Assembly: GCF_001485475.2 (NCBI RefSeq)
Contig: NZ_DF977003.1
Span: 496,001 to 560,000, forward strand
Reading direction: 5' to 3'
Length of the DNA stretch: 64,000 nt
From: Tepidanaerobacter syntrophicus
GTDB taxonomy: Bacteria > Bacillota > Thermosediminibacteria > Thermosediminibacterales > Tepidanaerobacteraceae
In this document: positions 1-64,000 of the stretch, piece by piece
How the letters are laid out: each line of letters starts with the position of its first letter
Numbering within the stretch: position 1 is the first letter of the stretch
Position numbers and translations under genes: made by a program
The notes under the pieces: model-generated
What the model was told of the DNA's origin: nothing
Databases searched by the model: none
The model's input: the letters and a program-made list of their open reading frames with translations, nothing else

Positions 1-659
1 TCCATAACTTCCGCAATCTCTTTAAAATTTAAATCTTCATAGTAATAAAGAGCTATTACTAGCTTTTCTTGCTGCGGAAGTTTGTTAATTGCATTTGCAA
101 GTATTCTCTTGGCTTCCTCCCTTTCCGCTTGAATATCGGGCCGCTGAAAATGATTTTTTTCTATATCTTCGTCTGAAATTATTAAGTCGTTAAGAGACAG
201 GGCATAACCGACTTTAGATATCTCATTATAAATTTCGTCAAGTTCCCTTTTGGTTATACCAAGATATTCACATATATCGCTGTCGTCAGCGGAACGCCCT
301 AAGATTTGTTCTAATTCTGAAAAAGTGTTTTGGATCGTTTTTGCCTTTTTTCTCGTTTCTTGTGGCACTCCATCTATTTTTCTCAATTCATCTATTATTG
401 AACCTTTTATTCTTGCATATGCGTAAGTTTCAAATTTGACGCCTTTATTTACATCGTATCTTTCAATTGCCTGGATAAGACCGAATATGCCGTAGCTGAT
501 AAGATCTTCGTATTCCAAATACGGAGGTAAATTTATATTTAACCTGTTTACTATGTGTTTTACTAATGGAAGATACTTTTCAATCAGCTGTTCTTTGATA
601 TATTTGTCCTTTGTAGCACTGTAATTTTGCCACAGCTTTTCGGTATTTTGAATTTGCAT
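1..659 (-). CDS. fliA: Flagellar sigma factor FliA/SigD (sigma-28), partial at 3' end
   Basis: Flagellar/motility sigma factor of the sigma-70 group 3 (FliA/WhiG) family. It directs RNA polymerase to late flagellar and chemotaxis promoters. I translated about 219 codons from an ATG at 659; the reading frame leaves the window before its stop. Region 2 is clear: an EYEDLISYGIFGLIQAIERY stretch followed by FETYAYARIKGSIIDELR. The region 4 helix-turn-helix begins (LPQQEKLVIALYYYEDLNFKEIAEV) but is cut off. A GGGGTG site sits 5 bases before the ATG and cheD ends 14 bases upstream. The cheC-cheD-sigD order matches the end of the B. subtilis fla/che operon. No anti-sigma FlgM gene is visible in the window. 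Confidence 0.93.
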   Translation of the reverse strand, partial: MQIQNTEKLWQNYSATKDKYIKEQLIEKYLPLVKHIVNRLNINLPPYLEYEDLISYGIFGLIQAIERYDVNKGVKFETYAYARIKGSIIDELRKIDGVPQETRKKAKTIQNTFSELEQILGRSADDSDICEYLGITKRELDEIYNEISKVGYALSLNDLIISDEDIEKNHFQRPDIQAEREEAKRILANAINKLPQQEKLVIALYYYEDLNFKEIAEVM

Positions 660-673
660 TCCTACACCCCAGA

Positions 674-1162
674 TTATAAAATCCTTGTACCATGTCCGAT
701 GGTTCTGACCGCTAGTCTGCCGTCTTCGCAAAAAAACTCTATCGTACGGCCGTAATTACCTTCTACGTCTTCGGCAATTATTCGGATATTGAGTTGGTTT
801 AATTTATTTCTTACCGCTTCAACATTTCTCTTTCCGATTTGCATAATATTATTTTCAGACTTTATTTGAAACATTTGAGCTCCACCGGCGATTTTGCTTA
901 CCATGCGATTTTTACTAGCACCTAGCTTCAGCATTTCTTCAATCAGCACATCAATGGCTGTGTCTGCAAATTTTCCCGGATTGTAATCTTTTTTGCCGCT
1001 AAGAGTGCTGTCGGGCAACATTACATGGGCAAGACCTCCAACTTTTGTTAAGTTGTCATACAGCGTTACTCCGACGCAAGAGCCAAGACCCAATGTGATT
1101 AAACTGTAAGGAGACTTTGCAGCTTTATATTCTGCCATTCCTACTCTGATTGATGTGTTCAA
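674..1162 (-). CDS. cheD: Chemoreceptor glutamine deamidase CheD
   Basis: CheD deamidates glutamines on chemoreceptors and, in Bacillota, binds CheC and stimulates its CheY-P phosphatase. The 162-residue product has the family core GLGSCVGVTLYD with catalytic Cys29, and GGLAHVMLP with catalytic His46; a GGAQMF segment follows. I chose the TTG at 1162 because a GGAGTG site lies 7 bases upstream. The next in-frame ATG (1138) has its only AGGA directly against it. The gene overlaps the cheC 3' end by 38 bases, which implies translational coupling. The pairing with cheC is the usual one in Gram-positive bacteria. Confidence 0.93.
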   Translation of the reverse strand: MNTSIRVGMAEYKAAKSPYSLITLGLGSCVGVTLYDNLTKVGGLAHVMLPDSTLSGKKDYNPGKFADTAIDVLIEEMLKLGASKNRMVSKIAGGAQMFQIKSENNIMQIGKRNVEAVRNKLNQLNIRIIAEDVEGNYGRTIEFFCEDGRLAVRTIGHGTRIL

Positions 1163-1763
1163 CGGTATTCACTCCAATAGCTTTTAAAAGTAACTGTAAC
1201 GACTTGTCGTCCGGGATTAGGAAATAATGTAGCCTGATGCCATCCAAACCTTCCGTAAATTCGGTATCAATTAAAAATGCAGTATCTCCTATATATCCAT
1301 AAAGACTTAGCGGAAAACTTATAATTGCTCCAGCCATATCAAAAGCAAAGCTTGGAACCGAAATTTTTAAAGAGAGCTTTGTAAAATCTGACAAAGCAGT
1401 AACATATGAGCTTCCCACAATATTTCCAAGTTCCAATAAGGCGGATTTTTCCATTTCTGAAAAATCCATACCATTCTCTCGTTTTGCGTTCAGCAAGATT
1501 TCCGTAAGATGGTATGCATCAATTTCAGGAATCACTATTAAAATATTCCCTTCTATATCTCCGCTTATTCTCATAAAAATTCCTGCAACAAGCTTTTCCG
1601 GTCCGCCAACAGATTGAGAAACTTCATCAAAAGGGATAATCTTTATCTGCGGAACTTTTATTGTAATTTTTTTGCAAAGAAGCATAGATAGCGCTGTAGC
1701 TGCATTACCTGCGCCTATATTTCCTATTTCTCGCAATGCATCCATCTCTAAATCAGAATACAT
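1125..1763 (-). CDS. cheC: CheY-P phosphatase CheC
   Basis: CheC removes phosphate from CheY-P and takes part in chemotactic adaptation with CheD. The 212-residue protein contains both copies of the CheC/FliY/CheX phosphatase signature. The first starts near residue 8 (ALREIGNIGAGNAATAL, with E and N about 22 residues before the VP pair). The second starts near residue 105 (ALLELGNIVGSSYVTAL ... SVP). Having both sites complete argues for an active CheC and not a structural FliY/FliM relative. It lies between cheW and cheD with a short gap and an overlap, as in B. subtilis. Confidence 0.93.
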   Translation of the reverse strand: MYSDLEMDALREIGNIGAGNAATALSMLLCKKITIKVPQIKIIPFDEVSQSVGGPEKLVAGIFMRISGDIEGNILIVIPEIDAYHLTEILLNAKRENGMDFSEMEKSALLELGNIVGSSYVTALSDFTKLSLKISVPSFAFDMAGAIISFPLSLYGYIGDTAFLIDTEFTEGLDGIRLHYFLIPDDKSLQLLLKAIGVNTVEHINQSRNGRI

Positions 1764-1775
1764 TTTTAACCACCT

Positions 1776-2231
1776 TCACATTTGAGCAAGCTGATTTATT
1801 TCTTGAGGCTTTAGCAATTTAGCAACATTAAGTAGGATTAATAATCTGCCGTCAATTTTACCTACACCGTCAAGATAATTAGCATCAATACCGCCTATAA
1901 TAGGTGGCGCAGGTTCAATATCATCTTGAGAAAGTTGGATTACCTCTGTAGCTGCGTCTACTATCATTCCCACAGTTATATCGTCGATTGAAGCTATTAT
2001 TATTCTTGTGCTATCTGTCACTTCACCGGGAGGGAGGTCAAATCTTTTTTTAAGATCTATAACCGGGACTATTTCTCCTCTAAGATTTATGACTCCTTCC
2101 ACAAAATCCGGCGTTTTAGGCACTCTAGTTATAGGCATCATTCTCTCGATAGTTTTTACTTGCAGTATATCAATTCCGTATTCCTCGTCACTTAATTTAA
2201 ATTCTACAAATTGCCGAATATCCTCTGCCAT
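1776..2231 (-). CDS. cheW: Chemotaxis coupling protein CheW
   Basis: CheW is the SH3-like adaptor linking membrane chemoreceptors to the kinase CheA in the signalling arrays at the cell pole. The whole 151-residue product is one CheW domain: FVEFKLSDEEYGIDILQVKTI at the N-terminus, then the conserved PDFVEGVINLRGEIVPVIDL block. Length is normal for the family. It starts 12 bases downstream of cheA with an AGGAGG-type site, and cheC follows 12 bases after its stop, so the three genes should be made from one message. Confidence 0.95.
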   Translation of the reverse strand: MAEDIRQFVEFKLSDEEYGIDILQVKTIERMMPITRVPKTPDFVEGVINLRGEIVPVIDLKKRFDLPPGEVTDSTRIIIASIDDITVGMIVDAATEVIQLSQDDIEPAPPIIGGIDANYLDGVGKIDGRLLILLNVAKLLKPQEINQLAQM

Positions 2232-2243
2232 AAAAATCCTCCT

Positions 2244-4274
2244 TTAAACTAATTTGTTAACATCCAAAATTAAAGCCACTTCACCATCGCCAAGTATTGT
2301 AGCTCCGGCAATAAATTTAATATCCTTTAAAAAGTTACCCAGTGTTTTAATCACTATTTCCTGCTGGCCAAGAAGCTCATCCACCGCAAGGCCTATATCT
2401 TTTTCTCCTTTTTTTACAACTACTAATGTCATTTCATTATAATCAGAATCACTTTTAACATCTAAGACTCTGTTAAGCCTTATTACAGGAATTACATTGC
2501 CTCTTAAAATAGTGACTTCGGTTTTTTGAACCTTTTTAATTTCTTCTTTTGAAACAATAACAGTCTCCTTAATCGAGCTCAGCGGGATAGCATATTTTTC
2601 ACTTCCAACCATAACCATAAGAGCCTGAATAATAGCTAATGTAAGAGGCAGGCGTATTGAAAATATAGTTCCTGCATCCTTTTTACTCGTAACATCAATA
2701 GAGCCGCCTAATGACTCAATTTTAGTCTTTACCACGTCAAGACCTACCCCACGGCCTGAAATATCTGTAACCTCAGCTTTCGTGCTGAACCCCGGTTCGA
2801 AAAGAAATGAGGTTATTTCATGCTCTTTAAGGCTCTTTGCCTGTTCTTTATCAATTAATCCCCTCTCAACAGCTTTTTTTACTACACCATCTAAATCAAT
2901 GCCTTTACCATCGTCAGATACTTCTATAACTACATTATTTCCGTCGTGATAAGCTTTTAACTTAATTGTTCCATGGGCAGGCTTTCCTTTTTCAATTCTT
3001 TCCTTTGGATTTTCTATACCGTGGTCTGCTGCATTTCGAATCAGGTGTATTAGCGGATCTCCGATCTCGTCTATTATAGTTCTATCTAATTCGGTGTCAG
3101 CCCCCTCGACCACAAGATCGATTTCTTTAGAAAGCTCTCGAGACAAATCGTGAACCACCCTGGGAAATCTATTGAACACATTTTCTATGGGAACCATTCT
3201 TGCTTTCATTACAGCATCGTGGAGGCTTGATGTTATACGTTCAAGATATTCTATGGCTTCACGCTGCTTTGCTTGGTAATCCTTTTCGCCCTTATTAATA
3301 TCGTCTAGACGTGTTTTTATTATAATAAGCTCGCTGACCAAATTCATTAGCGTATCTAAACGTTCTATATCTACCCTTAAAGTTTTCCCTGTCTTTTTAA
3401 ACGTATTTACGCTTGTAGTCCTGTTTAAAGCATCGTTCTGCGATTCCGAAGTTTGCGCAGTATCTTTATCATCTGGCTTGTAATTAAAGGAACTGGTTTC
3501 CTTAACTGATATTGACTCTTGTACAATCGGTTCTATTACAACACTTTCTAATTCTGAAACAGTGTCCAATGCTTTATATATTTCCTCTTTACCTTGAGAT
3601 GTTACCAGGTACATGGTAAACTCATTGTCGAATTTTTCGTCTTCAATATCTTGGGCTATTGGCTCAGTTTTAATTATTTCTCCAAAGGCTTCCAGCGTTT
3701 TAAATACTAAAAATGCCCTTGCTGATTTAAGTAAACATTCATCAGCTAATCTAACAACTATCTGCCAGACATTAAGTCCTTTATCAAGCGCATGAGTTAC
3801 TAACCGGCCTTCATACTCATTAAAACTGTGCACCGCAATATTTCCTGCGGATATCTCTTCGGCCGCGTCTTTATTGTTAGTATTATTGCTTAAAAATTCA
3901 TTATTTCGCGCTTTTAAACTATTTATAAGTGCTTGGATGTCGCGCTGGCTTTCTTCACCATTGAGTTCTATGTCATTTACCAACTCTTCTAAAATATCTA
4001 CACATCTTAATAAAGTATCGATTATTTGTGGTGTCACAGTTAACTGATGGTTTCGCAGCTCTTGAAGCAAATCTTCCATTTCATGGGTCAGCTCTGAAAG
4101 CTGCGTAAAGCCCATGGTACCTGACATGCCTTTCAAGGTATGAGCCGATCTAAATATTTCGTCTATAACCTCTTGCGCCGGATTATTTTCCAATTCTAAA
4201 AGGTATGTATTAAGACTTGCAATATGTTCTTTGGCTTCCTCTAAAAATACATCCAAATATTGATTATTATTCAT
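2244..4274 (-). CDS. cheA: Chemotaxis histidine kinase CheA
   Basis: CheA autophosphorylates in response to receptors and passes phosphate to CheY. Domain order is complete. The N-terminal P1/Hpt domain carries the phosphorylated His (RSAHTLKGMSG, about residue 45). A P2 response-regulator docking region follows at about 155-250. The P3 dimerisation helices start near TLRVDIERLDTLMNLVSELI, and the P4 ATPase shows the N box (LIRNAADHGIE), DDGKGID and GRGVGLDVVK. A C-terminal P5 CheW-like domain ends the protein. I prefer the ATG at 4274, 6 bases after a GAGGTG site; a GTG at 4283 lies inside that site. No cheB or cheR accompanies it in this window. Confidence 0.95.
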   Translation of the reverse strand: MNNNQYLDVFLEEAKEHIASLNTYLLELENNPAQEVIDEIFRSAHTLKGMSGTMGFTQLSELTHEMEDLLQELRNHQLTVTPQIIDTLLRCVDILEELVNDIELNGEESQRDIQALINSLKARNNEFLSNNTNNKDAAEEISAGNIAVHSFNEYEGRLVTHALDKGLNVWQIVVRLADECLLKSARAFLVFKTLEAFGEIIKTEPIAQDIEDEKFDNEFTMYLVTSQGKEEIYKALDTVSELESVVIEPIVQESISVKETSSFNYKPDDKDTAQTSESQNDALNRTTSVNTFKKTGKTLRVDIERLDTLMNLVSELIIIKTRLDDINKGEKDYQAKQREAIEYLERITSSLHDAVMKARMVPIENVFNRFPRVVHDLSRELSKEIDLVVEGADTELDRTIIDEIGDPLIHLIRNAADHGIENPKERIEKGKPAHGTIKLKAYHDGNNVVIEVSDDGKGIDLDGVVKKAVERGLIDKEQAKSLKEHEITSFLFEPGFSTKAEVTDISGRGVGLDVVKTKIESLGGSIDVTSKKDAGTIFSIRLPLTLAIIQALMVMVGSEKYAIPLSSIKETVIVSKEEIKKVQKTEVTILRGNVIPVIRLNRVLDVKSDSDYNEMTLVVVKKGEKDIGLAVDELLGQQEIVIKTLGNFLKDIKFIAGATILGDGEVALILDVNKLV

Positions 4275-4313
4275 TTTTTTCACCTCGACAGTTGATTACT
4301 GACCGAATAAGCA

Positions 4314-4955
4314 CTATTTGATTCCCTTTCTTATAAGCTTTCTTTGTGTAGAAAAGATAAATTTAGCTATAGTATCTTGCGCATACTCATCGATTTCTGT
4401 AAACTGGGCTGCTATATCGTATTTATGTGAGTGCTGAGCTTGATAATTTTTTTCTGTGCGGACTATTATTGCTCTAAGCCATAAATCATCTAAAATTTCC
4501 GGAATCATTATTTCGATCAAAGTTCCTTCTTTTATAAACAGTGAACTGGAAAATTTTGCGCCGCCTGCACTTATATCCTTTGTATATACCTTTATCGGGT
4601 TTTGGCAATCAGGTAATTTTATATAAGCTTTTAAAGCGATATTTAGCCGGAAATAATTTCGCTTTTGCTTTTTACAAGGCTCTCCAATCGGCTTTACAAT
4701 TATGACAGGAATCGGTTCATATTGTTTACCTTCGACTAAACCTTCCATACAGTAAAAAGAAGTTTTTGAAGGAAAATATATGTTTATTTTTTCGCCTTTT
4801 TCTATATAATATATTCTTCCCTGCTTCATGGGCATTCCTAAAATTATATGATCGGTTAGAACATCTTCAACTTTTGATGGAAAAAAATGTTCTGCATCGT
4901 TATTAAAGATTCCTAAAGTCACCTTCATTCCTATGTCTAAGTAGCATTTCTCCAA
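4314..4955 (-). CDS. PilZ-domain flagellar brake protein (YcgR/MotI-like)
   Basis: Predicted cyclic di-GMP receptor that slows or stops the flagellar motor. The 213-residue protein has an N-terminal YcgR-like domain (about 1-90) and a C-terminal PilZ domain. Both c-di-GMP contact motifs are intact: R99-x3-R103 in KRNYFRL and D127-x-S129-x2-G132 in DISAGG. The stop of flhG is immediately upstream and cheA follows after about 40 bases, the place cheB holds in B. subtilis. By family knowledge the target is the MotA stator or FliG/FliM; which one applies here is not visible from sequence. Confidence 0.88.
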   Translation of the reverse strand: MEKCYLDIGMKVTLGIFNNDAEHFFPSKVEDVLTDHIILGMPMKQGRIYYIEKGEKINIYFPSKTSFYCMEGLVEGKQYEPIPVIIVKPIGEPCKKQKRNYFRLNIALKAYIKLPDCQNPIKVYTKDISAGGAKFSSSLFIKEGTLIEIMIPEILDDLWLRAIIVRTEKNYQAQHSHKYDIAAQFTEIDEYAQDTIAKFIFSTQRKLIRKGIK

Positions 4956-5852
4956 TCAGATAACCCCCGTATTGGCTTTGATTATAGATACAAGCCTTGT
5001 AAACCAACTATTAAGCGTTACATTTGTCTTAGGCAATAGCGGTTCGCCATATACCAGTTTTCTGCCAATGTCCATTAGACACTTTGATGCCAGGCTGTTT
5101 GGGTAATTTACAAAAAATGCAACTTGCTCCATATTTGCTTTATGAACTGTCTCGTCTTCTAAAACAAAACCCAGATAATTCAGCTGCATGTTTAAGAATT
5201 TTTTGGCTGACCTTGACAACTTTTCCATTGTTCGATTTGCTTCTTTGTAATTGTCGGCTTTGTTAACTACTACATGAATTTTATCGCAAAACTCTCGCGA
5301 AATTTTAATTATGGCATAAGCATCAGCCAATGCCCCGGGTTCCGGAGTTGTAATGACTATCGTTTCGTTTGAAGATGTAATAAAGCTTGTTACATTTTTT
5401 GAGATGCCGGCGCTTGTATCAATTATAATTATATCAAAGTCATCGGCTAAGGTATTGAAACTATTAATTAGTAATTTAATATCAGAATTGCTAATATTTG
5501 CAAGTTCATATAGGCCGGAAGCTCCCGGCAGTATTGATATTCCCAAAGGACCTTCCAAAATTATATCGCGAATACTTTTTCCAATAGACAATATATGAGA
5601 AAGGTTGTACTCAGGGAACAAGCCTAACAGGACGTCTATATTTGCAAGGCCCAAGTCTGCGTCAATTAGTAAAACCTTTTTTCCTAAACTTTGCATGGCA
5701 AGACCTAAATTAACGGACAAATTAGTTTTACCGACTCCGCCTTTACCACTTGTTACACAATATACTTTAAGATTTTTTCCATCACCGGAGATGTCGCTTA
5801 TTGAATTCTTTTCCGCAACTATTTTTCTCAATTTTGAAGTTTGTTCGTACAT
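4956..5852 (-). CDS. flhG: Flagellar number regulator FlhG (MinD-like ATPase, YlxH)
   Basis: FlhG is a MinD/ParA-type ATPase that controls the number and position of flagella, partly by activating the GTPase FlhF. The deviant Walker A motif SGKGGVGKT spans residues 35-43 with both lysines, followed by DADLGLANID and IDTSAGIS. The N-terminus (EQTSKLRKIV) keeps the Q-x-x-L-R pattern of the helix that stimulates FlhF. A C-terminal amphipathic membrane-binding region is expected; the last 30 residues are mixed hydrophobic and basic. The gene starts one base after the flhF stop, so the two are coupled. Confidence 0.92.
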   Translation of the reverse strand: MYEQTSKLRKIVAEKNSISDISGDGKNLKVYCVTSGKGGVGKTNLSVNLGLAMQSLGKKVLLIDADLGLANIDVLLGLFPEYNLSHILSIGKSIRDIILEGPLGISILPGASGLYELANISNSDIKLLINSFNTLADDFDIIIIDTSAGISKNVTSFITSSNETIVITTPEPGALADAYAIIKISREFCDKIHVVVNKADNYKEANRTMEKLSRSAKKFLNMQLNYLGFVLEDETVHKANMEQVAFFVNYPNSLASKCLMDIGRKLVYGEPLLPKTNVTLNSWFTRLVSIIKANTGVI

Positions 5853-5853
5853 C

Positions 5854-6999
5854 TTAAATTTCCCCCAAAATCATGTCTGCAATTCTGTCAGCCGAAGCTA
5901 CCTCGATATCATCAGGGACATTTTGACCCATCGTCAAATAAGAAAGTTTGCAATTTTTTGCTGCTTTTATCGTGTTCAAAAGTACGCCATACGATTTCGT
6001 CTCATCTAGTTTTGTCACTATTATTTTTGTATACTGAAGTTCTTTATAATTATTCAAGATATCTATTAAATCACAGGTTTTAGTTGAGGCACTTATTACC
6101 AAATGAATTTCAGTAGGGCATATGTTATCTAAAAGACCTTTGATTTTCTTAATTTGCATTCGGTTATTAGGATTAAATCCCATAGTGTCAACTAGCAGTA
6201 GATCATAATTTGATATATCTTTATGGATAAGCTTCATGTCTTCTAAATTGTAGACGACAAAAACTGGAATTTCCATTAAATCGCCGTAAAGCCTTAATTG
6301 TTCTATAGCTCCAACCCTAAAAGTATCGGTAGTCAGCATAGCTACCCTCTTATTTTTGTATAACGAGAAATGTGCTGCAATCTTTGCAATTGTAGTTGTT
6401 TTGCCTACACCTGTAGGGCCCACAAATGCTATTATATTGTTTTCTCTTGAAAGCTCTATTGGCTCAGTTGCGTCAACTAAAGAGGCTATTTCCTTTTTAA
6501 AAATATTACGAAGGTCGATTTCACTGCTGCCTTCTTTTATCTCAGCGCTAATACCGCTTATTACCGCATTTATGATATCTGTCTCTATTTCCATATCAGA
6601 CATTCTGTTGTAAATGTCTTTGAGTGGAGAAGATATGTTGCTCTGATCTGCTTTTATGTCATCTGTAGACTGTTTTTGGACAGAAATCAATTTATTTATC
6701 ATATCCTTTAGTTCTTTTACTTCACTTTTAATTTGAACAAGTTCAGTTGTAGCCGCTGCCTCTGGTTTTATTATATCAGGCAATACTTGAATTGTGGGCT
6801 TTTTAGGAGCGCTTTGCACACTACTTATATCAATATCATTGGCAGCAACTACTTCTACCATATTTTTTGCGAAAAAGCCTAAAAGCCCGCCCTTTTTAAT
6901 GTGCTTTGTTTGGAGAATAACGGCATCTTTACCAAGTTCAGTTTTTACTTTATAAAAAGCCTCTTGAATATTGTCAGCTACATAGGTTTTAATTTTCAT
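5854..6999 (-). CDS. flhF: Flagellar biosynthesis SRP-type GTPase FlhF
   Basis: FlhF is the third SRP GTPase beside Ffh and FtsY, and marks the site of new flagella. The 381-residue protein has an N-terminal basic B domain (MKIKTYVADNIQEAFYKVK), a variable linker, and an NG domain. The P-loop is at 194-201 (GPTGVGKT), the G2-like TTDTFRVGAIEQL at 223-235, and the G4 motif TKLDET near 330. The G3 motif reads DTMGF at 271-275 where SRP GTPases usually have DTAGR. Its start overlaps the flhA stop by four bases (ATGA), a coupling arrangement. Confidence 0.92.
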   Translation of the reverse strand: MKIKTYVADNIQEAFYKVKTELGKDAVILQTKHIKKGGLLGFFAKNMVEVVAANDIDISSVQSAPKKPTIQVLPDIIKPEAAATTELVQIKSEVKELKDMINKLISVQKQSTDDIKADQSNISSPLKDIYNRMSDMEIETDIINAVISGISAEIKEGSSEIDLRNIFKKEIASLVDATEPIELSRENNIIAFVGPTGVGKTTTIAKIAAHFSLYKNKRVAMLTTDTFRVGAIEQLRLYGDLMEIPVFVVYNLEDMKLIHKDISNYDLLLVDTMGFNPNNRMQIKKIKGLLDNICPTEIHLVISASTKTCDLIDILNNYKELQYTKIIVTKLDETKSYGVLLNTIKAAKNCKLSYLTMGQNVPDDIEVASADRIADMILGEI

Positions 7000-9029
7000 T
7001 TTAAGCTTACCACTCCTACTGACCTGACTTCAACATCAGGCTCCAATTCATTGTATGATAAAACCGGCACCAAAGAAATGTAATCTTCCACTATTTTTTT
7101 AAAATATACTCTAACCATTGGGCTCGTTAAGACTATTGGAGATATGCCTTTGGCGTGCAATTCATTTACGGTTTGCACAAAGGAATTTCTAATCTTTTGA
7201 ACCACTACCGGATCTAAGGCTGCGCGGGATCCGGTTTCATCTGATGTTATAGAATTTAAAATCATTTCTTCAATTTGCCTATCAAGTGTAATAACTTGGG
7301 CTATTTTATTTGGAACGAATCTTTCAGTTATAACGCGTTTTAGTCTTTGTCGTACATATTCGGTTAGTATATCAGTGTCCTTGGTAAGCATCGCATAATC
7401 CCCTAACGTTTCAAGAATCGTTACAAGATCGCGTATTGGTATATTTTCTTTTAATAAATTCGACAATACTTTTTGTACTTCTCCTATTGTAAGCAGTTTC
7501 GGCACTATTTCATCCACTAAAGCCGGGTATTGTTCTTTTAAATTGTCCAGTAGGTTTTTGACCTCTTGACGTCCTAATAGTTCATGGGCATATCTTTTTA
7601 TAATTTCCGTAAGGTGCGTTGCCAGCACTGACGATGCATCAACTACTGTATATCCTTTCATTTCAGCGATTTCCTTTTTATCTGCCGATATCCACATAGC
7701 AGGTAATCCAAAAGCAGGCTCGCGAGTTTCTATCCCTTCTATTTCTATTGATTCTCCTGTGGGATTCATTATCAAGTAACTATCAATTCTAATCTCATAT
7801 CGGCCCGCTTCAACGCCTTTTATCTTTATTATATATTCGTTTGGTCTAAGCTGCATGTTATCTCTTAAGCGTATCATAGGAACCACTATCCCCAAATCAA
7901 GAGCGCACTGTCTTCTTATCATAACTACCCTGTCGAGCAAATCTCCTCCCTGGCTTGCATCAGCTAAGGGAATTATATTATAGCCAAATTCGACTTCTAT
8001 AGGATCTACCTGAAGAAGCGAATATATATTTTCGGGTTTTTTCATCTCTTCCAATTCTTTTTCTTTTTGTAATTCTTCTACTTTTTGGCTTTCTCTCTCG
8101 GACGATTTTTTAAGAGTCGTTCCTGCATATCCCAGCATTCCGGCAAGAGCTATAAACGGAATAAACGGCAAACCCGGTATAATTGCAAATAAAGCTAAGA
8201 CTCCGGAGGATAGCAAAAGTAATCTTGGGTATGCCGTAAACTGCTTTATAATATCTTTGCCCAGATGGCCTGAAGTTGCTGATTTTGTAACAACTATACC
8301 TGTTGCTGTAGAAATAAGAAGAGCAGGAATTTGACTAATAAGGCCATCACCTACTGTTAATAGGGTATATCTGTTTAATGCCTCTGCAAATTCTAATCCC
8401 TGAAATACCATGCCGGTAATAAATCCGCCTATGATATTAATTATGGTTATGATAATGCCGGCTATGGCATCGCCTTTAACAAATTTGCTGGCACCGTCCA
8501 TGGCCCCATAAAAATCTGCTTCCCGTTGAATCTCCTCTCGCCGGGCTCGCGCCTGCACTTCATCAATAATACCTGCATTTAAATCAGCGTCTATACTCAT
8601 TTGTTTACCCGGCATAGCATCTAACGTAAATCTGGCGGCAACCTCTGCAACTCTTTCGGCGCCTCGGGTAATTACCATAAATTGAATAACTTCTATTATA
8701 ATAAAGATTATGAATCCAACTAAGGGGTTTCCTTTGACGACAAAATTTCCAAATGCCTCAATAACCTTTCCGGCATAACCATTTATTAAGATAAGTCTTG
8801 TTGAAGATATATTAAGGGAAAGTCTAAGCAGTGTTGTTATAAGCAAAAGAGAAGGAAATATTGAAAAATCAAGGGGTTTTTCGGTGTTCATAGATATTAA
8901 CAGAATCAATAATGCCAGTGTTATATTAAAGGTCAATAAAAGATCAAGTAAGGCAGCCGGAACCGGTATTATCATCATAATAACTATAAGCACGGCTATT
9001 ACAGCCATTACAATGTCGCCAATCTGCAT
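6996..9029 (-). CDS. flhA: Flagellar type III export gate protein FlhA
   Basis: FlhA is the large export-gate subunit that couples proton motive force to secretion of rod, hook and filament proteins. The 677-residue product has an N-terminal half of predicted membrane helices (about residues 1-330) and a cytosolic C-terminal half that docks chaperone-substrate complexes. The FHIPEP-family signature follows the third helix: MVITRGAERVAEVAARFTLD then MPGKQMSIDADLNAG. Length matches the family. It abuts flhB with no gap and overlaps flhF by four bases. Confidence 0.96.
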   Translation of the reverse strand: MQIGDIVMAVIAVLIVIMMIIPVPAALLDLLLTFNITLALLILLISMNTEKPLDFSIFPSLLLITTLLRLSLNISSTRLILINGYAGKVIEAFGNFVVKGNPLVGFIIFIIIEVIQFMVITRGAERVAEVAARFTLDAMPGKQMSIDADLNAGIIDEVQARARREEIQREADFYGAMDGASKFVKGDAIAGIIITIINIIGGFITGMVFQGLEFAEALNRYTLLTVGDGLISQIPALLISTATGIVVTKSATSGHLGKDIIKQFTAYPRLLLLSSGVLALFAIIPGLPFIPFIALAGMLGYAGTTLKKSSERESQKVEELQKEKELEEMKKPENIYSLLQVDPIEVEFGYNIIPLADASQGGDLLDRVVMIRRQCALDLGIVVPMIRLRDNMQLRPNEYIIKIKGVEAGRYEIRIDSYLIMNPTGESIEIEGIETREPAFGLPAMWISADKKEIAEMKGYTVVDASSVLATHLTEIIKRYAHELLGRQEVKNLLDNLKEQYPALVDEIVPKLLTIGEVQKVLSNLLKENIPIRDLVTILETLGDYAMLTKDTDILTEYVRQRLKRVITERFVPNKIAQVITLDRQIEEMILNSITSDETGSRAALDPVVVQKIRNSFVQTVNELHAKGISPIVLTSPMVRVYFKKIVEDYISLVPVLSYNELEPDVEVRSVGVVSLK

Positions 9030-10106
9030 TTAACTAAACCCCCTTTCCTTCAAACTGTATATAAATGCCAAAACTTCTGCAACTGCATTGTATAGCGACT
9101 CAGGTATCATGTCACCAACTTCAACAGTTTTATATAAAGTTCGGGCAAGCATTTTATTTTCTACAATAGGAATATCCTCTTTTATTGCTATCTGCTTAAT
9201 TTTTTCAGCAACCTTGTCAGCACCTTTAGCTAAAACAACAGGTGCGGGATTTGTAGAGGCATCATAACCTAATGCTACAGCATAGTGTGTAGGATTTGTA
9301 ATAACAACATCAGCCTTACCTACATTTTGCATCATTCTGCTTCGAGCCATTTGACGCTGTACCTGCCGAATTCGTGATTTTATCTGAGGATTCCCTTCCA
9401 CTTCTTTATATTCTTCCTTTAACTCCTGCTTTGACATCATTAAACTTGTTTCATATTCACGCCACTGGTAGAAATAATCAACTGCGGCTATTATTAAAAG
9501 AATAGCTGATGCCTTGATTCCAATTTCAAAAGCAATTCCTGCCGTCAAACTCAAAGTGTCTGTAAGCTGCATATCTAGCATAAGGGAAAAATAAGTCCTA
9601 TATTTGTTTATTACCGTATAAACTATATACGCTACACCAAGAATTTTTACAATTGACTTTACAAGCTCGAGTAAACCTCGCTTTGAAAATATTCGTTTAA
9701 AACCTTCTAAGGGATTTATTCTTTCAAGTTTTGGAGATAAAGGTTCGAAACTTATCACAAAACCTACTTGCATGTAATTTGCTATAATCCCAACTGCGCA
9801 TAAGCCTAGAGCAATAGGTGCAAGGCCTTTTGCTATAAAAATAATCACCTCGTAGAAAAAAGCTTTTATGGATTGGATGTTAAAGATATCTAAATTAATA
9901 ACGTCAGTCAAAATATATTCAAAAAAATCCATGGAATTTGTGATTAAGTTTTTCCCTGTGATTTTAATAAGTAAAAAACCGGTAAAAAGTAATAAAGCAG
10001 AATTCAATTCTCTACTAGAAAAAACCTGGCCTTTTTCCCGAGCCTTTTGACGCTTTCTCGGTGTGGCTTTCTCTGTTCTTTCTTCTGAAAATAATTGCAA
10101 ATTCAT
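9030..10106 (-). CDS. flhB: Flagellar export apparatus switch protein FlhB
   Basis: FlhB sets the substrate-specificity switch of the flagellar type III secretion system, changing export from rod/hook to filament proteins when the hook is complete. The protein begins with EERTEKATPRKRQKAREKGQ, typical of the family, followed by four predicted membrane helices and a cytoplasmic tail. The autocleavage motif NPTH is at residues 271-274, so the self-processing step should work. It overlaps fliR by four bases and abuts flhA. The specificity partner, the hook ruler FliK, is encoded in the same cluster. Confidence 0.96.
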   Translation of the reverse strand: MNLQLFSEERTEKATPRKRQKAREKGQVFSSRELNSALLLFTGFLLIKITGKNLITNSMDFFEYILTDVINLDIFNIQSIKAFFYEVIIFIAKGLAPIALGLCAVGIIANYMQVGFVISFEPLSPKLERINPLEGFKRIFSKRGLLELVKSIVKILGVAYIVYTVINKYRTYFSLMLDMQLTDTLSLTAGIAFEIGIKASAILLIIAAVDYFYQWREYETSLMMSKQELKEEYKEVEGNPQIKSRIRQVQRQMARSRMMQNVGKADVVITNPTHYAVALGYDASTNPAPVVLAKGADKVAEKIKQIAIKEDIPIVENKMLARTLYKTVEVGDMIPESLYNAVAEVLAFIYSLKERGFS

Positions 10107-10879
10107 GGCCTTACCTGCATTTCCATTACAACCATCAAGATTTTTCTATAAACTTCATCATACATAGAGCCTAAAACCACAATAAACATCGGGAAAATTA
10201 TAATCATTCCTATCATTCCTATTGCTATCTTTAAAGGAAGACCTAGTATAAATACGTTCATCTGCGGAACAGTCCGCGCAATTATTCCAAGGGAAAGATC
10301 TGTCAGAAAAACAATTGCGGCAATCGGCAGTGCTATCTTCACACCAAGTGCAAACATATCACCAAACCCTGTAATCATAATATTGAGTAATCCCTTGCTG
10401 TATGTAGCTGTCCCTAAAGGTATCAATTCATAGCTCCTAATAACTGCTGTAATCAGCATATGGTGTCCGTCAAAAGTTAAAAACATTAAAAGAGCTAAAA
10501 TATAGTAATAATTCCCCATAAGCGGAATTTGTGTGTTGCTTTGAGGATCTAAAACATTTACCATTCCAAAACCCATCTCAAAATCTATAATTCCCCCAGC
10601 AAGATACAGTGCAGAAAATACTAAAAAGACAGCATATCCCATCGAGATTCCTGTTGCAAATTCTTTTAAAACACATGAAGCGATATCCCAAAAATTCATG
10701 GCCAGATTAGGGGCAGAAATAAAAGGGTATACTATAAAAGAAATCAGTGCCGCAAGTCCTATTTTGGCTTGAGCCGGAATTTCTCGCCTACCAAAAACGG
10801 GAGTAAGCATAAAAAAGCTAGAACATCTAAATAAAATTAAAAGATATTTGATTATAGCAATTTCGTTTTCTGTACTCAT
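10103..10879 (-). CDS. fliR: Flagellar export gate protein FliR
   Basis: FliR is an integral membrane subunit of the FliPQR export gate. The 258-residue product is almost entirely hydrophobic, with about six predicted membrane segments and the family patterns REIPAQAKIGLA near the N-terminus and IGMIGMIIIFPMF near the C-terminus. Position between fliQ and flhB is the standard one. Its stop overlaps the flhB start (ATGA). Confidence 0.94.
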   Translation of the reverse strand: MSTENEIAIIKYLLILFRCSSFFMLTPVFGRREIPAQAKIGLAALISFIVYPFISAPNLAMNFWDIASCVLKEFATGISMGYAVFLVFSALYLAGGIIDFEMGFGMVNVLDPQSNTQIPLMGNYYYILALLMFLTFDGHHMLITAVIRSYELIPLGTATYSKGLLNIMITGFGDMFALGVKIALPIAAIVFLTDLSLGIIARTVPQMNVFILGLPLKIAIGMIGMIIIFPMFIVVLGSMYDEVYRKILMVVMEMQVRP

Positions 10880-10906
10880 ATTATCTGCCTAATGACTATA
10901 GAATTA

Positions 10907-11176
10907 TTAATAAATAAAATTTGGGATGCTCGAAAAAAGATTGTATGTAAATTGCGTTATAATATTTAGCATCCATGGACCGAATATAACCATAGAGACC
11001 ATTACCGCTATGATTTTCGGGACAAACGTTAATGTTTGTTCTTGAATTTGAGTTGTGGCTTGAAAAATACTGATAATAACACCTACTACCATACTTAACA
11101 CCAGCGCAGGTGCTGAGACCAGTAAAGCTACTGATAGGGCTTCTTTTGCAATATATATCACCGTTTCTTGAGTCAT
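10907..11176 (-). CDS. fliQ: Flagellar export gate protein FliQ
   Basis: Small membrane subunit of the FliPQR secretion gate. The 89-residue protein has two predicted membrane hairpins with the conserved linker between them (ISIFQATTQIQEQTLTFVPK), which is diagnostic of FliQ/SctS. Length is normal. It lies between fliP and fliR with short gaps, so the gate genes are consecutive in the order P-Q-R. Confidence 0.95.
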   Translation of the reverse strand: MTQETVIYIAKEALSVALLVSAPALVLSMVVGVIISIFQATTQIQEQTLTFVPKIIAVMVSMVIFGPWMLNIITQFTYNLFSSIPNFIY

Positions 11177-11202
11177 TTTGCCCTCACGTCCTTTTAAGTT
11201 TT

Positions 11203-11988
11203 TTAATGAAAACCTGTAAGTAACGAATTAATCACCAGATTCCAACCGTCCACCATTACAAAAAGCAGTATTTTAAACGGTAAAGATATCATTATTGGAG
11301 GCAGCATCAGCATACCCATTGACATAAGTGTGCTTGATACTATCATATCTATAACTAAAAACGGTATGAATATTATAAAACCCATCTGGAAAGCGGTTTT
11401 TAGCTCGCTTATTACAAAAGCCGGAATCAAGACATATGTAGGTATATCGTCAAGTGTTTTTAGAGGCTGTTCCAATTTAGCATAATGGACAAATAAAGCC
11501 AAATCTTTTTCTCTAGTTTGCCGGAACATAAAATTTCGTAAGGGAACCTGAGCTTTCTCTAAGGCCTCTTGCGTATTTATTTCTTGTCTAAGATACGGCT
11601 GCAATGCATTGTTATTTATATCAGTCCAGACAGGAGCCATTATAAAAACAGTAATAAATAATGCAAGACCTATCAAAACTTGAGTTGGTGGAACTTGCTG
11701 AACTCCTAAGCCATTCCTTACAAATGAAAGCACTATAATTGTGCGGGTAAATGATGTCAATAATATTAATATAGAAGGTGCAAGGGACAATATTGTCAAA
11801 ATCAAAATTATTTGCAGTGTCATTGCAGTTTCGTTTGCGGTTTCAGCAGGCTTAATAAAAGGAAATGCCGGTATAGGAATAGGAATTTCTTCCGGAGCCG
11901 GAGCAGCATATACAACTTTTTGGCCGACTATAAAGAATAACAGCATTGCAGATGTTATCAAAAATATGTAACGTTTAAGATTTTTCAC
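11203..11988 (-). CDS. fliP: Flagellar export gate protein FliP
   Basis: Core subunit of the flagellar protein-export channel. The 261-residue protein has an N-terminal signal peptide (MKNLKRYIFLITSAMLLFF..., likely cleaved near VYAAPA) and four further hydrophobic segments. The FliP/SctR signatures are present: VRNGLGVQQVPPTQVLIGLALF and GMLMLPPIMISLPFKILLF (each read in part). It overlaps the end of fliO by 14 bases, consistent with coupled synthesis of FliO, the assembly factor for FliP. Confidence 0.95.
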   Translation of the reverse strand: MKNLKRYIFLITSAMLLFFIVGQKVVYAAPAPEEIPIPIPAFPFIKPAETANETAMTLQIILILTILSLAPSILILLTSFTRTIIVLSFVRNGLGVQQVPPTQVLIGLALFITVFIMAPVWTDINNNALQPYLRQEINTQEALEKAQVPLRNFMFRQTREKDLALFVHYAKLEQPLKTLDDIPTYVLIPAFVISELKTAFQMGFIIFIPFLVIDMIVSSTLMSMGMLMLPPIMISLPFKILLFVMVDGWNLVINSLLTGFH

Positions 11989-12529
11989 TTTTTTTCACCG
12001 TACTTGTCTTTGTTGAGCCGCTTTTTAGCTTTTTTAAATAAGAATTCAAATGATCAGAAAAAATTTTATCATGAGTATCCTTATTTGACTCGGCAGCTTT
12101 TATGAGCTCCTCTTCATTTTCTCCAAGTCTTTCAATTAAAGTTATATTTTCTTTAGTCACACCTAGTATAAACATTCCCTCTGGAGTTTTTACAATGTAC
12201 AGCCCCTTGTCGCTTCCGAAAAATAAACTATCAACTACTTCCATATACTTGCTTTTTATATTTACCTTAACTTGATGCTTTCCCACCCACTTAACAGTAA
12301 AATAAGCCATGAAAGATACAATTATAAAGAATAAGAAATAAACTAAAAGCGTGGTAATACCCTTAAAACTACTATAACCTTGATTGGTCCCATTTCCATT
12401 TATATTAGGAGTATCAAAGTCATAATTTTTAAGATTATCAATGTTTATTGAGTCACCATAGCTATAAGTAGCCGGCAACGCCATAAACAAGATAAAAAAT
12501 ACTATAATGCAAACTGTATATCTTTTCAT
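11975..12529 (-). CDS. fliO: Flagellar biosynthesis protein FliO (FliZ-type)
   Basis: FliO assists assembly of the FliP ring. This 184-residue protein has an N-terminal signal peptide, a short external segment with Asn/Gly, one membrane helix at about 58-80 (TTLLVYFLFFIIVSFMAYF), and a cytoplasmic region with the FliO-like core (VKWVGKHQ..., MEVVDSLFFGSDKGLYIVK). The C-terminus is lysine-rich. Sequence conservation in this family is weak, so the call rests on topology, this core motif and its place just before fliP. Confidence 0.85.
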   Translation of the reverse strand: MKRYTVCIIVFFILFMALPATYSYGDSINIDNLKNYDFDTPNINGNGTNQGYSSFKGITTLLVYFLFFIIVSFMAYFTVKWVGKHQVKVNIKSKYMEVVDSLFFGSDKGLYIVKTPEGMFILGVTKENITLIERLGENEEELIKAAESNKDTHDKIFSDHLNSYLKKLKSGSTKTSTVKKSEKS

Positions 12530-12547
12530 ATAAGAACCTTCTTCAGT

Positions 12548-12907
12548 TTAACTTAAGGCCTTCTTTACTGCTTCAATGACTCTTTCCGGTTGAAAAGGTT
12601 TTACCACAAAATCTCTGGCTCCGGCCTGAATAGCATCTATTACCATGGCTTGCTGGCCCATTGCTGAGCACATTATGATTTTTGCCGAAGGGTCAATTGC
12701 CTTTATTTTTTTAACAGCTTCAATTCCATCCATTTCCGGCATTGCGATATCCATTATTACAAGATCTGGCTTTAATTCATTGTACGCCTGAACTGCTACC
12801 GCTCCATTTTCTGCTTCTCCTGAAACTTGATAACCGTTTTTAGTCAATATATCTTTAATCATCATTCTCATAAAAGCGGCATCGTCTACTATTAATATTC
12901 CTCCCAT
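12548..12907 (-). CDS. cheY: Chemotaxis response regulator CheY
   Basis: Single-domain response regulator that, when phosphorylated by CheA, binds the flagellar switch. I place the start at the ATG of 12907, 9 bases after AGGAGG; this gives a 119-residue protein beginning MGGILIVDDAAF. Two upstream Met codons lie in or against the ribosome site. The acidic pair is D8/D9, the phosphorylation site D53 (VIMDIAMPEMDG), the switch Ser81 and the conserved K103 (VVKPF). It follows fliY, which encodes a CheY-P phosphatase, as in the B. subtilis cluster. Confidence 0.95.
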   Translation of the reverse strand: MGGILIVDDAAFMRMMIKDILTKNGYQVSGEAENGAVAVQAYNELKPDLVIMDIAMPEMDGIEAVKKIKAIDPSAKIIMCSAMGQQAMVIDAIQAGARDFVVKPFQPERVIEAVKKALS

Positions 12908-12923
12908 GAAACTCATCCTCCTG

Positions 12924-14087
12924 TTACTGTAAACTTTTAACCCTGTCAACAGAATTAATTATTTCCGTTATTCGAACTCCGAAGTTTTCGTCTATTACTA
13001 CAACTTCACCTTTGGCTATTAGTTTGCCATTAACTAAAATGTCGGCAGGCTCTCCTGCCATTTTGTCCAGTTCTATTATTGTTCCTGAAGAAATTTCCAG
13101 AATCTCTTTTACCGTTTTTTCTGTCCTGCCTAATTCGACAGTGACCTCTAACGGGACGTCCAATATTAAATCCAGGCTTGATGGTGGGCTAAACACTGCT
13201 TCCTCTTGAAGCGGATGAAATTCTACAGGTTTAACTGTGACATTTTGATTTTGCGTGTTAGCCGAGTGCTCCTCTGCTTTTGATTTTTGCGGTACCTCCT
13301 GCTTTATTGGCCTATTTGGCTGAGGTTCTTTTTTAGGCGGTTCATTATTATAGGTGCTATTTGCCGTAAGATCTGTATCAGTATCTTCGCCACTTGCAGG
13401 GCTTTCCTCAGGCGCAGTTTCTCCCATCGAAAGCGAATAAAGCTCTGCGGCAAGCCTTTTTGCAAAGGTTATGGGCATAAGCTGCATTATTTCGCTTTTT
13501 AGAAAATCGCCAACTTCCATTGTAAAGGATATATCTACTATATCTTCATTTTCATCAAAATACCCTTTCAAAGAATCTGCCGCTAAATCTACTCTAGTTA
13601 AAGTAGGCGGCGAAATACTTATGTCCTTTTTAAGCATTATTGACAAAGAAGTGGCAGCAGATCCCATCATCTGATTCATGGCTTCTCCAACGGCGCTCAT
13701 TCTTATATCATCAAGTTCCAAATCGTCGACGTTTCGCCCATCTCCGCCCATCATAAGATCAGCTATAATTTTGGCATCTTCTTCTTTCATTATCATCAAG
13801 GTACTTCCGTTTATGCCCTTAGTATATGAAACTTCAACACTTATAAATGGGATGGGATATGCCTCTTTTAGTTTTTTAATAGTTGTTATCGATACTTTCG
13901 GAGTTGTGATGACAACTTTATTCTTAAGCAAAGAATAAAGTGTGGTGGCAGATGTTCCTATTGATATATTTCCTATTTCTCCTAGCGCATCTATTTCTTC
14001 TTTTGTAATCTGGATATTTTTATCTGCACCATTCGGATCATTGATAAGCTCTTTAATCTCTTCCGGCGACAGGAAGTGATCATTCAT
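12924..14087 (-). CDS. fliY: Flagellar switch protein / CheY-P phosphatase FliY
   Basis: FliY combines a CheC-like phosphatase region and a FliN-like switch domain. The 387-residue protein has an N-terminal motif related to the FliM CheY-binding peptide (LSPEEIKELIND). Two CheC-type sites follow (LGEIGNISIGTSATTLYSLL and MSAVGEAMNQMMGSAATSLS). Next comes a polar, Pro/Glu/Gln-rich linker at about 225-300. The C-terminal FliN domain reads LDVPLEVTVELGRTEKTVKE and closes with GVRITEI. The linker looks low-complexity and probably disordered. It overlaps fliM by eight bases. Confidence 0.94.
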   Translation of the reverse strand: MNDHFLSPEEIKELINDPNGADKNIQITKEEIDALGEIGNISIGTSATTLYSLLKNKVVITTPKVSITTIKKLKEAYPIPFISVEVSYTKGINGSTLMIMKEEDAKIIADLMMGGDGRNVDDLELDDIRMSAVGEAMNQMMGSAATSLSIMLKKDISISPPTLTRVDLAADSLKGYFDENEDIVDISFTMEVGDFLKSEIMQLMPITFAKRLAAELYSLSMGETAPEESPASGEDTDTDLTANSTYNNEPPKKEPQPNRPIKQEVPQKSKAEEHSANTQNQNVTVKPVEFHPLQEEAVFSPPSSLDLILDVPLEVTVELGRTEKTVKEILEISSGTIIELDKMAGEPADILVNGKLIAKGEVVVIDENFGVRITEIINSVDRVKSLQ

Positions 14088-15072
14088 AAGATCCCTCCTT
14101 TTCGTAATAAATTTTTTGAACTTTTACAGCCATTTTGTTGCGATGTATACCTACGGAGCCTGAAAATTTTAATTTATCCCTTATGCGAACATCTACCCCA
14201 TCCTTTATATCTCTGTTTAGCCTTATTACATCCCCAACGGAAAGGCCAAGAAACTCCCCTATTGTTATACTTGCTCGACCAAGCTCAACTCTCAATTGTA
14301 TTTTAGTATCATGGACCTTATCAATAATTACTTCTTTTGCACTACTCGATTGCTCTTGACCGGTTGTGGCCAACCAAATTCTTGTTGACAGCTTAGGCAT
14401 TATAGGCTCTAAGACTATATGAGGTATACAAATGTTTATCATACCTTCAGTTTTTCCGATTTTTGCATTAAAAGTTATTAGGGCTACTGCCTCGTTAGGG
14501 GAAACAAGTTGAACAAATTGAGAATTTGTTTCAAGTTTTTCCATTTTGGTTTGAATATTTTCTATGTCCTTCCATGCCTCATTTAGTATACTTGTCATTT
14601 TTGTAAAAATCTTTTCTATAATAGTTGTTTCAATTTCTGTAGGTTCCCGCAACTTGCCGCTATAATCCCCCGGTCCTCCTAGTAATCTATCAATTATTGA
14701 AAATGCAATAGATGGATTTATTTCCATTATTGCCGCACCCTTTAGCGGAGAAAAATCTACAACAGATATCAAAGAAGGATTCGGGAGAGAAGATATAAAT
14801 TCGTTATATGTCATTTGCTCGACAAAAAATACATTTATTTGAACAAAAGTCCGCAATTGAGCAGATAAATAAGTAGTTAAAAGGCGAGCAAAATTTTCAT
14901 GTATCATGCTGAGGGTATTCAGTTGTTCTTTAGAAAATTTATTCGGACGTTTAAAATCATATGGTTTTACTTTTTTTTCAGATTCTTTTTTTATTTCCTC
15001 AGCTTTGACTTCCCCTGTCGACAGAGCGGCTAGAAGAGCATCTATCTCATTTTGTGAAAGTATATCTGACAA
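14080..15072 (-). CDS. fliM: Flagellar motor switch protein FliM
   Basis: FliM forms the middle of the C-ring, binds CheY-P and helps reverse rotation. The 330-residue protein starts with the CheY-P-binding peptide LSQNEIDALLAAL, followed by a CheC-like middle domain (starting ARLLTTYLSAQLRTFVQI) and a C-terminal FliN-like domain (VELGRASITIGEFLGLSVGDV). Length is normal. It lies between fliL and fliY and overlaps fliY slightly. Confidence 0.96.
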   Translation of the reverse strand: MSDILSQNEIDALLAALSTGEVKAEEIKKESEKKVKPYDFKRPNKFSKEQLNTLSMIHENFARLLTTYLSAQLRTFVQINVFFVEQMTYNEFISSLPNPSLISVVDFSPLKGAAIMEINPSIAFSIIDRLLGGPGDYSGKLREPTEIETTIIEKIFTKMTSILNEAWKDIENIQTKMEKLETNSQFVQLVSPNEAVALITFNAKIGKTEGMINICIPHIVLEPIMPKLSTRIWLATTGQEQSSSAKEVIIDKVHDTKIQLRVELGRASITIGEFLGLSVGDVIRLNRDIKDGVDVRIRDKLKFSGSVGIHRNKMAVKVQKIYYEKEGSYE

Positions 15073-15090
15073 AACTTACCGCCTCCGTCT

Positions 15091-15570
15091 TTAGTTTACT
15101 ATGATACTGGTAAAATAAACCTCTACGATACTTCCTTCGCCAAGAATCTGGTTCAATGAGCTTTTTATTTCTTTTCTCAGGTCTTCCATGCCATTACTGT
15201 CTTTCACTGAATCATAAGTTTTCGACCTTAGTATACTGAATATCCTATCTCTTATTTCACTGTCTTTTTGTGTAACTTGTTCTTGCACTTCTTTGCTTTC
15301 TAATAAATAGACTAATGAAAGTTTTATATATCCCTTATCAGATAAATTAGTAAGAAATTCTCCCGCATCATAAGTAACATAACTTTTTGCAGATTTTTCC
15401 GAAGAACCATTTGCGTTATCTGAACTTCGACCTACTGTATTTGTTGCAACAAAGTATGCTATACCGGTTGTAAGGGCCAATAATACTATAGCTATAAATA
15501 TAATAATTAACAAGTTGCTGAACTTACCCTTTTTAGGGTTAGTATTTGCATTTTCATTTTGGGCTGCCAA
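15091..15570 (-). CDS. fliL: Flagellar basal-body protein FliL
   Basis: FliL is a single-pass inner-membrane protein around the stator that improves torque. The 159-residue protein has a short basic cytoplasmic head, one membrane helix at about 19-43 (LLIIIFIAIVLLALTTGIAYF), and an external domain with the family pattern GEFLTNLSDKGYIKLSLVYLL and C-terminal RKEIKSSLNQIL. It sits between motB and fliM, the common clostridial arrangement. Confidence 0.92.
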   Translation of the reverse strand: MAAQNENANTNPKKGKFSNLLIIIFIAIVLLALTTGIAYFVATNTVGRSSDNANGSSEKSAKSYVTYDAGEFLTNLSDKGYIKLSLVYLLESKEVQEQVTQKDSEIRDRIFSILRSKTYDSVKDSNGMEDLRKEIKSSLNQILGEGSIVEVYFTSIIVN

Positions 15571-15587
15571 GTTTGTATTGTCCTCCT

Positions 15588-16340
15588 TTATCTAGGCTCT
15601 TGTGCTTCTGATGTTGATTTTAAAATTATAATATCAACGCGCCTGTTTAAGGCCCTGTTTCTTTCGGAATCATTAGGTGCTATCGGTCTGTATTCACTAT
15701 ATCCGGCTGCTGATATGATATAAGGCGACATATTGTGCCGCTCTATAAGGTATTTTACCACATTCACCGCTCTAGCAGTTGATAATTCCCAGTTTGACGG
15801 AAATTCTTTTGTATGTATGGGAAGATTATCTGTATGACCTTCTATTCTTATTTGCCTATGGCTTTCAATAAGAATAGGTGCAAGCTTATCTAGTATCTTT
15901 TTTGCATCGTCTTTTATTTCTGCTTTTCCTGAATCAAACAGCACTCCTTCCACAAATCTTACTACCAACCCTCTTTCGTCTAAACTTAAATGCACGCCGC
16001 CGATGTCGCCTTCATCTATTACTTTTTGTATCTTCGACTCCAGCTGCTCGAATTCTCGCTGTTCCTCAGCAGAAATCAAGAATTCGCCGCTATTGCCGGC
16101 CTCCGTAAACTCTCCACCCATAATAGCAGAACCGCCATCTAATATGCCTAAAGAGCCTTGAAGAGATGTCATTGCAGAGCTGAATTTTCCGCTGTCTAAA
16201 TTCGAAAGAGAAAAAAGTAAAACAAAAAATAAAAGAATTTGAGTTACAAGATCTCCGTAAGTTGTCATCCAGGCAGGAGAACCCCCGCCTTGCTTTTCGT
16301 TATTATTATTTCGCCGTCTGCTGCCAGGCAACGTCTTCAC
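15588..16340 (-). CDS. motB: Flagellar stator protein MotB
   Basis: MotB anchors the stator to peptidoglycan and carries the proton- or ion-binding aspartate. The 250-residue protein has a basic, Asn-rich N-terminus, then PAWMTTYGDLVTQILLFFV with the essential Asp at residue 30. The C-terminal OmpA-like domain follows (EGHTDNLPI, SNWELSTARAVNVVKYL, NRALNRRVDI). Start is uncertain: GTG at 16340 or TTG at 16331. Either overlaps the motA 3' end, by 35 or 26 bases, so translation is probably coupled. The ion used (H+ or Na+) cannot be decided safely from sequence alone. Confidence 0.95.
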   Translation of the reverse strand: MKTLPGSRRRNNNNEKQGGGSPAWMTTYGDLVTQILLFFVLLFSLSNLDSGKFSSAMTSLQGSLGILDGGSAIMGGEFTEAGNSGEFLISAEEQREFEQLESKIQKVIDEGDIGGVHLSLDERGLVVRFVEGVLFDSGKAEIKDDAKKILDKLAPILIESHRQIRIEGHTDNLPIHTKEFPSNWELSTARAVNVVKYLIERHNMSPYIISAAGYSEYRPIAPNDSERNRALNRRVDIIILKSTSEAQEPR

Positions 16341-17121
16341 CGCTTTCAGTATTTTTATTAGAACCCATACGTTTTCGATTGTCTGGAGCTAAGAACGCTT
16401 TGAGTTTTTCTTCAATGATCCTTGGATTTTCGCCGGCCTGTATGGAAAGTATCCCTTCTATCATCACTTCTTTAACCAATATTTCTTCGCGACTTCTTAC
16501 TTTGAGTTTTCCTGCCATAGGAATGAAAAACATATTAGCAATCAGCGCACCGTAAAATGTAGTAATAAGGGCTACCGCCATCCCCGGACCTATTAATTCA
16601 GGTTTATCAAGATTTTTTAACATATTTATAAGTCCTATTATAGTTCCTATAAGTCCAAAAGCCGGAGCCAAGGTACCCATCGTTTCAAGTATGCCTTGGC
16701 CTTCGCTGTGGCGTTCCTCTAAAAAAGCAAGCTCAGTCTCCATTATATTTTTTACAAGTTCAGGATCTGTACCGTCTACAATAAGGAGTATCCCTTTTTT
16801 CATAAAATCATCTTTAAGCTGATATGCGGCATCTTCTAGGGCTAGTAATCCCTCTCTTCTAGCAGTTTCGGCAAGTCCTATTATTGTGTGTATTACATCC
16901 CCTGCCTCAATGGGTTTTTCAGTAAAGACGATTTTAATTATTTTCATTAAGCTAGTAAGTTTTGACAGCGGATAATTAATAAGAGTTGCTGCAATAACGC
17001 CGCCAAAAACTATCATAGCTGAGGGAATATCAATAAATGCAGACAGGGTACCGCCTGTGAAAATCGCCCAGGTCATTAGCGCAATGCCGCTGATGATACC
17101 TATAATTGTAGCTAAATCCAT
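16306..17121 (-). CDS. motA: Flagellar stator protein MotA
   Basis: MotA is the torque-generating stator subunit around MotB. The 271-residue protein has four predicted membrane helices, two near the N-terminus and two at about 150-200. The family signature is GQGILETMGTLAPAFGLIGT. The cytoplasmic loop between helices 2 and 3 holds the charged residues that touch FliG. The C-terminus is acidic/polar. The gene lies inside the flagellar operon and not as a separate motAB unit as in B. subtilis. Confidence 0.95.
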   Translation of the reverse strand: MDLATIIGIISGIALMTWAIFTGGTLSAFIDIPSAMIVFGGVIAATLINYPLSKLTSLMKIIKIVFTEKPIEAGDVIHTIIGLAETARREGLLALEDAAYQLKDDFMKKGILLIVDGTDPELVKNIMETELAFLEERHSEGQGILETMGTLAPAFGLIGTIIGLINMLKNLDKPELIGPGMAVALITTFYGALIANMFFIPMAGKLKVRSREEILVKEVMIEGILSIQAGENPRIIEEKLKAFLAPDNRKRMGSNKNTESGEDVAWQQTAK

Positions 17122-17150
17122 TTTTGCCAGTCCCTTCGAAATTGCAAGTT

Positions 17151-17336
17151 TTACTTTAGAAAAATTCGTCTTTTATATTCTATTACTTTATCAATAATTT
17201 CATCTTTGTTTTCCAATACTACAAGCTTTTTATCGGTTGTTAGCGTTATAACGGTGTCGGGAGTTGATTCTATAATTTCAATTAGTTCGGCGTTTAAAAA
17301 AAATTTTGTGCCATTTAATCTGGTAAGTTCTATCAT
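17151..17336 (-). CDS. flbD: FlbD/SwrD family small flagellar protein
   Basis: FlbD (SwrD in B. subtilis) raises motor torque, probably by acting on stators. The 61-residue protein matches the family throughout: MIELTRLNGTKFFLNAELIE at the N-terminus followed by IESTPDTVITLTTDKKLVVLE. It sits directly before motA with a 29-base gap, fitting a role in stator function. The start follows an AGAGGTG site that lies just downstream of a strong hairpin (17354-17380). Confidence 0.93.
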   Translation of the reverse strand: MIELTRLNGTKFFLNAELIEIIESTPDTVITLTTDKKLVVLENKDEIIDKVIEYKRRIFLK

Positions 17337-17353
17337 GTTTTGACACCTCTATC

Positions 17354-17380
17354 CCGGGCTTAGCATTTTGCTAAGCCCGG
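17354..17380 (-). other. Strong 12-bp RNA hairpin between flgE and flbD
   Basis: A perfect inverted repeat: arms CCGGGCTTAGCA and its complement, 12 base pairs, with a three-base loop. It lies between the flgE stop and the flbD ribosome site. On the coding (minus) strand the stem is followed by GATAGAGGTG and has no T-run, so a standard intrinsic terminator is unlikely. It may stabilise the 3' end of the flgE message, mark a processing site, or reduce read-through into flbD-motAB. Confidence 0.75.
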
Positions 17381-17396
17381 TTAATAAAAGATTATC

Positions 17397-18644
17397 CTAT
17401 CTTTTAAGGTTCACAAGTTCTTGAAGCATCTCATCCGATGTAGTAATAATACGAGAATTAGCCTGAAAACCCCTCTGAGTTATTATCATCTGGGTAAATT
17501 CTTCCGAAAGATCCACATTAGACATTTCAAGATAACCAGGAGAAATAGCGCCGCGACCGCCGGTGCCGCTTTCTCCTATTTGAGGCTCACCGGAATTGTT
17601 AGATATGTTGTACATATTCTGACCTGCCTTTATAAGACCCCCCGGATTATCAAAGTTTGCGATGGCAACTTGAGCAAGCTGTTTGCTGTAACCGTTGTCA
17701 AAGATTCCGGTAATTACTCCACTGGCATCAGTAGTAATATCTGTCAATGTTCCAGCCGGATAGCCATTTTGGTAAGAAAGATCGGCGGTAGTCTCCTTTG
17801 CATATTGAGTCATGCCTGAAAAATCAATATCAATTGATATATCGGCAGCTACATTATTAAGCGTTATAGTCAGCGGATTTTGTGCATTTGCCGGAGGGAT
17901 ATATTTGCCATTGACATCAAAATTTAAAGTGCCTGTGTTGTTTTGCAAGCCGGTTAATGCGCTGTCTGCAGATGTTATCTCATAAGACCATTCATTTGCA
18001 GTAGCAGTTTTAGCAAATTTAATATTTAATGTATGTCCTGAGCCTAAGGAGTCGTATACCTTAAATGGCAATGTATAAGATTCATTAGCCGCTGTTTCTG
18101 CATTGAGATTTTTTGCAAACTTCACTTCGCTTGTAGCGGATGCCGGTATCATCATGCCTTTTCTAATCTCAATGCTCGTTATTGACCCGGGTGATTTGTC
18201 TTGAGGAACTTCATGTTTTTCCGCATCTTGCCATCCCATTACTTTAAGGCCGCTTGCAGTATTTATAAGATTTCCGTTTGCATCAAATCCGAAATTCCCG
18301 GCTCTTGTAAAATATGTTTGAGCTCCATCGCCAAGGATGAAATATCCTTCACCTTCGATTGACATATCTGTCATATTCCCTGTATATTCTGCACTGCTTG
18401 GAGAATGTATCGTGTCAATAGAAGCTATTTGCATACCCAATCCGACCTGCATGGGATTTGTACCTCCTCGGTTTCCCTGAGGAGACGACGCTCCTTGCAT
18501 AGTCTGACTTAATGTATCTTGAAAAATTACTCTGCTCTTTTTAAATCCAACTGTATTAACATTTGCGATGTTGTTCCCTATAACATCCATTTTTACTTGA
18601 TGATTTCTAAGGCCTGTTACCCCAGAAAACATTGACCGCATCAT
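17397..18644 (-). CDS. flgE: Flagellar hook protein FlgE
   Basis: FlgE polymerises into the flagellar hook. The 415-residue protein opens with the axial-protein signature (MDVIGNNIANVNTVGFKKSR). FlgE/F/G-family elements follow: MQVGLGMQIASIDTIHSPSS, then DMSIEGEGYFILGDG and YFTRAGNFGFDANGNLI. It ends with the coiled D0 helix (QRGFQANSRIITTSDEMLQELVNLKR, read in part). Length and central D1/D2 insert fit a hook and not the rod protein FlgG. A GGAGGG site precedes the ATG, and two hairpins precede that site (18674-18721). Confidence 0.94.
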   Translation of the reverse strand: MMRSMFSGVTGLRNHQVKMDVIGNNIANVNTVGFKKSRVIFQDTLSQTMQGASSPQGNRGGTNPMQVGLGMQIASIDTIHSPSSAEYTGNMTDMSIEGEGYFILGDGAQTYFTRAGNFGFDANGNLINTASGLKVMGWQDAEKHEVPQDKSPGSITSIEIRKGMMIPASATSEVKFAKNLNAETAANESYTLPFKVYDSLGSGHTLNIKFAKTATANEWSYEITSADSALTGLQNNTGTLNFDVNGKYIPPANAQNPLTITLNNVAADISIDIDFSGMTQYAKETTADLSYQNGYPAGTLTDITTDASGVITGIFDNGYSKQLAQVAIANFDNPGGLIKAGQNMYNISNNSGEPQIGESGTGGRGAISPGYLEMSNVDLSEEFTQMIITQRGFQANSRIITTSDEMLQELVNLKR

Positions 18645-18673
18645 GCTAAATCCCTCCTAATAATTTTAGCGCC

Positions 18674-18721
18674 AGCTCCTTCAGTCAGTCGGGAGCTTAA
18701 AGCCTCCTTGCGGTCCGGCTT
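18674..18721 (-). ncRNA. Candidate structured 5' leader of flgE (two adjacent hairpins)
   Basis: Intergenic RNA of about 75 bases that is much richer in G+C than its surroundings. Read on the minus strand, hairpin 1 (18721-18700) pairs AAGCC with GGCTT and is capped by CC-GCAA-GG, a GNRA tetraloop, with an internal loop GGA/A. Hairpin 2 (18697-18674) pairs AGCTCC with GGAGCT around a 12-base loop. No T-run follows, so it is not a terminator. Three AAGGA/TAGGA motifs occur in the two stems and the flgE ribosome site, a pattern CsrA can recognise. It does not match the conserved core of c-di-GMP-I or -II riboswitches that I know. Confidence 0.5.
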
Positions 18722-19115
18722 ATAAAATTACGGCGCCGTCAATATTTGTAAATACGTTTTCTTTTATGCTCTCCCCGTTCATAGCAGTAATCACAGTGCG
18801 ATTTTTTACGCTAACAACAAAGGCCATGTCTTGCATTAAAACTAGAGACTCTTTCACGCCTTTTTGGCTTGCTCTGTCAACGGCATTGCTGAGCATCTTC
18901 TTTTGTTCTTCTGTTAAATTTATATTACGCATATTCATACGCATCTGGGCGTGTTGAGATATCTTTAATTCATTCTCTTCTACTTTTTGCTTGAGTATAT
19001 CGCCGAACGTCCCGTTTTTTGCAACAGCATCCTGTTTTTTTGTACTTTCTGAAGCAGGAAATATCCGCACATCGTTTATACTTTGTTGTATCTTTAAATA
19101 ATCGTCCATTTTCAC
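18720..19115 (-). CDS. Flagellar operon protein of the TIGR02530 (flg_new) family
   Basis: Small conserved protein found next to flgD/flgE in Gram-positive flagellar operons; its biochemical role is not settled. The 131-residue product shows the conserved block KISQHAQMRMNMRNINLTEE followed by AVDRASQKGVKESLVLMQD and VSVKNRTVITAMNG...NVFTNIDGAV. I saw no membrane segment or signal peptide. It follows flgD by 9 bases, and its stop codon overlaps the first hairpin of the flgE leader. Confidence 0.88.
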   Translation of the reverse strand: MKMDDYLKIQQSINDVRIFPASESTKKQDAVAKNGTFGDILKQKVEENELKISQHAQMRMNMRNINLTEEQKKMLSNAVDRASQKGVKESLVLMQDMAFVVSVKNRTVITAMNGESIKENVFTNIDGAVIL

Positions 19116-19124
19116 AACCTCTCT

Positions 19125-19517
19125 TTATCTTATTTCGGCTACATTAGCTATAGGAACTTTTACTTCATAATCTCCTGTGTCTATAATCAAATTCACTGTG
19201 CCCTCATTAAAAGCAATTCCGGTAATCACACCTTCTATTTCGCTTTGTTCAACAATAGCCGAGGCTGACTTTCCTATAGTACTAAGAGCTGAAAGATTTG
19301 CTACTTGTAAATTAAGATTCTGCATTTGCTCTAATGAGCTAAACTGAGCTAATTGAGCTATATATTCATTATTATCCATAGGTTCTAAGGGGTTTTGGTA
19401 TCTTAGCTGTGTTACTAATAATTTTAGAAAATCATCTTTGTCTAATTGTGACGCCTTTGATTCTTGCTGCTTGTTTACAGCGCCATTATAGTAATCTGTA
19501 TTGATTGATGTAGACAT
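19125..19517 (-). CDS. flgD: Flagellar hook assembly (scaffold) protein FlgD
   Basis: FlgD caps the growing hook and allows FlgE to polymerise. I chose the ATG at 19517, 6 bases after AGGAGGTG, giving about 130 residues. The conserved N-terminal part is clear: LDKDDFLKLLVTQLRYQNPL, then EPMDNNEYIAQLAQFSSLEQ. The C-terminal beta domain is short (VNLIIDTGDYEVKVPIANVAEI), so this is the small Gram-positive type. It lies between fliK and the flg_new gene. Confidence 0.92.
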   Translation of the reverse strand: MSTSINTDYYNGAVNKQQESKASQLDKDDFLKLLVTQLRYQNPLEPMDNNEYIAQLAQFSSLEQMQNLNLQVANLSALSTIGKSASAIVEQSEIEGVITGIAFNEGTVNLIIDTGDYEVKVPIANVAEIR

Positions 19518-19529
19518 ACAACGCACCTC

Positions 19530-20858
19530 CTAAACAATGTAATTGACTTGGCTTATGTTTCCCCATTGATCATAATGATTTTCCAGTAAAGCTTGCCTTC
19601 CGTCTTCTTCTAAACTGCCAAAAATATTGCGCACCCCTTTTGCCTTATTGCGATTGTAATTATTACTTTGCCGCTGGTCGGATGTGCTCAAGTCAAGTCC
19701 GTCAGACAAATTATAAACATTAATTTCCGAGACCTCGTATCCTCGCTCTTTTATTTGACTTTGAAAATCAATAGCATGCATTTTTAAAACATCCCTGAGC
19801 TGGGCATTTTCCACAAAAAACTCTGTTCTCAGTTTATCTTTACTTGATGTCAGTTTAATTAAGATATTTCCGAGATAATCAGGCTTTAATCTAATATTTA
19901 CTTGCTGCATATTTTCTTTTATAGCAAAATTTATTTTGTCGATTAATTGATTAAATATCTCATAATTTTGATCGGTTTTTGCAGCAGATGTTAATTCAGA
20001 GCCAAATTTAGCCGTGGCAACTGTCGAAGATTTTTTTAAAAATATGTCTTGCAAATTCATATTAGATAAATCTTGAAAACTGTTTTTATTACCGGTATTC
20101 GTAATATCCAACGTTTCCGCAGAGATCGTATCGCCTTTGCTTATCAAAACATTTGCGGCATTTTTGTCCAAGGTTTGCCTATCTTTCCGATTTTCATTAT
20201 TTATTATCTTATCTTCTTTAACATAATTTACATTATCTGCCTTTTTGCTATCCTTTGTCAAGAAATCGGATATGAAAAATTCGGGCTTATTTGGTAAGGA
20301 GTTTATATCGTCTGAAACATCACTACCATTGTTTTTATTTGAATCCAGCGTAGCTATCAAGGTCTTATTTAGCAAATCAGCTGTTTCGCCTTTTGTTATT
20401 GAAAAATCAGGAAAGATATCTTTTAATATTTGATAAAACTTACTGATATTTTCAGTGTCGATTTTTCCACTGGCGTTAAACTCATGAAGTATATCTTGCC
20501 AGCATTCTGCAAGGTTTTTTTCACAAGATTTTAATGTCATTTCCAAGACAGGAAAATCTTTTTCAAAATTTACCAAGGCTCCAAAAACGTTTGCATCTGA
20601 AGGTAAATTCAAATCCTTTGTTTGCCTGTGTTGGTACAAAATTATAAGTAGCTGACTTAAAACTGCTGTTTTTTCTTCTTTTATACCATCTTCGCTATCA
20701 TCTTCAGCTTGTCGACTGCTCTCAGTCGTGTCCTGATTTACGCTTTTTAGGCAATCCTGGAAACTTTTTGCCTTCTTGTCATTTGGGCTAACTCTTGCTT
20801 TAGTTGAACTGTTTGCTGATGCAGACGCCGGCTCTGAAAGTTGAAGAACCATATTCAT
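19530..20858 (-). CDS. fliK: Flagellar hook-length control protein FliK
   Basis: FliK is the secreted ruler that measures hook length and triggers the FlhB switch. The start is the ATG at 20858, 6 bases after AAAGGAGGTG. The N-terminal two thirds are polar, repetitive and rich in Ser/Asn/Asp/Lys, as expected for an extended ruler. The C-terminal switch domain is recognisable (MQQVNIRLKPDYLGNILIKL, then LRTEFFVENAQLRDVLKMH and INVYN). The N-terminal part cannot be aligned by eye to other FliK proteins. Confidence 0.88.
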   Translation of the reverse strand: MNMVLQLSEPASASANSSTKARVSPNDKKAKSFQDCLKSVNQDTTESSRQAEDDSEDGIKEEKTAVLSQLLIILYQHRQTKDLNLPSDANVFGALVNFEKDFPVLEMTLKSCEKNLAECWQDILHEFNASGKIDTENISKFYQILKDIFPDFSITKGETADLLNKTLIATLDSNKNNGSDVSDDINSLPNKPEFFISDFLTKDSKKADNVNYVKEDKIINNENRKDRQTLDKNAANVLISKGDTISAETLDITNTGNKNSFQDLSNMNLQDIFLKKSSTVATAKFGSELTSAAKTDQNYEIFNQLIDKINFAIKENMQQVNIRLKPDYLGNILIKLTSSKDKLRTEFFVENAQLRDVLKMHAIDFQSQIKERGYEVSEINVYNLSDGLDLSTSDQRQSNNYNRNKAKGVRNIFGSLEEDGRQALLENHYDQWGNISQVNYIV

Positions 20859-20892
20859 CTTTATCACCTCCTTTCACGCACATTGTTTTTAA

Positions 20893-21471
20893 TTACTGTA
20901 ATCCGCTCATTTTCTTAGTAACTGAAGCGGCTTTTTTAGGGTCAAGATTGGACAATATTTCGGCAACGGCATCTTTTTTCATGTTCTGAAAAAGTTGTAT
21001 TAAAAATTCATCTTCTACATTTTGAAGGATTTTAGCAGCGCTGCTTGCATCCATTAGTTCGTAGTACTGGGCTAAGTTTTTAACATTTGCTATTTGTGTC
21101 TCAAGTTTTTCGTTGTTGACTTGAATTTCTTGTTCTTTTGCTTCAAGCTCTGCTTCTTTTTGCTTTAATTCTGCCTCTTTATTTTGCAGCTCTAACTTTT
21201 GTTTTTCTATTGCAGCCCATTCTTCCTTTATCTTCTCTTTTTCTTGAAGTATCTGCTGTTTTTCTTCTTCTTTGTTTGCATCAGCGCTTACATCTTGCTG
21301 TATAATCTTTTTATTTAAAATAGGCACTTTTGATAAAATCGCTTTTAAAGATGGATTGAGTTTGTTTATATCATAAAAATTAAAATAAAGTATTATGCCT
21401 GCTGCAAGTGCTATTAATAGTATTATTGCTATTATAATCAAAACAATGCTTCTGCCCTTACTGGTTTCCAT
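20893..21471 (-). CDS. MotE/YlxF-like protein with MgtE N-terminal-type domain
   Basis: Probable stator-assembly chaperone of the MotE/YlxF group. The 192-residue protein has one N-terminal membrane helix (about 9-31), a charged coiled coil at about 65-130 made of Glu/Lys/Gln repeats, and a C-terminal helical domain (YYELMDASSAAKILQNVEDE, then ILSNLDPKKAASVTKKM) resembling the MgtE N-domain and the FliG-like fold. It starts inside the end of fliJ and precedes fliK. In other bacteria MotE acts on MotC and PflA; a role with MotAB here is inference. Confidence 0.78.
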   Translation of the reverse strand: METSKGRSIVLIIIAIILLIALAAGIILYFNFYDINKLNPSLKAILSKVPILNKKIIQQDVSADANKEEEKQQILQEKEKIKEEWAAIEKQKLELQNKEAELKQKEAELEAKEQEIQVNNEKLETQIANVKNLAQYYELMDASSAAKILQNVEDEFLIQLFQNMKKDAVAEILSNLDPKKAASVTKKMSGLQ

Positions 21472-21928
21472 TGCCGTTTGTATCCCTTTCTAATCGGTCA
21501 TAGTTTATGTTAGCAACCTCATCGGTGATTTTTTGTTCCTCAGCATTCAGGTTTTTATTGTATACTGCGAATTTTTTTTCTTTTACTTTTTCTAGGATTT
21601 GTTTTTCTCTTCTCGAAATTATATATGAATGCACTCTCTCCTCATAAAATCTGTGCGTATTTTTTACAACGATTTTTTGCCTGTCAATTTTAGAAGAAAT
21701 ATGAGCAGAATAAACACCAAAGTCTGATAAAACATTTGTCTTCACGGAATCATATAATTGTTTTTCTATTTTCTCCCATGTATCTTTCTTTGATAATTCT
21801 AATTGGGTCAAAGATTTTTCTGCCTTGTTTTTTTCATTAATAGCTTCGGCAAGCTTTTGTTTTTCAATTTTTTCTTTTAGTTCTTTAATTCGAAGAGGGG
21901 TTTCTAACCTAAAAGAGAATTTTTTCAT
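21458..21928 (-). CDS. fliJ: Flagellar export chaperone FliJ
   Basis: FliJ is the coiled-coil stalk protein of the FliI ATPase ring. I place the start at the ATG of 21928 (MKKFSFRLETPLRIKELKEK), about 10 bases after GAGGAG; an upstream in-frame TTG lies before this site. The 156-residue product is a near-continuous Lys/Glu-rich helix of normal length for the family. The position after fliI is conserved. Similarity of FliJ proteins is mainly structural, so identity rests on the N-terminal motif, helix pattern and context. Confidence 0.9.
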   Translation of the reverse strand: MKKFSFRLETPLRIKELKEKIEKQKLAEAINEKNKAEKSLTQLELSKKDTWEKIEKQLYDSVKTNVLSDFGVYSAHISSKIDRQKIVVKNTHRFYEERVHSYIISRREKQILEKVKEKKFAVYNKNLNAEEQKITDEVANINYDRLERDTNGNGNQ

Positions 21929-21932
21929 ATCA

Positions 21933-23255
21933 CTAATTCTCCTCTTCAAAGATTTTTTCTAAAGCCTTTAAAGTTTCATCAAAATCTAGTTTTTCACTTA
22001 CTTCCTGGAGTAAGAAATTCTCTATTTTATCTATATATTTTATCGCTTCGTCTATTTGAGGATTGTTCCCCTTAACATATGCTCCGATATTTATCAAATC
22101 TTCTGCTTCCTTATAAACCGAAAGTATATTTTTAACCTTGCCTGCAAGTTTTTTATGGCGGGGGCTGACTATATCGCTCATAAGCCTGCTTATACTTGCC
22201 ATAACATCTATTGCCGGGTAATGATTTCTGTTAGCAAGCTCCCGAGAAAGCACTATATGACCGTCTAAGATTCCGCGGACAGCATCGGATATTGGCTCAT
22301 TTAAATCATCGCCGTCCACCAAAACTGTGTATATACCGGTTATAGTTCCCTTTGAAGATGTGCCGGCCCTTTCTAGAAGTTTTGGCAGTGTTGCATAAAC
22401 AGAAGGAGTATAACCTCTGGTAACCGGTGGTTCTCCAGCTGCAAGCCCAACTTCTCTTTGAGCCATAGCAAATCTTGTTACAGAGTCCATCATTAATAAA
22501 ACATTTGCCCCTTGGTCTCGAAAATACTCTGCAATGGCTGTAGCTGTAAATGCGGCTCTTGTTCGCACCAATGGCGGTTTTTCAGATGTAGACACTACAA
22601 TAACAGACCTCTTTAAGCCTTCTTCACCTAAGTCTTTGTTTATAAAAGAGTTAAGTTCTCTTCCTCTTTCGCCGACTAAAGCTATGACATTAATATCTGC
22701 TTTTGTGTTTCGGGCGATCATGCCCAAAAGTGTGCTCTTGCCTACACCGCTTCCGGCAAAAATGCCTAGCCTTTGACCCACTCCACATGTAAGCAGTGCG
22801 TCAATGGCTTTAATCCCCATGGGTAGCGGCTTGCTGATAACAGGTCTTTCAACAGGATTAGGCGGATCGTTAAATATCGGGTAGCGAAGTTTCGTATTTA
22901 GCGGTCCTTTATCGTCAATTGGACTTCCGAGGCCATCAAGAACTCTTCCTAGAAGCTCAGTGCCCACAGGAGTTGTAAGCTTTTTTCCTGTTGCCTCTAC
23001 ATCCCACCCTGGTCCCAGGTCTTCCATATCACCTAGCGGCATTAAAATCATGGTCTTGTCTCGAAATCCGACGACCTCTGCTAAAACCGTTTTAGGATTT
23101 TTCGAAGATTTTATCACACAAATTTCGCTTATTTCAGCAGGAGGACCTTCTGATTCTATGGTAAGGCCTACGATTTTAGATATCTTTCCCTTTGGCTTTA
23201 TAGTGACTATATCGTCTAAAACAGAATAAACGTAATCAAAACCACTTTTAGGCAT
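21933..23255 (-). CDS. fliI: Flagellum-specific ATP synthase-like ATPase FliI
   Basis: FliI is the hexameric ATPase that unfolds and delivers substrates to the export gate. The product is 440 residues from the ATG at 23255, which has AGGAG 9 bases upstream. Walker A is GIFAGSGVGKSTLL (about 165-178); the F1-type motifs GERGRE, LLMMDSVTRFAMAQREVGLA and GEPPVTRGYTPSVYA (in parts) follow. Its start overlaps the fliH stop by 8 bases, and fliJ starts five bases inside its end. Confidence 0.96.
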   Translation of the reverse strand: MPKSGFDYVYSVLDDIVTIKPKGKISKIVGLTIESEGPPAEISEICVIKSSKNPKTVLAEVVGFRDKTMILMPLGDMEDLGPGWDVEATGKKLTTPVGTELLGRVLDGLGSPIDDKGPLNTKLRYPIFNDPPNPVERPVISKPLPMGIKAIDALLTCGVGQRLGIFAGSGVGKSTLLGMIARNTKADINVIALVGERGRELNSFINKDLGEEGLKRSVIVVSTSEKPPLVRTRAAFTATAIAEYFRDQGANVLLMMDSVTRFAMAQREVGLAAGEPPVTRGYTPSVYATLPKLLERAGTSSKGTITGIYTVLVDGDDLNEPISDAVRGILDGHIVLSRELANRNHYPAIDVMASISRLMSDIVSPRHKKLAGKVKNILSVYKEAEDLINIGAYVKGNNPQIDEAIKYIDKIENFLLQEVSEKLDFDETLKALEKIFEEEN

Positions 23256-24006
23256 CACTTATTACTCCTAATTCTTTCAAAGATAGCCTGATATTCTCAA
23301 TTTGAGTGTGTATCCCTGCATCAATTTGACCTGATGGAGATTCTATAATGCAGTCTCCGCAAGATAAAAATGGATCCTTTATAACTGTGATTTGTCTTAA
23401 ATTATTATCTCCCGCCAAAGCCAGCTCGTGCACTTTGTCGTAATCGCTTTCGGAAACTCTTATTATAGCGCCTTTTTCTTCTCCTAATTTTTTAAGGCTG
23501 TTTCTTACCAAATTAACAAGATATTCATTATTCGGTTCTTCTATCTTTTGCTGCAGGATTTTTTCAGCAACCATAAGGGAAAGCTTAATGCATTCTTTCT
23601 CGAGGTGCTTTTTATAAGACTCGTTTTTGGTCAAAACATTTTGAAGGCTCTCTTTAAAGTTTTCCGTGTATTCATTCCATTTTTCCTGCTGATCTTTTAT
23701 GGCCGCTTTTAGTCCTTCGCTATAGCCTTTATTAAATGCCTTATTTTCAATATCCTCTTTTTGCTTTTCGGCTTTAGAAATAATTTCGGCAGCCTGAGCT
23801 TTAGCGTCTTCTATAATTTCCCGTGCCTTAGATATTGCTTCTTCTAATAGTTGAGAAGCTTCATCTTCATAAATTTTAGGATACGTTAAATCCAGACTAT
23901 TTATGGATTTTGCGCTACCTGTTCCGGCTTTTTTAGCGTTATAGTGTTCTTTTAATTTTAAGGGGTTTTCGCTTGTAAAAGTAACGCTTTTGATTACATT
24001 AGACAA
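23248..24006 (-). CDS. fliH: Flagellar assembly protein FliH
   Basis: FliH regulates FliI and links it to the C-ring. I prefer the TTG at 24006, 9 bases after GGAGGTG, giving a product starting M-S-N-V-I-K-S; a GTG at 24018 lies inside the ribosome site. A long Ala/Glu/Lys helix (about 50-110: ASQLLEEAISKAREIIEDAK) has the GxxxG-poor coiled-coil look of FliH/V-ATPase E subunits. The C-terminal domain contains LSLMVAEKILQQKI and DPFLSCGDCIIESPSGQIDA. It overlaps fliG and fliI. Confidence 0.9.
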   Translation of the reverse strand: MSNVIKSVTFTSENPLKLKEHYNAKKAGTGSAKSINSLDLTYPKIYEDEASQLLEEAISKAREIIEDAKAQAAEIISKAEKQKEDIENKAFNKGYSEGLKAAIKDQQEKWNEYTENFKESLQNVLTKNESYKKHLEKECIKLSLMVAEKILQQKIEEPNNEYLVNLVRNSLKKLGEEKGAIIRVSESDYDKVHELALAGDNNLRQITVIKDPFLSCGDCIIESPSGQIDAGIHTQIENIRLSLKELGVISDA

Positions 24007-25009
24007 TGATCTCGTCACCTCCGCCGCGTGAAATTACAATTTCGCCCGCATCTTCCAATTTTCTTATTATATTTACTATTTTTTGCTGGGCTTCTTCTAC
24101 ATCTCGCAATCTAACAGGCCCCATAAATTCCATATCTTCGCTTACCATCTCTACCTGACGCTTTGACATATTTTCAAAAATCCTCTTTTTAACCTCATCA
24201 CTTGCTCCTTTTAGCGCCAATGTCAAATCACGAGTATCAACTTCGCGCAATGTGCGCTGAATTGACCTATTGTCCAATGTAAGTATATCTTCAAACACGA
24301 ACATCCTTCGCCTTATTTCTTCTGCTAGGTCGGGATTCTCTGCTTCTAAAGCCTCGATGATATTTTTTTCGGTTCCCCTGTCTACATTGTTTAAAATATT
24401 AACTACAGCCTGAACTCCGCCTACATTTGTATAATCTTCTGTTACTACAGATGCAAACTGTCTTTCTAAGACTCGCTCTACTTCCATAATTATATCAGGA
24501 GATGTTCTGTCCATAGTAGCTACCCTTTTTGCTATATCAACCTGCTTTTCAGGTGGCAGGGAAGAAAGAAAAGATGCCGCCTGTTCAGGCTCTAAGTATG
24601 TAAGTATTAATGCTATTGTTTGTGAATTTTCATTTTGCAAAAAGTTCATTAATTGAGAAGGATCGGCTTTTCTTACGAAATCAAAAGGTCTTACTTGAAG
24701 TGATGAGGTAAGCCTATTGATAATTTCCAAAGCTTTTTGAGTGCCCAAAGCCTTTTCCAATACCTGGCGCGCATAATCTATGCCGCCCTCAGTTATGAAA
24801 TTTTGGGCAAGCAGCATTTGGTAAAACTCGTCCATCACTTCATTTTTTTCTTCCTGACTTATTTTCCTCATATTAGCTATTTCTAAAGTCAGTTGCTCTA
24901 TGTCTTCCTCGCTTAAAAAGCGGTAAATATTTGCGGCTATTTCCGGCCCTAGAGAAACTATTAATATAGCAGCTTTTTGCTTTCCTGTTAATTTTGTATG
25001 TTGCGCCAC
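23999..25009 (-). CDS. fliG: Flagellar motor switch protein FliG
   Basis: FliG is the rotor protein that meets MotA and transmits torque. The 336-residue product starts at GTG 25009 after GGGGTG. Features include LTGKQKAAILIVSLGPE at the N-terminus, the middle-domain SQTIALILTYLEPEQAA (the family EHPQTIA region), and the C-terminal torque helix (NRSIQRTLREVDTRDLTLAL with alternating Arg, Glu and Asp). Length is normal. It follows fliF by 10 bases. Confidence 0.96.
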   Translation of the reverse strand: MAQHTKLTGKQKAAILIVSLGPEIAANIYRFLSEEDIEQLTLEIANMRKISQEEKNEVMDEFYQMLLAQNFITEGGIDYARQVLEKALGTQKALEIINRLTSSLQVRPFDFVRKADPSQLMNFLQNENSQTIALILTYLEPEQAASFLSSLPPEKQVDIAKRVATMDRTSPDIIMEVERVLERQFASVVTEDYTNVGGVQAVVNILNNVDRGTEKNIIEALEAENPDLAEEIRRRMFVFEDILTLDNRSIQRTLREVDTRDLTLALKGASDEVKKRIFENMSKRQVEMVSEDMEFMGPVRLRDVEEAQQKIVNIIRKLEDAGEIVISRGGGDEIIV

Positions 25010-25019
25010 ACAATCACCC

Positions 25020-26594
25020 CTAATCTTCTTTCAGCCAACTCTTTAAAACTTTGGCTACATCTTCCGGCTTATGGCGGGCTAATTTTTCAATTTGGCTGTA
25101 GACAGTGTTTTCTTGTTCCTCTATTATTTCCGCAGTTCCTTCTCCTTGAGCTTTTGCGGAAGCTGCTTGTTGTATCTCTAGCATAGCTTTGGAAATTTCC
25201 TCTTCTTCAGATTTGGCCTTTCGTCTTGCAAAAAATGTTCTTGCCCCTATTGCTGCAGCTAAAATCAGGAGTATAATTCCGGCAATTTTTATATTTCTTG
25301 CTCGCTGGGCCGCACTTTGTTGTCGAGTCATTTCGTCAGTAAGAGATTTCATTAAATCATTATTAAATTCCATAGATTCTACAGAAATCTGATCTCTTTG
25401 CGGATCATACCCTATGGCATTACCAACCACTTGAGTAATAGCATCTCTTTCTGCATTAGTCAATTCTTTATTTATGATAACAGAGACAGTCAATTTATCC
25501 ACAGCACCAGGAGCAACTGTCAGATTCTCATTAGTTTCATTTATCTCAAAGTTTTTTACAGTTTCTGATTTTTGTTGTTCAGATTGTCCTGTTTGTGCCT
25601 GAGCGTACCCGGGAACATTTGCATCCACGCCGGGAGTTCCGCCGCTTGCGTTTCCAGTGCCTGTAAAATGCTCTTTTAGCTCTTGGATGCTCCTTACTAT
25701 GCCTTCGCCTGTGTCTTGGCTGACAGGACTAAACAACTTGTTTTGTACAATTTTCTTATCAAAATTCAATTTCGCGTTTACTCGAACTGCTACATTGCCG
25801 GGACCGAAAACCTGTTCCAAGAGCGATTGAACATTGGCTTGAAGTTGATTTTGAAAATTATCTTGAATGGCGAGTCGATCGTTTAAAAGGCCGCTGTCAT
25901 CGCCTTCGTCTTTAGATGTTACCCCGGTAGAAAGAGTTCTTCCGTATTGATCTACTACAACTACGTTTTCACTCTTCATATTTTTTACAGAATGTGTGAC
26001 AAGATTTATGATACCAAGTATCTCCTCTTTTGTAGGTTGTGCACTCGGTTTTAGCTGGAGAAATACTGCTGCTGACGGCTCATAACCAGAATCAGTTTCG
26101 ATAAAAAGTGATTTTTCTTGCTGGACTATGTACACTTTTGCAGATTCGACTGATTCCATCATTTCAATGGCTTTTGCAAGCTCTCCTTGCAGCGCCTGAT
26201 TGTATCTTACTTGCCTTTCCCAATCTGTAGTACCTAACTGTGTAGTGTTAAACAGTTCGTCGAATCCTGATGAACTGCTTTTTGGCAGTCCTTCTTGAGC
26301 AAGTGTGAGCATGGTTTTATATTTTTGCTCAGGAGTAACTAAAATACTCTTCCCGCCGTCTGCGATTTTATAGGGTATATTTAAGTCGTCAAGCTTTTTG
26401 GCTATTTCTCCCGCATCTTTTATATCAAGATTAGTATAAAGTGGAACATATTTAGGTTGATTTATTATGTACAGCATTATACTTACAAGTATAATAACGG
26501 CTGCAATAGAAACTACTATCCTTATCTTCTGTGCCCTATTTCTACTTTGCCAAAATTCAGTAACTTGCTGCCTGATTTTTTGTAAAAAATTCAT
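25020..26594 (-). CDS. fliF: Flagellar MS-ring protein FliF
   Basis: FliF forms the MS-ring, the base on which the flagellum assembles. The 524-residue protein has one membrane helix at about 24-44, then YscJ-type ring-building motifs (YVPLYTNLDIKDAGEIAKKL and YNQALQGELAKAIEMMESVE). A low-complexity Gly/Gln region lies at about 315-345, the second membrane helix at about 440-460, and a C-terminal tail (KLARHKPEDVAKVLKSWL) binds FliG. All features and length fit. It follows fliE closely. Confidence 0.96.
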   Translation of the reverse strand: MNFLQKIRQQVTEFWQSRNRAQKIRIVVSIAAVIILVSIMLYIINQPKYVPLYTNLDIKDAGEIAKKLDDLNIPYKIADGGKSILVTPEQKYKTMLTLAQEGLPKSSSSGFDELFNTTQLGTTDWERQVRYNQALQGELAKAIEMMESVESAKVYIVQQEKSLFIETDSGYEPSAAVFLQLKPSAQPTKEEILGIINLVTHSVKNMKSENVVVVDQYGRTLSTGVTSKDEGDDSGLLNDRLAIQDNFQNQLQANVQSLLEQVFGPGNVAVRVNAKLNFDKKIVQNKLFSPVSQDTGEGIVRSIQELKEHFTGTGNASGGTPGVDANVPGYAQAQTGQSEQQKSETVKNFEINETNENLTVAPGAVDKLTVSVIINKELTNAERDAITQVVGNAIGYDPQRDQISVESMEFNNDLMKSLTDEMTRQQSAAQRARNIKIAGIILLILAAAIGARTFFARRKAKSEEEEISKAMLEIQQAASAKAQGEGTAEIIEEQENTVYSQIEKLARHKPEDVAKVLKSWLKED

Positions 26595-26625
26595 ACCTTA
26601 CACCTGGCCTACCATTACTTACTAC

Positions 26626-26919
26626 TTATACCTGCATCCTCATTATTTCTTGGTACGCATCTAGGGCCTTGTTCCGTATCTGTAGAACAAGTTCTAGTGA
26701 AATTTTGGCTTTTTCGCCGGCAATAGCAACATCGTGCACGTCCACATCGTCGCCTGAAATCTGCTGTGTTACTAATGATTCGTATTGTTTCTGATATGTA
26801 TTTGCAGATTCTAGCATGCTGCCTAATATTTCGCCGAACGATTTATTTTCCCGTGTTTTAAATGCCCCAAAGTTGTTAATACCCAAATCTTTTACTATAT
26901 TATCATTACTGATTTCCAT
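26626..26919 (-). CDS. fliE: Flagellar hook-basal body protein FliE
   Basis: FliE is the first secreted rod component and joins the MS-ring to the rod. I place the start at the ATG of 26919, after AAGGAG with a 12-base gap, giving 97 residues; the longer open frame would run into flgC. The family C-terminal block is present: SFGEILGSMLESANTYQKQY, DVHDVAIAGEKAKISLELVLQIRNKALDAYQEIM (in parts). Order flgB-flgC-fliE is the standard one. Confidence 0.92.
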   Translation of the reverse strand: MEISNDNIVKDLGINNFGAFKTRENKSFGEILGSMLESANTYQKQYESLVTQQISGDDVDVHDVAIAGEKAKISLELVLQIRNKALDAYQEIMRMQV

Positions 26920-26953
26920 GTTTAGAAATTGCTCCTTCCTAATATTCCCAAGA

Positions 26954-27382
26954 TTATATCTTACTAATTTCAAGAGCTTTGTTCAGCATGTCTTTTGCGG
27001 AATTTATAGCTGTAGCATTTGCCTCATAACTTCTTGTTGCGGATATCATATCTACCATTTCTGTTACAATATTAATATTAGGAAGACTTACATATCCTCT
27101 TTCATCCGCATCCGGGTGTGTGGGATCATAAACTAACTTAAGCGGAGAGGTATCTTTTTCAATCGCAACCACCTTAACGCCGGCTGGTTTTTCTCGGCTT
27201 CCGTATTCTGAAGATGTGTTTGTTTTTCGTTCTTGAAAGACAACTCTCTCTCTTTGAAACGGATTTCCATCTTCTGTTCTTGTAGTGTTTACATTTGCTA
27301 TATTATTTGAAATAACATCTAATCTAAGCCTTTGTGCGGTGAGACCGGAAGCGCTTATGTCTAAGGAATTGAAAAATCCCAC
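26954..27382 (-). CDS. flgC: Flagellar proximal rod protein FlgC
   Basis: FlgC is part of the periplasmic/cell-wall rod. The 142-residue product shows the rod signature (LDVISNNIANVNTTRTEDG) with the GNPFQRERVVF continuation specific to FlgC. It ends with the helical D0 segment (MVDMISATRSYEANATAINS). Length is normal. It starts 2 bases after the flgB stop. Confidence 0.95.
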   Translation of the reverse strand: MGFFNSLDISASGLTAQRLRLDVISNNIANVNTTRTEDGNPFQRERVVFQERKTNTSSEYGSREKPAGVKVVAIEKDTSPLKLVYDPTHPDADERGYVSLPNINIVTEMVDMISATRSYEANATAINSAKDMLNKALEISKI

Positions 27383-27384
27383 CT

Positions 27385-27789
27385 TTATTTCCTCCCTTCA
27401 TTAATTGCAGTCTGAAGAAGTTTTAAGCTCGTTTGTAATTGTTCCGAGATAATATCATAAGAAAGATTGTTCTTTAAAAGTTCAATCATTTCCCTATCAA
27501 CATCCACATTATTTTCATCATTTCTTATAGCATAATCTTGCTGTTTATATATTTGGGGTTCTATTTCCTCAGCTTTTGACACTAAATTTATGTGTTTGTC
27601 ATTTGTTATGGAAAGCGGAAGAATTTTTTGGTCCAATTTGCTCTTTAAAATTTCTTCAAATGCTATATCTGATCGTTTATAGCCGGGCGTGTCAACGTTA
27701 GCCAAATTATTAGAAATAAGCTCATGTCTTTTTGCCTTTACATCAAGCAATTTCCCCATTAATTCTATATTGTCAAACAAACCGGTCAA
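27385..27789 (-). CDS. flgB: Flagellar proximal rod protein FlgB
   Basis: First gene of the flagellar cluster; FlgB is a rod subunit. The signature HELISNNLANVDTPGYKRSD is clear, and the C-terminal helix is VDREMIELLKNNLSYDIISE. I prefer a TTG start at 27789, 8 bases after AAGGTGG, because it gives the usual FlgB N-terminus (TGLFDNIELMGKLL). The ATG at 27810 lacks a ribosome site, and the ATG at 27795 is only 2 bases from one. The product is then 134 residues. Confidence 0.92.
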   Translation of the reverse strand: MTGLFDNIELMGKLLDVKAKRHELISNNLANVDTPGYKRSDIAFEEILKSKLDQKILPLSITNDKHINLVSKAEEIEPQIYKQQDYAIRNDENNVDVDREMIELLKNNLSYDIISEQLQTSLKLLQTAINEGRK

Positions 27790-27900
27790 ACGCATCACCA
27801 CCTTATCCATTTTTACATATTTTTGCTGTTATATCAATGTAAAAGTATATATAACATGGTATAATATAGTTTTTTTGGTTATAATGGAATTTATTTCTTA

Positions 27901-27928
27901 TTTATAGTATAGAATATATATTAGACAA
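27901..27928 (-). promoter_or_regulatory. Candidate sigma-A promoter for the flagellar operon
   Basis: On the minus strand TTGTCT (27928-27923) is separated by 16 bases from TATAAA (27906-27901), about 110 bases upstream of flgB and downstream of the codY terminator. It is a moderate match (4/6 and 5/6). The whole 27811-27985 gap is very AT-rich, so other start points are possible. I saw no sigma-28 motif here. Confidence 0.4.
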
Positions 27929-27987
27929 AAACAAACAAAATCCTTCTTTAAAATATAAATCTTTTAAAATAAATAGATTATACATTT

Positions 27988-28020
27988 TAAAAGCAGCACA
28001 CCATTGGTATGCTGCTTTTA
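27988..28020 (-). terminator. Intrinsic terminator after codY
   Basis: Inverted repeat with 11-bp perfect arms (TAAAAGCAGCA and its complement) around an 11-base loop that itself contains ACCA/TGGT. On the minus strand it is followed by TTTTAAAATG, and it begins about 20 bases after the codY stop. It should separate codY from the flagellar genes. Confidence 0.85.
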
Positions 28021-28040
28021 AATAAATATCTATCCAATTA

Positions 28041-28826
28041 TTATCCTCTTACTTTTTTTAATTCTTCCAACAGTTTATCATTAAGTATTTTTATATATGT
28101 GCCTTTCATGCCTAAAGAGCGTGATTCTATAACGCCTGCACTTTCCAATTTTCTTAAGGCATTTACAATTACCGATCTGGTAATTCCAACTCTATCGGCA
28201 ATTTTGCTTGCAACTAAGAGTCCTTCAGTGCCGTCTAATTCTTCAAAAATATGTTCAACAGCCTCTAGTTCTGAGAAAGACAAAGTACCAATAGCTAGTT
28301 GAACCACTGCTTTCTTCCTGGCCTCTTCTTCAATTTCATCGCTTTTAGATCTTAAAATTTCCATTCCTACCACAGTCGCGCTATACTCTGCAAGCACTAA
28401 ATCTTCTTCTGTAAACTCTTTTTTGAATCTGGATAGCACTAAAGTTCCAAGTCTTTCACCGCCGCCATTTATAGGCACTATCGTCATAAATTTTTCGGCA
28501 TTTGCCTTTGTTTTTTCTCCTAAAAAGATACCTTCGGGTGAATCCTTGGTGATATTAGGTTTAGTTTCGCTGATATCAAGCAGTTTATCATTGTAATCTT
28601 TCGGGAACATTTTTTCTTCTAAAATCTGCTCTTCCATAGGATCGCATTCATAGTTTTCCAGTAAATAATATCCTAAAATTTTACCTTTGCGGCTTACTAC
28701 ATATGCATTTGATGATAAAACCTCTCCCAGTGTTTTGCAGACATCGTTAAAATCCACCGGATATCCTGCAGACCTCTGCAAAAGCTTGTTAATTCTCCTT
28801 GTTTTTTCTAATAAACTTTCACTCAT
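28041..28826 (-). CDS. codY: GTP/branched-chain amino acid-sensing global repressor CodY
   Basis: CodY represses nutrient-scavenging, motility and competence genes during growth, binding DNA when loaded with GTP and isoleucine/valine/leucine. The 261-residue protein has an N-terminal GAF ligand domain (starting [20 protein letters not shown]) and a C-terminal winged helix ([20 protein letters not shown], then [20 protein letters not shown]). A good AGGAGG site lies before the ATG. It is last in xerC-hslV-hslU-codY, the same operon as codV-clpQ-clpY-codY in B. subtilis. Confidence 0.97.
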
Positions 28827-28889
28827 TTTTAAATTCCTCCTAATTTTTAATAGAATATTTTCAATTTAATAGTATTTATATTTGGAATG

Positions 28890-30287
28890 TCATAGAATAT
28901 ACATGCTTAAATCTTTATCCTCTATGACTCCCTTTAGTTTGCTATTTACATATTCTTTATCAATTATTACTTCTTTTTGAGACAAATCAGGCGCTTCAAA
29001 AGAAATGTCCTCCAACAATTTTTCCATAACAGTATGGAGTCGTCGAGCTCCGATGTCCTCAGTTTCTTGATTTACAGCAACTGCAACTTTTACTATTTCA
29101 TCAATGGCATCTTCTGAAAAACTTATATTTACGCCTTCGGTAGCAAGAAGTGCAGTGTATTGTTTAATCAAGGAATTTTTTGGTTCAGTCAGAATTCGCT
29201 TTAAATCTGTTTCGTTTAAGCTTTCTAGTTCTACGCGAATCGGAAAACGCCCTTGAAGCTCAGGAATTAAATCCGACGGCTTCGATACATGAAAGGCTCC
29301 TGCTGCTATAAAAAGGATATGATCTGTTTTTATGGGGCCGTACTTTGTAACAACAGTCGAACCCTCTATAATTGGTAAGATATCTCGCTGAACGCCTTCC
29401 CTGGAAACATCTGGTCCATATGATTCTTTTCCGGCAATTTTATCTATTTCATCTATAAATATTATCCCTGATTCTTCAGCTTTTTTAATTGATTCATTTA
29501 TCACTTCATCCATATCAATTAATTTTTGGGCTTCTTCTTGAGTCAGGATTCTCCTTGCATTTTCTATTGTCACAGTAGTTTTCTTTTTGCGTTTCGGTAA
29601 AAAGCCTTCAAACATATCTTTAAAATTAATCCCTATCTCTTCCATGCCTGAACCAGAAAATATCTCAAACATCGACGGTAAATTATCTTCAGTCTCAATC
29701 TCAATTAATTCCTTATCCAAGCTGCCATCAGCCAGCTTTTTCAGGATTTCTTTCTGTTTTTCTACCGCAGTACTTGTTTCTGCTGTATAAAACTCTCCGC
29801 TTTCAGTATGGTCCTGCCTTCCTGCTCCAAAAAGCGTCTCAAAGGGATTTGCGGAAGACCTTTGTCTTGGCATAGGAGAAAGTATCTCTGCAATTCGTTT
29901 ATTAGCAAGTTCTGTCGCTTTGTCTTTCACAGCCTCCATTTTTTCGCTTTTTACCATTCTAATGGAGGTTTCAACTAAATCCCGTATCATCGAATCTACG
30001 TCTCGCCCTACATAACCTACTTCTGTAAACTTGGTAGCCTCGACTTTTATAAAAGGTGCATTCACAAGTTTTGCAAGGCGCCGTGCTATTTCAGTTTTTC
30101 CAACGCCTGTAGGACCAATCATTAAAATATTTTTTGGTATGACTTCTTCTCTCATCTCATCAGAAAGCTTTTGACGTCTATATCTGTTTCTGAGTGCTAT
30201 TGCAACAGATTTTTTTGCTTCATCTTGACCGATAATATATTTATCAAGTTCTTCAACAATCTTCTTTGGAGTTAAATTTTCTTCCAT
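28890..30287 (-). CDS. hslU: ATP-dependent protease ATPase subunit HslU (ClpY)
   Basis: AAA+ unfoldase that feeds substrates to the HslV peptidase. The start is the ATG at 30287 with an AGGTGG site 9 bases upstream (465 residues); a longer frame would overlap hslV. Features: [20 protein letters not shown], Walker [15 protein letters not shown], the pore motif GYVGRD, a charged I-domain at about 130-240, Walker [12 protein letters not shown], and the arginine-bearing sensor [20 protein letters not shown]. The C-terminal DKDLSMYIL tail fits HslU docking into HslV. Confidence 0.97.
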
Positions 30288-30301
30288 AAATCCTGTCCAC
30301 C

Positions 30302-30835
30302 TCACTCCAACGATTCTACTGTAATGCAATTATTGGTATAGACGCAGATTTCAGACGCTATCTTTAGAGATTCTTCAACTATTTGTTTTAATGATAAATC
30401 GGAATGCCGTTTGAGAGCCCTTGCAGCTGCTAAGGCATATGATCCGCCGGAGCCTATTGCTGCGATGCCATCATCAGGTTCGATAACCTCACCGCTGCCT
30501 GAAATAACTAAAATATGTTCTTTATCTGCTGTAATTAGCAATGCTTCTAATTTTTGCAGCATTTTATCTTTACGCCATTCTTTTGCAAGTTCCACTGCGG
30601 CTTTTGTAAGATTTCCATGGTTTTCATGAAGTTTTTCTTCGTATTTTTCAAATAAAGTAATCGCATCAGCTACAGAACCTGCAAATCCTGCCAAAATTTC
30701 ATCATTGTAAAGCTTCCTTACTTTCTTTGCATGGTGTTTCATAATGGTATTCTCGCCAAATGTGACCTGCCCGTCCCCCGCAATTGCAGCACTTGTTCCG
30801 TTTGCCATCGCAAGTATCGTTGTTGCTGTAAACAT
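30302..30835 (-). CDS. hslV: ATP-dependent protease peptidase subunit HslV (ClpQ)
   Basis: Proteasome-beta-like peptidase of the HslUV complex. The start is ATG 30835, 7 bases after AAAGGAG (177 residues). The N-terminus reads [10 protein letters not shown]; by alignment with the MFHATTI type, Thr5 should become the catalytic N-terminal threonine after a four-residue propeptide is removed. The AGDGQVTFG and [15 protein letters not shown] motifs follow, then [14 protein letters not shown]. Its start overlaps the end of xerC. Confidence 0.95.
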
Positions 30836-30855
30836 CTTAGTTCTCCTTTCAAATT

Positions 30856-31761
30856 TCACGTGCTCTCTTCATTATCAGGAAATGTTTTATCATATACCTC
30901 CTTAAGTTTTTCTTTTGTAACATGAGTATAAATCTGTGTTGTAGATAAGCTCGAATGGCCTAACAACTCTTGAACTGTTTTTAAGTCCGCGCCGTTATTA
31001 AGCATATGTGTTGCAAATGTATGTCGCAGGGTATGGGGGCTTATATTGCTGTTAAGAGCAGTTTGCTTTACATATTTGTCAATCATTCTTCGAATGCTTC
31101 TATCCGAGATTGATGTGCCGTTTTTGTTTAAAAACAGGTATTCCTCAGAAATATCTCTTAGTAAAAACGGCCTACTTTCTTTTAGGTATCTTTCTAAGCT
31201 CTCCTCGGCTTTTTTTCCAAAAAATACAACACGTTCCTTCGAACCTTTACCAAAAACAATAATATAGTTTGAACCAAAATTAACATCTTCAGTTTTTATA
31301 GATACCAGCTCGCTGACGCGGATACCGGTAGCATATAAGAGCTCTATTATTGCTCTGTCTCTGATGCCGAGAACGTCATCCTTTGGAGCCTCAAGAAGCG
31401 CTTCAATTTCCTTCGGGTATAAAAACAGTGGAAGCTTCTTTGACATTTTAGGTGATCTTACGGCCTTTGCCACATTTTCTTCAACTAAGCCTTGAAGCAT
31501 TAGATAATTATAAAAGCTTCGAAGCGTTGAAAGCTTTCGGGCAGCACTTCTTTTTGAAACTTCTTCTCGGCGAAGATATGCCAAAAAGCCTCTTATGTCA
31601 AGGTGTTTAGCGTTGAGTAATGTTGGTTCAGACAGTTTCCTTTGTTTTAAATATTCAAGAAACTGAGAAAGGTCTCCCGCGTAGGATCGTAGGGTATTTT
31701 GCGATTGAGTTTTGGTAGCTTTCAGGTAATCTAAAAAGCTGTCTATCAGTGCCTCATCCAT
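30856..31761 (-). CDS. xerC: Tyrosine recombinase XerC/CodV
   Basis: Site-specific recombinase that resolves chromosome dimers at dif. Starting at ATG 31761 (GAGAGG, 10-base gap) gives 301 residues: an N-terminal SAM-like domain ([17 protein letters not shown]) and a C-terminal catalytic domain. All catalytic residues are visible: R148 in ATGIRVSEL, the Lys in [27 protein letters not shown], and Tyr in TTQIYTHV. It heads the xerC-hslV-hslU-codY operon, matching codV of B. subtilis. Confidence 0.94.
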
Positions 31762-31791
31762 GGAAATCAAACCTCTCAACTAACATTTAAT

Positions 31792-31820
31792 ATAGTATCA
31801 TAAGATTTTAATTAATGCAA
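31792..31820 (-). promoter_or_regulatory. Candidate promoter for xerC-hslVU-codY
   Basis: TTGCAT (31820-31815), a 17-base spacer and TACTAT (31797-31792) preceded by TGA, an extended -10 feature, sit 30 bases upstream of the xerC ATG in the gap after trmFO. The hexamers are imperfect but the spacing is ideal. Confidence 0.5.
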
Positions 31821-31834
31821 GATTAAATTCTAAA

Positions 31835-33178
31835 TTATTTATATATTATTTTGTTATTTTTTTTTGCAAAAACTTCCTTAGACTCTATAAATTGTTCAAG
31901 TGATTTTAGTGCTCTTTCACTAAGGAGTTGCTTCTTTAGTTTGTTATCTTTTGATCGAAAATCTTCTAAGGGCGGTAAAATTCCAAAATTCGCCTTCATA
32001 GGTTGGAAGTTTTCTGCACTAGATGAAGTTATATAGCGCAGCAAAGCACCTATTACTGTTTCAACAGGCAAACTTATAAGTTCTTTTTCTTCCAGATACC
32101 TTTTCATGTTTATTCCTGCAATTATACCAGAGGCCGCTGATTCAATATAACCTTCCACGCCAGTTATTTGGCCGGCGAAAAACAGTCCCTTTTCTCCTTT
32201 AAATTCTAATGTGGGATTTAAATAAATAGGGCTTGCTATAAATGTATTCCTGTGCATAAAACCATAACGCACAAATTCCGCATTTTCCATACCGGGAATA
32301 AGCCTGAAAACCCGTTTTTGTTCGTTCCACTTAAGGCTGGTTTGAAAGCCGACCATATTAAATAAAGTACCTTCCTTATTCTCTTTCCTAAGTTGTACCA
32401 CTGCATATGGTTGTCTCCCTGTTTTTGGATCGGTAATACCTACAGGTTTTAACGGTCCGAAAAGAAGTGTTTTGTAACCACGTTTTGCCATTACCTCTAT
32501 AGGCATACAGCCTTCAAAAAAAATTGCTTTTTCAAATTCTTTTACAGGATGAGTTTGAGCGCAAATAAGCTCATTATAGAAAATATCATATTCTTCCCGG
32601 GTAAAAGGCAAATTTACGTAATCGGATTCACCTTTGCCATAGCGCGAACCCCAAAAGGCTTTTTCCCAGTTGAGAGATTCACCGGTAACAATAGGCGCTG
32701 CTGCATCGTAAAAATAAAAATGCTCTTTTTTCAGCAGCCTACCTAAAGCGTTAGAGAATTTATCAGATGTTAAAGGTCCTGTAGCAATTATCGAAGGCGG
32801 GCAGGGTACCTCGGTAACTTCTTGAACATGAACTTTAATGTTCGGGTGACTTTTTATTATTTCTGTAATCTTTTTTGCAAATAATTCCCTGTCTACTGCA
32901 AGGGCTGAACCTGCACCAACTTTTGTCATATCTGCAACTTTCATTATAAGTGAGTTTAAAAGTCTCATTTCGGCTTTTAAGAGACCTGCTGCGTTTGTCA
33001 CTTCATTGGATCTTAGTGAATTGCTGCATACCAATTCACATAGTAAATCAGTATGATGGGCCGGTGTTGTTTTCTCCGGCCGCATTTCAAAAAGGTCAAC
33101 TTTAATGTCACTTTCAGCCAGATACCATGCTGCTTCGCATCCGGCAAGCCCTCCGCCTACAATTGTAACTCTTTTCAT
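31835..33178 (-). CDS. trmFO: tRNA (uracil-54-C5)-methyltransferase TrmFO, folate-dependent
   Basis: Makes ribothymidine at tRNA position 54 using methylene-tetrahydrofolate and FADH2. The 447-residue protein has the N-terminal FAD-binding GGGLAGCEAAW, then ELVCSNSLRSNEVTNAAGLL and the family motif EGYIESAASGIIAGINMKRY. Length fits. It lies between topA and xerC, the same neighbourhood as gid/trmFO in B. subtilis. Confidence 0.96.
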   Translation of the reverse strand: MKRVTIVGGGLAGCEAAWYLAESDIKVDLFEMRPEKTTPAHHTDLLCELVCSNSLRSNEVTNAAGLLKAEMRLLNSLIMKVADMTKVGAGSALAVDRELFAKKITEIIKSHPNIKVHVQEVTEVPCPPSIIATGPLTSDKFSNALGRLLKKEHFYFYDAAAPIVTGESLNWEKAFWGSRYGKGESDYVNLPFTREEYDIFYNELICAQTHPVKEFEKAIFFEGCMPIEVMAKRGYKTLLFGPLKPVGITDPKTGRQPYAVVQLRKENKEGTLFNMVGFQTSLKWNEQKRVFRLIPGMENAEFVRYGFMHRNTFIASPIYLNPTLEFKGEKGLFFAGQITGVEGYIESAASGIIAGINMKRYLEEKELISLPVETVIGALLRYITSSSAENFQPMKANFGILPPLEDFRSKDNKLKKQLLSERALKSLEQFIESKEVFAKKNNKIIYK

Positions 33179-33194
33179 AAAAGCTCCTTACTTT

Positions 33195-35267
33195 CTATTT
33201 AGAAGTATATCCACATTCTTTATTAGTACAGGCTTCATATTCGCCTGCCTTTGCTCTTTTTTTAACCATAAGGGAACCACATTTTGGACAAGGTTTGTCA
33301 ATAGGTCTTTCCCATGAAACAAATTTGCAATCGGGGTAATTTGAGCATCCATAGAAGGTCCTTCCACGTTTTGACCTTTTGACAACAATATCGCCTCCGC
33401 ACAAAGGACATTTCACCCCAATTTCGGTTACTATCGGCTTAGTATTTTTACACTCCGGAAAGCCGGGGCAAGCTAAGAATTTGCCGTATCTTCCTGTTTT
33501 TATAACCATATTTCGACCACAGAACTCACATTTCTCATCAGTTACTTCATCTTCTATAGTAATTTTTTCTAATTCCTGTTCTGCGATTTTAAGCTTTTCT
33601 TCAAAAGGAACATAAAAAGACTCTAAGACTTCTTGGCGATTCTGTTGGCCGGCTTCGATTTTATCCAGCTTTTCTTCCATTTCTGCAGTAAAGTCAATGT
33701 CGATAATATCCTCAAAAAATTCCTGTAATACTTGCACCACAATTTCTCCGAGCTCAGTAGGCTTGAAACGGCCCTTTTCCTTTTCTACATAACCACGTTT
33801 TTGTATAACATCAATGGTAGGTGCATAAGTACTGGGCCTTCCAATTCCCTTTTCTTCTAAGGTCTTTACCAGCATAGCCTCCGTGTATCTCGGCGGTGGT
33901 TGAGTAAAATGCTGTTCAGGGAGCAATTTTACTAATTTGAGAATCTGTCCTTCCTTTAAGACAGGTAGCTTGCTTTCTTCATTTGCAGTTTCTTCATCAG
34001 AACCTTCTGTATATAGTAACATAAAACCGGGAAATTTCATAGTTGATCCTGAAACCTTAAAAAGATATTCTCCAGCTTTGATACTTATGGATACTGTGTC
34101 ATATATAGCAGGAGACATCTGGCTGCTGACAAATCTATCCCAAATAAGCTTATACAACTTATATTGATCTTTTGTCAGAGAATCTTTCACCTTTTCAGGC
34201 GTTCTCATTACCGATGTAGGTCTTATACCTTCATGGGCGTCTTGAATGTTCTTATCATTTTTCTTGCGTGTAGGCGCGCCGTTGCTTACATATTCCTTAC
34301 CATACGTTTCGCCAATATAGTTTTGAGCTTCTTTTTTCGCCTGTTCGGATATTCTTGTGGAATCTGTTCGCATATAAGTTATTAATCCTACGGTTCCCTC
34401 GCCTTTAACATCCAAACCTTCATACAACTGCTGTGCTACCATCATGGTTTTTTTAGCTGTAAAACCTAATTTTCTAGCTGCTTCTTGCTGCATACTGCTT
34501 GTTGTAAAAGGGGGATAAGGCATCTTTTTTCTTTCGCTTGTTTTTATTTCAGTAACTTGAAAAGTCTTATCTTTCAAGTCCTCTACTATTTTGTCGGCCT
34601 CGTCTTTATTTTCTATTTTTAATTTTTCATCGCCTTTTGAGTAAAGACGAGCCCTTATTTTTTCCTTACCGTCTTTTAAGTCTGCATCAATTGTCCAATA
34701 TTCTACAGGAACAAATTCTCGTATTTCCTTCTCTCTGTCGCATATAATTCTGACGGCAACTGATTGAACTCTTCCAGCGCTTAGCCCTCTTTTTATTTTT
34801 TTCCAAAGTATCGGGCTTATTTTGTAGCCTACCAATCTATCTAAGATTCTTCTTGCCTGTTGAGCTTCAACTAAATCTAAATTTATTTTTCGAGGTTTCT
34901 TAATAGACTCTAAGACAGCATTCTTTGTAACTTCGTAAAACTCTACTCTATACGGATCATTTTCCGGAAGGCCAAGGGCGTTTGCAAGATGCCAAGAAAT
35001 TGCCTCTCCTTCTCTGTCCGGGTCTGTTGCAAGCAAAACTTTATCTGCCTTTGCCGCTTCCTTTTTTAAGTTATTCAGCAGCGGTCCTTTTCCTCGTATT
35101 GTAATATATCTCGGCTCAAATCCGGCTTTTATGTCTATTCCTAATTGACTTTTTGGTAAATCTTTAACATGTCCCATCGAAGCTGCCACTTTATAGTTTT
35201 TGCCCAAATATTTAGTTAAGGTTTTAGCCTTTGCGGGAGATTCGACTATAATCAAAGTTTTAGCCAT
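33195..35267 (-). CDS. topA: DNA topoisomerase I
   Basis: Type IA topoisomerase that relaxes negative supercoils. The 690-residue protein has an N-terminal TOPRIM domain (MAKTLIIVESPAKAKTL and the acidic LLATDPDREGEA). The catalytic tyrosine lies in GLITYMRTDSTR near residue 300. At the C-terminus are two complete four-cysteine zinc ribbons (CEFCGR...CPGFPEC and CPLCGG...CSNYPDC) and a third shorter one (CPKCGS...CTNKEC). Length and domain order are standard. Confidence 0.97.
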   Translation of the reverse strand: MAKTLIIVESPAKAKTLTKYLGKNYKVAASMGHVKDLPKSQLGIDIKAGFEPRYITIRGKGPLLNNLKKEAAKADKVLLATDPDREGEAISWHLANALGLPENDPYRVEFYEVTKNAVLESIKKPRKINLDLVEAQQARRILDRLVGYKISPILWKKIKRGLSAGRVQSVAVRIICDREKEIREFVPVEYWTIDADLKDGKEKIRARLYSKGDEKLKIENKDEADKIVEDLKDKTFQVTEIKTSERKKMPYPPFTTSSMQQEAARKLGFTAKKTMMVAQQLYEGLDVKGEGTVGLITYMRTDSTRISEQAKKEAQNYIGETYGKEYVSNGAPTRKKNDKNIQDAHEGIRPTSVMRTPEKVKDSLTKDQYKLYKLIWDRFVSSQMSPAIYDTVSISIKAGEYLFKVSGSTMKFPGFMLLYTEGSDEETANEESKLPVLKEGQILKLVKLLPEQHFTQPPPRYTEAMLVKTLEEKGIGRPSTYAPTIDVIQKRGYVEKEKGRFKPTELGEIVVQVLQEFFEDIIDIDFTAEMEEKLDKIEAGQQNRQEVLESFYVPFEEKLKIAEQELEKITIEDEVTDEKCEFCGRNMVIKTGRYGKFLACPGFPECKNTKPIVTEIGVKCPLCGGDIVVKRSKRGRTFYGCSNYPDCKFVSWERPIDKPCPKCGSLMVKKRAKAGEYEACTNKECGYTSK

Positions 35268-35314
35268 TTAATACCACCCTTATTTATTAAGCACTTACTA
35301 TTAACTGTTCTTAC

Positions 35315-35345
35315 ATTATAATAACTTTTTTTAGATAAAAGTCAA
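35315..35345 (-). promoter_or_regulatory. Possible promoter upstream of topA
   Basis: TTGACT (35345-35340) and TATAAT (35320-35315) lie between dprA and topA with a 19-base spacer. Both hexamers are good but the spacing is longer than the 17-base optimum. The 74-base gap holds nothing else I recognise. Confidence 0.4.
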
Positions 35346-36439
35346 ATTTTTGCAAAATAGCCTCCGCCCAGTGCTGAAATATAGCCTTTAAGTTCAAGAT
35401 GTGTAAGCAAGATGTTGATACTGCCCGGCGTTTTATGGCTCAGGCTTATAATTTCTTCAATATAAGTTGGTTGATAATCAATTATATCTAAAATGCCCTT
35501 TTCTTCGCAAGTAAGATCAGGCTTATTTGCCTTACCTGAGGAAGCTATAGATTCCGGAAGATTTTCAAGATAGAGTTCATCAAGTATATCCTCAACATTT
35601 TCTACAAGTTTTGCTCCCTGCTTTATTAGTTTATGAGTACCTGAGCTATAGGGATTGAAAATACTGCCGGGCACTGCAAAGACCTCTCTGCCTTGTTCTA
35701 GTGAAAAATCAGCAGTTATCAGGGAGCCGCTCTTTTTTGCAGCCTCTACTACTAGAGTTCCTAAGGAAAGTCCGCTGATAATTCGATTTCTTGCAGGAAA
35801 ATTCGCACCCTGTGGAGGCGTACCTAATGGAAAACTTGAAATTACACAACCACTTTCTACTATATCTTTCATTAAACCGGTATTTTCCGGAGGATATACA
35901 ATATCGATTCCGCATCCCAAAACGGCAATTGTAAAGCCATTTGCTTCTAAAGCTCCTTTATGGGCACAAGAATCTATCCCACGTGCCATACCGCTTACTA
36001 TGTTTATATCCACGGCAGCTAGCTCTCTTGCAAACTTTGCTGCCACATTTTTACCATAAGCAGAGGCTTTACGGGAACCGACTATAGCAATAGAATGGGG
36101 GCTTAGAGGCGCTGTGCCTTTAAAATAAAGGACCGGTGGCGGATCATATATTTCTTTGAGCAAAAAAGGATATTTATCGTCCTTTAGAGTAATGACTTTT
36201 ATGTTCAGATTGTTTGCCTTTTTAATCTCTTTATATGGATCGAATTTGCTTCGATATTCTAATATTTTCTCACAGATTATTTCGCCAACACCGTTAATTT
36301 CCAAAAAATCTTCACGTTTAGCTTCTAAAAAAGTTTTATAATTTTTAAAACGCATAGCTAGTTTTTGAATTTTCCTGGGACCTAATCCGGGAATAGCATT
36401 TAATGTAACTAAAAGCAGCTTATCATCTTTTTCTGTCAT
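35342..36439 (-). CDS. dprA: DNA-processing protein DprA (Smf)
   Basis: DprA loads RecA on incoming single-stranded DNA during natural transformation. The 365-residue protein has an N-terminal helix-hairpin-helix region (LNAIPGLGPRKIQKL, then INGVGEIICEKIL). A Rossmann-like core follows (IVGSRKASAYGKNVAAKFA, VSGMARGIDSCAHKGAL, GCGIDIVYPPEN, SLITADFSLEQGREVFAVPG), and a C-terminal winged helix (YIEEIISLSHKTPGSINILL) ends it. All family blocks are intact. Confidence 0.95.
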   Translation of the reverse strand: MTEKDDKLLLVTLNAIPGLGPRKIQKLAMRFKNYKTFLEAKREDFLEINGVGEIICEKILEYRSKFDPYKEIKKANNLNIKVITLKDDKYPFLLKEIYDPPPVLYFKGTAPLSPHSIAIVGSRKASAYGKNVAAKFARELAAVDINIVSGMARGIDSCAHKGALEANGFTIAVLGCGIDIVYPPENTGLMKDIVESGCVISSFPLGTPPQGANFPARNRIISGLSLGTLVVEAAKKSGSLITADFSLEQGREVFAVPGSIFNPYSSGTHKLIKQGAKLVENVEDILDELYLENLPESIASSGKANKPDLTCEEKGILDIIDYQPTYIEEIISLSHKTPGSINILLTHLELKGYISALGGGYFAKI

Positions 36440-36457
36440 ATTTTTACTGTTTTAATA

Positions 36458-36988
36458 TTAATATTCTATGCCGGGCTGTGCCTTAATTCCCTGCTTATAA
36501 TGATGCTTAATTTCTCTTACCTCGCTTACCATATCAGCTGCTTCTAGGATTTTCTCGGGAGCGTATCTTCCTGTTAAAACAAGTGTCACATGTTCAGGTT
36601 TTATAGATATTAGATCTAAAACATCTTCTTCCTTTATTAGACCATAGTCCACAGCTACATTTATCTCGTCTAGAATGACTAAATCATATTCACCTGATGA
36701 TATGACATCTTTTGCAAGATCAATACCTTCTTTGGCAAGTTTTAGGTCTTCCTCTGAAGGCTTTCCCTTTTTAACAAACTTGTCCAAACCTTTTTGCACC
36801 AGTTCGGCATTGGGTAGATACTTTCTTACTGCCTGGACTTCTCCGTATTTTTCATTGCCTTTCATAAATTGGATTATGTAAACTTTTTCATCATGTCCTA
36901 CGGCGCGCAATGCCAAACCTAATGCTGCTGTGGTTTTACCTTTTCCGTTGCCGGTATAAACAAGCACTAAACCCTTTTTGTTTTCCAT
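36458..36988 (-). CDS. cobO: Cob(I)alamin adenosyltransferase (CobO/BtuR family)
   Basis: Converts corrinoids to their adenosyl form, using ATP. The 176-residue protein has a Walker A at about residues 12-20 (TGNGKGKTTAALGLALRAVG), the VYIIQFMKGN segment, the DLVILDEINVAVDYGLI block and LVLTGRYAPEKILEAADMVS. The C-terminus (HHYKQGIKAQPGIEY) is the family signature. It is the lone corrinoid gene here, between dprA and the comM-like gene. Confidence 0.94.
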   Translation of the reverse strand: MENKKGLVLVYTGNGKGKTTAALGLALRAVGHDEKVYIIQFMKGNEKYGEVQAVRKYLPNAELVQKGLDKFVKKGKPSEEDLKLAKEGIDLAKDVISSGEYDLVILDEINVAVDYGLIKEEDVLDLISIKPEHVTLVLTGRYAPEKILEAADMVSEVREIKHHYKQGIKAQPGIEY

Positions 36989-37008
36989 TTAATTTTACTC
37001 CCCTCATT

Positions 37009-38547
37009 TTAATTTACGATTTGATCTTCTTCTCTACCATGATACTGCAAAGCTTCAGCTACATGATATTCTTTAATTAAATCCTTTTCTTCCAAATCAG
37101 CTATAGTTCTCGAAACCTTCAATATTTTATTATAGGCTCGAGCACTCAGCTTCATTCTATTAAACGCTTGCTTCAGCAGCACTTTTCCATTCTTGTCAAG
37201 TCTGCAATATTTGTTTATCATGGCAGGCGTCAGCTGAGAATTCCAATATACATTGCTATTTTTATACCTTTCTAGCTGAAGCTGTCGCGCTGCTTCCACT
37301 CGCTTCCTAATTGTAGCAGAATCTGTTGTGGACGGTCCCTCAAGTTCTGAAAACTTGACCGGCGCAACTTCTAAATTCATGTCCATTCTGTCAAGCAACG
37401 GTCCTGAGATTTTCCCCCGATACTTATGTATTTGGCGCATCGTGCAGCTGCACTGATGAAAAGGACTGTTATAAAACCCGCAGGGACAGGGATTCATCGA
37501 AGCTACCATCATAAATTTAGATGGAAATGATACAGTTGCATGTGCTCTTGCTATAGTAATTTTTCCGTCTTCCAAAGGCTGCCGCAAAAGTTCAAGTATC
37601 TCCCTCGGAAATTCCGGAAGCTCATCTAAGAATAAAACGCCGTTATGAGCTAATGTGATTTCCCCCGGTTTTGGTATGCGGCCACCTCCTACCATCCCGC
37701 TCGGCGTAATTGTGTGATGGGGAGATCTGAAAGGCCTTGTTCTTATAAGCCCCGAATGATCAGAAATAAGACCTGCTATACTATAGATTTTAGTAGTTTC
37801 CAGTGATTCTTCAAAAGTCATAGACGGAAGGATAGTGGGAATCCGTCTTGCAATCATGGTCTTACCGGAGCCCGGTGGTCCTGTCATTATCAAATTATGC
37901 TGGCCCGCTGCGGCAATTTCAAGGCATCTTTTTAAGTTTTCTTGACCTTTAACTTCCGAGAAATCTCCTTCAAATTTTATTTCGTCTTCGTTGTTCCTGT
38001 TTTTGTGCAAAATATCGTTACGCCTTTCGGCCTTATGTTCACCTTTAAAATACAATGCTGCTTCTTTTAAAGAAGTTACACCTACAGCTTCTATACCACT
38101 AACAACTGAGGCTTCTTCTACATTTTCAATTGGCACGATAATTCCCTTAAGCCCTTGCTGTTTTGCTTCAATGCTCATAGCCAAAACACCGTTTACAGGT
38201 CTTACACGTCCATCTAATGAAAGCTCTCCTATTATTGCATATCCCTTTAATGCTTCTTGCGGCAATTGGTCTGTTGCGGCAAGAATGCCTATTGCTATCG
38301 GCAGATCAAAATGGGGACCTTCCTTCCTAATATCGGCAGGGGCTAAATTTAAGGTAATCCTTTTGATGGGAAAATCAAATTCTTGATTTTTTATAGCCGA
38401 TCTTACTCGCTCTCGTGATTCCCTTACAGCTGTATCAGGCAACCCCACTATGTCAAAAGATGGTAATCCGTTTGAAATATCTACCTCTACGTCTACCAAA
38501 AAGCTTTCCAGACCATATATTGAACAACTTTTTGTTTGAGCCAACAT
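37009..38547 (-). CDS. comM: YifB/ComM family Mg chelatase-like AAA+ protein
   Basis: ComM is a hexameric helicase that promotes branch migration during natural transformation. The 512-residue protein has an N-terminal Lon-like fold (GLPSFDIVGLPDTAVRESRE, RPVNGVLAM). An AAA+ core follows with Walker A GPPGSGKTMIARR and Walker B GVLFLDELPEF. A zinc-binding Cys cluster in the Mg-chelatase insert (NPCPCGFYNSPFHQCSC) and a C-terminal Mg_chelatase_C domain complete it. Proximity to dprA fits a DNA-uptake role, though YifB proteins occur in non-competent bacteria too. Confidence 0.92.
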   Translation of the reverse strand: MLAQTKSCSIYGLESFLVDVEVDISNGLPSFDIVGLPDTAVRESRERVRSAIKNQEFDFPIKRITLNLAPADIRKEGPHFDLPIAIGILAATDQLPQEALKGYAIIGELSLDGRVRPVNGVLAMSIEAKQQGLKGIIVPIENVEEASVVSGIEAVGVTSLKEAALYFKGEHKAERRNDILHKNRNNEDEIKFEGDFSEVKGQENLKRCLEIAAAGQHNLIMTGPPGSGKTMIARRIPTILPSMTFEESLETTKIYSIAGLISDHSGLIRTRPFRSPHHTITPSGMVGGGRIPKPGEITLAHNGVLFLDELPEFPREILELLRQPLEDGKITIARAHATVSFPSKFMMVASMNPCPCGFYNSPFHQCSCTMRQIHKYRGKISGPLLDRMDMNLEVAPVKFSELEGPSTTDSATIRKRVEAARQLQLERYKNSNVYWNSQLTPAMINKYCRLDKNGKVLLKQAFNRMKLSARAYNKILKVSRTIADLEEKDLIKEYHVAEALQYHGREEDQIVN

Positions 38548-38568
38548 TTTACCAAATCACATCCTAAA

Positions 38569-38922
38569 TTAAAAGGCATTTTCAATATGCTCTATTTCAA
38601 ATTTATTATTGTTATTAAGCATAATGTCTATGACATCAAATCTTATACCGTCAAAATAGCCGGGATTCTCTTTGAGGTAGTATAAGGCAACCTTCCTTAT
38701 TTTTTGCTGTTTTACATAATTTACGGCTTCCATCCCTCTTCCGTAGTTTGTAGATTTTCGTGTCTTAACTTCTACAAAGATTATAATTCCTTTGTTTTCT
38801 GCTATAATATCTATTTCTCCATACTTACAGTTGAAATTCATTTTAAGTATTCTGTAATGTTTACATTGTAAATATTGTGCTGCATACTGTTCACCTAAAG
38901 TTCCAAGTTTTTTTGGGTTCAT
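38569..38922 (-). CDS. yraN: YraN family (UPF0102) endonuclease-like protein
   Basis: Small protein of the restriction-endonuclease-like fold; the cellular role is not established. The 117-residue product shows LGTLGEQYAAQYL, NFNCKYGEIDIIAENKGIIIFVEVKTRKS with the PD-(D/E)xK-like acidic and lysine residues, and a C-terminal RFDVIDIML. Its ATG shares one base with the rnhB stop (TAATG). The rnhB-yraN pair is common in Bacillota. Confidence 0.9.
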   Translation of the reverse strand: MNPKKLGTLGEQYAAQYLQCKHYRILKMNFNCKYGEIDIIAENKGIIIFVEVKTRKSTNYGRGMEAVNYVKQQKIRKVALYYLKENPGYFDGIRFDVIDIMLNNNNKFEIEHIENAF

Positions 38923-39557
38923 TACTTATTCTCGAGGGATTTTACTGAAAAACTCTGTCTATGAATAGGACACGGGCCATATTTTTTTAGTGCATCAATA
39001 TGCTCTTTGGTGCCATAGCCTTTGTTTCTTATAAATCCATAATCGGGATAAAGCGTATCATATTCTCTCATTATTCTATCTCTATTAACTTTTGCTACAA
39101 TCGAGGCTGCGGCTATACATGCGCTAAGGCTATCTCCATGAATTATGCTTTCTTGGGGTATATCTATGTCAGGTATTTCTTCAGCATCCACTAGAATATA
39201 TTCTGGCCGTATAGGCAGCTTATATATAGCATTTCTCATTGCAAGCAGTGTTGCATTTAAAATGTTGTTTTTATCAATATAATCAGGCTCTACTATGTCA
39301 AAAGAATATGCAAGAGCTTTTTTACAGATATCTTCATAAACCCTTTCTCTCTTCTTTTCGCTTATTTTTTTAGAGTCTTTCAAATCAATTATTTCTGTGT
39401 CAATAGCTAAAATAACGGCTCCGGCCACTACCGGACCTGCCAGTGGTCCGCGACCCGCCTCGTCTACTCCCGCAATCAGCATATAGCCCTTCTTGCTAAG
39501 ACTTCTTTCCTTTTCATAAAGTTTTGATATTCGAATCCTTTCTTTCTCAAGATCCAT
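38922..39557 (-). CDS. rnhB: Ribonuclease HII
   Basis: RNase HII cuts the RNA strand of RNA:DNA hybrids and removes misincorporated ribonucleotides. Start ATG 39557 follows GAGGTG with 6 bases (a GTG at 39566 falls inside that site); 211 residues. The catalytic motif GVDEAGRGPLAGPVVAGAVIL supplies the D-E pair, with later acidic residues in YILVDAEEIP and the SIIHGDSLSACIAAASIVAK block. Confidence 0.95.
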   Translation of the reverse strand: MDLEKERIRISKLYEKERSLSKKGYMLIAGVDEAGRGPLAGPVVAGAVILAIDTEIIDLKDSKKISEKKRERVYEDICKKALAYSFDIVEPDYIDKNNILNATLLAMRNAIYKLPIRPEYILVDAEEIPDIDIPQESIIHGDSLSACIAAASIVAKVNRDRIMREYDTLYPDYGFIRNKGYGTKEHIDALKKYGPCPIHRQSFSVKSLENK

Positions 39558-39594
39558 CTGTATCACCTCTTTAAAAATCCTTAGCCGTATTTAT

Positions 39595-40440
39595 TCAATC
39601 TTTTTTATCTGGCATTTCATCAGGTCTCTCTAAAGATATGCGACCGAGTTTCCCCTCTTGAAATTCTTTTATAACAGTCTTTGCAGTTCTTTCTATATCA
39701 ACAGAACCGCCGTTTGTCAAAAAACCTCGAGCTTTTCCTATGCTTTCTAACACTTTTGAAGAATTGAAGTCAAGGTTGACGCCATATCTTTTCTCAATAT
39801 TTGTAGGATAATTTTTTAATAAATATTCAATTAAAGTTTTTGCAAGCTCCTCAAAATCTAAGATATCAGGATTAATCGTTCCCAATATCGCAAGCTTTGC
39901 AGCTATAAATCTGTCTTCATACTTTGGCTGCAGGATCCCCGGAGTATCAAGTAGTTCTAAATCATCGCTCGCTTTTATCCATGCAATATTTTTTGTTATA
40001 CCGGGAAAGTCTCCTGTTTTTGCAGTCTTTCTGCCCTTTATCTGATTAATGAATGTAGATTTTCCTACATTCGGAGCACCTACCACCACGCACCTTAAAG
40101 GAGCGATGCGAGATTTATTTTTGGGTTTAGATAGAAGGCCATAAAGTTTATTTAATTCCGATTTTTTTAAAGCGTTTATAGCAATTGCCATAATACTACC
40201 AGAGTTAAAATATTCAAGCCACATTTGAGTTATCTTCAGATCGGCAAGGTCTGCTTTGTTAAGGACTATTATGATATTTTTGCCGGAGGCGAGTTTTTCT
40301 ATGTTTTTTATCCTTGTAGAAACAGGCGCCCGAGCATCAACAATTTCTATGATGCCGTCTGCCAGCTTTAAATAATTTTTGATTGACTTTTTTGCCTTTT
40401 CCATATGGCCCGGGTACCATTGAATATCCAAAACTCTCAC
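39595..40440 (-). CDS. rbgA: Ribosome biogenesis GTPase RbgA (YlqF)
   Basis: Circularly permuted GTPase needed for late assembly of the 50S subunit. The 281-residue protein starts with QWYPGHMEKAKKSIKNYL, and shows the permuted order G4 (LNKADLAD), G1 (VGAPNVGKSTFINQI), G3 (LLDTPGIL). The C-terminal helical ANTAR-like RNA-binding region is present. It sits between rplS and rnhB, as ylqF does in B. subtilis. Confidence 0.95.
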   Translation of the reverse strand: MRVLDIQWYPGHMEKAKKSIKNYLKLADGIIEIVDARAPVSTRIKNIEKLASGKNIIIVLNKADLADLKITQMWLEYFNSGSIMAIAINALKKSELNKLYGLLSKPKNKSRIAPLRCVVVGAPNVGKSTFINQIKGRKTAKTGDFPGITKNIAWIKASDDLELLDTPGILQPKYEDRFIAAKLAILGTINPDILDFEELAKTLIEYLLKNYPTNIEKRYGVNLDFNSSKVLESIGKARGFLTNGGSVDIERTAKTVIKEFQEGKLGRISLERPDEMPDKKD

Positions 40441-40454
40441 CTCTTTGAAAAGTT

Positions 40455-40478
40455 AAAGGGACTGCTATCAGTCCCTTT
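40455..40478 (-). terminator. Intrinsic terminator at the rplS 3' end
   Basis: A perfect 10-bp stem (AAAGGGACTG and its complement) with a four-base loop. The TGA of rplS lies inside the hairpin, and the T-rich AACTTTTC follows on the minus strand. The T-run is modest, so partial read-through to rbgA is likely. Confidence 0.75.
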
Positions 40479-40809
40479 CTTTTATTCTTGCAGCCTTACC
40501 CCTTAATTTACGCATGTAATAAAGCTTTGCCCGACGCACTTTACCTTTTTTAACAACTTCAATTTTGTCAATTCGTGGCGAGTTCAAAGGAAAGACTCTT
40601 TCAACGCCTACACCATATGAAATCTTACGAACTGTAAAAGTCTCTCTTAAGCCGCCGCCTTTTCTTGCAATTACAATGCCTTCAAAAACCTGAATTCTTT
40701 CGCGGCCGCCTTCTACAACTTTTGTATAAACTTTAACGGTATCGCCCGGTCTAAAATCAGGGATATCGGTTCTTACTTGTTCTTGTTCAACTGAAGTAAC
40801 TAAATCCAT
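40468..40809 (-). CDS. rplS: 50S ribosomal protein L19
   Basis: Ribosomal protein at the 30S-50S interface. The 113-residue product contains the whole family pattern: [20 protein letters not shown], then [40 protein letters not shown] and [20 protein letters not shown]. Strong AGGAGGGGAG site before the ATG. A 96-base structured leader precedes it. Confidence 0.98.
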
Positions 40810-40824
40810 TTTTCTCCCCTCCTT

Positions 40825-40906
40825 TTTGCTTTTATAATCAGTAGAAAAACTTGTCTTTGAAACAGGACAAGCTGTTGCAGCATACCGGATAAACTTACAT
40901 AAGTTT
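40825..40906 (-). ncRNA. Candidate L19 (rplS) ribosomal-protein leader RNA
   Basis: The gap between trmD and rplS folds into several stems on the minus strand. These are AAACTT/AAGTTT around ATGT (40906-40891), GCTG/CAGC (40881-40871), and CTTGTC/GACAAG (40871-40850). Position directly before rplS fits autoregulatory L19 leaders known in Bacillota. I could not confirm the consensus from memory, so the class is an inference from place and structure. Confidence 0.4.
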
Positions 40907-41625
40907 TACTCAAGCAGTTTCCTATCTTCTTCAGTCAGCTCTATCTTCTCAAAAAGATCCGGCCTTTTTTCTTTGGTTCTTATTAGAGCTGCTTTTCGCC
41001 TATAGATTTCAATTTTTTTATGATCGCCCGATAAAAGGACATCAGGGACCTTTAATCCTCTGTAAATCTCGGGTCGCGTATATTGGGGGTATTCTAAGAG
41101 ATTGTTGCAAAAAGATTCATTAACCGGAGAATCACTGCTTCCTAAGACACCGGGAACAAGCCTTATAACAGAATCTGTTACTGCAAGGGCAGGAATTTCT
41201 CCGCCTGTCAAAATAAAATCTCCCAGAGATATCTCATCTGTTATTATAGTCTTAACTCGTTCGTCTATGCCTTCATAATGTCCGCAAATAAAGACTAAAT
41301 TCTGTTCGCAAGACAACTCCTGAGCTATGGCTTGGTTAAAAATTTTGCCTTGAGGGGACAATAAAATTATTCGCCTGTTTGTAGACTCAATCTTCTTTTC
41401 CACATATTCCACCGATTCAAAAATCGGTTCCGGTTTCATAACCATCCCACAGCCTCCGCCATAAGGATAGTCGTCAACCTTTTTATGTTTATCATGGGAA
41501 AAATCTCGTATGTTTATAAGTTCAATTTTGACTAAGTTTCGATCGATGGCTCGCTTTATTATGCTCACGCTAAAGGGGCTCTCAAAAAACTCGGGAAACA
41601 ATGTAAGTATATAAATGTTAAGCAC
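40906..41625 (-). CDS. trmD: tRNA (guanine-37-N1)-methyltransferase TrmD
   Basis: Methylates G37 next to the anticodon with S-adenosylmethionine and prevents frameshifting. The 239-residue SPOUT protein shows YPYGGGCGMVMKPEPIFE, LSPQGKIFNQAIAQELS, FICGHYEGIDERV and the knot motif SLGDFILTGGEIPALAVTDS. One base is shared with the rimM stop, so both are coupled. Confidence 0.97.
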   Translation of the reverse strand: MLNIYILTLFPEFFESPFSVSIIKRAIDRNLVKIELINIRDFSHDKHKKVDDYPYGGGCGMVMKPEPIFESVEYVEKKIESTNRRIILLSPQGKIFNQAIAQELSCEQNLVFICGHYEGIDERVKTIITDEISLGDFILTGGEIPALAVTDSVIRLVPGVLGSSDSPVNESFCNNLLEYPQYTRPEIYRGLKVPDVLLSGDHKKIEIYRRKAALIRTKEKRPDLFEKIELTEEDRKLLE

Positions 41626-42143
41626 TAGAACATCCCCTCCAGCGGTTCAATCGCTATTATGCCATTTTCAAAATCTATCTTCTTTACTACTTGTCTAATC
41701 GCCGGAATGAGGATTTCTGATTTAGCATCTGTTTCTATGATGTATACATCATTTGCGCCTGTTTGAAGAACATCTTTGACTGTTCCGATATATGTTCCGG
41801 AAGTTTCATCAAAGACCCTAAGACCCACTATATCACATATAAAGTAGCGGCCTTCGGGCAATTTTACTGCATCTTCTCTCCTGACGGCAATATAGCATCC
41901 CCTCAAATCATCTGCCTTGTCTTTTGAATCTACCCCATTAAATTTAATAATCGGAAAATAGCCTTTTAACAGTGTAATCGATTCTATCTTACAACAAACA
42001 AATTCCCCTTTTAGGTTAATAAAAACCTTTTCCAATTTCTTGAATCTTTCAGGAAAATCCGTTAAAGGTTCAACTTTGACTTGTCCTTTAACACCCCAAG
42101 AAGATATTATTCGGCCTATGGTTATATAATATTTTTCGTTCAA
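41625..42143 (-). CDS. rimM: 16S rRNA processing protein RimM
   Basis: RimM helps mature the 30S head, binding S19. The 172-residue protein has the N-terminal beta-barrel (YITIGRIISSWGVKGQVKVE, PLTDFPERFKKLEKVFI) and the C-terminal PRC-barrel (GTVKDVLQTGANDVYIIE, then EILIPAIRQVVKKIDFENGI). Gene order rpsP-khpA-rimM-trmD-rplS is a conserved bacterial operon. Confidence 0.95.
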   Translation of the reverse strand: MNEKYYITIGRIISSWGVKGQVKVEPLTDFPERFKKLEKVFINLKGEFVCCKIESITLLKGYFPIIKFNGVDSKDKADDLRGCYIAVRREDAVKLPEGRYFICDIVGLRVFDETSGTYIGTVKDVLQTGANDVYIIETDAKSEILIPAIRQVVKKIDFENGIIAIEPLEGMF

Positions 42144-42179
42144 ATTCCTTCTCCCCAGGCTTACTTCTCGGATGATTTT

Positions 42180-42407
42180 TTATATAATCTCCACAACAAC
42201 TCTTTTGCCTTCCTTTGCCGCTGCAGCTTTTACAACGGTCCTGATAGCTTTGGCAATTCTGCCTTGTTTGCCAATCACCTTTCCCATGTCTTCAGGGTCA
42301 ACCTTAAGCTCTAGTATAACAGACTGTTCTCCTTCGATTTGGTTTACGACAACATTTTCAGGATGATCTACCAATGCTTTTGCGATATACTCAACTAATT
42401 CTGTCAC
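42180..42407 (-). CDS. khpA: KH-domain RNA-binding protein KhpA (YlqC)
   Basis: Small RNA-binding protein that pairs with KhpB in Bacillota. The 75-residue product is a single KH domain with the [18 protein letters not shown] loop (GxxG). Typical C-terminus KRVVVEII. It lies between rpsP and rimM, as in B. subtilis. Confidence 0.94.
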
Positions 42408-42446
42408 TTGATATTTCCCCCTTTAGATTAACTAAGTTATTATTGC

Positions 42447-42740
42447 TTACAACGACTCAGCTTCACCTTCGCTATTTTGTTTTGCAGCTTTCTTGTCAGG
42501 CAAAATCCCGGCATTTTTAAATAAATACTTTACTGTGTCAGTTGGGATAGCTCCATTTTTAAGCCATTCAACAGCTCGCTCTTCATTTAATTTTATTTTG
42601 ATAGGATCTGCCAAAGGATCATAGTAGCCAATCTCTTCTATAAACCTGCCATCTCTTGGCATACGGCTATCGGCAACCACAACTCTGTAGAAAGGTTTTT
42701 TCTTGGCGCCCATGCGCTTTAGTCTTATTTTTACTGCCAT
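42447..42740 (-). CDS. rpsP: 30S ribosomal protein S16
   Basis: Small-subunit protein that stabilises the 16S rRNA 5' domain. Start ATG 42740 has AGGAGGTG 6 bases upstream; 97 residues. Signature blocks [40 protein letters not shown] and the [16 protein letters not shown] region are complete. It follows ffh after 13 bases. Confidence 0.97.
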
Positions 42741-42753
42741 TGTCTCACCTCCT

Positions 42754-44091
42754 TTAAAAGTTAAAAAATGGTAATTTTTGACGAGACTTTTTGCCGCTTT
42801 TTTCAATTCGCGTAAATTGTTTTATCATTTTTTTAGTTTGCTCATACTGCTTTAGTAGCCTATTTACATCTTGAATGGCAGTTCCACTGCCGGCTGCTAT
42901 TCGTCTGCGCCTGCTGCCATTTATTATTGACGGGTCGCTGCGCTCAGAAGGTGTCATAGAGCTAATGATGGCCTCTATTCGAACCAGTTCTTTATCATCT
43001 ACTTCTACACCTTTTAGTTTTTGCTGAGAAAAACCGGGTATCATATCGAGTATTTGGCTCAAAGAACCCATTTTTTTAACTTGAGATAGCTGTTCCATAA
43101 AATCGTTAAGATCAAAATTCTGGGTCTTTAACTTTTCTTCCAATTCTTGAGCTTTTTTAAGGTCAAAATCTGCCGTGGCCTTTTCTATCAGCGATAGAAC
43201 ATCACCCATTCCCAAGATTCGAGACGCCATTCTCTCAGGGTAAAAGCTTTCTAAGTCGTCAAGCTTTTCTCCCATTCCTACAAATTTTATAGGGCATCCT
43301 GTAACAGCTTTTGCAGAAAGAGCAGCACCGCCTCTGGTATCGCCATCGAGTTTTGTAAGTATTAAGCCTGTTAAGCTTAATTTTTTGTTAAATTCTTCTG
43401 CTACATTAACTGCATCCTGGCCTGTCATACTGTCTACCACAAGCAAAATCTCCGATGGATTTACCGCATTTTTTATGTTTATAAGTTCATCCATTAATTC
43501 ATCATCTATGTGCAGGCGCCCTGCTGTATCTATTATTACGACATTATGGTTATTTTTTCTTGCATATTCTATTGCCGCTTTAGATATGTCCACTGGATTT
43601 TGCTGCCCCATTGAAAAAACGGGCAGGCCTACTTTATCTCCAATTACCTGAAGTTGCTTTATAGCAGCTGGGCGGTAGACGTCTGCTGCAACCAGTAGAG
43701 GTTTTTTACCATCTTTTGCAAAAAATTTGCCCAGTTTACCTGCTGTAGTGGTCTTGCCTGATCCCTGCAGACCAACCATCATTATAACGGTTATGTCTTT
43801 AGAAAAATCGATTTTACTTTGAGCAGGTCCCATCAAGGCAACAAGTTCTTCGTTGACAATTTTTATAACTTGTTGAGCGGGAGTCAAGCTCTCCATGACT
43901 TCTTGTCCTATAGCACGTTCGGTGATTCTGGCAACCAATTCCTTTACAACTTTAAAATTTACGTCCGCCTCCAGCAAAGCCAGGCGAACTTCCTTCATTG
44001 CTTGTTTTACATCAGCTTCTGATAATTTGCCCTTACCGCGAAGCTTTTTGAAAATATCATTTAATTTTTGAGTAAGGGACTCAAAGGCCAA
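42754..44091 (-). CDS. ffh: Signal recognition particle GTPase Ffh
   Basis: Ffh binds signal peptides and the 4.5S RNA and delivers ribosomes to FtsY. The 445-residue protein has the N domain, the G domain (P-loop [15 protein letters not shown] near 105-119, [30 protein letters not shown]), and a C-terminal methionine-rich M domain ([30 protein letters not shown]). It starts 2 bases after ylxM. No ffs RNA gene was recognised in the window. Confidence 0.97.
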
Positions 44092-44093
44092 AC

Positions 44094-44453
44094 TTATTCA
44101 CCGCCTTCTTGCAATAATGAATATACGCAATCACAAATGTCTTCGTATTTTTCTTTAAAGGCACTATCCACACCGGGTTCTATTTCCTTAAGAACTTCTA
44201 GTATGTGTTTGATCTCTTTTTCTTGTTTTAGGTATCTTTTTACCATTCCCAAATTTTCTTCGAAATTAATCAGCATTTCCTGGCTTCTACGCAGAGCATC
44301 ATAAACACCTTGGCGTGTTATGCCTGTAATTTCTGCTATTTCGCCAAGAGACAAGTCGTTAAAGTAATGCATTTTGAAAACATTTCTTTGATTTTCTGTT
44401 AGAAGACTGCCATAGCAGTCAAACAAAAGATTAAGTTTTGTAATATTATCCAT
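44094..44453 (-). CDS. ylxM: YlxM family helix-turn-helix SRP-associated protein
   Basis: YlxM is an HTH protein encoded with ffh that modulates SRP. Starting at ATG 44453 gives 119 residues; the GTG at 44462 lies in the ribosome site. Features are LFDCYGSLLTENQRNVFKMH, YFNDLSLGEIAEITGITRQG and the DALRRSQEMLINFEENLG helix. Promoter and a 30-base inverted repeat lie directly upstream, and the right arm of the repeat contains its AGGTG site. Confidence 0.93.
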   Translation of the reverse strand: MDNITKLNLLFDCYGSLLTENQRNVFKMHYFNDLSLGEIAEITGITRQGVYDALRRSQEMLINFEENLGMVKRYLKQEKEIKHILEVLKEIEPGVDSAFKEKYEDICDCVYSLLQEGGE

Positions 44454-44459
44454 GAAAAT

Positions 44460-44489
44460 CACCTGTAAAGCAAAATAACTTTACAGGTG
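44460..44489 (-). repeat. 11-bp inverted repeat at the ylxM 5' end
   Basis: Perfect inverted repeat, arms CACCTGTAAAG and CTTTACAGGTG, spaced by 8 bases. It begins at the predicted transcript start and ends 6 bases before the ylxM ATG. The downstream arm contains the ylxM ribosome site AGGTG. In RNA this would be a hairpin hiding that site; in DNA it could be an operator. A U-run is weak, so I do not call it a terminator. Confidence 0.8.
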
Positions 44490-44491
44490 TT

Positions 44492-44520
44492 ATTTTACAT
44501 AAATATCGGGTGTAAGTCAA
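44492..44520 (-). promoter_or_regulatory. Sigma-A promoter for ylxM-ffh-rpsP operon
   Basis: TTGACT (44520-44515), a 17-base spacer, and TAAAAT (44497-44492). Both hexamers match the consensus at five of six. The predicted start is at the edge of the inverted repeat 44489-44460. Confidence 0.75.
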
Positions 44521-44538
44521 CTCTTTTTTGTATTAAAA

Positions 44539-45537
44539 TTATTTGTCAATTTTTATCCCGTCTTGAAGAATGTTTAAAAGGAGTTTTGCGCCATTTTCCA
44601 TATCTGAAATATCTACCATCTCACTGTCAGAATGAATATATCTGCATGGTATCGAAAGACATCCTGTAGGAACACCGCTTTTGCTCAATGCTATTGCTCC
44701 GGAATCTGTTCCTCCGGCTTTAAGAACTTCCATTTGATAAGGTATATTATATTTTTCGGCTTTTTCTTTCATTAAATTCTTGATTGCCGGGTGTACCATT
44801 ACTGACTGATCAAATACTTTAACAGCCGGGCCGGCGCCAAGTTTTACGGCCATTGGCAAAGATTTTGGGGTATCTCCTGTATCCGTTACATCAACTGCTA
44901 TAGCTGCATATGGTTCAATGGCATATGCAGCAGTAGTTGCGCCTCGAAGGCCTAATTCTTCTTGAACAGTAAAAACAAAATATACTTCATGAGGACAGGT
45001 CTGAATGTTTTTTAAGGTTTCAATAAGCAGCGCACACGATGCTCTGTTATCCATGGCGCAAGAAGTACATCGTGTACCATTTTCAGCAAAAGGTGTGTAA
45101 TAAACCGCTGCATCTCCAATATTTACTCTTGAAAGAGCATCATCTTTGTCCTTTGCTCCTATATCTATATAAAGATTGTTTAAAGTTATGTCTTTTATTT
45201 CTTTAATTTCGCTTTCGTAGCTTACGACACCTACTGTACCGTTTTTAAAAATCACTTTCCTGTTAATAAGATCTGTTACGCTAAAACCACCTGCCGGAGC
45301 AAATCTTAAAAAGCCATTTTCGTCAACAAATGTAACCACAAGACCAATTTGATCCATATGGGCAGCCAGCATTATTTTGGAACCTGTTCCTTTTTTTACA
45401 GCTATTAAATTTCCCATAACATCAGTTCTGATTTCATCTGCAAAACCTTCTATTTCATTTATTATACTTTCTCTTATAAGTTCTTCATTGCCTGACGGGC
45501 CGAATACAGATACAAGTTTTTTTAAAAGCTCCTTCAT
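44539..45537 (-). CDS. M42 family metallo-aminopeptidase (paralogue 1)
   Basis: Two-metal aminopeptidase of the TET type, which makes large hollow complexes. The 332-residue protein contains all metal/catalytic positions: AHMDQIG (His), the bridging Asp in SCAMDNRASC, QEELGLRG (catalytic and ligand Glu), VDVTDTGD (Asp), and CRYIHSDSEM (His). Length is typical. It abuts paralogue 2 and is the last of the three. Substrate specificity is unclear. Confidence 0.9.
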   Translation of the reverse strand: MKELLKKLVSVFGPSGNEELIRESIINEIEGFADEIRTDVMGNLIAVKKGTGSKIMLAAHMDQIGLVVTFVDENGFLRFAPAGGFSVTDLINRKVIFKNGTVGVVSYESEIKEIKDITLNNLYIDIGAKDKDDALSRVNIGDAAVYYTPFAENGTRCTSCAMDNRASCALLIETLKNIQTCPHEVYFVFTVQEELGLRGATTAAYAIEPYAAIAVDVTDTGDTPKSLPMAVKLGAGPAVKVFDQSVMVHPAIKNLMKEKAEKYNIPYQMEVLKAGGTDSGAIALSKSGVPTGCLSIPCRYIHSDSEMVDISDMENGAKLLLNILQDGIKIDK

Positions 45538-46551
45538 TTAAAGCACACCCTTTCTTAAAAATTCTTTAATTAACTTTATGGTATTTTCATAATCCTTTAT
45601 GTCCATCATAGATACCGGAGAATGTATATATCTTACAGGAACCGACACTACGCCCGTTCGAACACCTTCATGTGCAAGTTGAATTATGCCTGCATCATTG
45701 CCGCCTGTCATGGTTCTTTTTATTTGATAAGGAATATTGCAAGATTCAGCTGTGTCTATTAAGGCAGAGACTATCTCTTTTGAAGAATATGAGCTTCTGT
45801 CGATTATCGAAATAGCCGGCCCAATTCCCATAACTGTGGAATACATATGTTCATCTGCTCCAGGCACGTCAGAGCATGTAGTCCCTTCTATCGCTATACC
45901 TATATCGGGATTTATTTTATAAGATGCTGTCATCGCACCTCGAAGGCCTACTTCTTCTTGAACCGCAAAACATGCGTAAATATCGTCAGGATAACTTTCT
46001 TTTAGTGTTTCTATAAGAACACCGCAGCCGGCTCTGTCGTCTAATGCTTTAGCCTTTATCTTACCATTTCCTATCTCCTCAAATTCTGTGGTAAACGCTG
46101 CATAATCCCCTAATTTTACAAGCTTTTCAGCTTCTTCTTTTGACGAGGCTCCGATGTCTATATACATATTTTCCTGCTTTATTACATTTTCTCTTTCGCT
46201 TTTTTCTTGCAAATGTATAGCCTTTACGCCGATTACTCCAAACACCTTTCCGCCTATAAGCACTCTTTTTGAAAGTAGAACTCGTTGGTCTATTCCTATA
46301 GTGCCAAACTTCAACATACCATTATCGCAGATATATGTAATAATAAGGCCTACCTCATCCATATGGGCATCAAGCATTATCTTCTTTGGATGCTCTTTTG
46401 TTCCTTTTTTAAAAGCTATCAGATTACCCATGCTGTCTATATGAATGTTATCAACGTATGGGGTGATTTCTTCCTTTATAAGTTCCCTGATTTTGTTTTC
46501 GTTTCCCGAAACACCATCTGTTTCAGTGAGACGCTTTAATAGCTCAACCAT
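45538..46551 (-). CDS. M42 family metallo-aminopeptidase (paralogue 2)
   Basis: Middle of three tandem M42 peptidases. The 337-residue protein has AHMDEVGLI, KALDDRAGCG, QEEVGLRGAM and VRYIHSPVSM. At the fifth ligand position it reads AIEGTTCSDVP, with Glu in place of the Asp of its neighbours, a variant common in the FrvX/YsdC branch. It overlaps the end of paralogue 3 by 16 bases and abuts paralogue 1. Aminopeptidase activity is expected but substrates are not. Confidence 0.9.
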   Translation of the reverse strand: MVELLKRLTETDGVSGNENKIRELIKEEITPYVDNIHIDSMGNLIAFKKGTKEHPKKIMLDAHMDEVGLIITYICDNGMLKFGTIGIDQRVLLSKRVLIGGKVFGVIGVKAIHLQEKSERENVIKQENMYIDIGASSKEEAEKLVKLGDYAAFTTEFEEIGNGKIKAKALDDRAGCGVLIETLKESYPDDIYACFAVQEEVGLRGAMTASYKINPDIGIAIEGTTCSDVPGADEHMYSTVMGIGPAISIIDRSSYSSKEIVSALIDTAESCNIPYQIKRTMTGGNDAGIIQLAHEGVRTGVVSVPVRYIHSPVSMMDIKDYENTIKLIKEFLRKGVL

Positions 46552-47576
46552 TCTTTCTCCTCCTTTAGCGAAGCTATGAAAAGAGCTATGAGCCTTGCTG
46601 CCTTCTTTACATCATCTATATTTAAGGTTTCAACGGTTGTATGCATATATCTAAGCGGAATGGAAACAAGCACACAAGGCACGCCATCTTTAGATACCTG
46701 CATCACCCATGCATCAGTGCCGCTGCGCCCGGGTATGACATCGCTTTGATAGTCTATGCCATACTCTTTTGCTGTATCTATGAGTTTTTGTGTAAGTATA
46801 GGATGCATATTAGGGCCTATTCCTATAGCCGGTCCTTTGCCTATCACACAAGTTCTTTCTTTCGGCGCATCCGGAGTTTCTCCATGAGTTACATCTATTG
46901 CTATGCCAACATCCGGCGAAATTTTAAAAGTGCTTATTTTTGCTCCATGGCTTCCCAGCTCTTCCTGACTAGTTGCTACAAAATAAACCTCTCCGGTATA
47001 ATTTAACTTGTCAAGCTCTTTCATAGCCTCAATCATAACAGCTACGCCGGCTCTGTCGTCTAAAGATTTGCCGCTTATCATCTTATCATTCATTTTTATA
47101 AGGGGGCTTTTAAAAGTTATTGGATCTCCTATGCTAATAAGTTGAATTAACTCATCTTTACTCATGCCGGTATCAATTGCCATATCTTTAATATCTATAG
47201 CCTTGTCTGATTCTCCCGGTTTTTGCAGATGCGGTGGTTTTGCCCCTATTATACCTAAAACCTCTTTACTGCCGTGTATTCTAACTTCCTGGCCGGGCAG
47301 TATTCTTTGATCTATTCCTATGCCGGTAAATTTTACAAAACCCTTATCGTCTATATCTGTTACCATCATCCCAACTTCGTCTAAGTGAGCCGCTAACATA
47401 ACCTTCGGGCCACCAATTTTCTTGGATTTTTTGCCTATAACATTGTAAAAAGTATCTACCTCAACATCATCGCAAAGCTCTTTAAATATGTCGGCAGTTA
47501 TGCTTGCAACATTTTTTTCATAACCTGATATTCCTGCAAGATTATTTACTTTAGATAAAAACTCCAGCGTATCCAT
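46536..47576 (-). CDS. M42 family metallo-aminopeptidase (paralogue 3)
   Basis: First gene of the M42 triplet. Start ATG 47576 has AAAGGAG 8 bases upstream (346 residues); a GTG at 47585 lies in that site. Metal/catalytic residues are in AHLDEVGMMV, KSLDDRAGVAV, QEELGSHGA, AIDVTHGETPD and LRYMHTTVET. The QEELGSHGA loop differs from the LRG of its neighbours, suggesting an M42 subgroup of its own. An extended -10 promoter lies upstream. Confidence 0.9.
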   Translation of the reverse strand: MDTLEFLSKVNNLAGISGYEKNVASITADIFKELCDDVEVDTFYNVIGKKSKKIGGPKVMLAAHLDEVGMMVTDIDDKGFVKFTGIGIDQRILPGQEVRIHGSKEVLGIIGAKPPHLQKPGESDKAIDIKDMAIDTGMSKDELIQLISIGDPITFKSPLIKMNDKMISGKSLDDRAGVAVMIEAMKELDKLNYTGEVYFVATSQEELGSHGAKISTFKISPDVGIAIDVTHGETPDAPKERTCVIGKGPAIGIGPNMHPILTQKLIDTAKEYGIDYQSDVIPGRSGTDAWVMQVSKDGVPCVLVSIPLRYMHTTVETLNIDDVKKAARLIALFIASLKEEKEWLSY

Positions 47577-47607
47577 CCGATACACTCCTTTCCTAGGTGC
47601 TTTCTCT

Positions 47608-47616
47608 ATTATATCA
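47608..47616 (-). promoter_or_regulatory. Extended -10 promoter for the M42 genes
   Basis: The minus strand has TGATATAAT, a full TGnTATAAT extended -10 element, about 30 bases upstream of the ATG at 47576. No good -35 is visible, as is common for extended -10 promoters. Confidence 0.55.
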
Positions 47617-47636
47617 TAATAAGAATATCAAAAATG

Positions 47637-47673
47637 AAAAAATTCAGCAGGAATAACTTCCCGCTGAATTTTA
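47637..47673 (-). terminator. Intrinsic terminator after ABC exporter genes
   Basis: Arms AAAATTCAGC and GCTGAATTTT enclose a loop with inner GGGAA/TTCC pairing. A TTTTTTCATTTTTG run follows on the minus strand. The stop of the ABC gene lies at the stem base. It separates the exporter operon from the M42 operon. Confidence 0.88.
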
Positions 47674-49575
47674 CATAACATTTGCTTGTTCATCTTCTAC
47701 AAAGGCTCCAAGGAATTGACTCTTATACAGATCGGCATAAAAACCGCCCTTTGCCATCAGCTCTTCGTGGGTGCCTTGTTCTATTATCCGGCCGTGGTTC
47801 ATAACTAAAATATTATCTGCATTTCTTATGGTGGATAGACGATGAGCGATAACAAAGCTTGTCCTGTTTGCCATAAGTTCCTTCATGGCTTTTTGAATAG
47901 ACATTTCTGTTAGAGTATCTACATTGCTGGTTGCCTCATCGAGTATTAATATATCAGGATCTGCAAGAATAGCTCGCGCAATAGTAATAAGCTGTTTTTC
48001 ACCCTGGGAAATATTCGAAGCATCCTCATTGAGCACTGTATTATACCCTTCAGGAAGCGCTTTTATAAAGTGGTGAGCATGAGCCGCTTTGGCAGCTCTT
48101 ATTATTTCTTCATCTGTAGCTCCTTCTTTTCCATAAGCTATGTTATCTTTAACTGTGCCGCTAAAAAGCCAGGTGTCCTGAAGAACCATGCCAAAAATTT
48201 TCCTAAGGTTGCTTCTCTTAAGATCTCTGATATCTACATGATCTACCATTATCTTGCCCGAATCTATTTCGTAAAATCTCATAAGAAGATTTACAAGGGT
48301 TGTTTTTCCCGCACCTGTAGGTCCGACTATAGCAACCATTTGTCCCGGGTCTACATCTATTGTTAAATCTTCGATTAAAGGCTCATCTTTCTTATAGCTA
48401 AAATACACGTGATCTAAATCCACATACCCCTCAGCATTTTCAATAACTGTCGCATCTTCTTTGTCTGGTATCTCTTCTTCTTGATCTAGTATCTCGAATA
48501 CCCTTTCCGCTGAAGCAATTGTAGACTGAATGATATTAGCTATATTTGCGGTTTGAGTTATAGGCTGCGTAAACTGCCGTGAATACTGAATGAATGCCTG
48601 CACATTGCCTATTGTGATACGTCCGCCGGCTACCATTATACCTCCGGTAACGCATACAAAGACATAACCCAGGTTACTGATAAAGTTCATAATAGGCATT
48701 ATTATACCTGAAACAAACTGTGCCCGCCAGGATGCTCCATAAAGTTCTTCATTTATGGATTTAAATTCTTCAATAGCGTCTTCTTCATGACCGAAAGCTT
48801 TTACTACATTATGGCCGCCATACATTTCTTCCACATGACCGTTTAAATTGCCTAATACTCTTTGCTGCATAGCAAAATATTTTTGTGAGCGAGATGCAAT
48901 AGATCTTATTGCTAATAAACTCAGCGGTAATGTTATTACAGTAACCAAAGTCAGTATAGGACTTATGGTCAGCATCATTACGATTACGCCGATAAGAGTG
49001 ACAACTGCGGTAATCAGTTGAGTGATACTTTGCTGCAGCGTGGAGCTTATATTATCGACATCATTTGTGACTCGACTCAAAACTTCTCCATATGGGTTTG
49101 CATCAAAGAATTTAAGGGGTAATTTGGTCAATTTATCCATTATATCTGCCCTCATCGTTCTTACTACGCCTTGGGCTACTCCGGCCATCATATAATGCTG
49201 AATATAGTTAAATGCAGAACTCGTTATATACAGGCCGAGTAATATAAACAATATATGGGTTATATAAGCAAAATCTATGTGGGCCCCGGGCTCATGGCGC
49301 AGTATGGCCATAGAACCCTCGAAAAGCTTTGTTGTTGCCATTCCCATAATTTTAGGTCCTAAAATATTAAACACAGTGCTAAGAGCAGCCATACAGAATA
49401 CAACTAAAATTATTGGGATATACGGCTTTATATAATTTAAAAGCCTCATCAAGCTGCCTTTAAAATCCTTGGGCTTTTCCATAGCTCTTGCCATAGGCGG
49501 TCCACCGCCGTGACCTCCTTTACGTCTTCCGCCGCCAAGTCTATGCCTATCTATTCTTTCGTTTTCGCTGCTCAT
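47671..49575 (-). CDS. ABC exporter subunit with consensus ATP site (BmrD/LmrD-like)
   Basis: Half-transporter of the multidrug/lipid exporter type. The 634-residue protein has a basic Gly/Arg/His N-terminus, six predicted membrane helices (about 50-330), and an ATP-binding domain. Walker A is GPTGAGKTTLVNLL, Walker B ILILDEATSNVD has the catalytic Glu, and the switch His is in IAHRLST. Its signature motif is degenerate (NISQGEKQ). It overlaps its partner by four bases, so the two should form a heterodimer. Substrate is unknown. Confidence 0.92.
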   Translation of the reverse strand: MSSENERIDRHRLGGGRRKGGHGGGPPMARAMEKPKDFKGSLMRLLNYIKPYIPIILVVFCMAALSTVFNILGPKIMGMATTKLFEGSMAILRHEPGAHIDFAYITHILFILLGLYITSSAFNYIQHYMMAGVAQGVVRTMRADIMDKLTKLPLKFFDANPYGEVLSRVTNDVDNISSTLQQSITQLITAVVTLIGVIVMMLTISPILTLVTVITLPLSLLAIRSIASRSQKYFAMQQRVLGNLNGHVEEMYGGHNVVKAFGHEEDAIEEFKSINEELYGASWRAQFVSGIIMPIMNFISNLGYVFVCVTGGIMVAGGRITIGNVQAFIQYSRQFTQPITQTANIANIIQSTIASAERVFEILDQEEEIPDKEDATVIENAEGYVDLDHVYFSYKKDEPLIEDLTIDVDPGQMVAIVGPTGAGKTTLVNLLMRFYEIDSGKIMVDHVDIRDLKRSNLRKIFGMVLQDTWLFSGTVKDNIAYGKEGATDEEIIRAAKAAHAHHFIKALPEGYNTVLNEDASNISQGEKQLITIARAILADPDILILDEATSNVDTLTEMSIQKAMKELMANRTSFVIAHRLSTIRNADNILVMNHGRIIEQGTHEELMAKGGFYADLYKSQFLGAFVEDEQANVM

Positions 49576-51299
49576 GCTATCTCCTCCTCCGAAAGCTGGG
49601 AAAGCACAATATTTCTATATGTTTCACAGTTTTCATAGAGTTCTTTGTGTTTTCCTATACCTGCTATTCGCCCTTCATCTAATACAATTATTTGATCTGC
49701 ATTCATAACTGTTGCGACACGTTGAGCTACAATTATTACAGTAGAATTTTTAGTCTCTTTGTTTAATGCCATTCTAAGCTTAGCATCTGTTTTAAAATCC
49801 AATGCAGAAAAACTATCATCAAACAAGTATATTTTAGGTTTTTTTACAATAGCCCTTGCAATACAAATTCTCTGTTTTTGACCGCCGGAAACGTTAAGAC
49901 CGCCCTCTGCAAGTATTGTATCAAAGCCGTCTTTCATTTCATTTATAAATTCTGCTGCTTGAGCAATTTCTGCCGCATGCCGAACTTCCTCATCTGTAGC
50001 ATCTTTTTTGCCATACCTTATATTTTCGGCAATAGTGCCTGTAAATAAAACAGACTTTTGGGGAACATAACCTATCCATGAACGAAGAACTTTCTGCGGA
50101 ATGTTCCTTATGTCAATTCCATCTATAGTTATTTTGCCGGAGGTTACATCATAAAACCTCATTATAAGGTTGGAGATAGTAGACTTGCCTGAACCTGTAG
50201 CACCGATTATTGCAGTAGTGTGGCCCGGCAGTGCTTTAAATGATATATTAGATAATGCCGGCTCTTCAGCATCGGGATATTTGAATGTGACATCATCAAA
50301 CTCTAATATCCCTTTTATTTCTTTTGGAATAACAGGATTTTCAGGATCTACTATTTCAGGCTCCATATTTAATACTTCTTTGATTCTTTCTACAGATGCG
50401 GCTGCACGAGGTATCATTATGAACATCATGGAAAGCATCATTGTAGAAAACATTATTTCCATGGCGTACTGGATAAATGCAAGAAGATCCCCTACTTCCA
50501 TCATTGCTGCATTTATCTTGAGGCTTGCATACCACACAATGGCAACAGTTGTAACATTGAATATCAAGATAACAAGAGGCATCATTATAGCCATTAACCT
50601 ATTTACTCTTATTGCTACATTCGTAAGATCAATATTTGCGGCATTAAAGCGTTTTTTCTCGTGTTCTACTCTGTTAAAGGCTCGAATAACTCTAACGCCT
50701 GTGAGATTTTCTCTCATCACTCTGTTTACAGTATCAATTTTTGCTTGCATGGCTCTAAAAAGCGGTAATGAAAACTTAGATAAGACAACTATTACTCCTG
50801 CTATTATAGGCACAACTATCCAAAAAACAAAAGAGAGACTTGGCGCAGTAGATACAGCCATTATTATAGCGCCTATAGCCATTATGGGAGACATAACTAC
50901 CATTCTAAAAAATATCATTGCAACCATTTGCAGCTGAGTTACATCGTTTGTAGTTCTTGTTATAAGAGAAGCGGTTCCTATTTTATTAAATTCATTAAGA
51001 GAAAAACTCTCCACTTTCTTGAAAATACTTTCTCTAAGTGATTTGCCAAAACCCATCGCCGCCCTTGAAGAACAGTAGCTTGCCGCTATTGCAGCACATA
51101 CAGCGCCAAGAGCCACTAGTAGCATTTTCCCTCCTACAGAAAGAATGTAACCGGTATTACCATTTACTATGCCAGTATTTACGATATCTGCAAGCATCGA
51201 CGGCAGTATCAGCTGCGACATGGCCTGGCAGAATATAAAGATCAATGATGCTAAAATAAATATCCAATATGGTTTTAAATTGCTTAAGATTTTTTTCAT
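49572..51299 (-). CDS. ABC exporter subunit with degenerate ATP site (BmrC/LmrC-like)
   Basis: Partner half-transporter. The start is ATG 51299, 8 bases after GAGGTG (575 residues); upstream codons overlap marR. Six membrane helices precede an ATP domain with Walker A GATGSGKSTISNLI and consensus signature NVSGGQKQRICIARAI. Walker B reads IYLFDDSFSALD, with Asp replacing the catalytic Glu, and the switch His is Gln (VAQRVATV). So one composite ATP site is expected to be weak or inactive, as in BmrCD and TM287/288. Confidence 0.92.
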   Translation of the reverse strand: MKKILSNLKPYWIFILASLIFIFCQAMSQLILPSMLADIVNTGIVNGNTGYILSVGGKMLLVALGAVCAAIAASYCSSRAAMGFGKSLRESIFKKVESFSLNEFNKIGTASLITRTTNDVTQLQMVAMIFFRMVVMSPIMAIGAIIMAVSTAPSLSFVFWIVVPIIAGVIVVLSKFSLPLFRAMQAKIDTVNRVMRENLTGVRVIRAFNRVEHEKKRFNAANIDLTNVAIRVNRLMAIMMPLVILIFNVTTVAIVWYASLKINAAMMEVGDLLAFIQYAMEIMFSTMMLSMMFIMIPRAAASVERIKEVLNMEPEIVDPENPVIPKEIKGILEFDDVTFKYPDAEEPALSNISFKALPGHTTAIIGATGSGKSTISNLIMRFYDVTSGKITIDGIDIRNIPQKVLRSWIGYVPQKSVLFTGTIAENIRYGKKDATDEEVRHAAEIAQAAEFINEMKDGFDTILAEGGLNVSGGQKQRICIARAIVKKPKIYLFDDSFSALDFKTDAKLRMALNKETKNSTVIIVAQRVATVMNADQIIVLDEGRIAGIGKHKELYENCETYRNIVLSQLSEEEIA

Positions 51300-51306
51300 A
51301 AAACTA

Positions 51307-51756
51307 TCACCTCGCATTAGCCTCAATAGGTTCTTTAAGGTTATCTCTTATTTTTTTAAAAAGTCTGTTAAGAATACTCTTTTCTTCCTCAGATAGGCCG
51401 CTGAACATTTTTTCTTCTATAGATTGTATTTCTGCATAAATGCTTTTGCAAAGTTTTCGGCCGTATTCGGTAATATATACCCGCACAATCCGCTGGTCAG
51501 CTTCATCCTGGACCCTTTTTACCAATCCTGCCTTTTCCATTCGCTTTAGCATAATGGTAACAGTAGGAGCTTTCATTTTTAAGCTACGCGCCAATTCTGC
51601 TTGACTTTGACCATCGTTTTTATAAAGTGCAAACAAAAGAGGCGGCTGTCCGGGATAAACTCCTCTTTTTTGAAACGATCTATGCGTCTTCAGATAATGC
51701 AGTCTTGCAATCTCCAAGAAGAGAGCATAGTTTGATTCAGGATCTAAACAATTCAT
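51307..51756 (-). CDS. MarR family transcriptional regulator
   Basis: Winged-helix regulator, probably repressing the following exporter genes and itself. The ATG at 51756 follows a GGAGAGTG site; a TTG at 51774 is possible but sits against it. The 149-residue product has the MarR fold: QPPLLFALYKNDGQSQAELA, RSLKMKAPTVTIMLKRMEKA, GLVKRVQDEADQRIVRVYIT. Strong promoter and a 12-bp palindrome lie upstream. Its effector cannot be inferred. Confidence 0.93.
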   Translation of the reverse strand: MNCLDPESNYALFLEIARLHYLKTHRSFQKRGVYPGQPPLLFALYKNDGQSQAELARSLKMKAPTVTIMLKRMEKAGLVKRVQDEADQRIVRVYITEYGRKLCKSIYAEIQSIEEKMFSGLSEEEKSILNRLFKKIRDNLKEPIEANAR

Positions 51757-51778
51757 TTGAATTTCACTCTCCAATTAC

Positions 51779-51790
51779 TTAGACGTCTAA
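51779..51790. promoter_or_regulatory. 12-bp palindromic operator candidate for MarR
   Basis: Perfect palindrome TTAGACGTCTAA located 9 bases downstream of the -10, covering the likely transcript start region of marR. MarR-type proteins bind short palindromes at such places. It is a single copy in the gap. Confidence 0.6.
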
Positions 51791-51799
51791 CGAATTTGT

Positions 51800-51828
51800 A
51801 TTCTATCACTTGAAATTAAAAAAGTCAA
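51800..51828 (-). promoter_or_regulatory. Sigma-A promoter for marR-ABC operon
   Basis: TTGACT (51828-51823), a 17-base spacer, then TAGAAT (51805-51800). Each hexamer matches five of six. Confidence 0.8.
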
Positions 51829-51916
51829 TACTAAATATTTTACACTATCATTTTAGTTTCATAAAGGGCATTACCTTTCTATTCATCTATGAAAGATGGC
51901 GAAGGCCTTTTCAACA

Positions 51917-51945
51917 TTGACAAAAAGAATTGAAAAGTTTATAGT
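51917..51945 (+). promoter_or_regulatory. Strong sigma-A promoter for the plus-strand orphan gene
   Basis: TTGACA (51917-51922), a 17-base spacer, then TATAGT (51940-51945): a perfect -35, optimal spacing and a 5/6 -10. The distance to the start codon at 51998 is about 52 bases. Confidence 0.8.
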
Positions 51946-51997
51946 ACATCTATGATATATAAATAATTAAAATATAATGAAAAAAGGAGGAAAACTC

Positions 51998-52660
51998 ATG
52001 AATAAAGAATCTAAGTCACCTATAGAAGAAGTTATTGAATTTGCAAAAAGTAAGATAGGCGAGGGCAGTAAGGATGTGAAAGAAACGCTAGAGGATGAAA
52101 AGAAGAGGATTGAGGAAATAATTGACTTTGCTAAATCTAAACTAAACGAAGCTAGTGATGATGTAAAAAGCGAGCTAAACGACATAATAAAGTATGCAGA
52201 GTCTAAACTTGGAGAACTGGAAGAAAAAGCCACGGATAAGGCTAAAGAGGCAACAGACAAGGTAAAAAAGGAAACAGAAGAAAGCAGCATAAGCGATACA
52301 ATAACATCTGCAGCTAAATCAGTGGGAACAACAATTTCGAATTTCGCCAAGAAATTCGGCAAAGAGACCAGTAAAATTTCTGAAATCATAAGCATAAGAT
52401 CAGAGCTGAGCTCTCTAAACAATGCAAAAAAAGAAAAAATCGCAAAGCTGGGAGAGGCTTTACTTAATGATTATAAGAGCAATCCATTAGAAAATATAAA
52501 ATTGTCTGATGAGATGAAAAAAATTATAGGCGAAATATCAGAGATAGAAAGTAAAATAGAAAGCAAGAACGCCGAACTAGAAAAGATACAGAAAAAGGAA
52601 AATCTGACTTCTGACCAAATTAAAGAAATAGAAGAAATAGAGAATGAGAAAAATAAATAG
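51998..52660 (+). CDS. Orphan highly charged helical repeat protein of unknown function
   Basis: The only plus-strand gene here; I do not recognise it. The ATG at 51998 has AAAGGAGG 7 bases upstream, giving 220 residues. It is rich in Lys, Glu, Ser and Ile, with no Cys, His or Trp, no signal peptide and no membrane helix. Three related segments start at 12 (VIEFAKSKIGEGSKDVK), 41 (IIDFAKSKLNEASDDVK) and 63 (IIKYAESKLGELEEK). A less charged helix (102-127) and a C-terminal coiled coil (175-217) follow. It resembles LEA-like or phasin-like stress proteins in composition only. It diverges from marR and has its own strong promoter. Confidence 0.85.
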   Translation: MNKESKSPIEEVIEFAKSKIGEGSKDVKETLEDEKKRIEEIIDFAKSKLNEASDDVKSELNDIIKYAESKLGELEEKATDKAKEATDKVKKETEESSISDTITSAAKSVGTTISNFAKKFGKETSKISEIISIRSELSSLNNAKKEKIAKLGEALLNDYKSNPLENIKLSDEMKKIIGEISEIESKIESKNAELEKIQKKENLTSDQIKEIEEIENEKNK

Positions 52661-52691
52661 CCCTTTGATTTTCCCTTGATTTTAATTTTAG

Positions 52692-52714
52692 AGCCACCGG
52701 CTATGCCGGTGGCT
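52692..52714 (+). terminator. Terminator hairpin after the orphan gene
   Basis: Perfect 10-bp GC-rich stem (AGCCACCGGC and complement) with a three-base loop, 31 bases after the orphan stop, followed by TTATTTATGC. The T-run is interrupted, but the stem is strong. It lies between two convergent genes and may act in both directions. Confidence 0.7.
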
Positions 52715-52730
52715 TATTTATGCAAGTTTA

Positions 52731-52760
52731 AGAAGCTATACTTAATTGAGTATAGCTTCT
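52731..52760 (-). terminator. Hairpin spanning the ftsY stop codon
   Basis: Perfect 12-bp inverted repeat (AGAAGCTATACT and complement) with a six-base loop; it includes the last ftsY codons and stop. On the minus strand only a short TT follows, so termination may depend on it together with the next hairpin at 52714-52692. Confidence 0.55.
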
Positions 52761-53635
52761 GTAAAATCCCTGGGATCGAACTCATATAAATCGTCTATTC
52801 CTTCACCTACTCCCACATACCATACGGGTATTCCAAGCTCTGAGGCAATAGCTACTGCAATTCCTCCTTTTGCCGTGCCGTCCAATTTAGTCAATATTAT
52901 TCCGGAAAAATCTACGGCGTCTTTAAATATTCTCGCTTGTACTAATGCGTTTTGGCCTGTTGTAGCATCTAGCACCATAAGATTTACAAGATTTGCTTCC
53001 GGGTATTCCTTTTGGCAAACTCTGTGAAGCTTTTTTAGTTCTTCCATTAAATTCTTCTTAGTGTGAAGTCTACCAGCGGTGTCGCATATTATTATATCTG
53101 ATTTTCTGGCTTTTCCGGCTTGAAGAGCATCAAAAAGAACGGAAGCCGGATCAGAACCTTCTTTATGTTTTATTACATCCACTCCCACTCTCTGGCCCCA
53201 TATCTCCAGCTGCTCGATAGCTGCCGCTCTAAATGTATCTGCCGCAACTAGTAGTACTTTTTTGCCCTCATTTTTGAATTTGTAAGCCAGTTTCCCTATA
53301 GATGTGGTTTTTCCAACACCATTTACCCCTACAATCAGCATAACCGTAGGATAAATTAAGGAAGTATTTTTCTGGGGAAAAAGATTTATCATTTCTTTCT
53401 TTAAAGCTTCTTTTAGTTCTAAAGGAGTTGAGATATTTTTCGAATTCTCTTTAAGCTTCTCGATAAGCATTTGAGTCGTGTCAACGCCTATATCAGCTGA
53501 AATCAGTAACTCTTCTAACTCTTCAAGCGTTTCATCATCAATTTTCTTATTAAGTTTTAATATGCTATCGAGTTTTCCACTTAAATTTTCTCGTGTTTTA
53601 CTTAAACCTTGCTTTATTTTATCAAAAAAAGCCAT
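52742..53635 (-). CDS. ftsY: Signal recognition particle receptor FtsY
   Basis: Membrane-associated SRP receptor GTPase. The 297-residue protein is the short form, without a long acidic A domain, starting [20 protein letters not shown], an amphipathic membrane-targeting helix. G domain: [51 protein letters not shown]. It starts 37 bases after smc, as in B. subtilis. Confidence 0.96.
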
Positions 53636-53671
53636 CTTGTCACCTCATAAATTTATTTACATATCTATAAA

Positions 53672-56600
53672 TCATCCGACTTTTACTGCCAACAATTTAG
53701 ATGTGGCATCGTCTTCCATTGTTATGCCATATAAGGCATCTGCTATTTCCATCGTGGGCTTTCTATGAGTTATTACGATAAATTGAGTATTGGCAGAAGA
53801 TTTTTTTAGATAGCGCGTAAACCTTGCAATATTTGCATCGTCAAGAGCTGCCTCTATCTCATCTAAAATGCAGAAAGGTGTAGATTTTATGTTCAAAAGG
53901 GCGAAAAGCAAGGCAATAGCAGAAAGAGCTTTTTCGCCTCCTGATAATAGAGAAATATTTTGAAGCCGCTTTCCCGGAGGTTGAACATTTAGCTCTATGC
54001 CACATTCTAAAACGTTTGCATCCCCTTCAATAATCAGTTCTGCGCTTCCGCCATCAAAAAGCTCCGAAAATACCTTGTTAAATTCTCTATTGACCTTTTC
54101 TATAGTCTCTAAGAGCATAGCTTCCATATTGGAATTTATCTCATTAATTAGGCTATCTAAATCGAGTTTAGCTTTTACCAAATCGTCCCGTTGAGATTTT
54201 AGAAAATCGTATCTTGCCTTTATATTTTCGTAGTCTTCTATTGCCTTAAGGTTCACAGGTCCTAATAATTCGATTTCTCGTTTTAATGAAGACAGTCTTT
54301 CTTTTAATTTATCCGCACTCTCATAATCATATTCACCGACTTTGGGATCTGAAACATTGTATCGTTCAAACAGTTCATTCTTAATTTGTAAAAGCTCAGT
54401 GAGAATTTTTGCTTCTTCTATTTTGTTATTTTGTAAAAATTTCTCTCCTTGCGCATACTCTCTTTCTGCTTGATTTAACTTATTTTGCGCATTATTAATT
54501 TGGTGCTTTATTTCGTCCTTTTGCCGGGCTAAAGATTCTAAAAGTTTTTGAAGGTCACTGCATTGCGCATCAAAAGACTTGAGTTCCTTTTTACATGTAT
54601 CAATTTCCTTATCGATGTTTAATAAAAGCTTATCATTTTCCCCGATTTTTTTCCTGTATTTATCAATTTCCGTATAACAATTATTTATTCTGTCATTGAT
54701 TGCATCTAAATTTTCTTCAATATTTGTTTTTTCCTGATTATAGGAAGCCACTTTTACTTTTAGTTCGGTTACCTGCGCCGATAAATCATCTCTTAATTTG
54801 TTCAATTCTGCAAGCTCATTTTGCAATTGTTTTACGGCATCTTGGCCAGACAGATTTTGGCTGTCAACATTTTTTATTTCATTTTCAAGAAGCAAGATCT
54901 CATCCGTAATTTCTTGAATCTTTTTGTTTATCGAGAATATTTCAGCTTCCAACTGTTCCCTTCTCTTTATTCGTTCTTGAAAAATCAATTGCTTTTCTCT
55001 AAGTTCATCGTTTAAAGTTGCTATTTCAGACTCTATGGAATTAAGATGTTCGTTCTTTTCTGTTATTTGTTTTTGAGTGTCTAAGATTTTATTATTTAAA
55101 GTTATAATTATTGAATCTAATTTTTCTAATTCAAGATTTAGTTTACTGATTTTTTGCCTGTCTTCGGCCAGCTTTCTTTTTCGTGTAAGTAAAAATTTTG
55201 ATTTATTTTGACTGCCGCCGGTAATAGAGCCTCCCGGACTTAAGATTTCGCCTTGAATTGTAACAATTTTTAAGCTAAAATGGCAGCGCTTGGCTGCAAT
55301 CAAGGCATCTTCGAAGGTTTTTGCCACCAAGACCCTTCCTAATAGAAAAGCTAATGCGGGATAATACTTATCGTCAAACTTTATTAATTCAATCGCCGGC
55401 AATACTTTATCATCTTCTAAAACGATTTTTGACTCGTAAGGCTCCAGGAACCTGGGCTTTAGTACAGAAAGTGGCAAAAAAGTAGCGCGCCCTAATCCAT
55501 GTTTTTTCAGGTATTCTATTGCATCTTTTGCACTTTCTTCATTTTCACAAATAATATCTTGCATAGCATACCCTAAAGCTGTTTCAATTGCAACTTCGTA
55601 TTGTTCATCTACCGAAATTGCATCTGCTATTGTACCGTGTATTCTACTGTCGTTATAACGTTTGCTTTTTAATGCCAGCAGCAAATTTTTTACACCATAT
55701 TGATAGTCTTCATAGTTATCATATATTTCTGCCAGTGTTTTTTCTTGGGTGGTCAATGTCGCTAATTCCTGCTGTTTTTTAGTCTTGGCATTGACGTTTA
55801 TATTTCTATCTTCTGTAAGATTTTTTAAAATGTTTTCCAAATGCTCTATTTCTTTTTTAAGGTTAGTTTTTGTCTGTTCAAGTTGAGTCCTTCTGCTTTC
55901 AATATCAGTTATTTTATCGAGAATCTTCTTGTTTGTATTTTCTATTTCCTTGCGTTCATCCCTGATCTGTCTTAGCCTATTTTCAAAATTAGATTTTGTG
56001 CCGGTAAGATTTGATATCGTGCTTCTTTTTTCGGATATATCATTCAATAACTGCATTATACTACCTTGAAAATTGCTTATTGAATACTGAACTTCTGTTA
56101 TTTTAGAATTTATCTCTGTAAGCCTATTTTCGCTTGTATTTAATTTCTCTAATGTGTCATTTATGTCATCGGCTTTTTTTGCAAGTTCGCAGGACTTCTC
56201 TTTAAATGTTTCTTTAAAAGCAGTAATAAGTGTTTCTTGGTTTCTAATATCAGAAAGTAACTTATTGTTTTCATTTAATATTCTATTTTTATCAGCGCTT
56301 AACATTTCAAAATCTTTTTGTAAGTCTTTTATTTTACCGGATACCTCATAAAAATTTTTCTGAGCCTTTTCATAATCGGATTCAATTGAGTTTTGCCTGT
56401 TTTTGTAATCGTCTAAGTTTGTTTTTAAGGATTCAATTATGCTTGAAAGTTGCAAAATCGCTTTTTCTTTTGAATCCAACTTTTCTCTTATATGCGCAAG
56501 CCGTTTTTCCCTGTCTTCCAGTTGTAATACCAATAAACTAATTTCTGTATTTGTAAGTAGTAAAGATAGCTCTTTATATTTTAAAGCAGCATCTTTTTGG

Positions 56601-57220
56601 ACGGCCAAGGGTTTTAATTGACTTGATATTTCACTTATTATATCATCGATTCTTGATACATTATTGACCGTTTCCGCAAGTCTTGCCTCGGCTTCTTTTT
56701 TTCGCAACTTATATTTTGCGATTCCGGCGGTTTCTTCCAACATAGCTCGTCTTTCTTCCGGTCTGCAAGTAAGGATATCGTCAATTTGTCCTTGGCTTAT
56801 AATTGAATAACCGTCTTTTCCAATTCCTGAGTCCATAAGTATTTCTTGAATATCTTTTAATCTGCAAGAGGTTTTATTAAGATAAAATTCGCTCTCACCG
56901 GAACGAAAAGTGCGCCGCATAAAACATATTTCGGAATAATCCAGCGGGATAAGATTGTCAGAGTTATCCAGGGTTATAGCAACTTCTGCCATACCAAGAG
57001 GCTTTCTTTTGCTGCTTCCGGCAAATATTACATCTTCTAATTTGTAGCCGCGCAGAGTTTTTATGCTTTGTTCTCCTAAAGCCCATCTTACGGCATCAAC
57101 AATATTACTCTTTCCACTGCCATTTGGTCCAACTATAGCATTTATTCCCGGCTGAAATTCTAATGAAATTCGATTCGCAAAAGATTTAAAGCCTTGAAGT
57201 TCTATTCTTTTTAAATACAG
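53672..57220 (-). CDS. smc: Chromosome segregation SMC protein, apparent CTG start
   Basis: SMC is the condensin ATPase that organises the chromosome. The frame extends 76 codons upstream of its first ATG (56992) with no stop. That extension encodes the essential N-terminus: [19 protein letters not shown] and Walker [10 protein letters not shown] (31-39). The family normally begins M-Y-L-K-R, and here CTG TAT TTA AAA AGA occupies that spot, with GGAGG 8 bases upstream, so CTG at 57220 is the likely start. The ATG at 57228 is out of frame. Product 1182 residues: long coiled coils, a hinge at about 520-660, and a C-terminal [13 protein letters not shown] signature and [13 protein letters not shown]. 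Confidence 0.95.
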
Positions 57221-57248
57221 AAGACATCCCTCCCTGCTTACCTTTACA

Positions 57249-57257
57249 ATTTTACCA
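57249..57257 (-). promoter_or_regulatory. Extended -10 promoter candidate for smc-ftsY
   Basis: The minus strand carries TGGTAAAAT, a TGn extended -10, between the spoVS terminator and the smc ribosome site. No clear -35 is present. Confidence 0.45.
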
Positions 57258-57302
57258 TAAATGATTTTAGAAAAGAAACAATAAAAATTTTAAACATAAA
57301 AA

Positions 57303-57324
57303 TACCTGCCTACAAAGACAGGTA
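57303..57324 (-). terminator. Intrinsic terminator after spoVS
   Basis: TACCTG/CAGGTA arms, with one mismatch and further CT/AG pairing inside, followed on the minus strand by TTTTTATGTTT. It starts about 20 bases after the spoVS stop. Confidence 0.8.
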
Positions 57325-57343
57325 CCAGATATGATAAGATTTT

Positions 57344-57604
57344 CTAACGGGGCTCTACAATAAACTTTATGGCTGTTCTTTCCTCGCCGTCGATCTCGAT
57401 TTCCGCAAAAGCCGGAATTGCTATAAGATCTATTCCGTTCGGCGCTACAAAGCCTCGTGCAATAGCTATGGCCTTCACTGCTTGATTTACTGCTCCGGCT
57501 CCCACCGCTTGAAGTTCGGCCACGCCTTTTTCCCTTACTACAGTTGCTAGTGCTCCTGCCACAGACTTAGGATTTGATTGTGCTGACACTTTTAGTACTT
57601 CCAT
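57344..57604 (-). CDS. spoVS: Stage V sporulation protein S
   Basis: Small, very conserved Alba-like nucleic-acid-binding protein needed for spore coat assembly and septation control in Bacillus. The 86-residue product matches along its full length: VSAQSNPKSVAGALATVVRE, GVAELQAVGAGAVNQAVKAI, ARGFVAPNGIDLIAIPAFAE. It lies between rnc and smc, has its own terminator, and a sigma-H-type promoter upstream, so it is probably switched on at entry into sporulation. Confidence 0.97.
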   Translation of the reverse strand: MEVLKVSAQSNPKSVAGALATVVREKGVAELQAVGAGAVNQAVKAIAIARGFVAPNGIDLIAIPAFAEIEIDGEERTAIKFIVEPR

Positions 57605-57674
57605 TTCAGATGTCCCCCTTAATTTTCCAATGTGAGATTTATTTGATATTAATTTTAATAAGGCTACTAATTAT

Positions 57675-57703
57675 ATATTCGATGATTATTTCAGATTTCC
57701 TTC
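57675..57703 (-). promoter_or_regulatory. Sigma-H-type promoter upstream of spoVS
   Basis: Minus strand: GAAGGAAAT (57703-57695), 11 bases, ATCGAATAT (57683-57675). This fits the B. subtilis sigma-H consensus RnAGGAwww-N11/12-RnnGAATww at every constrained position. B. subtilis spoVS is known to depend on sigma-H. Confidence 0.75.
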
Positions 57704-57721
57704 TTTTTTGCAGTATTTCTC

Positions 57722-58441
57722 TTAAATCTCACTAAAATTTATCTTATCAAGGGCTGCCTTTGCGGCCATTTGTTCGGCTTGTTTTTTACTTTTGCCTCCG
57801 CCTTTGCCTAAAATCTTATCTTTCCACACTACTTCTACCTGAAAAAGCTTATCATGATCCGGCCCGGATTCGCTTATTACATTATAGATTATCTTTTCAT
57901 CGCCAAACTTTTGCAAAAGTTCTTGAAGGTCGGTTTTGTAGTCGAAGCCGCACTTGCCATTTACAGCCTTTTTTATGATTTCTTCTAAGTTTTTAATTAT
58001 AAAATCATACGCAATTTTATATCCCTTATCGATGTAAATCGCACCAATTAAAGCTTCAAATGTATCTGCTAAAATAGAAGCTTTTTCCCGGCCGCCCGTA
58101 TTCTCTTCACCCTTGCTCAAAATCAAGTACTCATTTAGCGCAAGTTGCCTTGCGATATTTGCAAGGCTTGATTCGCAAACTGTGAAAGCTCGGACTTTTG
58201 TCATTTGTCCCTCGGTCAAAAAATCATAGTTTCGATAAAGATACTCGCTTATAGCAAGTTCTAGCACTGCATCGCCAAGGAATTCGAGTCTTTGATTATT
58301 TTCCTGATGGAATTTCTCTTTTTCGTTGGCAAGAGACGGGTGGACAAACGCTTGATTTAGAATACTTATATCACTAAATTTTATACTGATTTTCTCTTCT
58401 AAAATCGTCAATTGCTGAAGCCTTTTTTCATCCATTGACAT
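57722..58441 (-). CDS. rnc: Ribonuclease III
   Basis: Cuts double-stranded RNA in rRNA maturation. The 239-residue protein has the catalytic motif NQRLEFLGDAVLELAIS (about residues 49-65), LADTFEALIGAIYIDKG (second acidic cluster), and a C-terminal dsRNA-binding domain (DYKTDLQELLQKF ... GGGKSKKQAEQMAAKAAL). Start ATG 58441; it follows fabF closely. Confidence 0.96.
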   Translation of the reverse strand: MSMDEKRLQQLTILEEKISIKFSDISILNQAFVHPSLANEKEKFHQENNQRLEFLGDAVLELAISEYLYRNYDFLTEGQMTKVRAFTVCESSLANIARQLALNEYLILSKGEENTGGREKASILADTFEALIGAIYIDKGYKIAYDFIIKNLEEIIKKAVNGKCGFDYKTDLQELLQKFGDEKIIYNVISESGPDHDKLFQVEVVWKDKILGKGGGKSKKQAEQMAAKAALDKINFSEI

Positions 58442-58447
58442 TTAAAA

Positions 58448-59692
58448 TTATACCTCTTTATATTTTTTTACTACAACACTTGCGTTCTGTCCCCCAAAAC
58501 CCATGGAGTTAGATAAAGCAACGTTTACCTGTCTTTTTATAGACTTGTTAGGCACATAATTTAGGTCGCACTCAGGGTCGGGGTTTTCATAGTTAATCGT
58601 CGGCGGTATTTCATCATTATAGACAGCTAAGGTGGCAGCAATAAATTCTATGGCACCAGCAGCACCTAATAAATGCCCGGTCATTGATTTTGTTGAACTT
58701 ACGGCAAGCTCATACGCATGTTTACCAAAGGTATTTTTTATTGCCATAGTCTCAAATTTATCATTTAAAGGTGTAGAAGTTCCATGGGCATTTATATAAT
58801 CCACATCTTCGGGTTTAAGGCCCGCATCTAAAATCGATGCCATCATCGCCCTTGATGCTCCTTCTCCTTCCGGAGCAGGCTGCGTTAAGTGATAGGCATC
58901 TGCAGTTGAGCCATACCCCACAATTTCACCGTAAATTCTTGCATTTCTGCTAAGGGCGCTTTCAAGGGTTTCAAGTATAACTATTCCTGCGCCTTCGCCG
59001 ATTACAAAACCGTCCCTGTCTCTGTCAAAAGGTCGGCTGGCCTTTGTCGGTTCATCGTTTCTTGTTGAAAGTGCCTTCATAGATGAAAAACCTGCTAAAG
59101 AAAGCATTGTTATTGAGGCTTCAGTGCCTCCTGACACAATTATATCCGCATCTCCCCGCTGAAGTACTCGAAAGGCTTCCCCGATAGCATTTGTTCCTGA
59201 AGCACATGCAGTTACGACAGTAAAATTAGGTCCTTTTAAATTAAAAGCCATTGCAGTTTGCCCTGATGCCATATTGATTATCATCATAGGGATAAAGAAA
59301 GGACTTACGCGCCTAGGTCCTTTTTCCAGAAGAATAGTATGCTGTTCTTCCCAGGTGTTAGCTCCTCCTATGCCTGAACCTAATATAACGCCAACTCTCG
59401 TTGGATCAATCTTTGAAAGGTCAAGTTGCGCATCCTCAAATGCCATTTTGGTTGCTGCAACTGCAAATTGAGTAAATCTATCAAGCCTTTTTAGCTCTTT
59501 TCTATCGATATAATCTTCAGGATTAAAATCTCGAACTTCGCCGGCTATCTTTGACGGCAAGTCTTCAGCATTAAATGCCGTAATCTTATCTATGCCTGAT
59601 TTGCCGCCTATAAGGGAATTCCAAAACTTATTTATTCCTATCCCTACAGGCGAAACTACTCCCATTCCCGTTACCACTATACGTTTGTTCAT
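58448..59692 (-). CDS. fabF: Beta-ketoacyl-ACP synthase II
   Basis: Elongating condensing enzyme of fatty-acid synthesis. Start ATG 59692 with AGGAGG 6 bases upstream (414 residues); the upstream in-frame extension is AT-rich non-coding DNA. Catalytic Cys163 in TACASGTN, His in [11 protein letters not shown] and His in [12 protein letters not shown] are all present. Length is normal. It is separated from acpP by a terminator and an unusual tandem repeat. Confidence 0.96.
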
Positions 59693-59725
59693 CGCAATCC
59701 TCCTATGATGGCGCTTATTATTTAT

Positions 59726-59747
59726 TGTATATATAGTGTATATATAG
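59726..59747. repeat. Tandem 11-bp direct repeat upstream of fabF
   Basis: Two adjacent perfect copies of TGTATATATAG (plus strand), one helical turn apart, lying between the acpP terminator and the fabF ribosome site. They contain -10-like TATATA sequences and could be a regulator site or part of the fabF promoter. Confidence 0.6.
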
Positions 59748-59756
59748 AAAAATAAA

Positions 59757-59780
59757 GTCCCGTAAATGAAGCTACGGGAC
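59757..59780 (-). terminator. Intrinsic terminator between acpP and fabF
   Basis: Perfect 8-bp stem GTCCCGTA/TACGGGAC with an 8-base loop, followed on the minus strand by TTTATTTTTC. It is 11 bases past the acpP stop. Confidence 0.85.
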
Positions 59781-59790
59781 ATTTCAATCT

Positions 59791-60030
59791 TTATGCGGAA
59801 TAATTCTTTATATAATCTATGACATCTTGCACTGTTTTTATCTTTTCCGCATCTTCATCAGGTATTTCTATATCAAATTCCTCTTCAAAAGCCATTATTA
59901 GTTCAACGATATCGAGGGAGTCTGCACCCAGGTCGTCAATGAACGATGCCTCGGGAACAATTTCATCCTCGTCAACCCCTAGTTGATCTGCAATAATCTG
60001 CTTTATTCTATCGAATACTTCGCCTTCCAT
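59791..60030 (-). CDS. acpP: Acyl carrier protein
   Basis: Carries growing acyl chains on a phosphopantetheine arm. Start ATG 60030 after GGGGGGTG; 79 residues. The attachment serine is Ser38 in [13 protein letters not shown]. The protein is very acidic, as expected. It follows fabG and precedes a terminator, so high expression independent of fabF is plausible. Confidence 0.97.
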
Positions 60031-60082
60031 ATAAGTTTCACCCCCCTTCACAAACACATATATATGCCGATTACTTATTCTA

Positions 60083-60826
60083 TTATAAAGTTAAACCGCC
60101 GTCAACAGCAATAACCTGTCCCGTAATATAACTTGCATCTTCCGATGCTAGAAAAGCTGCTGTCTTGGCTACATCTTCAGGATTGCCAAGCCTTTTTAGC
60201 GGAATATTCTTGCTGATATCGCTATCTTTTTGGAGCAAGGAAAGAGTCATATCTGTTCTTATAAATCCAGGTGCAATTGCATTTACCGTAATATCGCGAC
60301 TTCCAAGTTCCTTTGCAAGAGATTTAGTAAAGCCTATTATTCCGGCTTTAGCTGCTGCATAATTTGTTTGCCCGGCATTACCGTAAATACCTACAATAGA
60401 TGAAATATTTATTATCCTGCCGCCTTGTTTTTGTTTTAGCATATATCTTACACATGCTTTTGACGTATTAAACACGCCCTTTAGATTTACATCTATAACT
60501 TTGTCCCATTCTTTTTCGGTCATTCTAAGAAGCAAAGCATCTTTTGTAATTCCTGCATTATTCACCAAGATATCTATTCTGCCGAATTTGTCATATATAT
60601 CTTTTACCATCTTCTCTACTTGCTGAAAATCAGATACATCCGTTTTAAAGGTTTCAACTTTTGCACCCAATTTTCTTATCTCCTCAGCCGTTTGGACCGC
60701 TGCCTTTTCATCAGAAGAATAATTTAATGCTATGTCAGCACCATTTTTTGCAAACTCGATACATATACTTCTGCCAATTCCTTTTGACCCGCCCGTTACC
60801 AAACAGACTTTGCTGCTAAGATTCAT
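60083..60826 (-). CDS. fabG: 3-oxoacyl-ACP reductase FabG
   Basis: NADPH-dependent reductase of the fatty-acid cycle. The 247-residue short-chain dehydrogenase has TGGSKGIG (11-18), NNAG (89-92), catalytic Ser143, Tyr156 and Lys160 ([19 protein letters not shown]), and GFIRTDMT. It starts 4 bases after fabD. Confidence 0.96.
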
Positions 60827-60830
60827 TTAT

Positions 60831-61766
60831 TCAGCCTCCAAAATAGTTAATCGTTTTTTGCAGTGATTCACTATCTCCGGCATTTAAAACAGTAACATCT
60901 TTGCTAATTTTTTTAACAAAACCGCTCAATGCTTTACCCGGTCCAACCTCTACAAAAACGTCGGCACCAAAATCCATCATTTTTCTAACGCAGTCTTCCC
61001 AAAAAACAGGAGAATATACTTGCCTTATCAAGAATTCTTTAATTGCGTTACTACTTGGTACAATTTCGGCATTTACATTTGCAACTACCGGAATTTTTGG
61101 ATTTGTTATGTCTACTTTTTCAAGTTCTACAGAAAGCTTTTCGGCCGCAGGCTTCATTAAGCTGCAGTGAAACGGGGCGCTTACAGCAAGCGGTATAGCC
61201 TTTTTTGCGCCCTTCTCTTTTGCAAGCTCTATAGCTGCGCTTACTGCTTTAGCCTCGCCTGCGATTACTATTTGGCCCGGGCAATTGAAATTTGCTGCTT
61301 CAACAACACCTTCTTTAGATGCTATGCTGCAAATTTCTAATACCTCTTCTTTTGTAAGGCCTAGGATAGCAGCCATACCTCCTTCACCAAGAGGCACAGC
61401 TTCTTGCATGAATCTACCGCGTTTCTGCACTAAGGGAACTGCCTGCTCAAATTTTATTGATTCTGCTGCAACGAGTGCAGAATATTCACCTATGCTTAAA
61501 CCCGCAACTATATCCGGAATTATACCATTTGCTTTAAGGATGGAAAAGCATGCCGTGCTGTGTGTTAAAATAGCAGGCTGAGTATTTACAGTCTCCTGCA
61601 ATTTTTCCTCGGGACCTTCGAAACATATCTTTGATATTTTTTCGTTTAAAGCTTTATCGGCTTCATCGAAAATATGGCGTGCCTCTTTAAAATTATCATA
61701 AAGATCTTTTCCCATGCCAACATATTGGGCGCCTTGTCCGGGAAAGATAAATGCCAGTTTGTTCAT
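60831..61766 (-). CDS. fabD: Malonyl-CoA:ACP transacylase FabD
   Basis: Loads malonyl groups on ACP. The 311-residue protein has FIFPGQGAQYVGMGKDLYD, active-site Ser91 in GLSIGEYSALVAA, catalytic His in APFHCSLMKP and FVEVGPGKALSG. Position between fabK and fabG is typical. Confidence 0.96.
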   Translation of the reverse strand: MNKLAFIFPGQGAQYVGMGKDLYDNFKEARHIFDEADKALNEKISKICFEGPEEKLQETVNTQPAILTHSTACFSILKANGIIPDIVAGLSIGEYSALVAAESIKFEQAVPLVQKRGRFMQEAVPLGEGGMAAILGLTKEEVLEICSIASKEGVVEAANFNCPGQIVIAGEAKAVSAAIELAKEKGAKKAIPLAVSAPFHCSLMKPAAEKLSVELEKVDITNPKIPVVANVNAEIVPSSNAIKEFLIRQVYSPVFWEDCVRKMMDFGADVFVEVGPGKALSGFVKKISKDVTVLNAGDSESLQKTINYFGG

Positions 61767-61777
61767 TGCTAACCTCC

Positions 61778-62722
61778 TTATACAACATAGTCTTGGAGCT
61801 TTTTTATCAATTCTTCAGCATTAGTGATTATTTCTTGTATAATTTCGGCTACAGGCTTTATATCAGAAATTAGGCCTGCTATTTGCCCTGCCATAACAGA
61901 ACCGTTTTCTACATCTCCCTCAATTACTGCAAGCCTTAATTTGCCACTTCCCAGCTCCTCTAGTTCTTCCACAGGCGCAAGATTACTTTCCATTTCTTCG
62001 AATCTATTTGTAAGCTTATTTTTCAACACTCTTACCGGGTGCCCCGTAGTCTTTCCCGTTACTGTAGTGCTCCTATCTTTAGCTTTTACAATAGCTTCTT
62101 TAAACTTTGGATGTGCAGTACATTCTGTTGAACACACAAAACGTGTACCCATCTGAACACCTTCAGCGCCAAGTGCCAATGCCGCCACAAAACCTCTAGC
62201 ATCAGCTATTCCACCGGCAGCTATAACCGGTATGCTTACCGCATCTACCACTTGAGGTACGCTTACCATAGTTGTTAAATCTCCTATATGTCCGCCGCAC
62301 TCCATCCCTTCCACCACCAGTGCGTCAACCCCTGTTTTTTCCAGTCTTCTGGCCAGCGCAACCGATGAAACAACTGGCATAACTTTTATGCCTGCTTCTT
62401 TTAGTCTTGGTATGTATTTCCCCGGATTTCCAGCACCGGTAGTTATTACTTGAACATTTTCTTCGATTACCAGATTCATTATTTCATCTACGAACGGCGA
62501 CATAAAGTATACATTTACACCAAAAGGTTTATCAGTCAGAGCCTTTGCTTTTTTTATTTCGCCCTTTACTACTTCGGCCGGAGCGCTTCCTGCGCCGATT
62601 ATACCCAGCCCGCCGGCGTTAGACACAGCCGCTGCAAGTTCTGCCGTTGCAACCCAAGCCATGCCGCCCTGAATTATTGGGTACTTGATATTTAACAGTT
62701 CACAAATTCTTGTATTAAACAT
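61778..62722 (-). CDS. fabK: FMN-dependent enoyl-ACP reductase FabK
   Basis: Last reductive step of fatty-acid elongation, of the flavoprotein type and not FabI. The 314-residue TIM-barrel protein has IKYPIIQGGMAWVATAELAA, NAGGLGIIGAGSAPAE, VDALVVEGMECGGHIGD, PVIAAGGIADARGFVAAL and GAEGVQMGTRFV. All are family motifs near the FMN. It lies between fabH and fabD, which supports FabK and not nitronate monooxygenase, a close relative. Confidence 0.93.
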   Translation of the reverse strand: MFNTRICELLNIKYPIIQGGMAWVATAELAAAVSNAGGLGIIGAGSAPAEVVKGEIKKAKALTDKPFGVNVYFMSPFVDEIMNLVIEENVQVITTGAGNPGKYIPRLKEAGIKVMPVVSSVALARRLEKTGVDALVVEGMECGGHIGDLTTMVSVPQVVDAVSIPVIAAGGIADARGFVAALALGAEGVQMGTRFVCSTECTAHPKFKEAIVKAKDRSTTVTGKTTGHPVRVLKNKLTNRFEEMESNLAPVEELEELGSGKLRLAVIEGDVENGSVMAGQIAGLISDIKPVAEIIQEIITNAEELIKKLQDYVV

Positions 62723-62757
62723 TTTACTGCCTCCTAAGCATCAGACCTTTTTTCAAT

Positions 62758-63738
62758 TTAAAGGCTCCACTCTATTAGATTTGCGCCCCACGTCAGTCCA
62801 GCTCCAAACCCTACCATAACTATTTTGTCGCCTTTTTGGATTCTTCCTGCATTTAGCGCTTCGTCTAGTGCTACAGGAATAGACGCAGATGACATATTGC
62901 CATATTTATCAAGATTTACTATTACCTGCTCCCGAGGGAATTTTAAGCGTTTTACAGCAGCATCTATTATTCGTATGTTGGCTTGATGAGGAATAATATA
63001 ATTTATGTCTTCTAAGGTTAAGTCAGCTTTTGCAACAACTTTTTTTACGCTGTCTTCCAAAATCTTAACAGCAAATTTAAATACCTCGTTTCCATTCATC
63101 TTTATGTAATGTCTGTGATTTTTAACCGTTTCAAAACTGGCGGGTTCTTTAGTGCCGCCGGCGGGTAGCTCTAATAAATCGGCCCCACCTCCGTCAGCAC
63201 CTAAAATGCTTGCAAGGACACCTCCGGATTCAACTTGGCTTAATACCGCAGCTCCTGCTCCATCTCCAAAAAGAACGCAGGTATTGCGGTCTTCCCAATC
63301 AGTAAATTTCGAAAGCACTTCAGCTCCTACAACAAGAGCATTGCGAAACTGTCCTGTAGCTATACATTGGGCAGCAGTAGTTACTCCATAAATAAAGCCG
63401 CTACAGCCTGCCTGCAAATCAAAAGCCGCAGCATTTTTAGCCCCAATTTTGCTTTGTATAATACATGCTGTTGACGGGAAAAATTTGTCCGGGCTTGATG
63501 AGGCTGAAATAATAAGATCGATATCTTCAAAGCTCAGCCCTGCCCTGTCTATTGCGATTTTTGCAGCTTCAGCTCCCAAGTCCGATGAGCAGACATCATC
63601 ATCAGCTTTTCTTCTGTAAGAAATTCCGGTTCTTTCAACGATCCATTCATTTGATGTATTTACTATTTTTTCTAAATCAAAATTCGATAAAATACTATCC
63701 GGTAAATAGGAACCTGTTCCTATAATTCCAACTCTCAT
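62758..63738 (-). CDS. fabH: Beta-ketoacyl-ACP synthase III
   Basis: Starts fatty-acid chains by condensing acyl-CoA with malonyl-ACP. The 326-residue protein has catalytic Cys112 in DLQAGCSGFIYG, His in IIPHQANIRI and Asn in YGNMSSASIPVAL. N-terminal VGIIGTGSYLPD is typical. It starts 4 bases after plsX. Confidence 0.96.
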   Translation of the reverse strand: MRVGIIGTGSYLPDSILSNFDLEKIVNTSNEWIVERTGISYRRKADDDVCSSDLGAEAAKIAIDRAGLSFEDIDLIISASSSPDKFFPSTACIIQSKIGAKNAAAFDLQAGCSGFIYGVTTAAQCIATGQFRNALVVGAEVLSKFTDWEDRNTCVLFGDGAGAAVLSQVESGGVLASILGADGGGADLLELPAGGTKEPASFETVKNHRHYIKMNGNEVFKFAVKILEDSVKKVVAKADLTLEDINYIIPHQANIRIIDAAVKRLKFPREQVIVNLDKYGNMSSASIPVALDEALNAGRIQKGDKIVMVGFGAGLTWGANLIEWSL

Positions 63739-63742
63739 TTGA

Positions 63743-64000
63743 CTATTCTCCTTTTTCCGTAACTGACTTTAGTCCTTCCCTGAGCTTTTCGTTAATACTT
63801 GAAATTACCGAATTATAAGCCACATTTATGCCATTTTCAATGGCTTTGCTGTCAGATGAGCCGTGGCATTTTACTAAAACTCCGTCAATGCCTAAAAACA
63901 TGGCGCCGCCATATTCTGAATAATCCATACTTGAGCGAATTTTTTCTATTGCAGGCTTTAAAAGGGCGGCTCCGGCTAAATATCTGGGGCTTTTTTTGAT
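63743..64000 (-). CDS. plsX: Phosphate acyltransferase PlsX, C-terminal part
   Basis: PlsX makes acyl-phosphate for phospholipid synthesis. Only the last 85 codons are inside the window; the frame runs open to 64000. Recognised from YLAGAALLKPAIEKI and MDYSEYGGAMFLGIDGVLVK, CHGSSDSKAIENGINVAYN, the conserved PlsX C-terminus. The plsX-fabH pairing supports it. The FapR regulator usually found upstream would lie outside. Confidence 0.93.
   Translation of the reverse strand: MKKSPRYLAGAALLKPAIEKIRSSMDYSEYGGAMFLGIDGVLVKCHGSSDSKAIENGINVAYNSVISSINEKLREGLKSVTEKGE

Follow-up and report, generated by a model that had tools for sequence, protein, structure and literature searches.

The 220-residue protein encoded on the plus strand of the window, by which is meant the whole 64,000-nucleotide stretch of Tepidanaerobacter syntrophicus DNA that was analysed, looks unique, yet on the evidence of sequence comparison it is not an orphan. 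Profile matches place it, as a divergent member without the zinc ribbon, in a family of small helical proteins that is widespread in the Bacillota but uncurated. It carries an extra amphipathic helix of about 85 residues with 11-residue periodicity, built from degenerate copies of a motif found once in its closest relative. The coding sequence and the part of it that is common to the family are as follows.

51998..52660, plus strand: coding sequence of the 220-residue all-helical protein (P0001), with no Cys, His or Trp and a net charge of -9
52286..52597, plus strand: conserved family core (residues 97-200), made up of a basic amphipathic helix and, after it, a coiled-coil hairpin, from profile matches and the predicted structure

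Homologues and family membership

Full-length searches of Pfam, NCBIfam, PHROGs, PDB sequences, phages, plasmids, viral contigs and, in a first scan, genome contigs returned only sub-threshold or chance coiled-coil matches, probably owing to the weight that the charged N-terminal repeats carry in the score. Two weak full-length matches in genomes, to a helix-rich small protein beside a coaD-like gene and to the coiled-coil stretch of a transposase-like protein, were rejected. When residues ~97-200 are used as the query, a 164-residue hypothetical protein is found with 44% identity over the core (E 3.6e-21) in the MAG of Thermoanaerobacteraceae bacterium isolate Yes75-04 (G069; contig JASEJQ010000019.1; L088 7968-8462). 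It has the same order of parts, no zinc ribbon and an IINFAKSKL motif; it differs in having a single copy of the motif, at the N-terminus, and a shorter N-terminal helix. Its gene sits between cstA and an M20 peptidase gene. Weaker matches to the core query are small proteins sharing the core, most of them with a C-terminal zinc ribbon.

A family profile made from seven sequences was used to search 398 Bacillota genomes sampled across the phylum, one per species, and found members in 98 of them. Members usually begin with an amphipathic helix, continue with a coiled-coil hairpin and end in a zinc ribbon (for example L058 1501-1926 and L070 1495-1965). At least two CxxC follow the core in 17 of the 25 members inspected and several members have none, therefore the zinc ribbon is common in the family, yet not universal, and is not a defining feature. 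Two short ribbon-less members lie about 6 kb apart in some Bacillota genomes (G085, G209 and G344; for example L093 5913-6197 and 12259-12531).

Since the first profile included the window protein, an independent one was built from 16 members, with neither the window protein nor its close relative among them and with none of those that the query had itself retrieved. This profile gives the window protein 32.4 bits and the 164-residue relative 47.2 bits; none of 4000 shuffles, half of them random and half heptad-preserving, exceeds 5.0 bits. With a 25-member profile the scores are 36.1 and 47.6 bits; the best shuffle reaches 15.6 bits, and the window's SMC protein, itself a long coiled coil, -23.7. 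The match to the family is therefore not generic coiled-coil similarity. It extends across the whole core of ~94 residues, in which one glycine of the hairpin (G152 of the window protein) is invariant in an alignment of 24 rows. An N-terminal amphipathic helix with a periodicity of about 98 degrees precedes the hairpin in the window protein (residues 98-125), as it does in the family; in 20 members the moment is greatest at 98-100 degrees for the first 27 residues and, for the last helix, at 102-103 degrees, the heptad angle. The window protein has no cysteine at all and so lacks the C-terminal ribbon, with its two CxxC, of most members. It also differs in having no VY behind the conserved (I/L)G motif and, unlike the others, has an N-terminal extension of ~95 residues. 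A charged tail occupies the position of the zinc ribbon of its relatives.

The helical core of the family members is covered by no model in Pfam or NCBIfam, where only the ribbons are named (PF13240, PF12773 and PF13248 in Pfam). A PDB search with the family profile matched mainly zinc ribbons and coiled coils, and no literature on the helical-core family was found. The sequence-only reading of this DNA had proposed a homologue search, which has now yielded the 164-residue relative and the wider family, and had held that a clear match to a known family would speak against it; no curated family matches, but a broad uncurated one does. Other genomes of the same order have no family member at E <= 0.001, two of them having partial, borderline matches, and the genome that carries the 220-residue gene has no second member. 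This last result bears on the idea that the protein is an oligomerisation partner or antagonist of zinc-ribbon relatives, its hairpin binding their coiled coils while, for want of a ribbon, the contact made by the ribbon would not be relayed. Although the core is common to mostly ribbon-bearing proteins, there is no partner from the family within the same cell, and such a role is improbable.

The gene and its surroundings

The interval 51917-52714, to which the sequence-only reading had drawn attention, runs from a -35 box to just beyond a 3' hairpin. The expression signals within it are these.

51917..51945, plus strand: sigma-A-type promoter-like site, TTGACA-17 nt-TATAGT, 11/12 matches, from a sequence scan
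51984..51991, plus strand: ribosome-binding site AAAGGAGG, ~7 nt upstream of the ATG, read from the sequence
52693..52713, plus strand: strong 3' hairpin, terminator-like, with a weak U-tract, from folding and a genome search

Each of the other plus-strand open reading frames of at least 100 residues in the window is antisense to a longer one on the minus strand, therefore this coding sequence is the sole plus-strand gene, as had been claimed. The near-consensus promoter that had been noted is likewise present. Eight promoter-like sites with 11/12 matches occur in the window (4 per strand), where about 2 would be expected (1.05 per strand), so such a site is unusual without being unique. AAAGGAGG is, to judge from its sequence, a good ribosome-binding site. 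The terminator that had been described stands in part. The hairpin GCCACCGGC-TAT-GCCGGTGGC is strong (-22.6 kcal/mol, z -4.5) and its sequence is unique within the genome; however, the tail that follows it, TTATTTATG, makes a poor U-tract, and a terminator scanner does not call a terminator here. Beside it, at 52731-52760 and overlapping the 3' end of ftsY, is another inverted repeat, AT-rich and perfect (GAAGCTATACT...AGTATAGCTTC). On the minus strand the hairpin and this repeat together fold at -44.5 kcal/mol (z -7.7). The GC and GC3 of the gene are inside the range of its neighbours, and its identity to the nearest relative by codon position (0.60/0.72/0.34) indicates constraint at the protein level.

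The gene forms one end, beyond a MarR block, of an insertion of about 8 kb.

44539..52660, unstranded: patchwork insertion between ylxM and ftsY, containing three M42 peptidases, two ABC exporters, MarR and the 220-residue gene, from locus comparison

In the 12 relatives with loci covering this junction, ylxM and ffh come immediately after ftsY, a count that leaves out one further relative whose contig ends at ftsY. The MarR-ABC-ABC block (47663-51844) has 88% DNA identity to a block at another site in both congeners, against 69-76% identity for the flanking core genes; this cassette appears either to be unusually conserved or to have been recently exchanged between species. The three tandem M42 peptidase genes (44539-47585) have a counterpart trio in G069 (L157 358-3392) at 76-79% identity, but for the one M42 gene checked the best M42 in the congeners is only ~51-53% identical. 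Lateral transfer of the trio is likely on these identities. The nearest relative of the 220-residue gene is also in G069. These affinities of the MarR block, the M42 trio and the 220-residue gene mark the insertion as a patchwork. Lateral exchange with the G069 lineage is a reasonable inference, though not necessarily in one piece, since the relatives of the insertion parts sit on different contigs in G069. Across 41 stretches around family loci there is no conserved neighbourhood and no constant neighbour gene, so that context gives no pointer to the function of the family.

Structure of the repeat helix and the hairpin

Cys, His and Trp are absent from the protein, as had been reported, and 42% of its residues are charged. 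Three degenerate copies of an IIxFAKSKL-type motif had also been reported, and the motif scan recovers them within the N-terminal extension.

52019..52273, plus strand: N-terminal extension, residues 8-92, a continuous 11/3-periodic amphipathic helix, class-A-like, containing all three motif copies, from moment and charge bins
52031..52057, plus strand: motif copy 1, VIEFAKSKI, residues 12-20, from the motif scan
52118..52144, plus strand: motif copy 2, IIDFAKSKL, residues 41-49, from the motif scan
52184..52210, plus strand: motif copy 3, IIKYAESKL, residues 63-71, from the motif scan

The copies start at residues 12, 41 and 63, at spacings of 29 and 22. Copies 1 and 2 score 58, and 300 heptad-preserving shuffles reach at most 45; for copy 3, 2 and 4 of 5000 period-preserving shuffles are equally good. 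Over residues 8-92 the hydrophobic moment peaks at 98 degrees (0.42) and is nearly nil (0.05) at the heptad angle of 102.9 degrees, with 0 of 5000 shuffles showing as good a periodicity. The helix can be written in 11-mers as IEEVIEFAKSK / IGEGSKDVKET / LEDEKKRIEEI / IDFAKSKLNEA / SDDVKSELNDI / IKYAESKLGEL / EEKATDKAKEA. Most of the large hydrophobic residues fall no further than 72 degrees from the face centre; the basic residues are most frequent at 72-108 degrees and the acidic ones at 108-180 degrees. A layout of this kind is the class-A arrangement of apolipoproteins. The mean hydrophobicity of the helix is low (-0.25, Eisenberg).

The predicted structure is helical throughout, in agreement with the helical, repeat-bearing protein of the sequence-only reading, with helices at 98-161 and 171-201. 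The coiled-coil hairpin (residues ~126-161 and 171-201) has pLDDT values mostly of 83-95 across 131-200, while confidence is low at residues 1-30 and 80-110; folding with a two-sequence alignment gave lower confidence than the single-sequence model. A fold search of the PDB with the predicted structure returned nothing at E <= 0.001, only generic long-helix matches with low TM. Residues 98-125 form a second amphipathic helix, which is basic, with a best angle of 97 degrees (97-98) and a moment of 0.535. Its lipid-binding score D (HeliQuest-like) is 1.82, a value reached somewhere in 11 of the 62 other window proteins and therefore not discriminating.

The same features bear on several functions other than surface binding. 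A LEA- or hydrophilin-like stress protectant would be largely unfolded when dilute and would form 11-mer helices on drying, heat or salt, shielding membranes and proteins. The high proportion of charged residues, the absence of Cys, His and Trp and the 11-residue periodicity over 85 residues would suit such a protein, as would the two stretches of low model confidence and the segment ATDKAKEATDKVKKETEE (residues 78-95), which may resemble the 11-mers of group-3 LEA proteins. However, neither Pfam nor NCBIfam reports a LEA family, even with E allowed up to 1-10, and LEA proteins lack the coiled-coil hairpin of the C-terminal half, which is conserved, predicted with confidence and shared with zinc-ribbon proteins. 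This reading is unlikely, though a credible second line of thought. A right-handed hendecad coiled coil, forming a rod or fibre with no lipid contact, would have the same 98-degree periodicity and could include the heptad-type C-terminal hairpin, but the class-A segregation of charge on the polar face and the short, Gly/Ser/Thr-rich nature of the basic helix at 98-125 make it quite unlikely.

LEA-type stress proteins and Phasin (PF05597) share with the window protein their charged amphipathic helices, and both coat or protect surfaces. The Phasin match is 13.8 bits, against a gathering cut-off of 28.8. A phasin-type coat of polyhydroxyalkanoate granules has this sub-threshold match in its favour, but PhaC_N, which is one pathway marker only, was found in none of G000, G001, G002 and G069 (the genome itself, its two congeners and the genome of the closest homologue), a control genome being positive. 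Since no PhaC synthase was found, coating of such granules is exceedingly improbable. YtxH is also below its cut-off in Pfam (18.1 against 37.5 bits, residues 1-95). A nucleoid-associated, DNA-bridging protein could be highly charged and helical with a hairpin coiled coil, as this one is; the net charge of -9, the missing zinc ribbon and the lack of any match to a DNA-binding family in Pfam, NCBIfam or PHROGs make this highly improbable.

Proposed surface binding and the family

Of the functions listed in the sequence-only reading, stress protection is thus possible, granule coating unlikely and DNA bridging disfavoured, while surface or membrane coating appears to be the best fit to the 11/3 amphipathic geometry. 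The 11/22-mer helices of apolipoproteins A1, A4 and E (PF01442) have the same 11/3 periodicity and class-A charge pattern, and motif copies 2 and 3 of the window protein are 22 residues apart. There is no sign of common descent with the apolipoproteins, the Pfam match to PF01442 being 18.5 bits, far below the gathering cut-off of 90.

The suggestion that the protein acts as a peripheral, surface-binding helical scaffold has about an even chance of being right. The 11/3 repeat helix and, with it, the basic amphipathic helix of residues ~98-125 would lie flat against a surface made of lipid or otherwise hydrophobic. This would most likely be the membrane of the cell, on its inner face, and the heptad-type hairpin would dimerise or oligomerise. 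On this view the protein would not be an enzyme but would serve as a scaffold or coat, much as apolipoproteins, perilipins and PspA do. Extra copies of the motif would make its hold on the surface firmer, whereas relatives may depend on contact through the zinc ribbon instead. Because right-handed coiled coils and LEA proteins can also show 11/3 periodicity, lipid binding is proposed here conditionally. The low hydrophobicity of the repeat helix, the nondistinctive D score, the sub-cut-off match to PF01442, the lack of a conserved neighbourhood and the drop in model confidence with a two-sequence alignment are points against the scaffold. A more doubtful extension of it is that an apolipoprotein- or perilipin-like lineage arose inside this unnamed zinc-ribbon scaffold family, in which the ribbon was dropped and the 11-mer motif multiplied to give a dedicated membrane coat in a lineage of thermophilic anaerobes.

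The gene is a case of a conserved domain masked in an apparent orphan, where charged repeats dominate the searches. The helical core is without a Pfam or NCBIfam model, although a member is present in about a quarter of the Bacillota genomes sampled. A variant that has no ribbon but a readable, putatively surface-binding repeat may provide a concrete first hypothesis, that of an amphipathic-helix scaffold, for the whole family.
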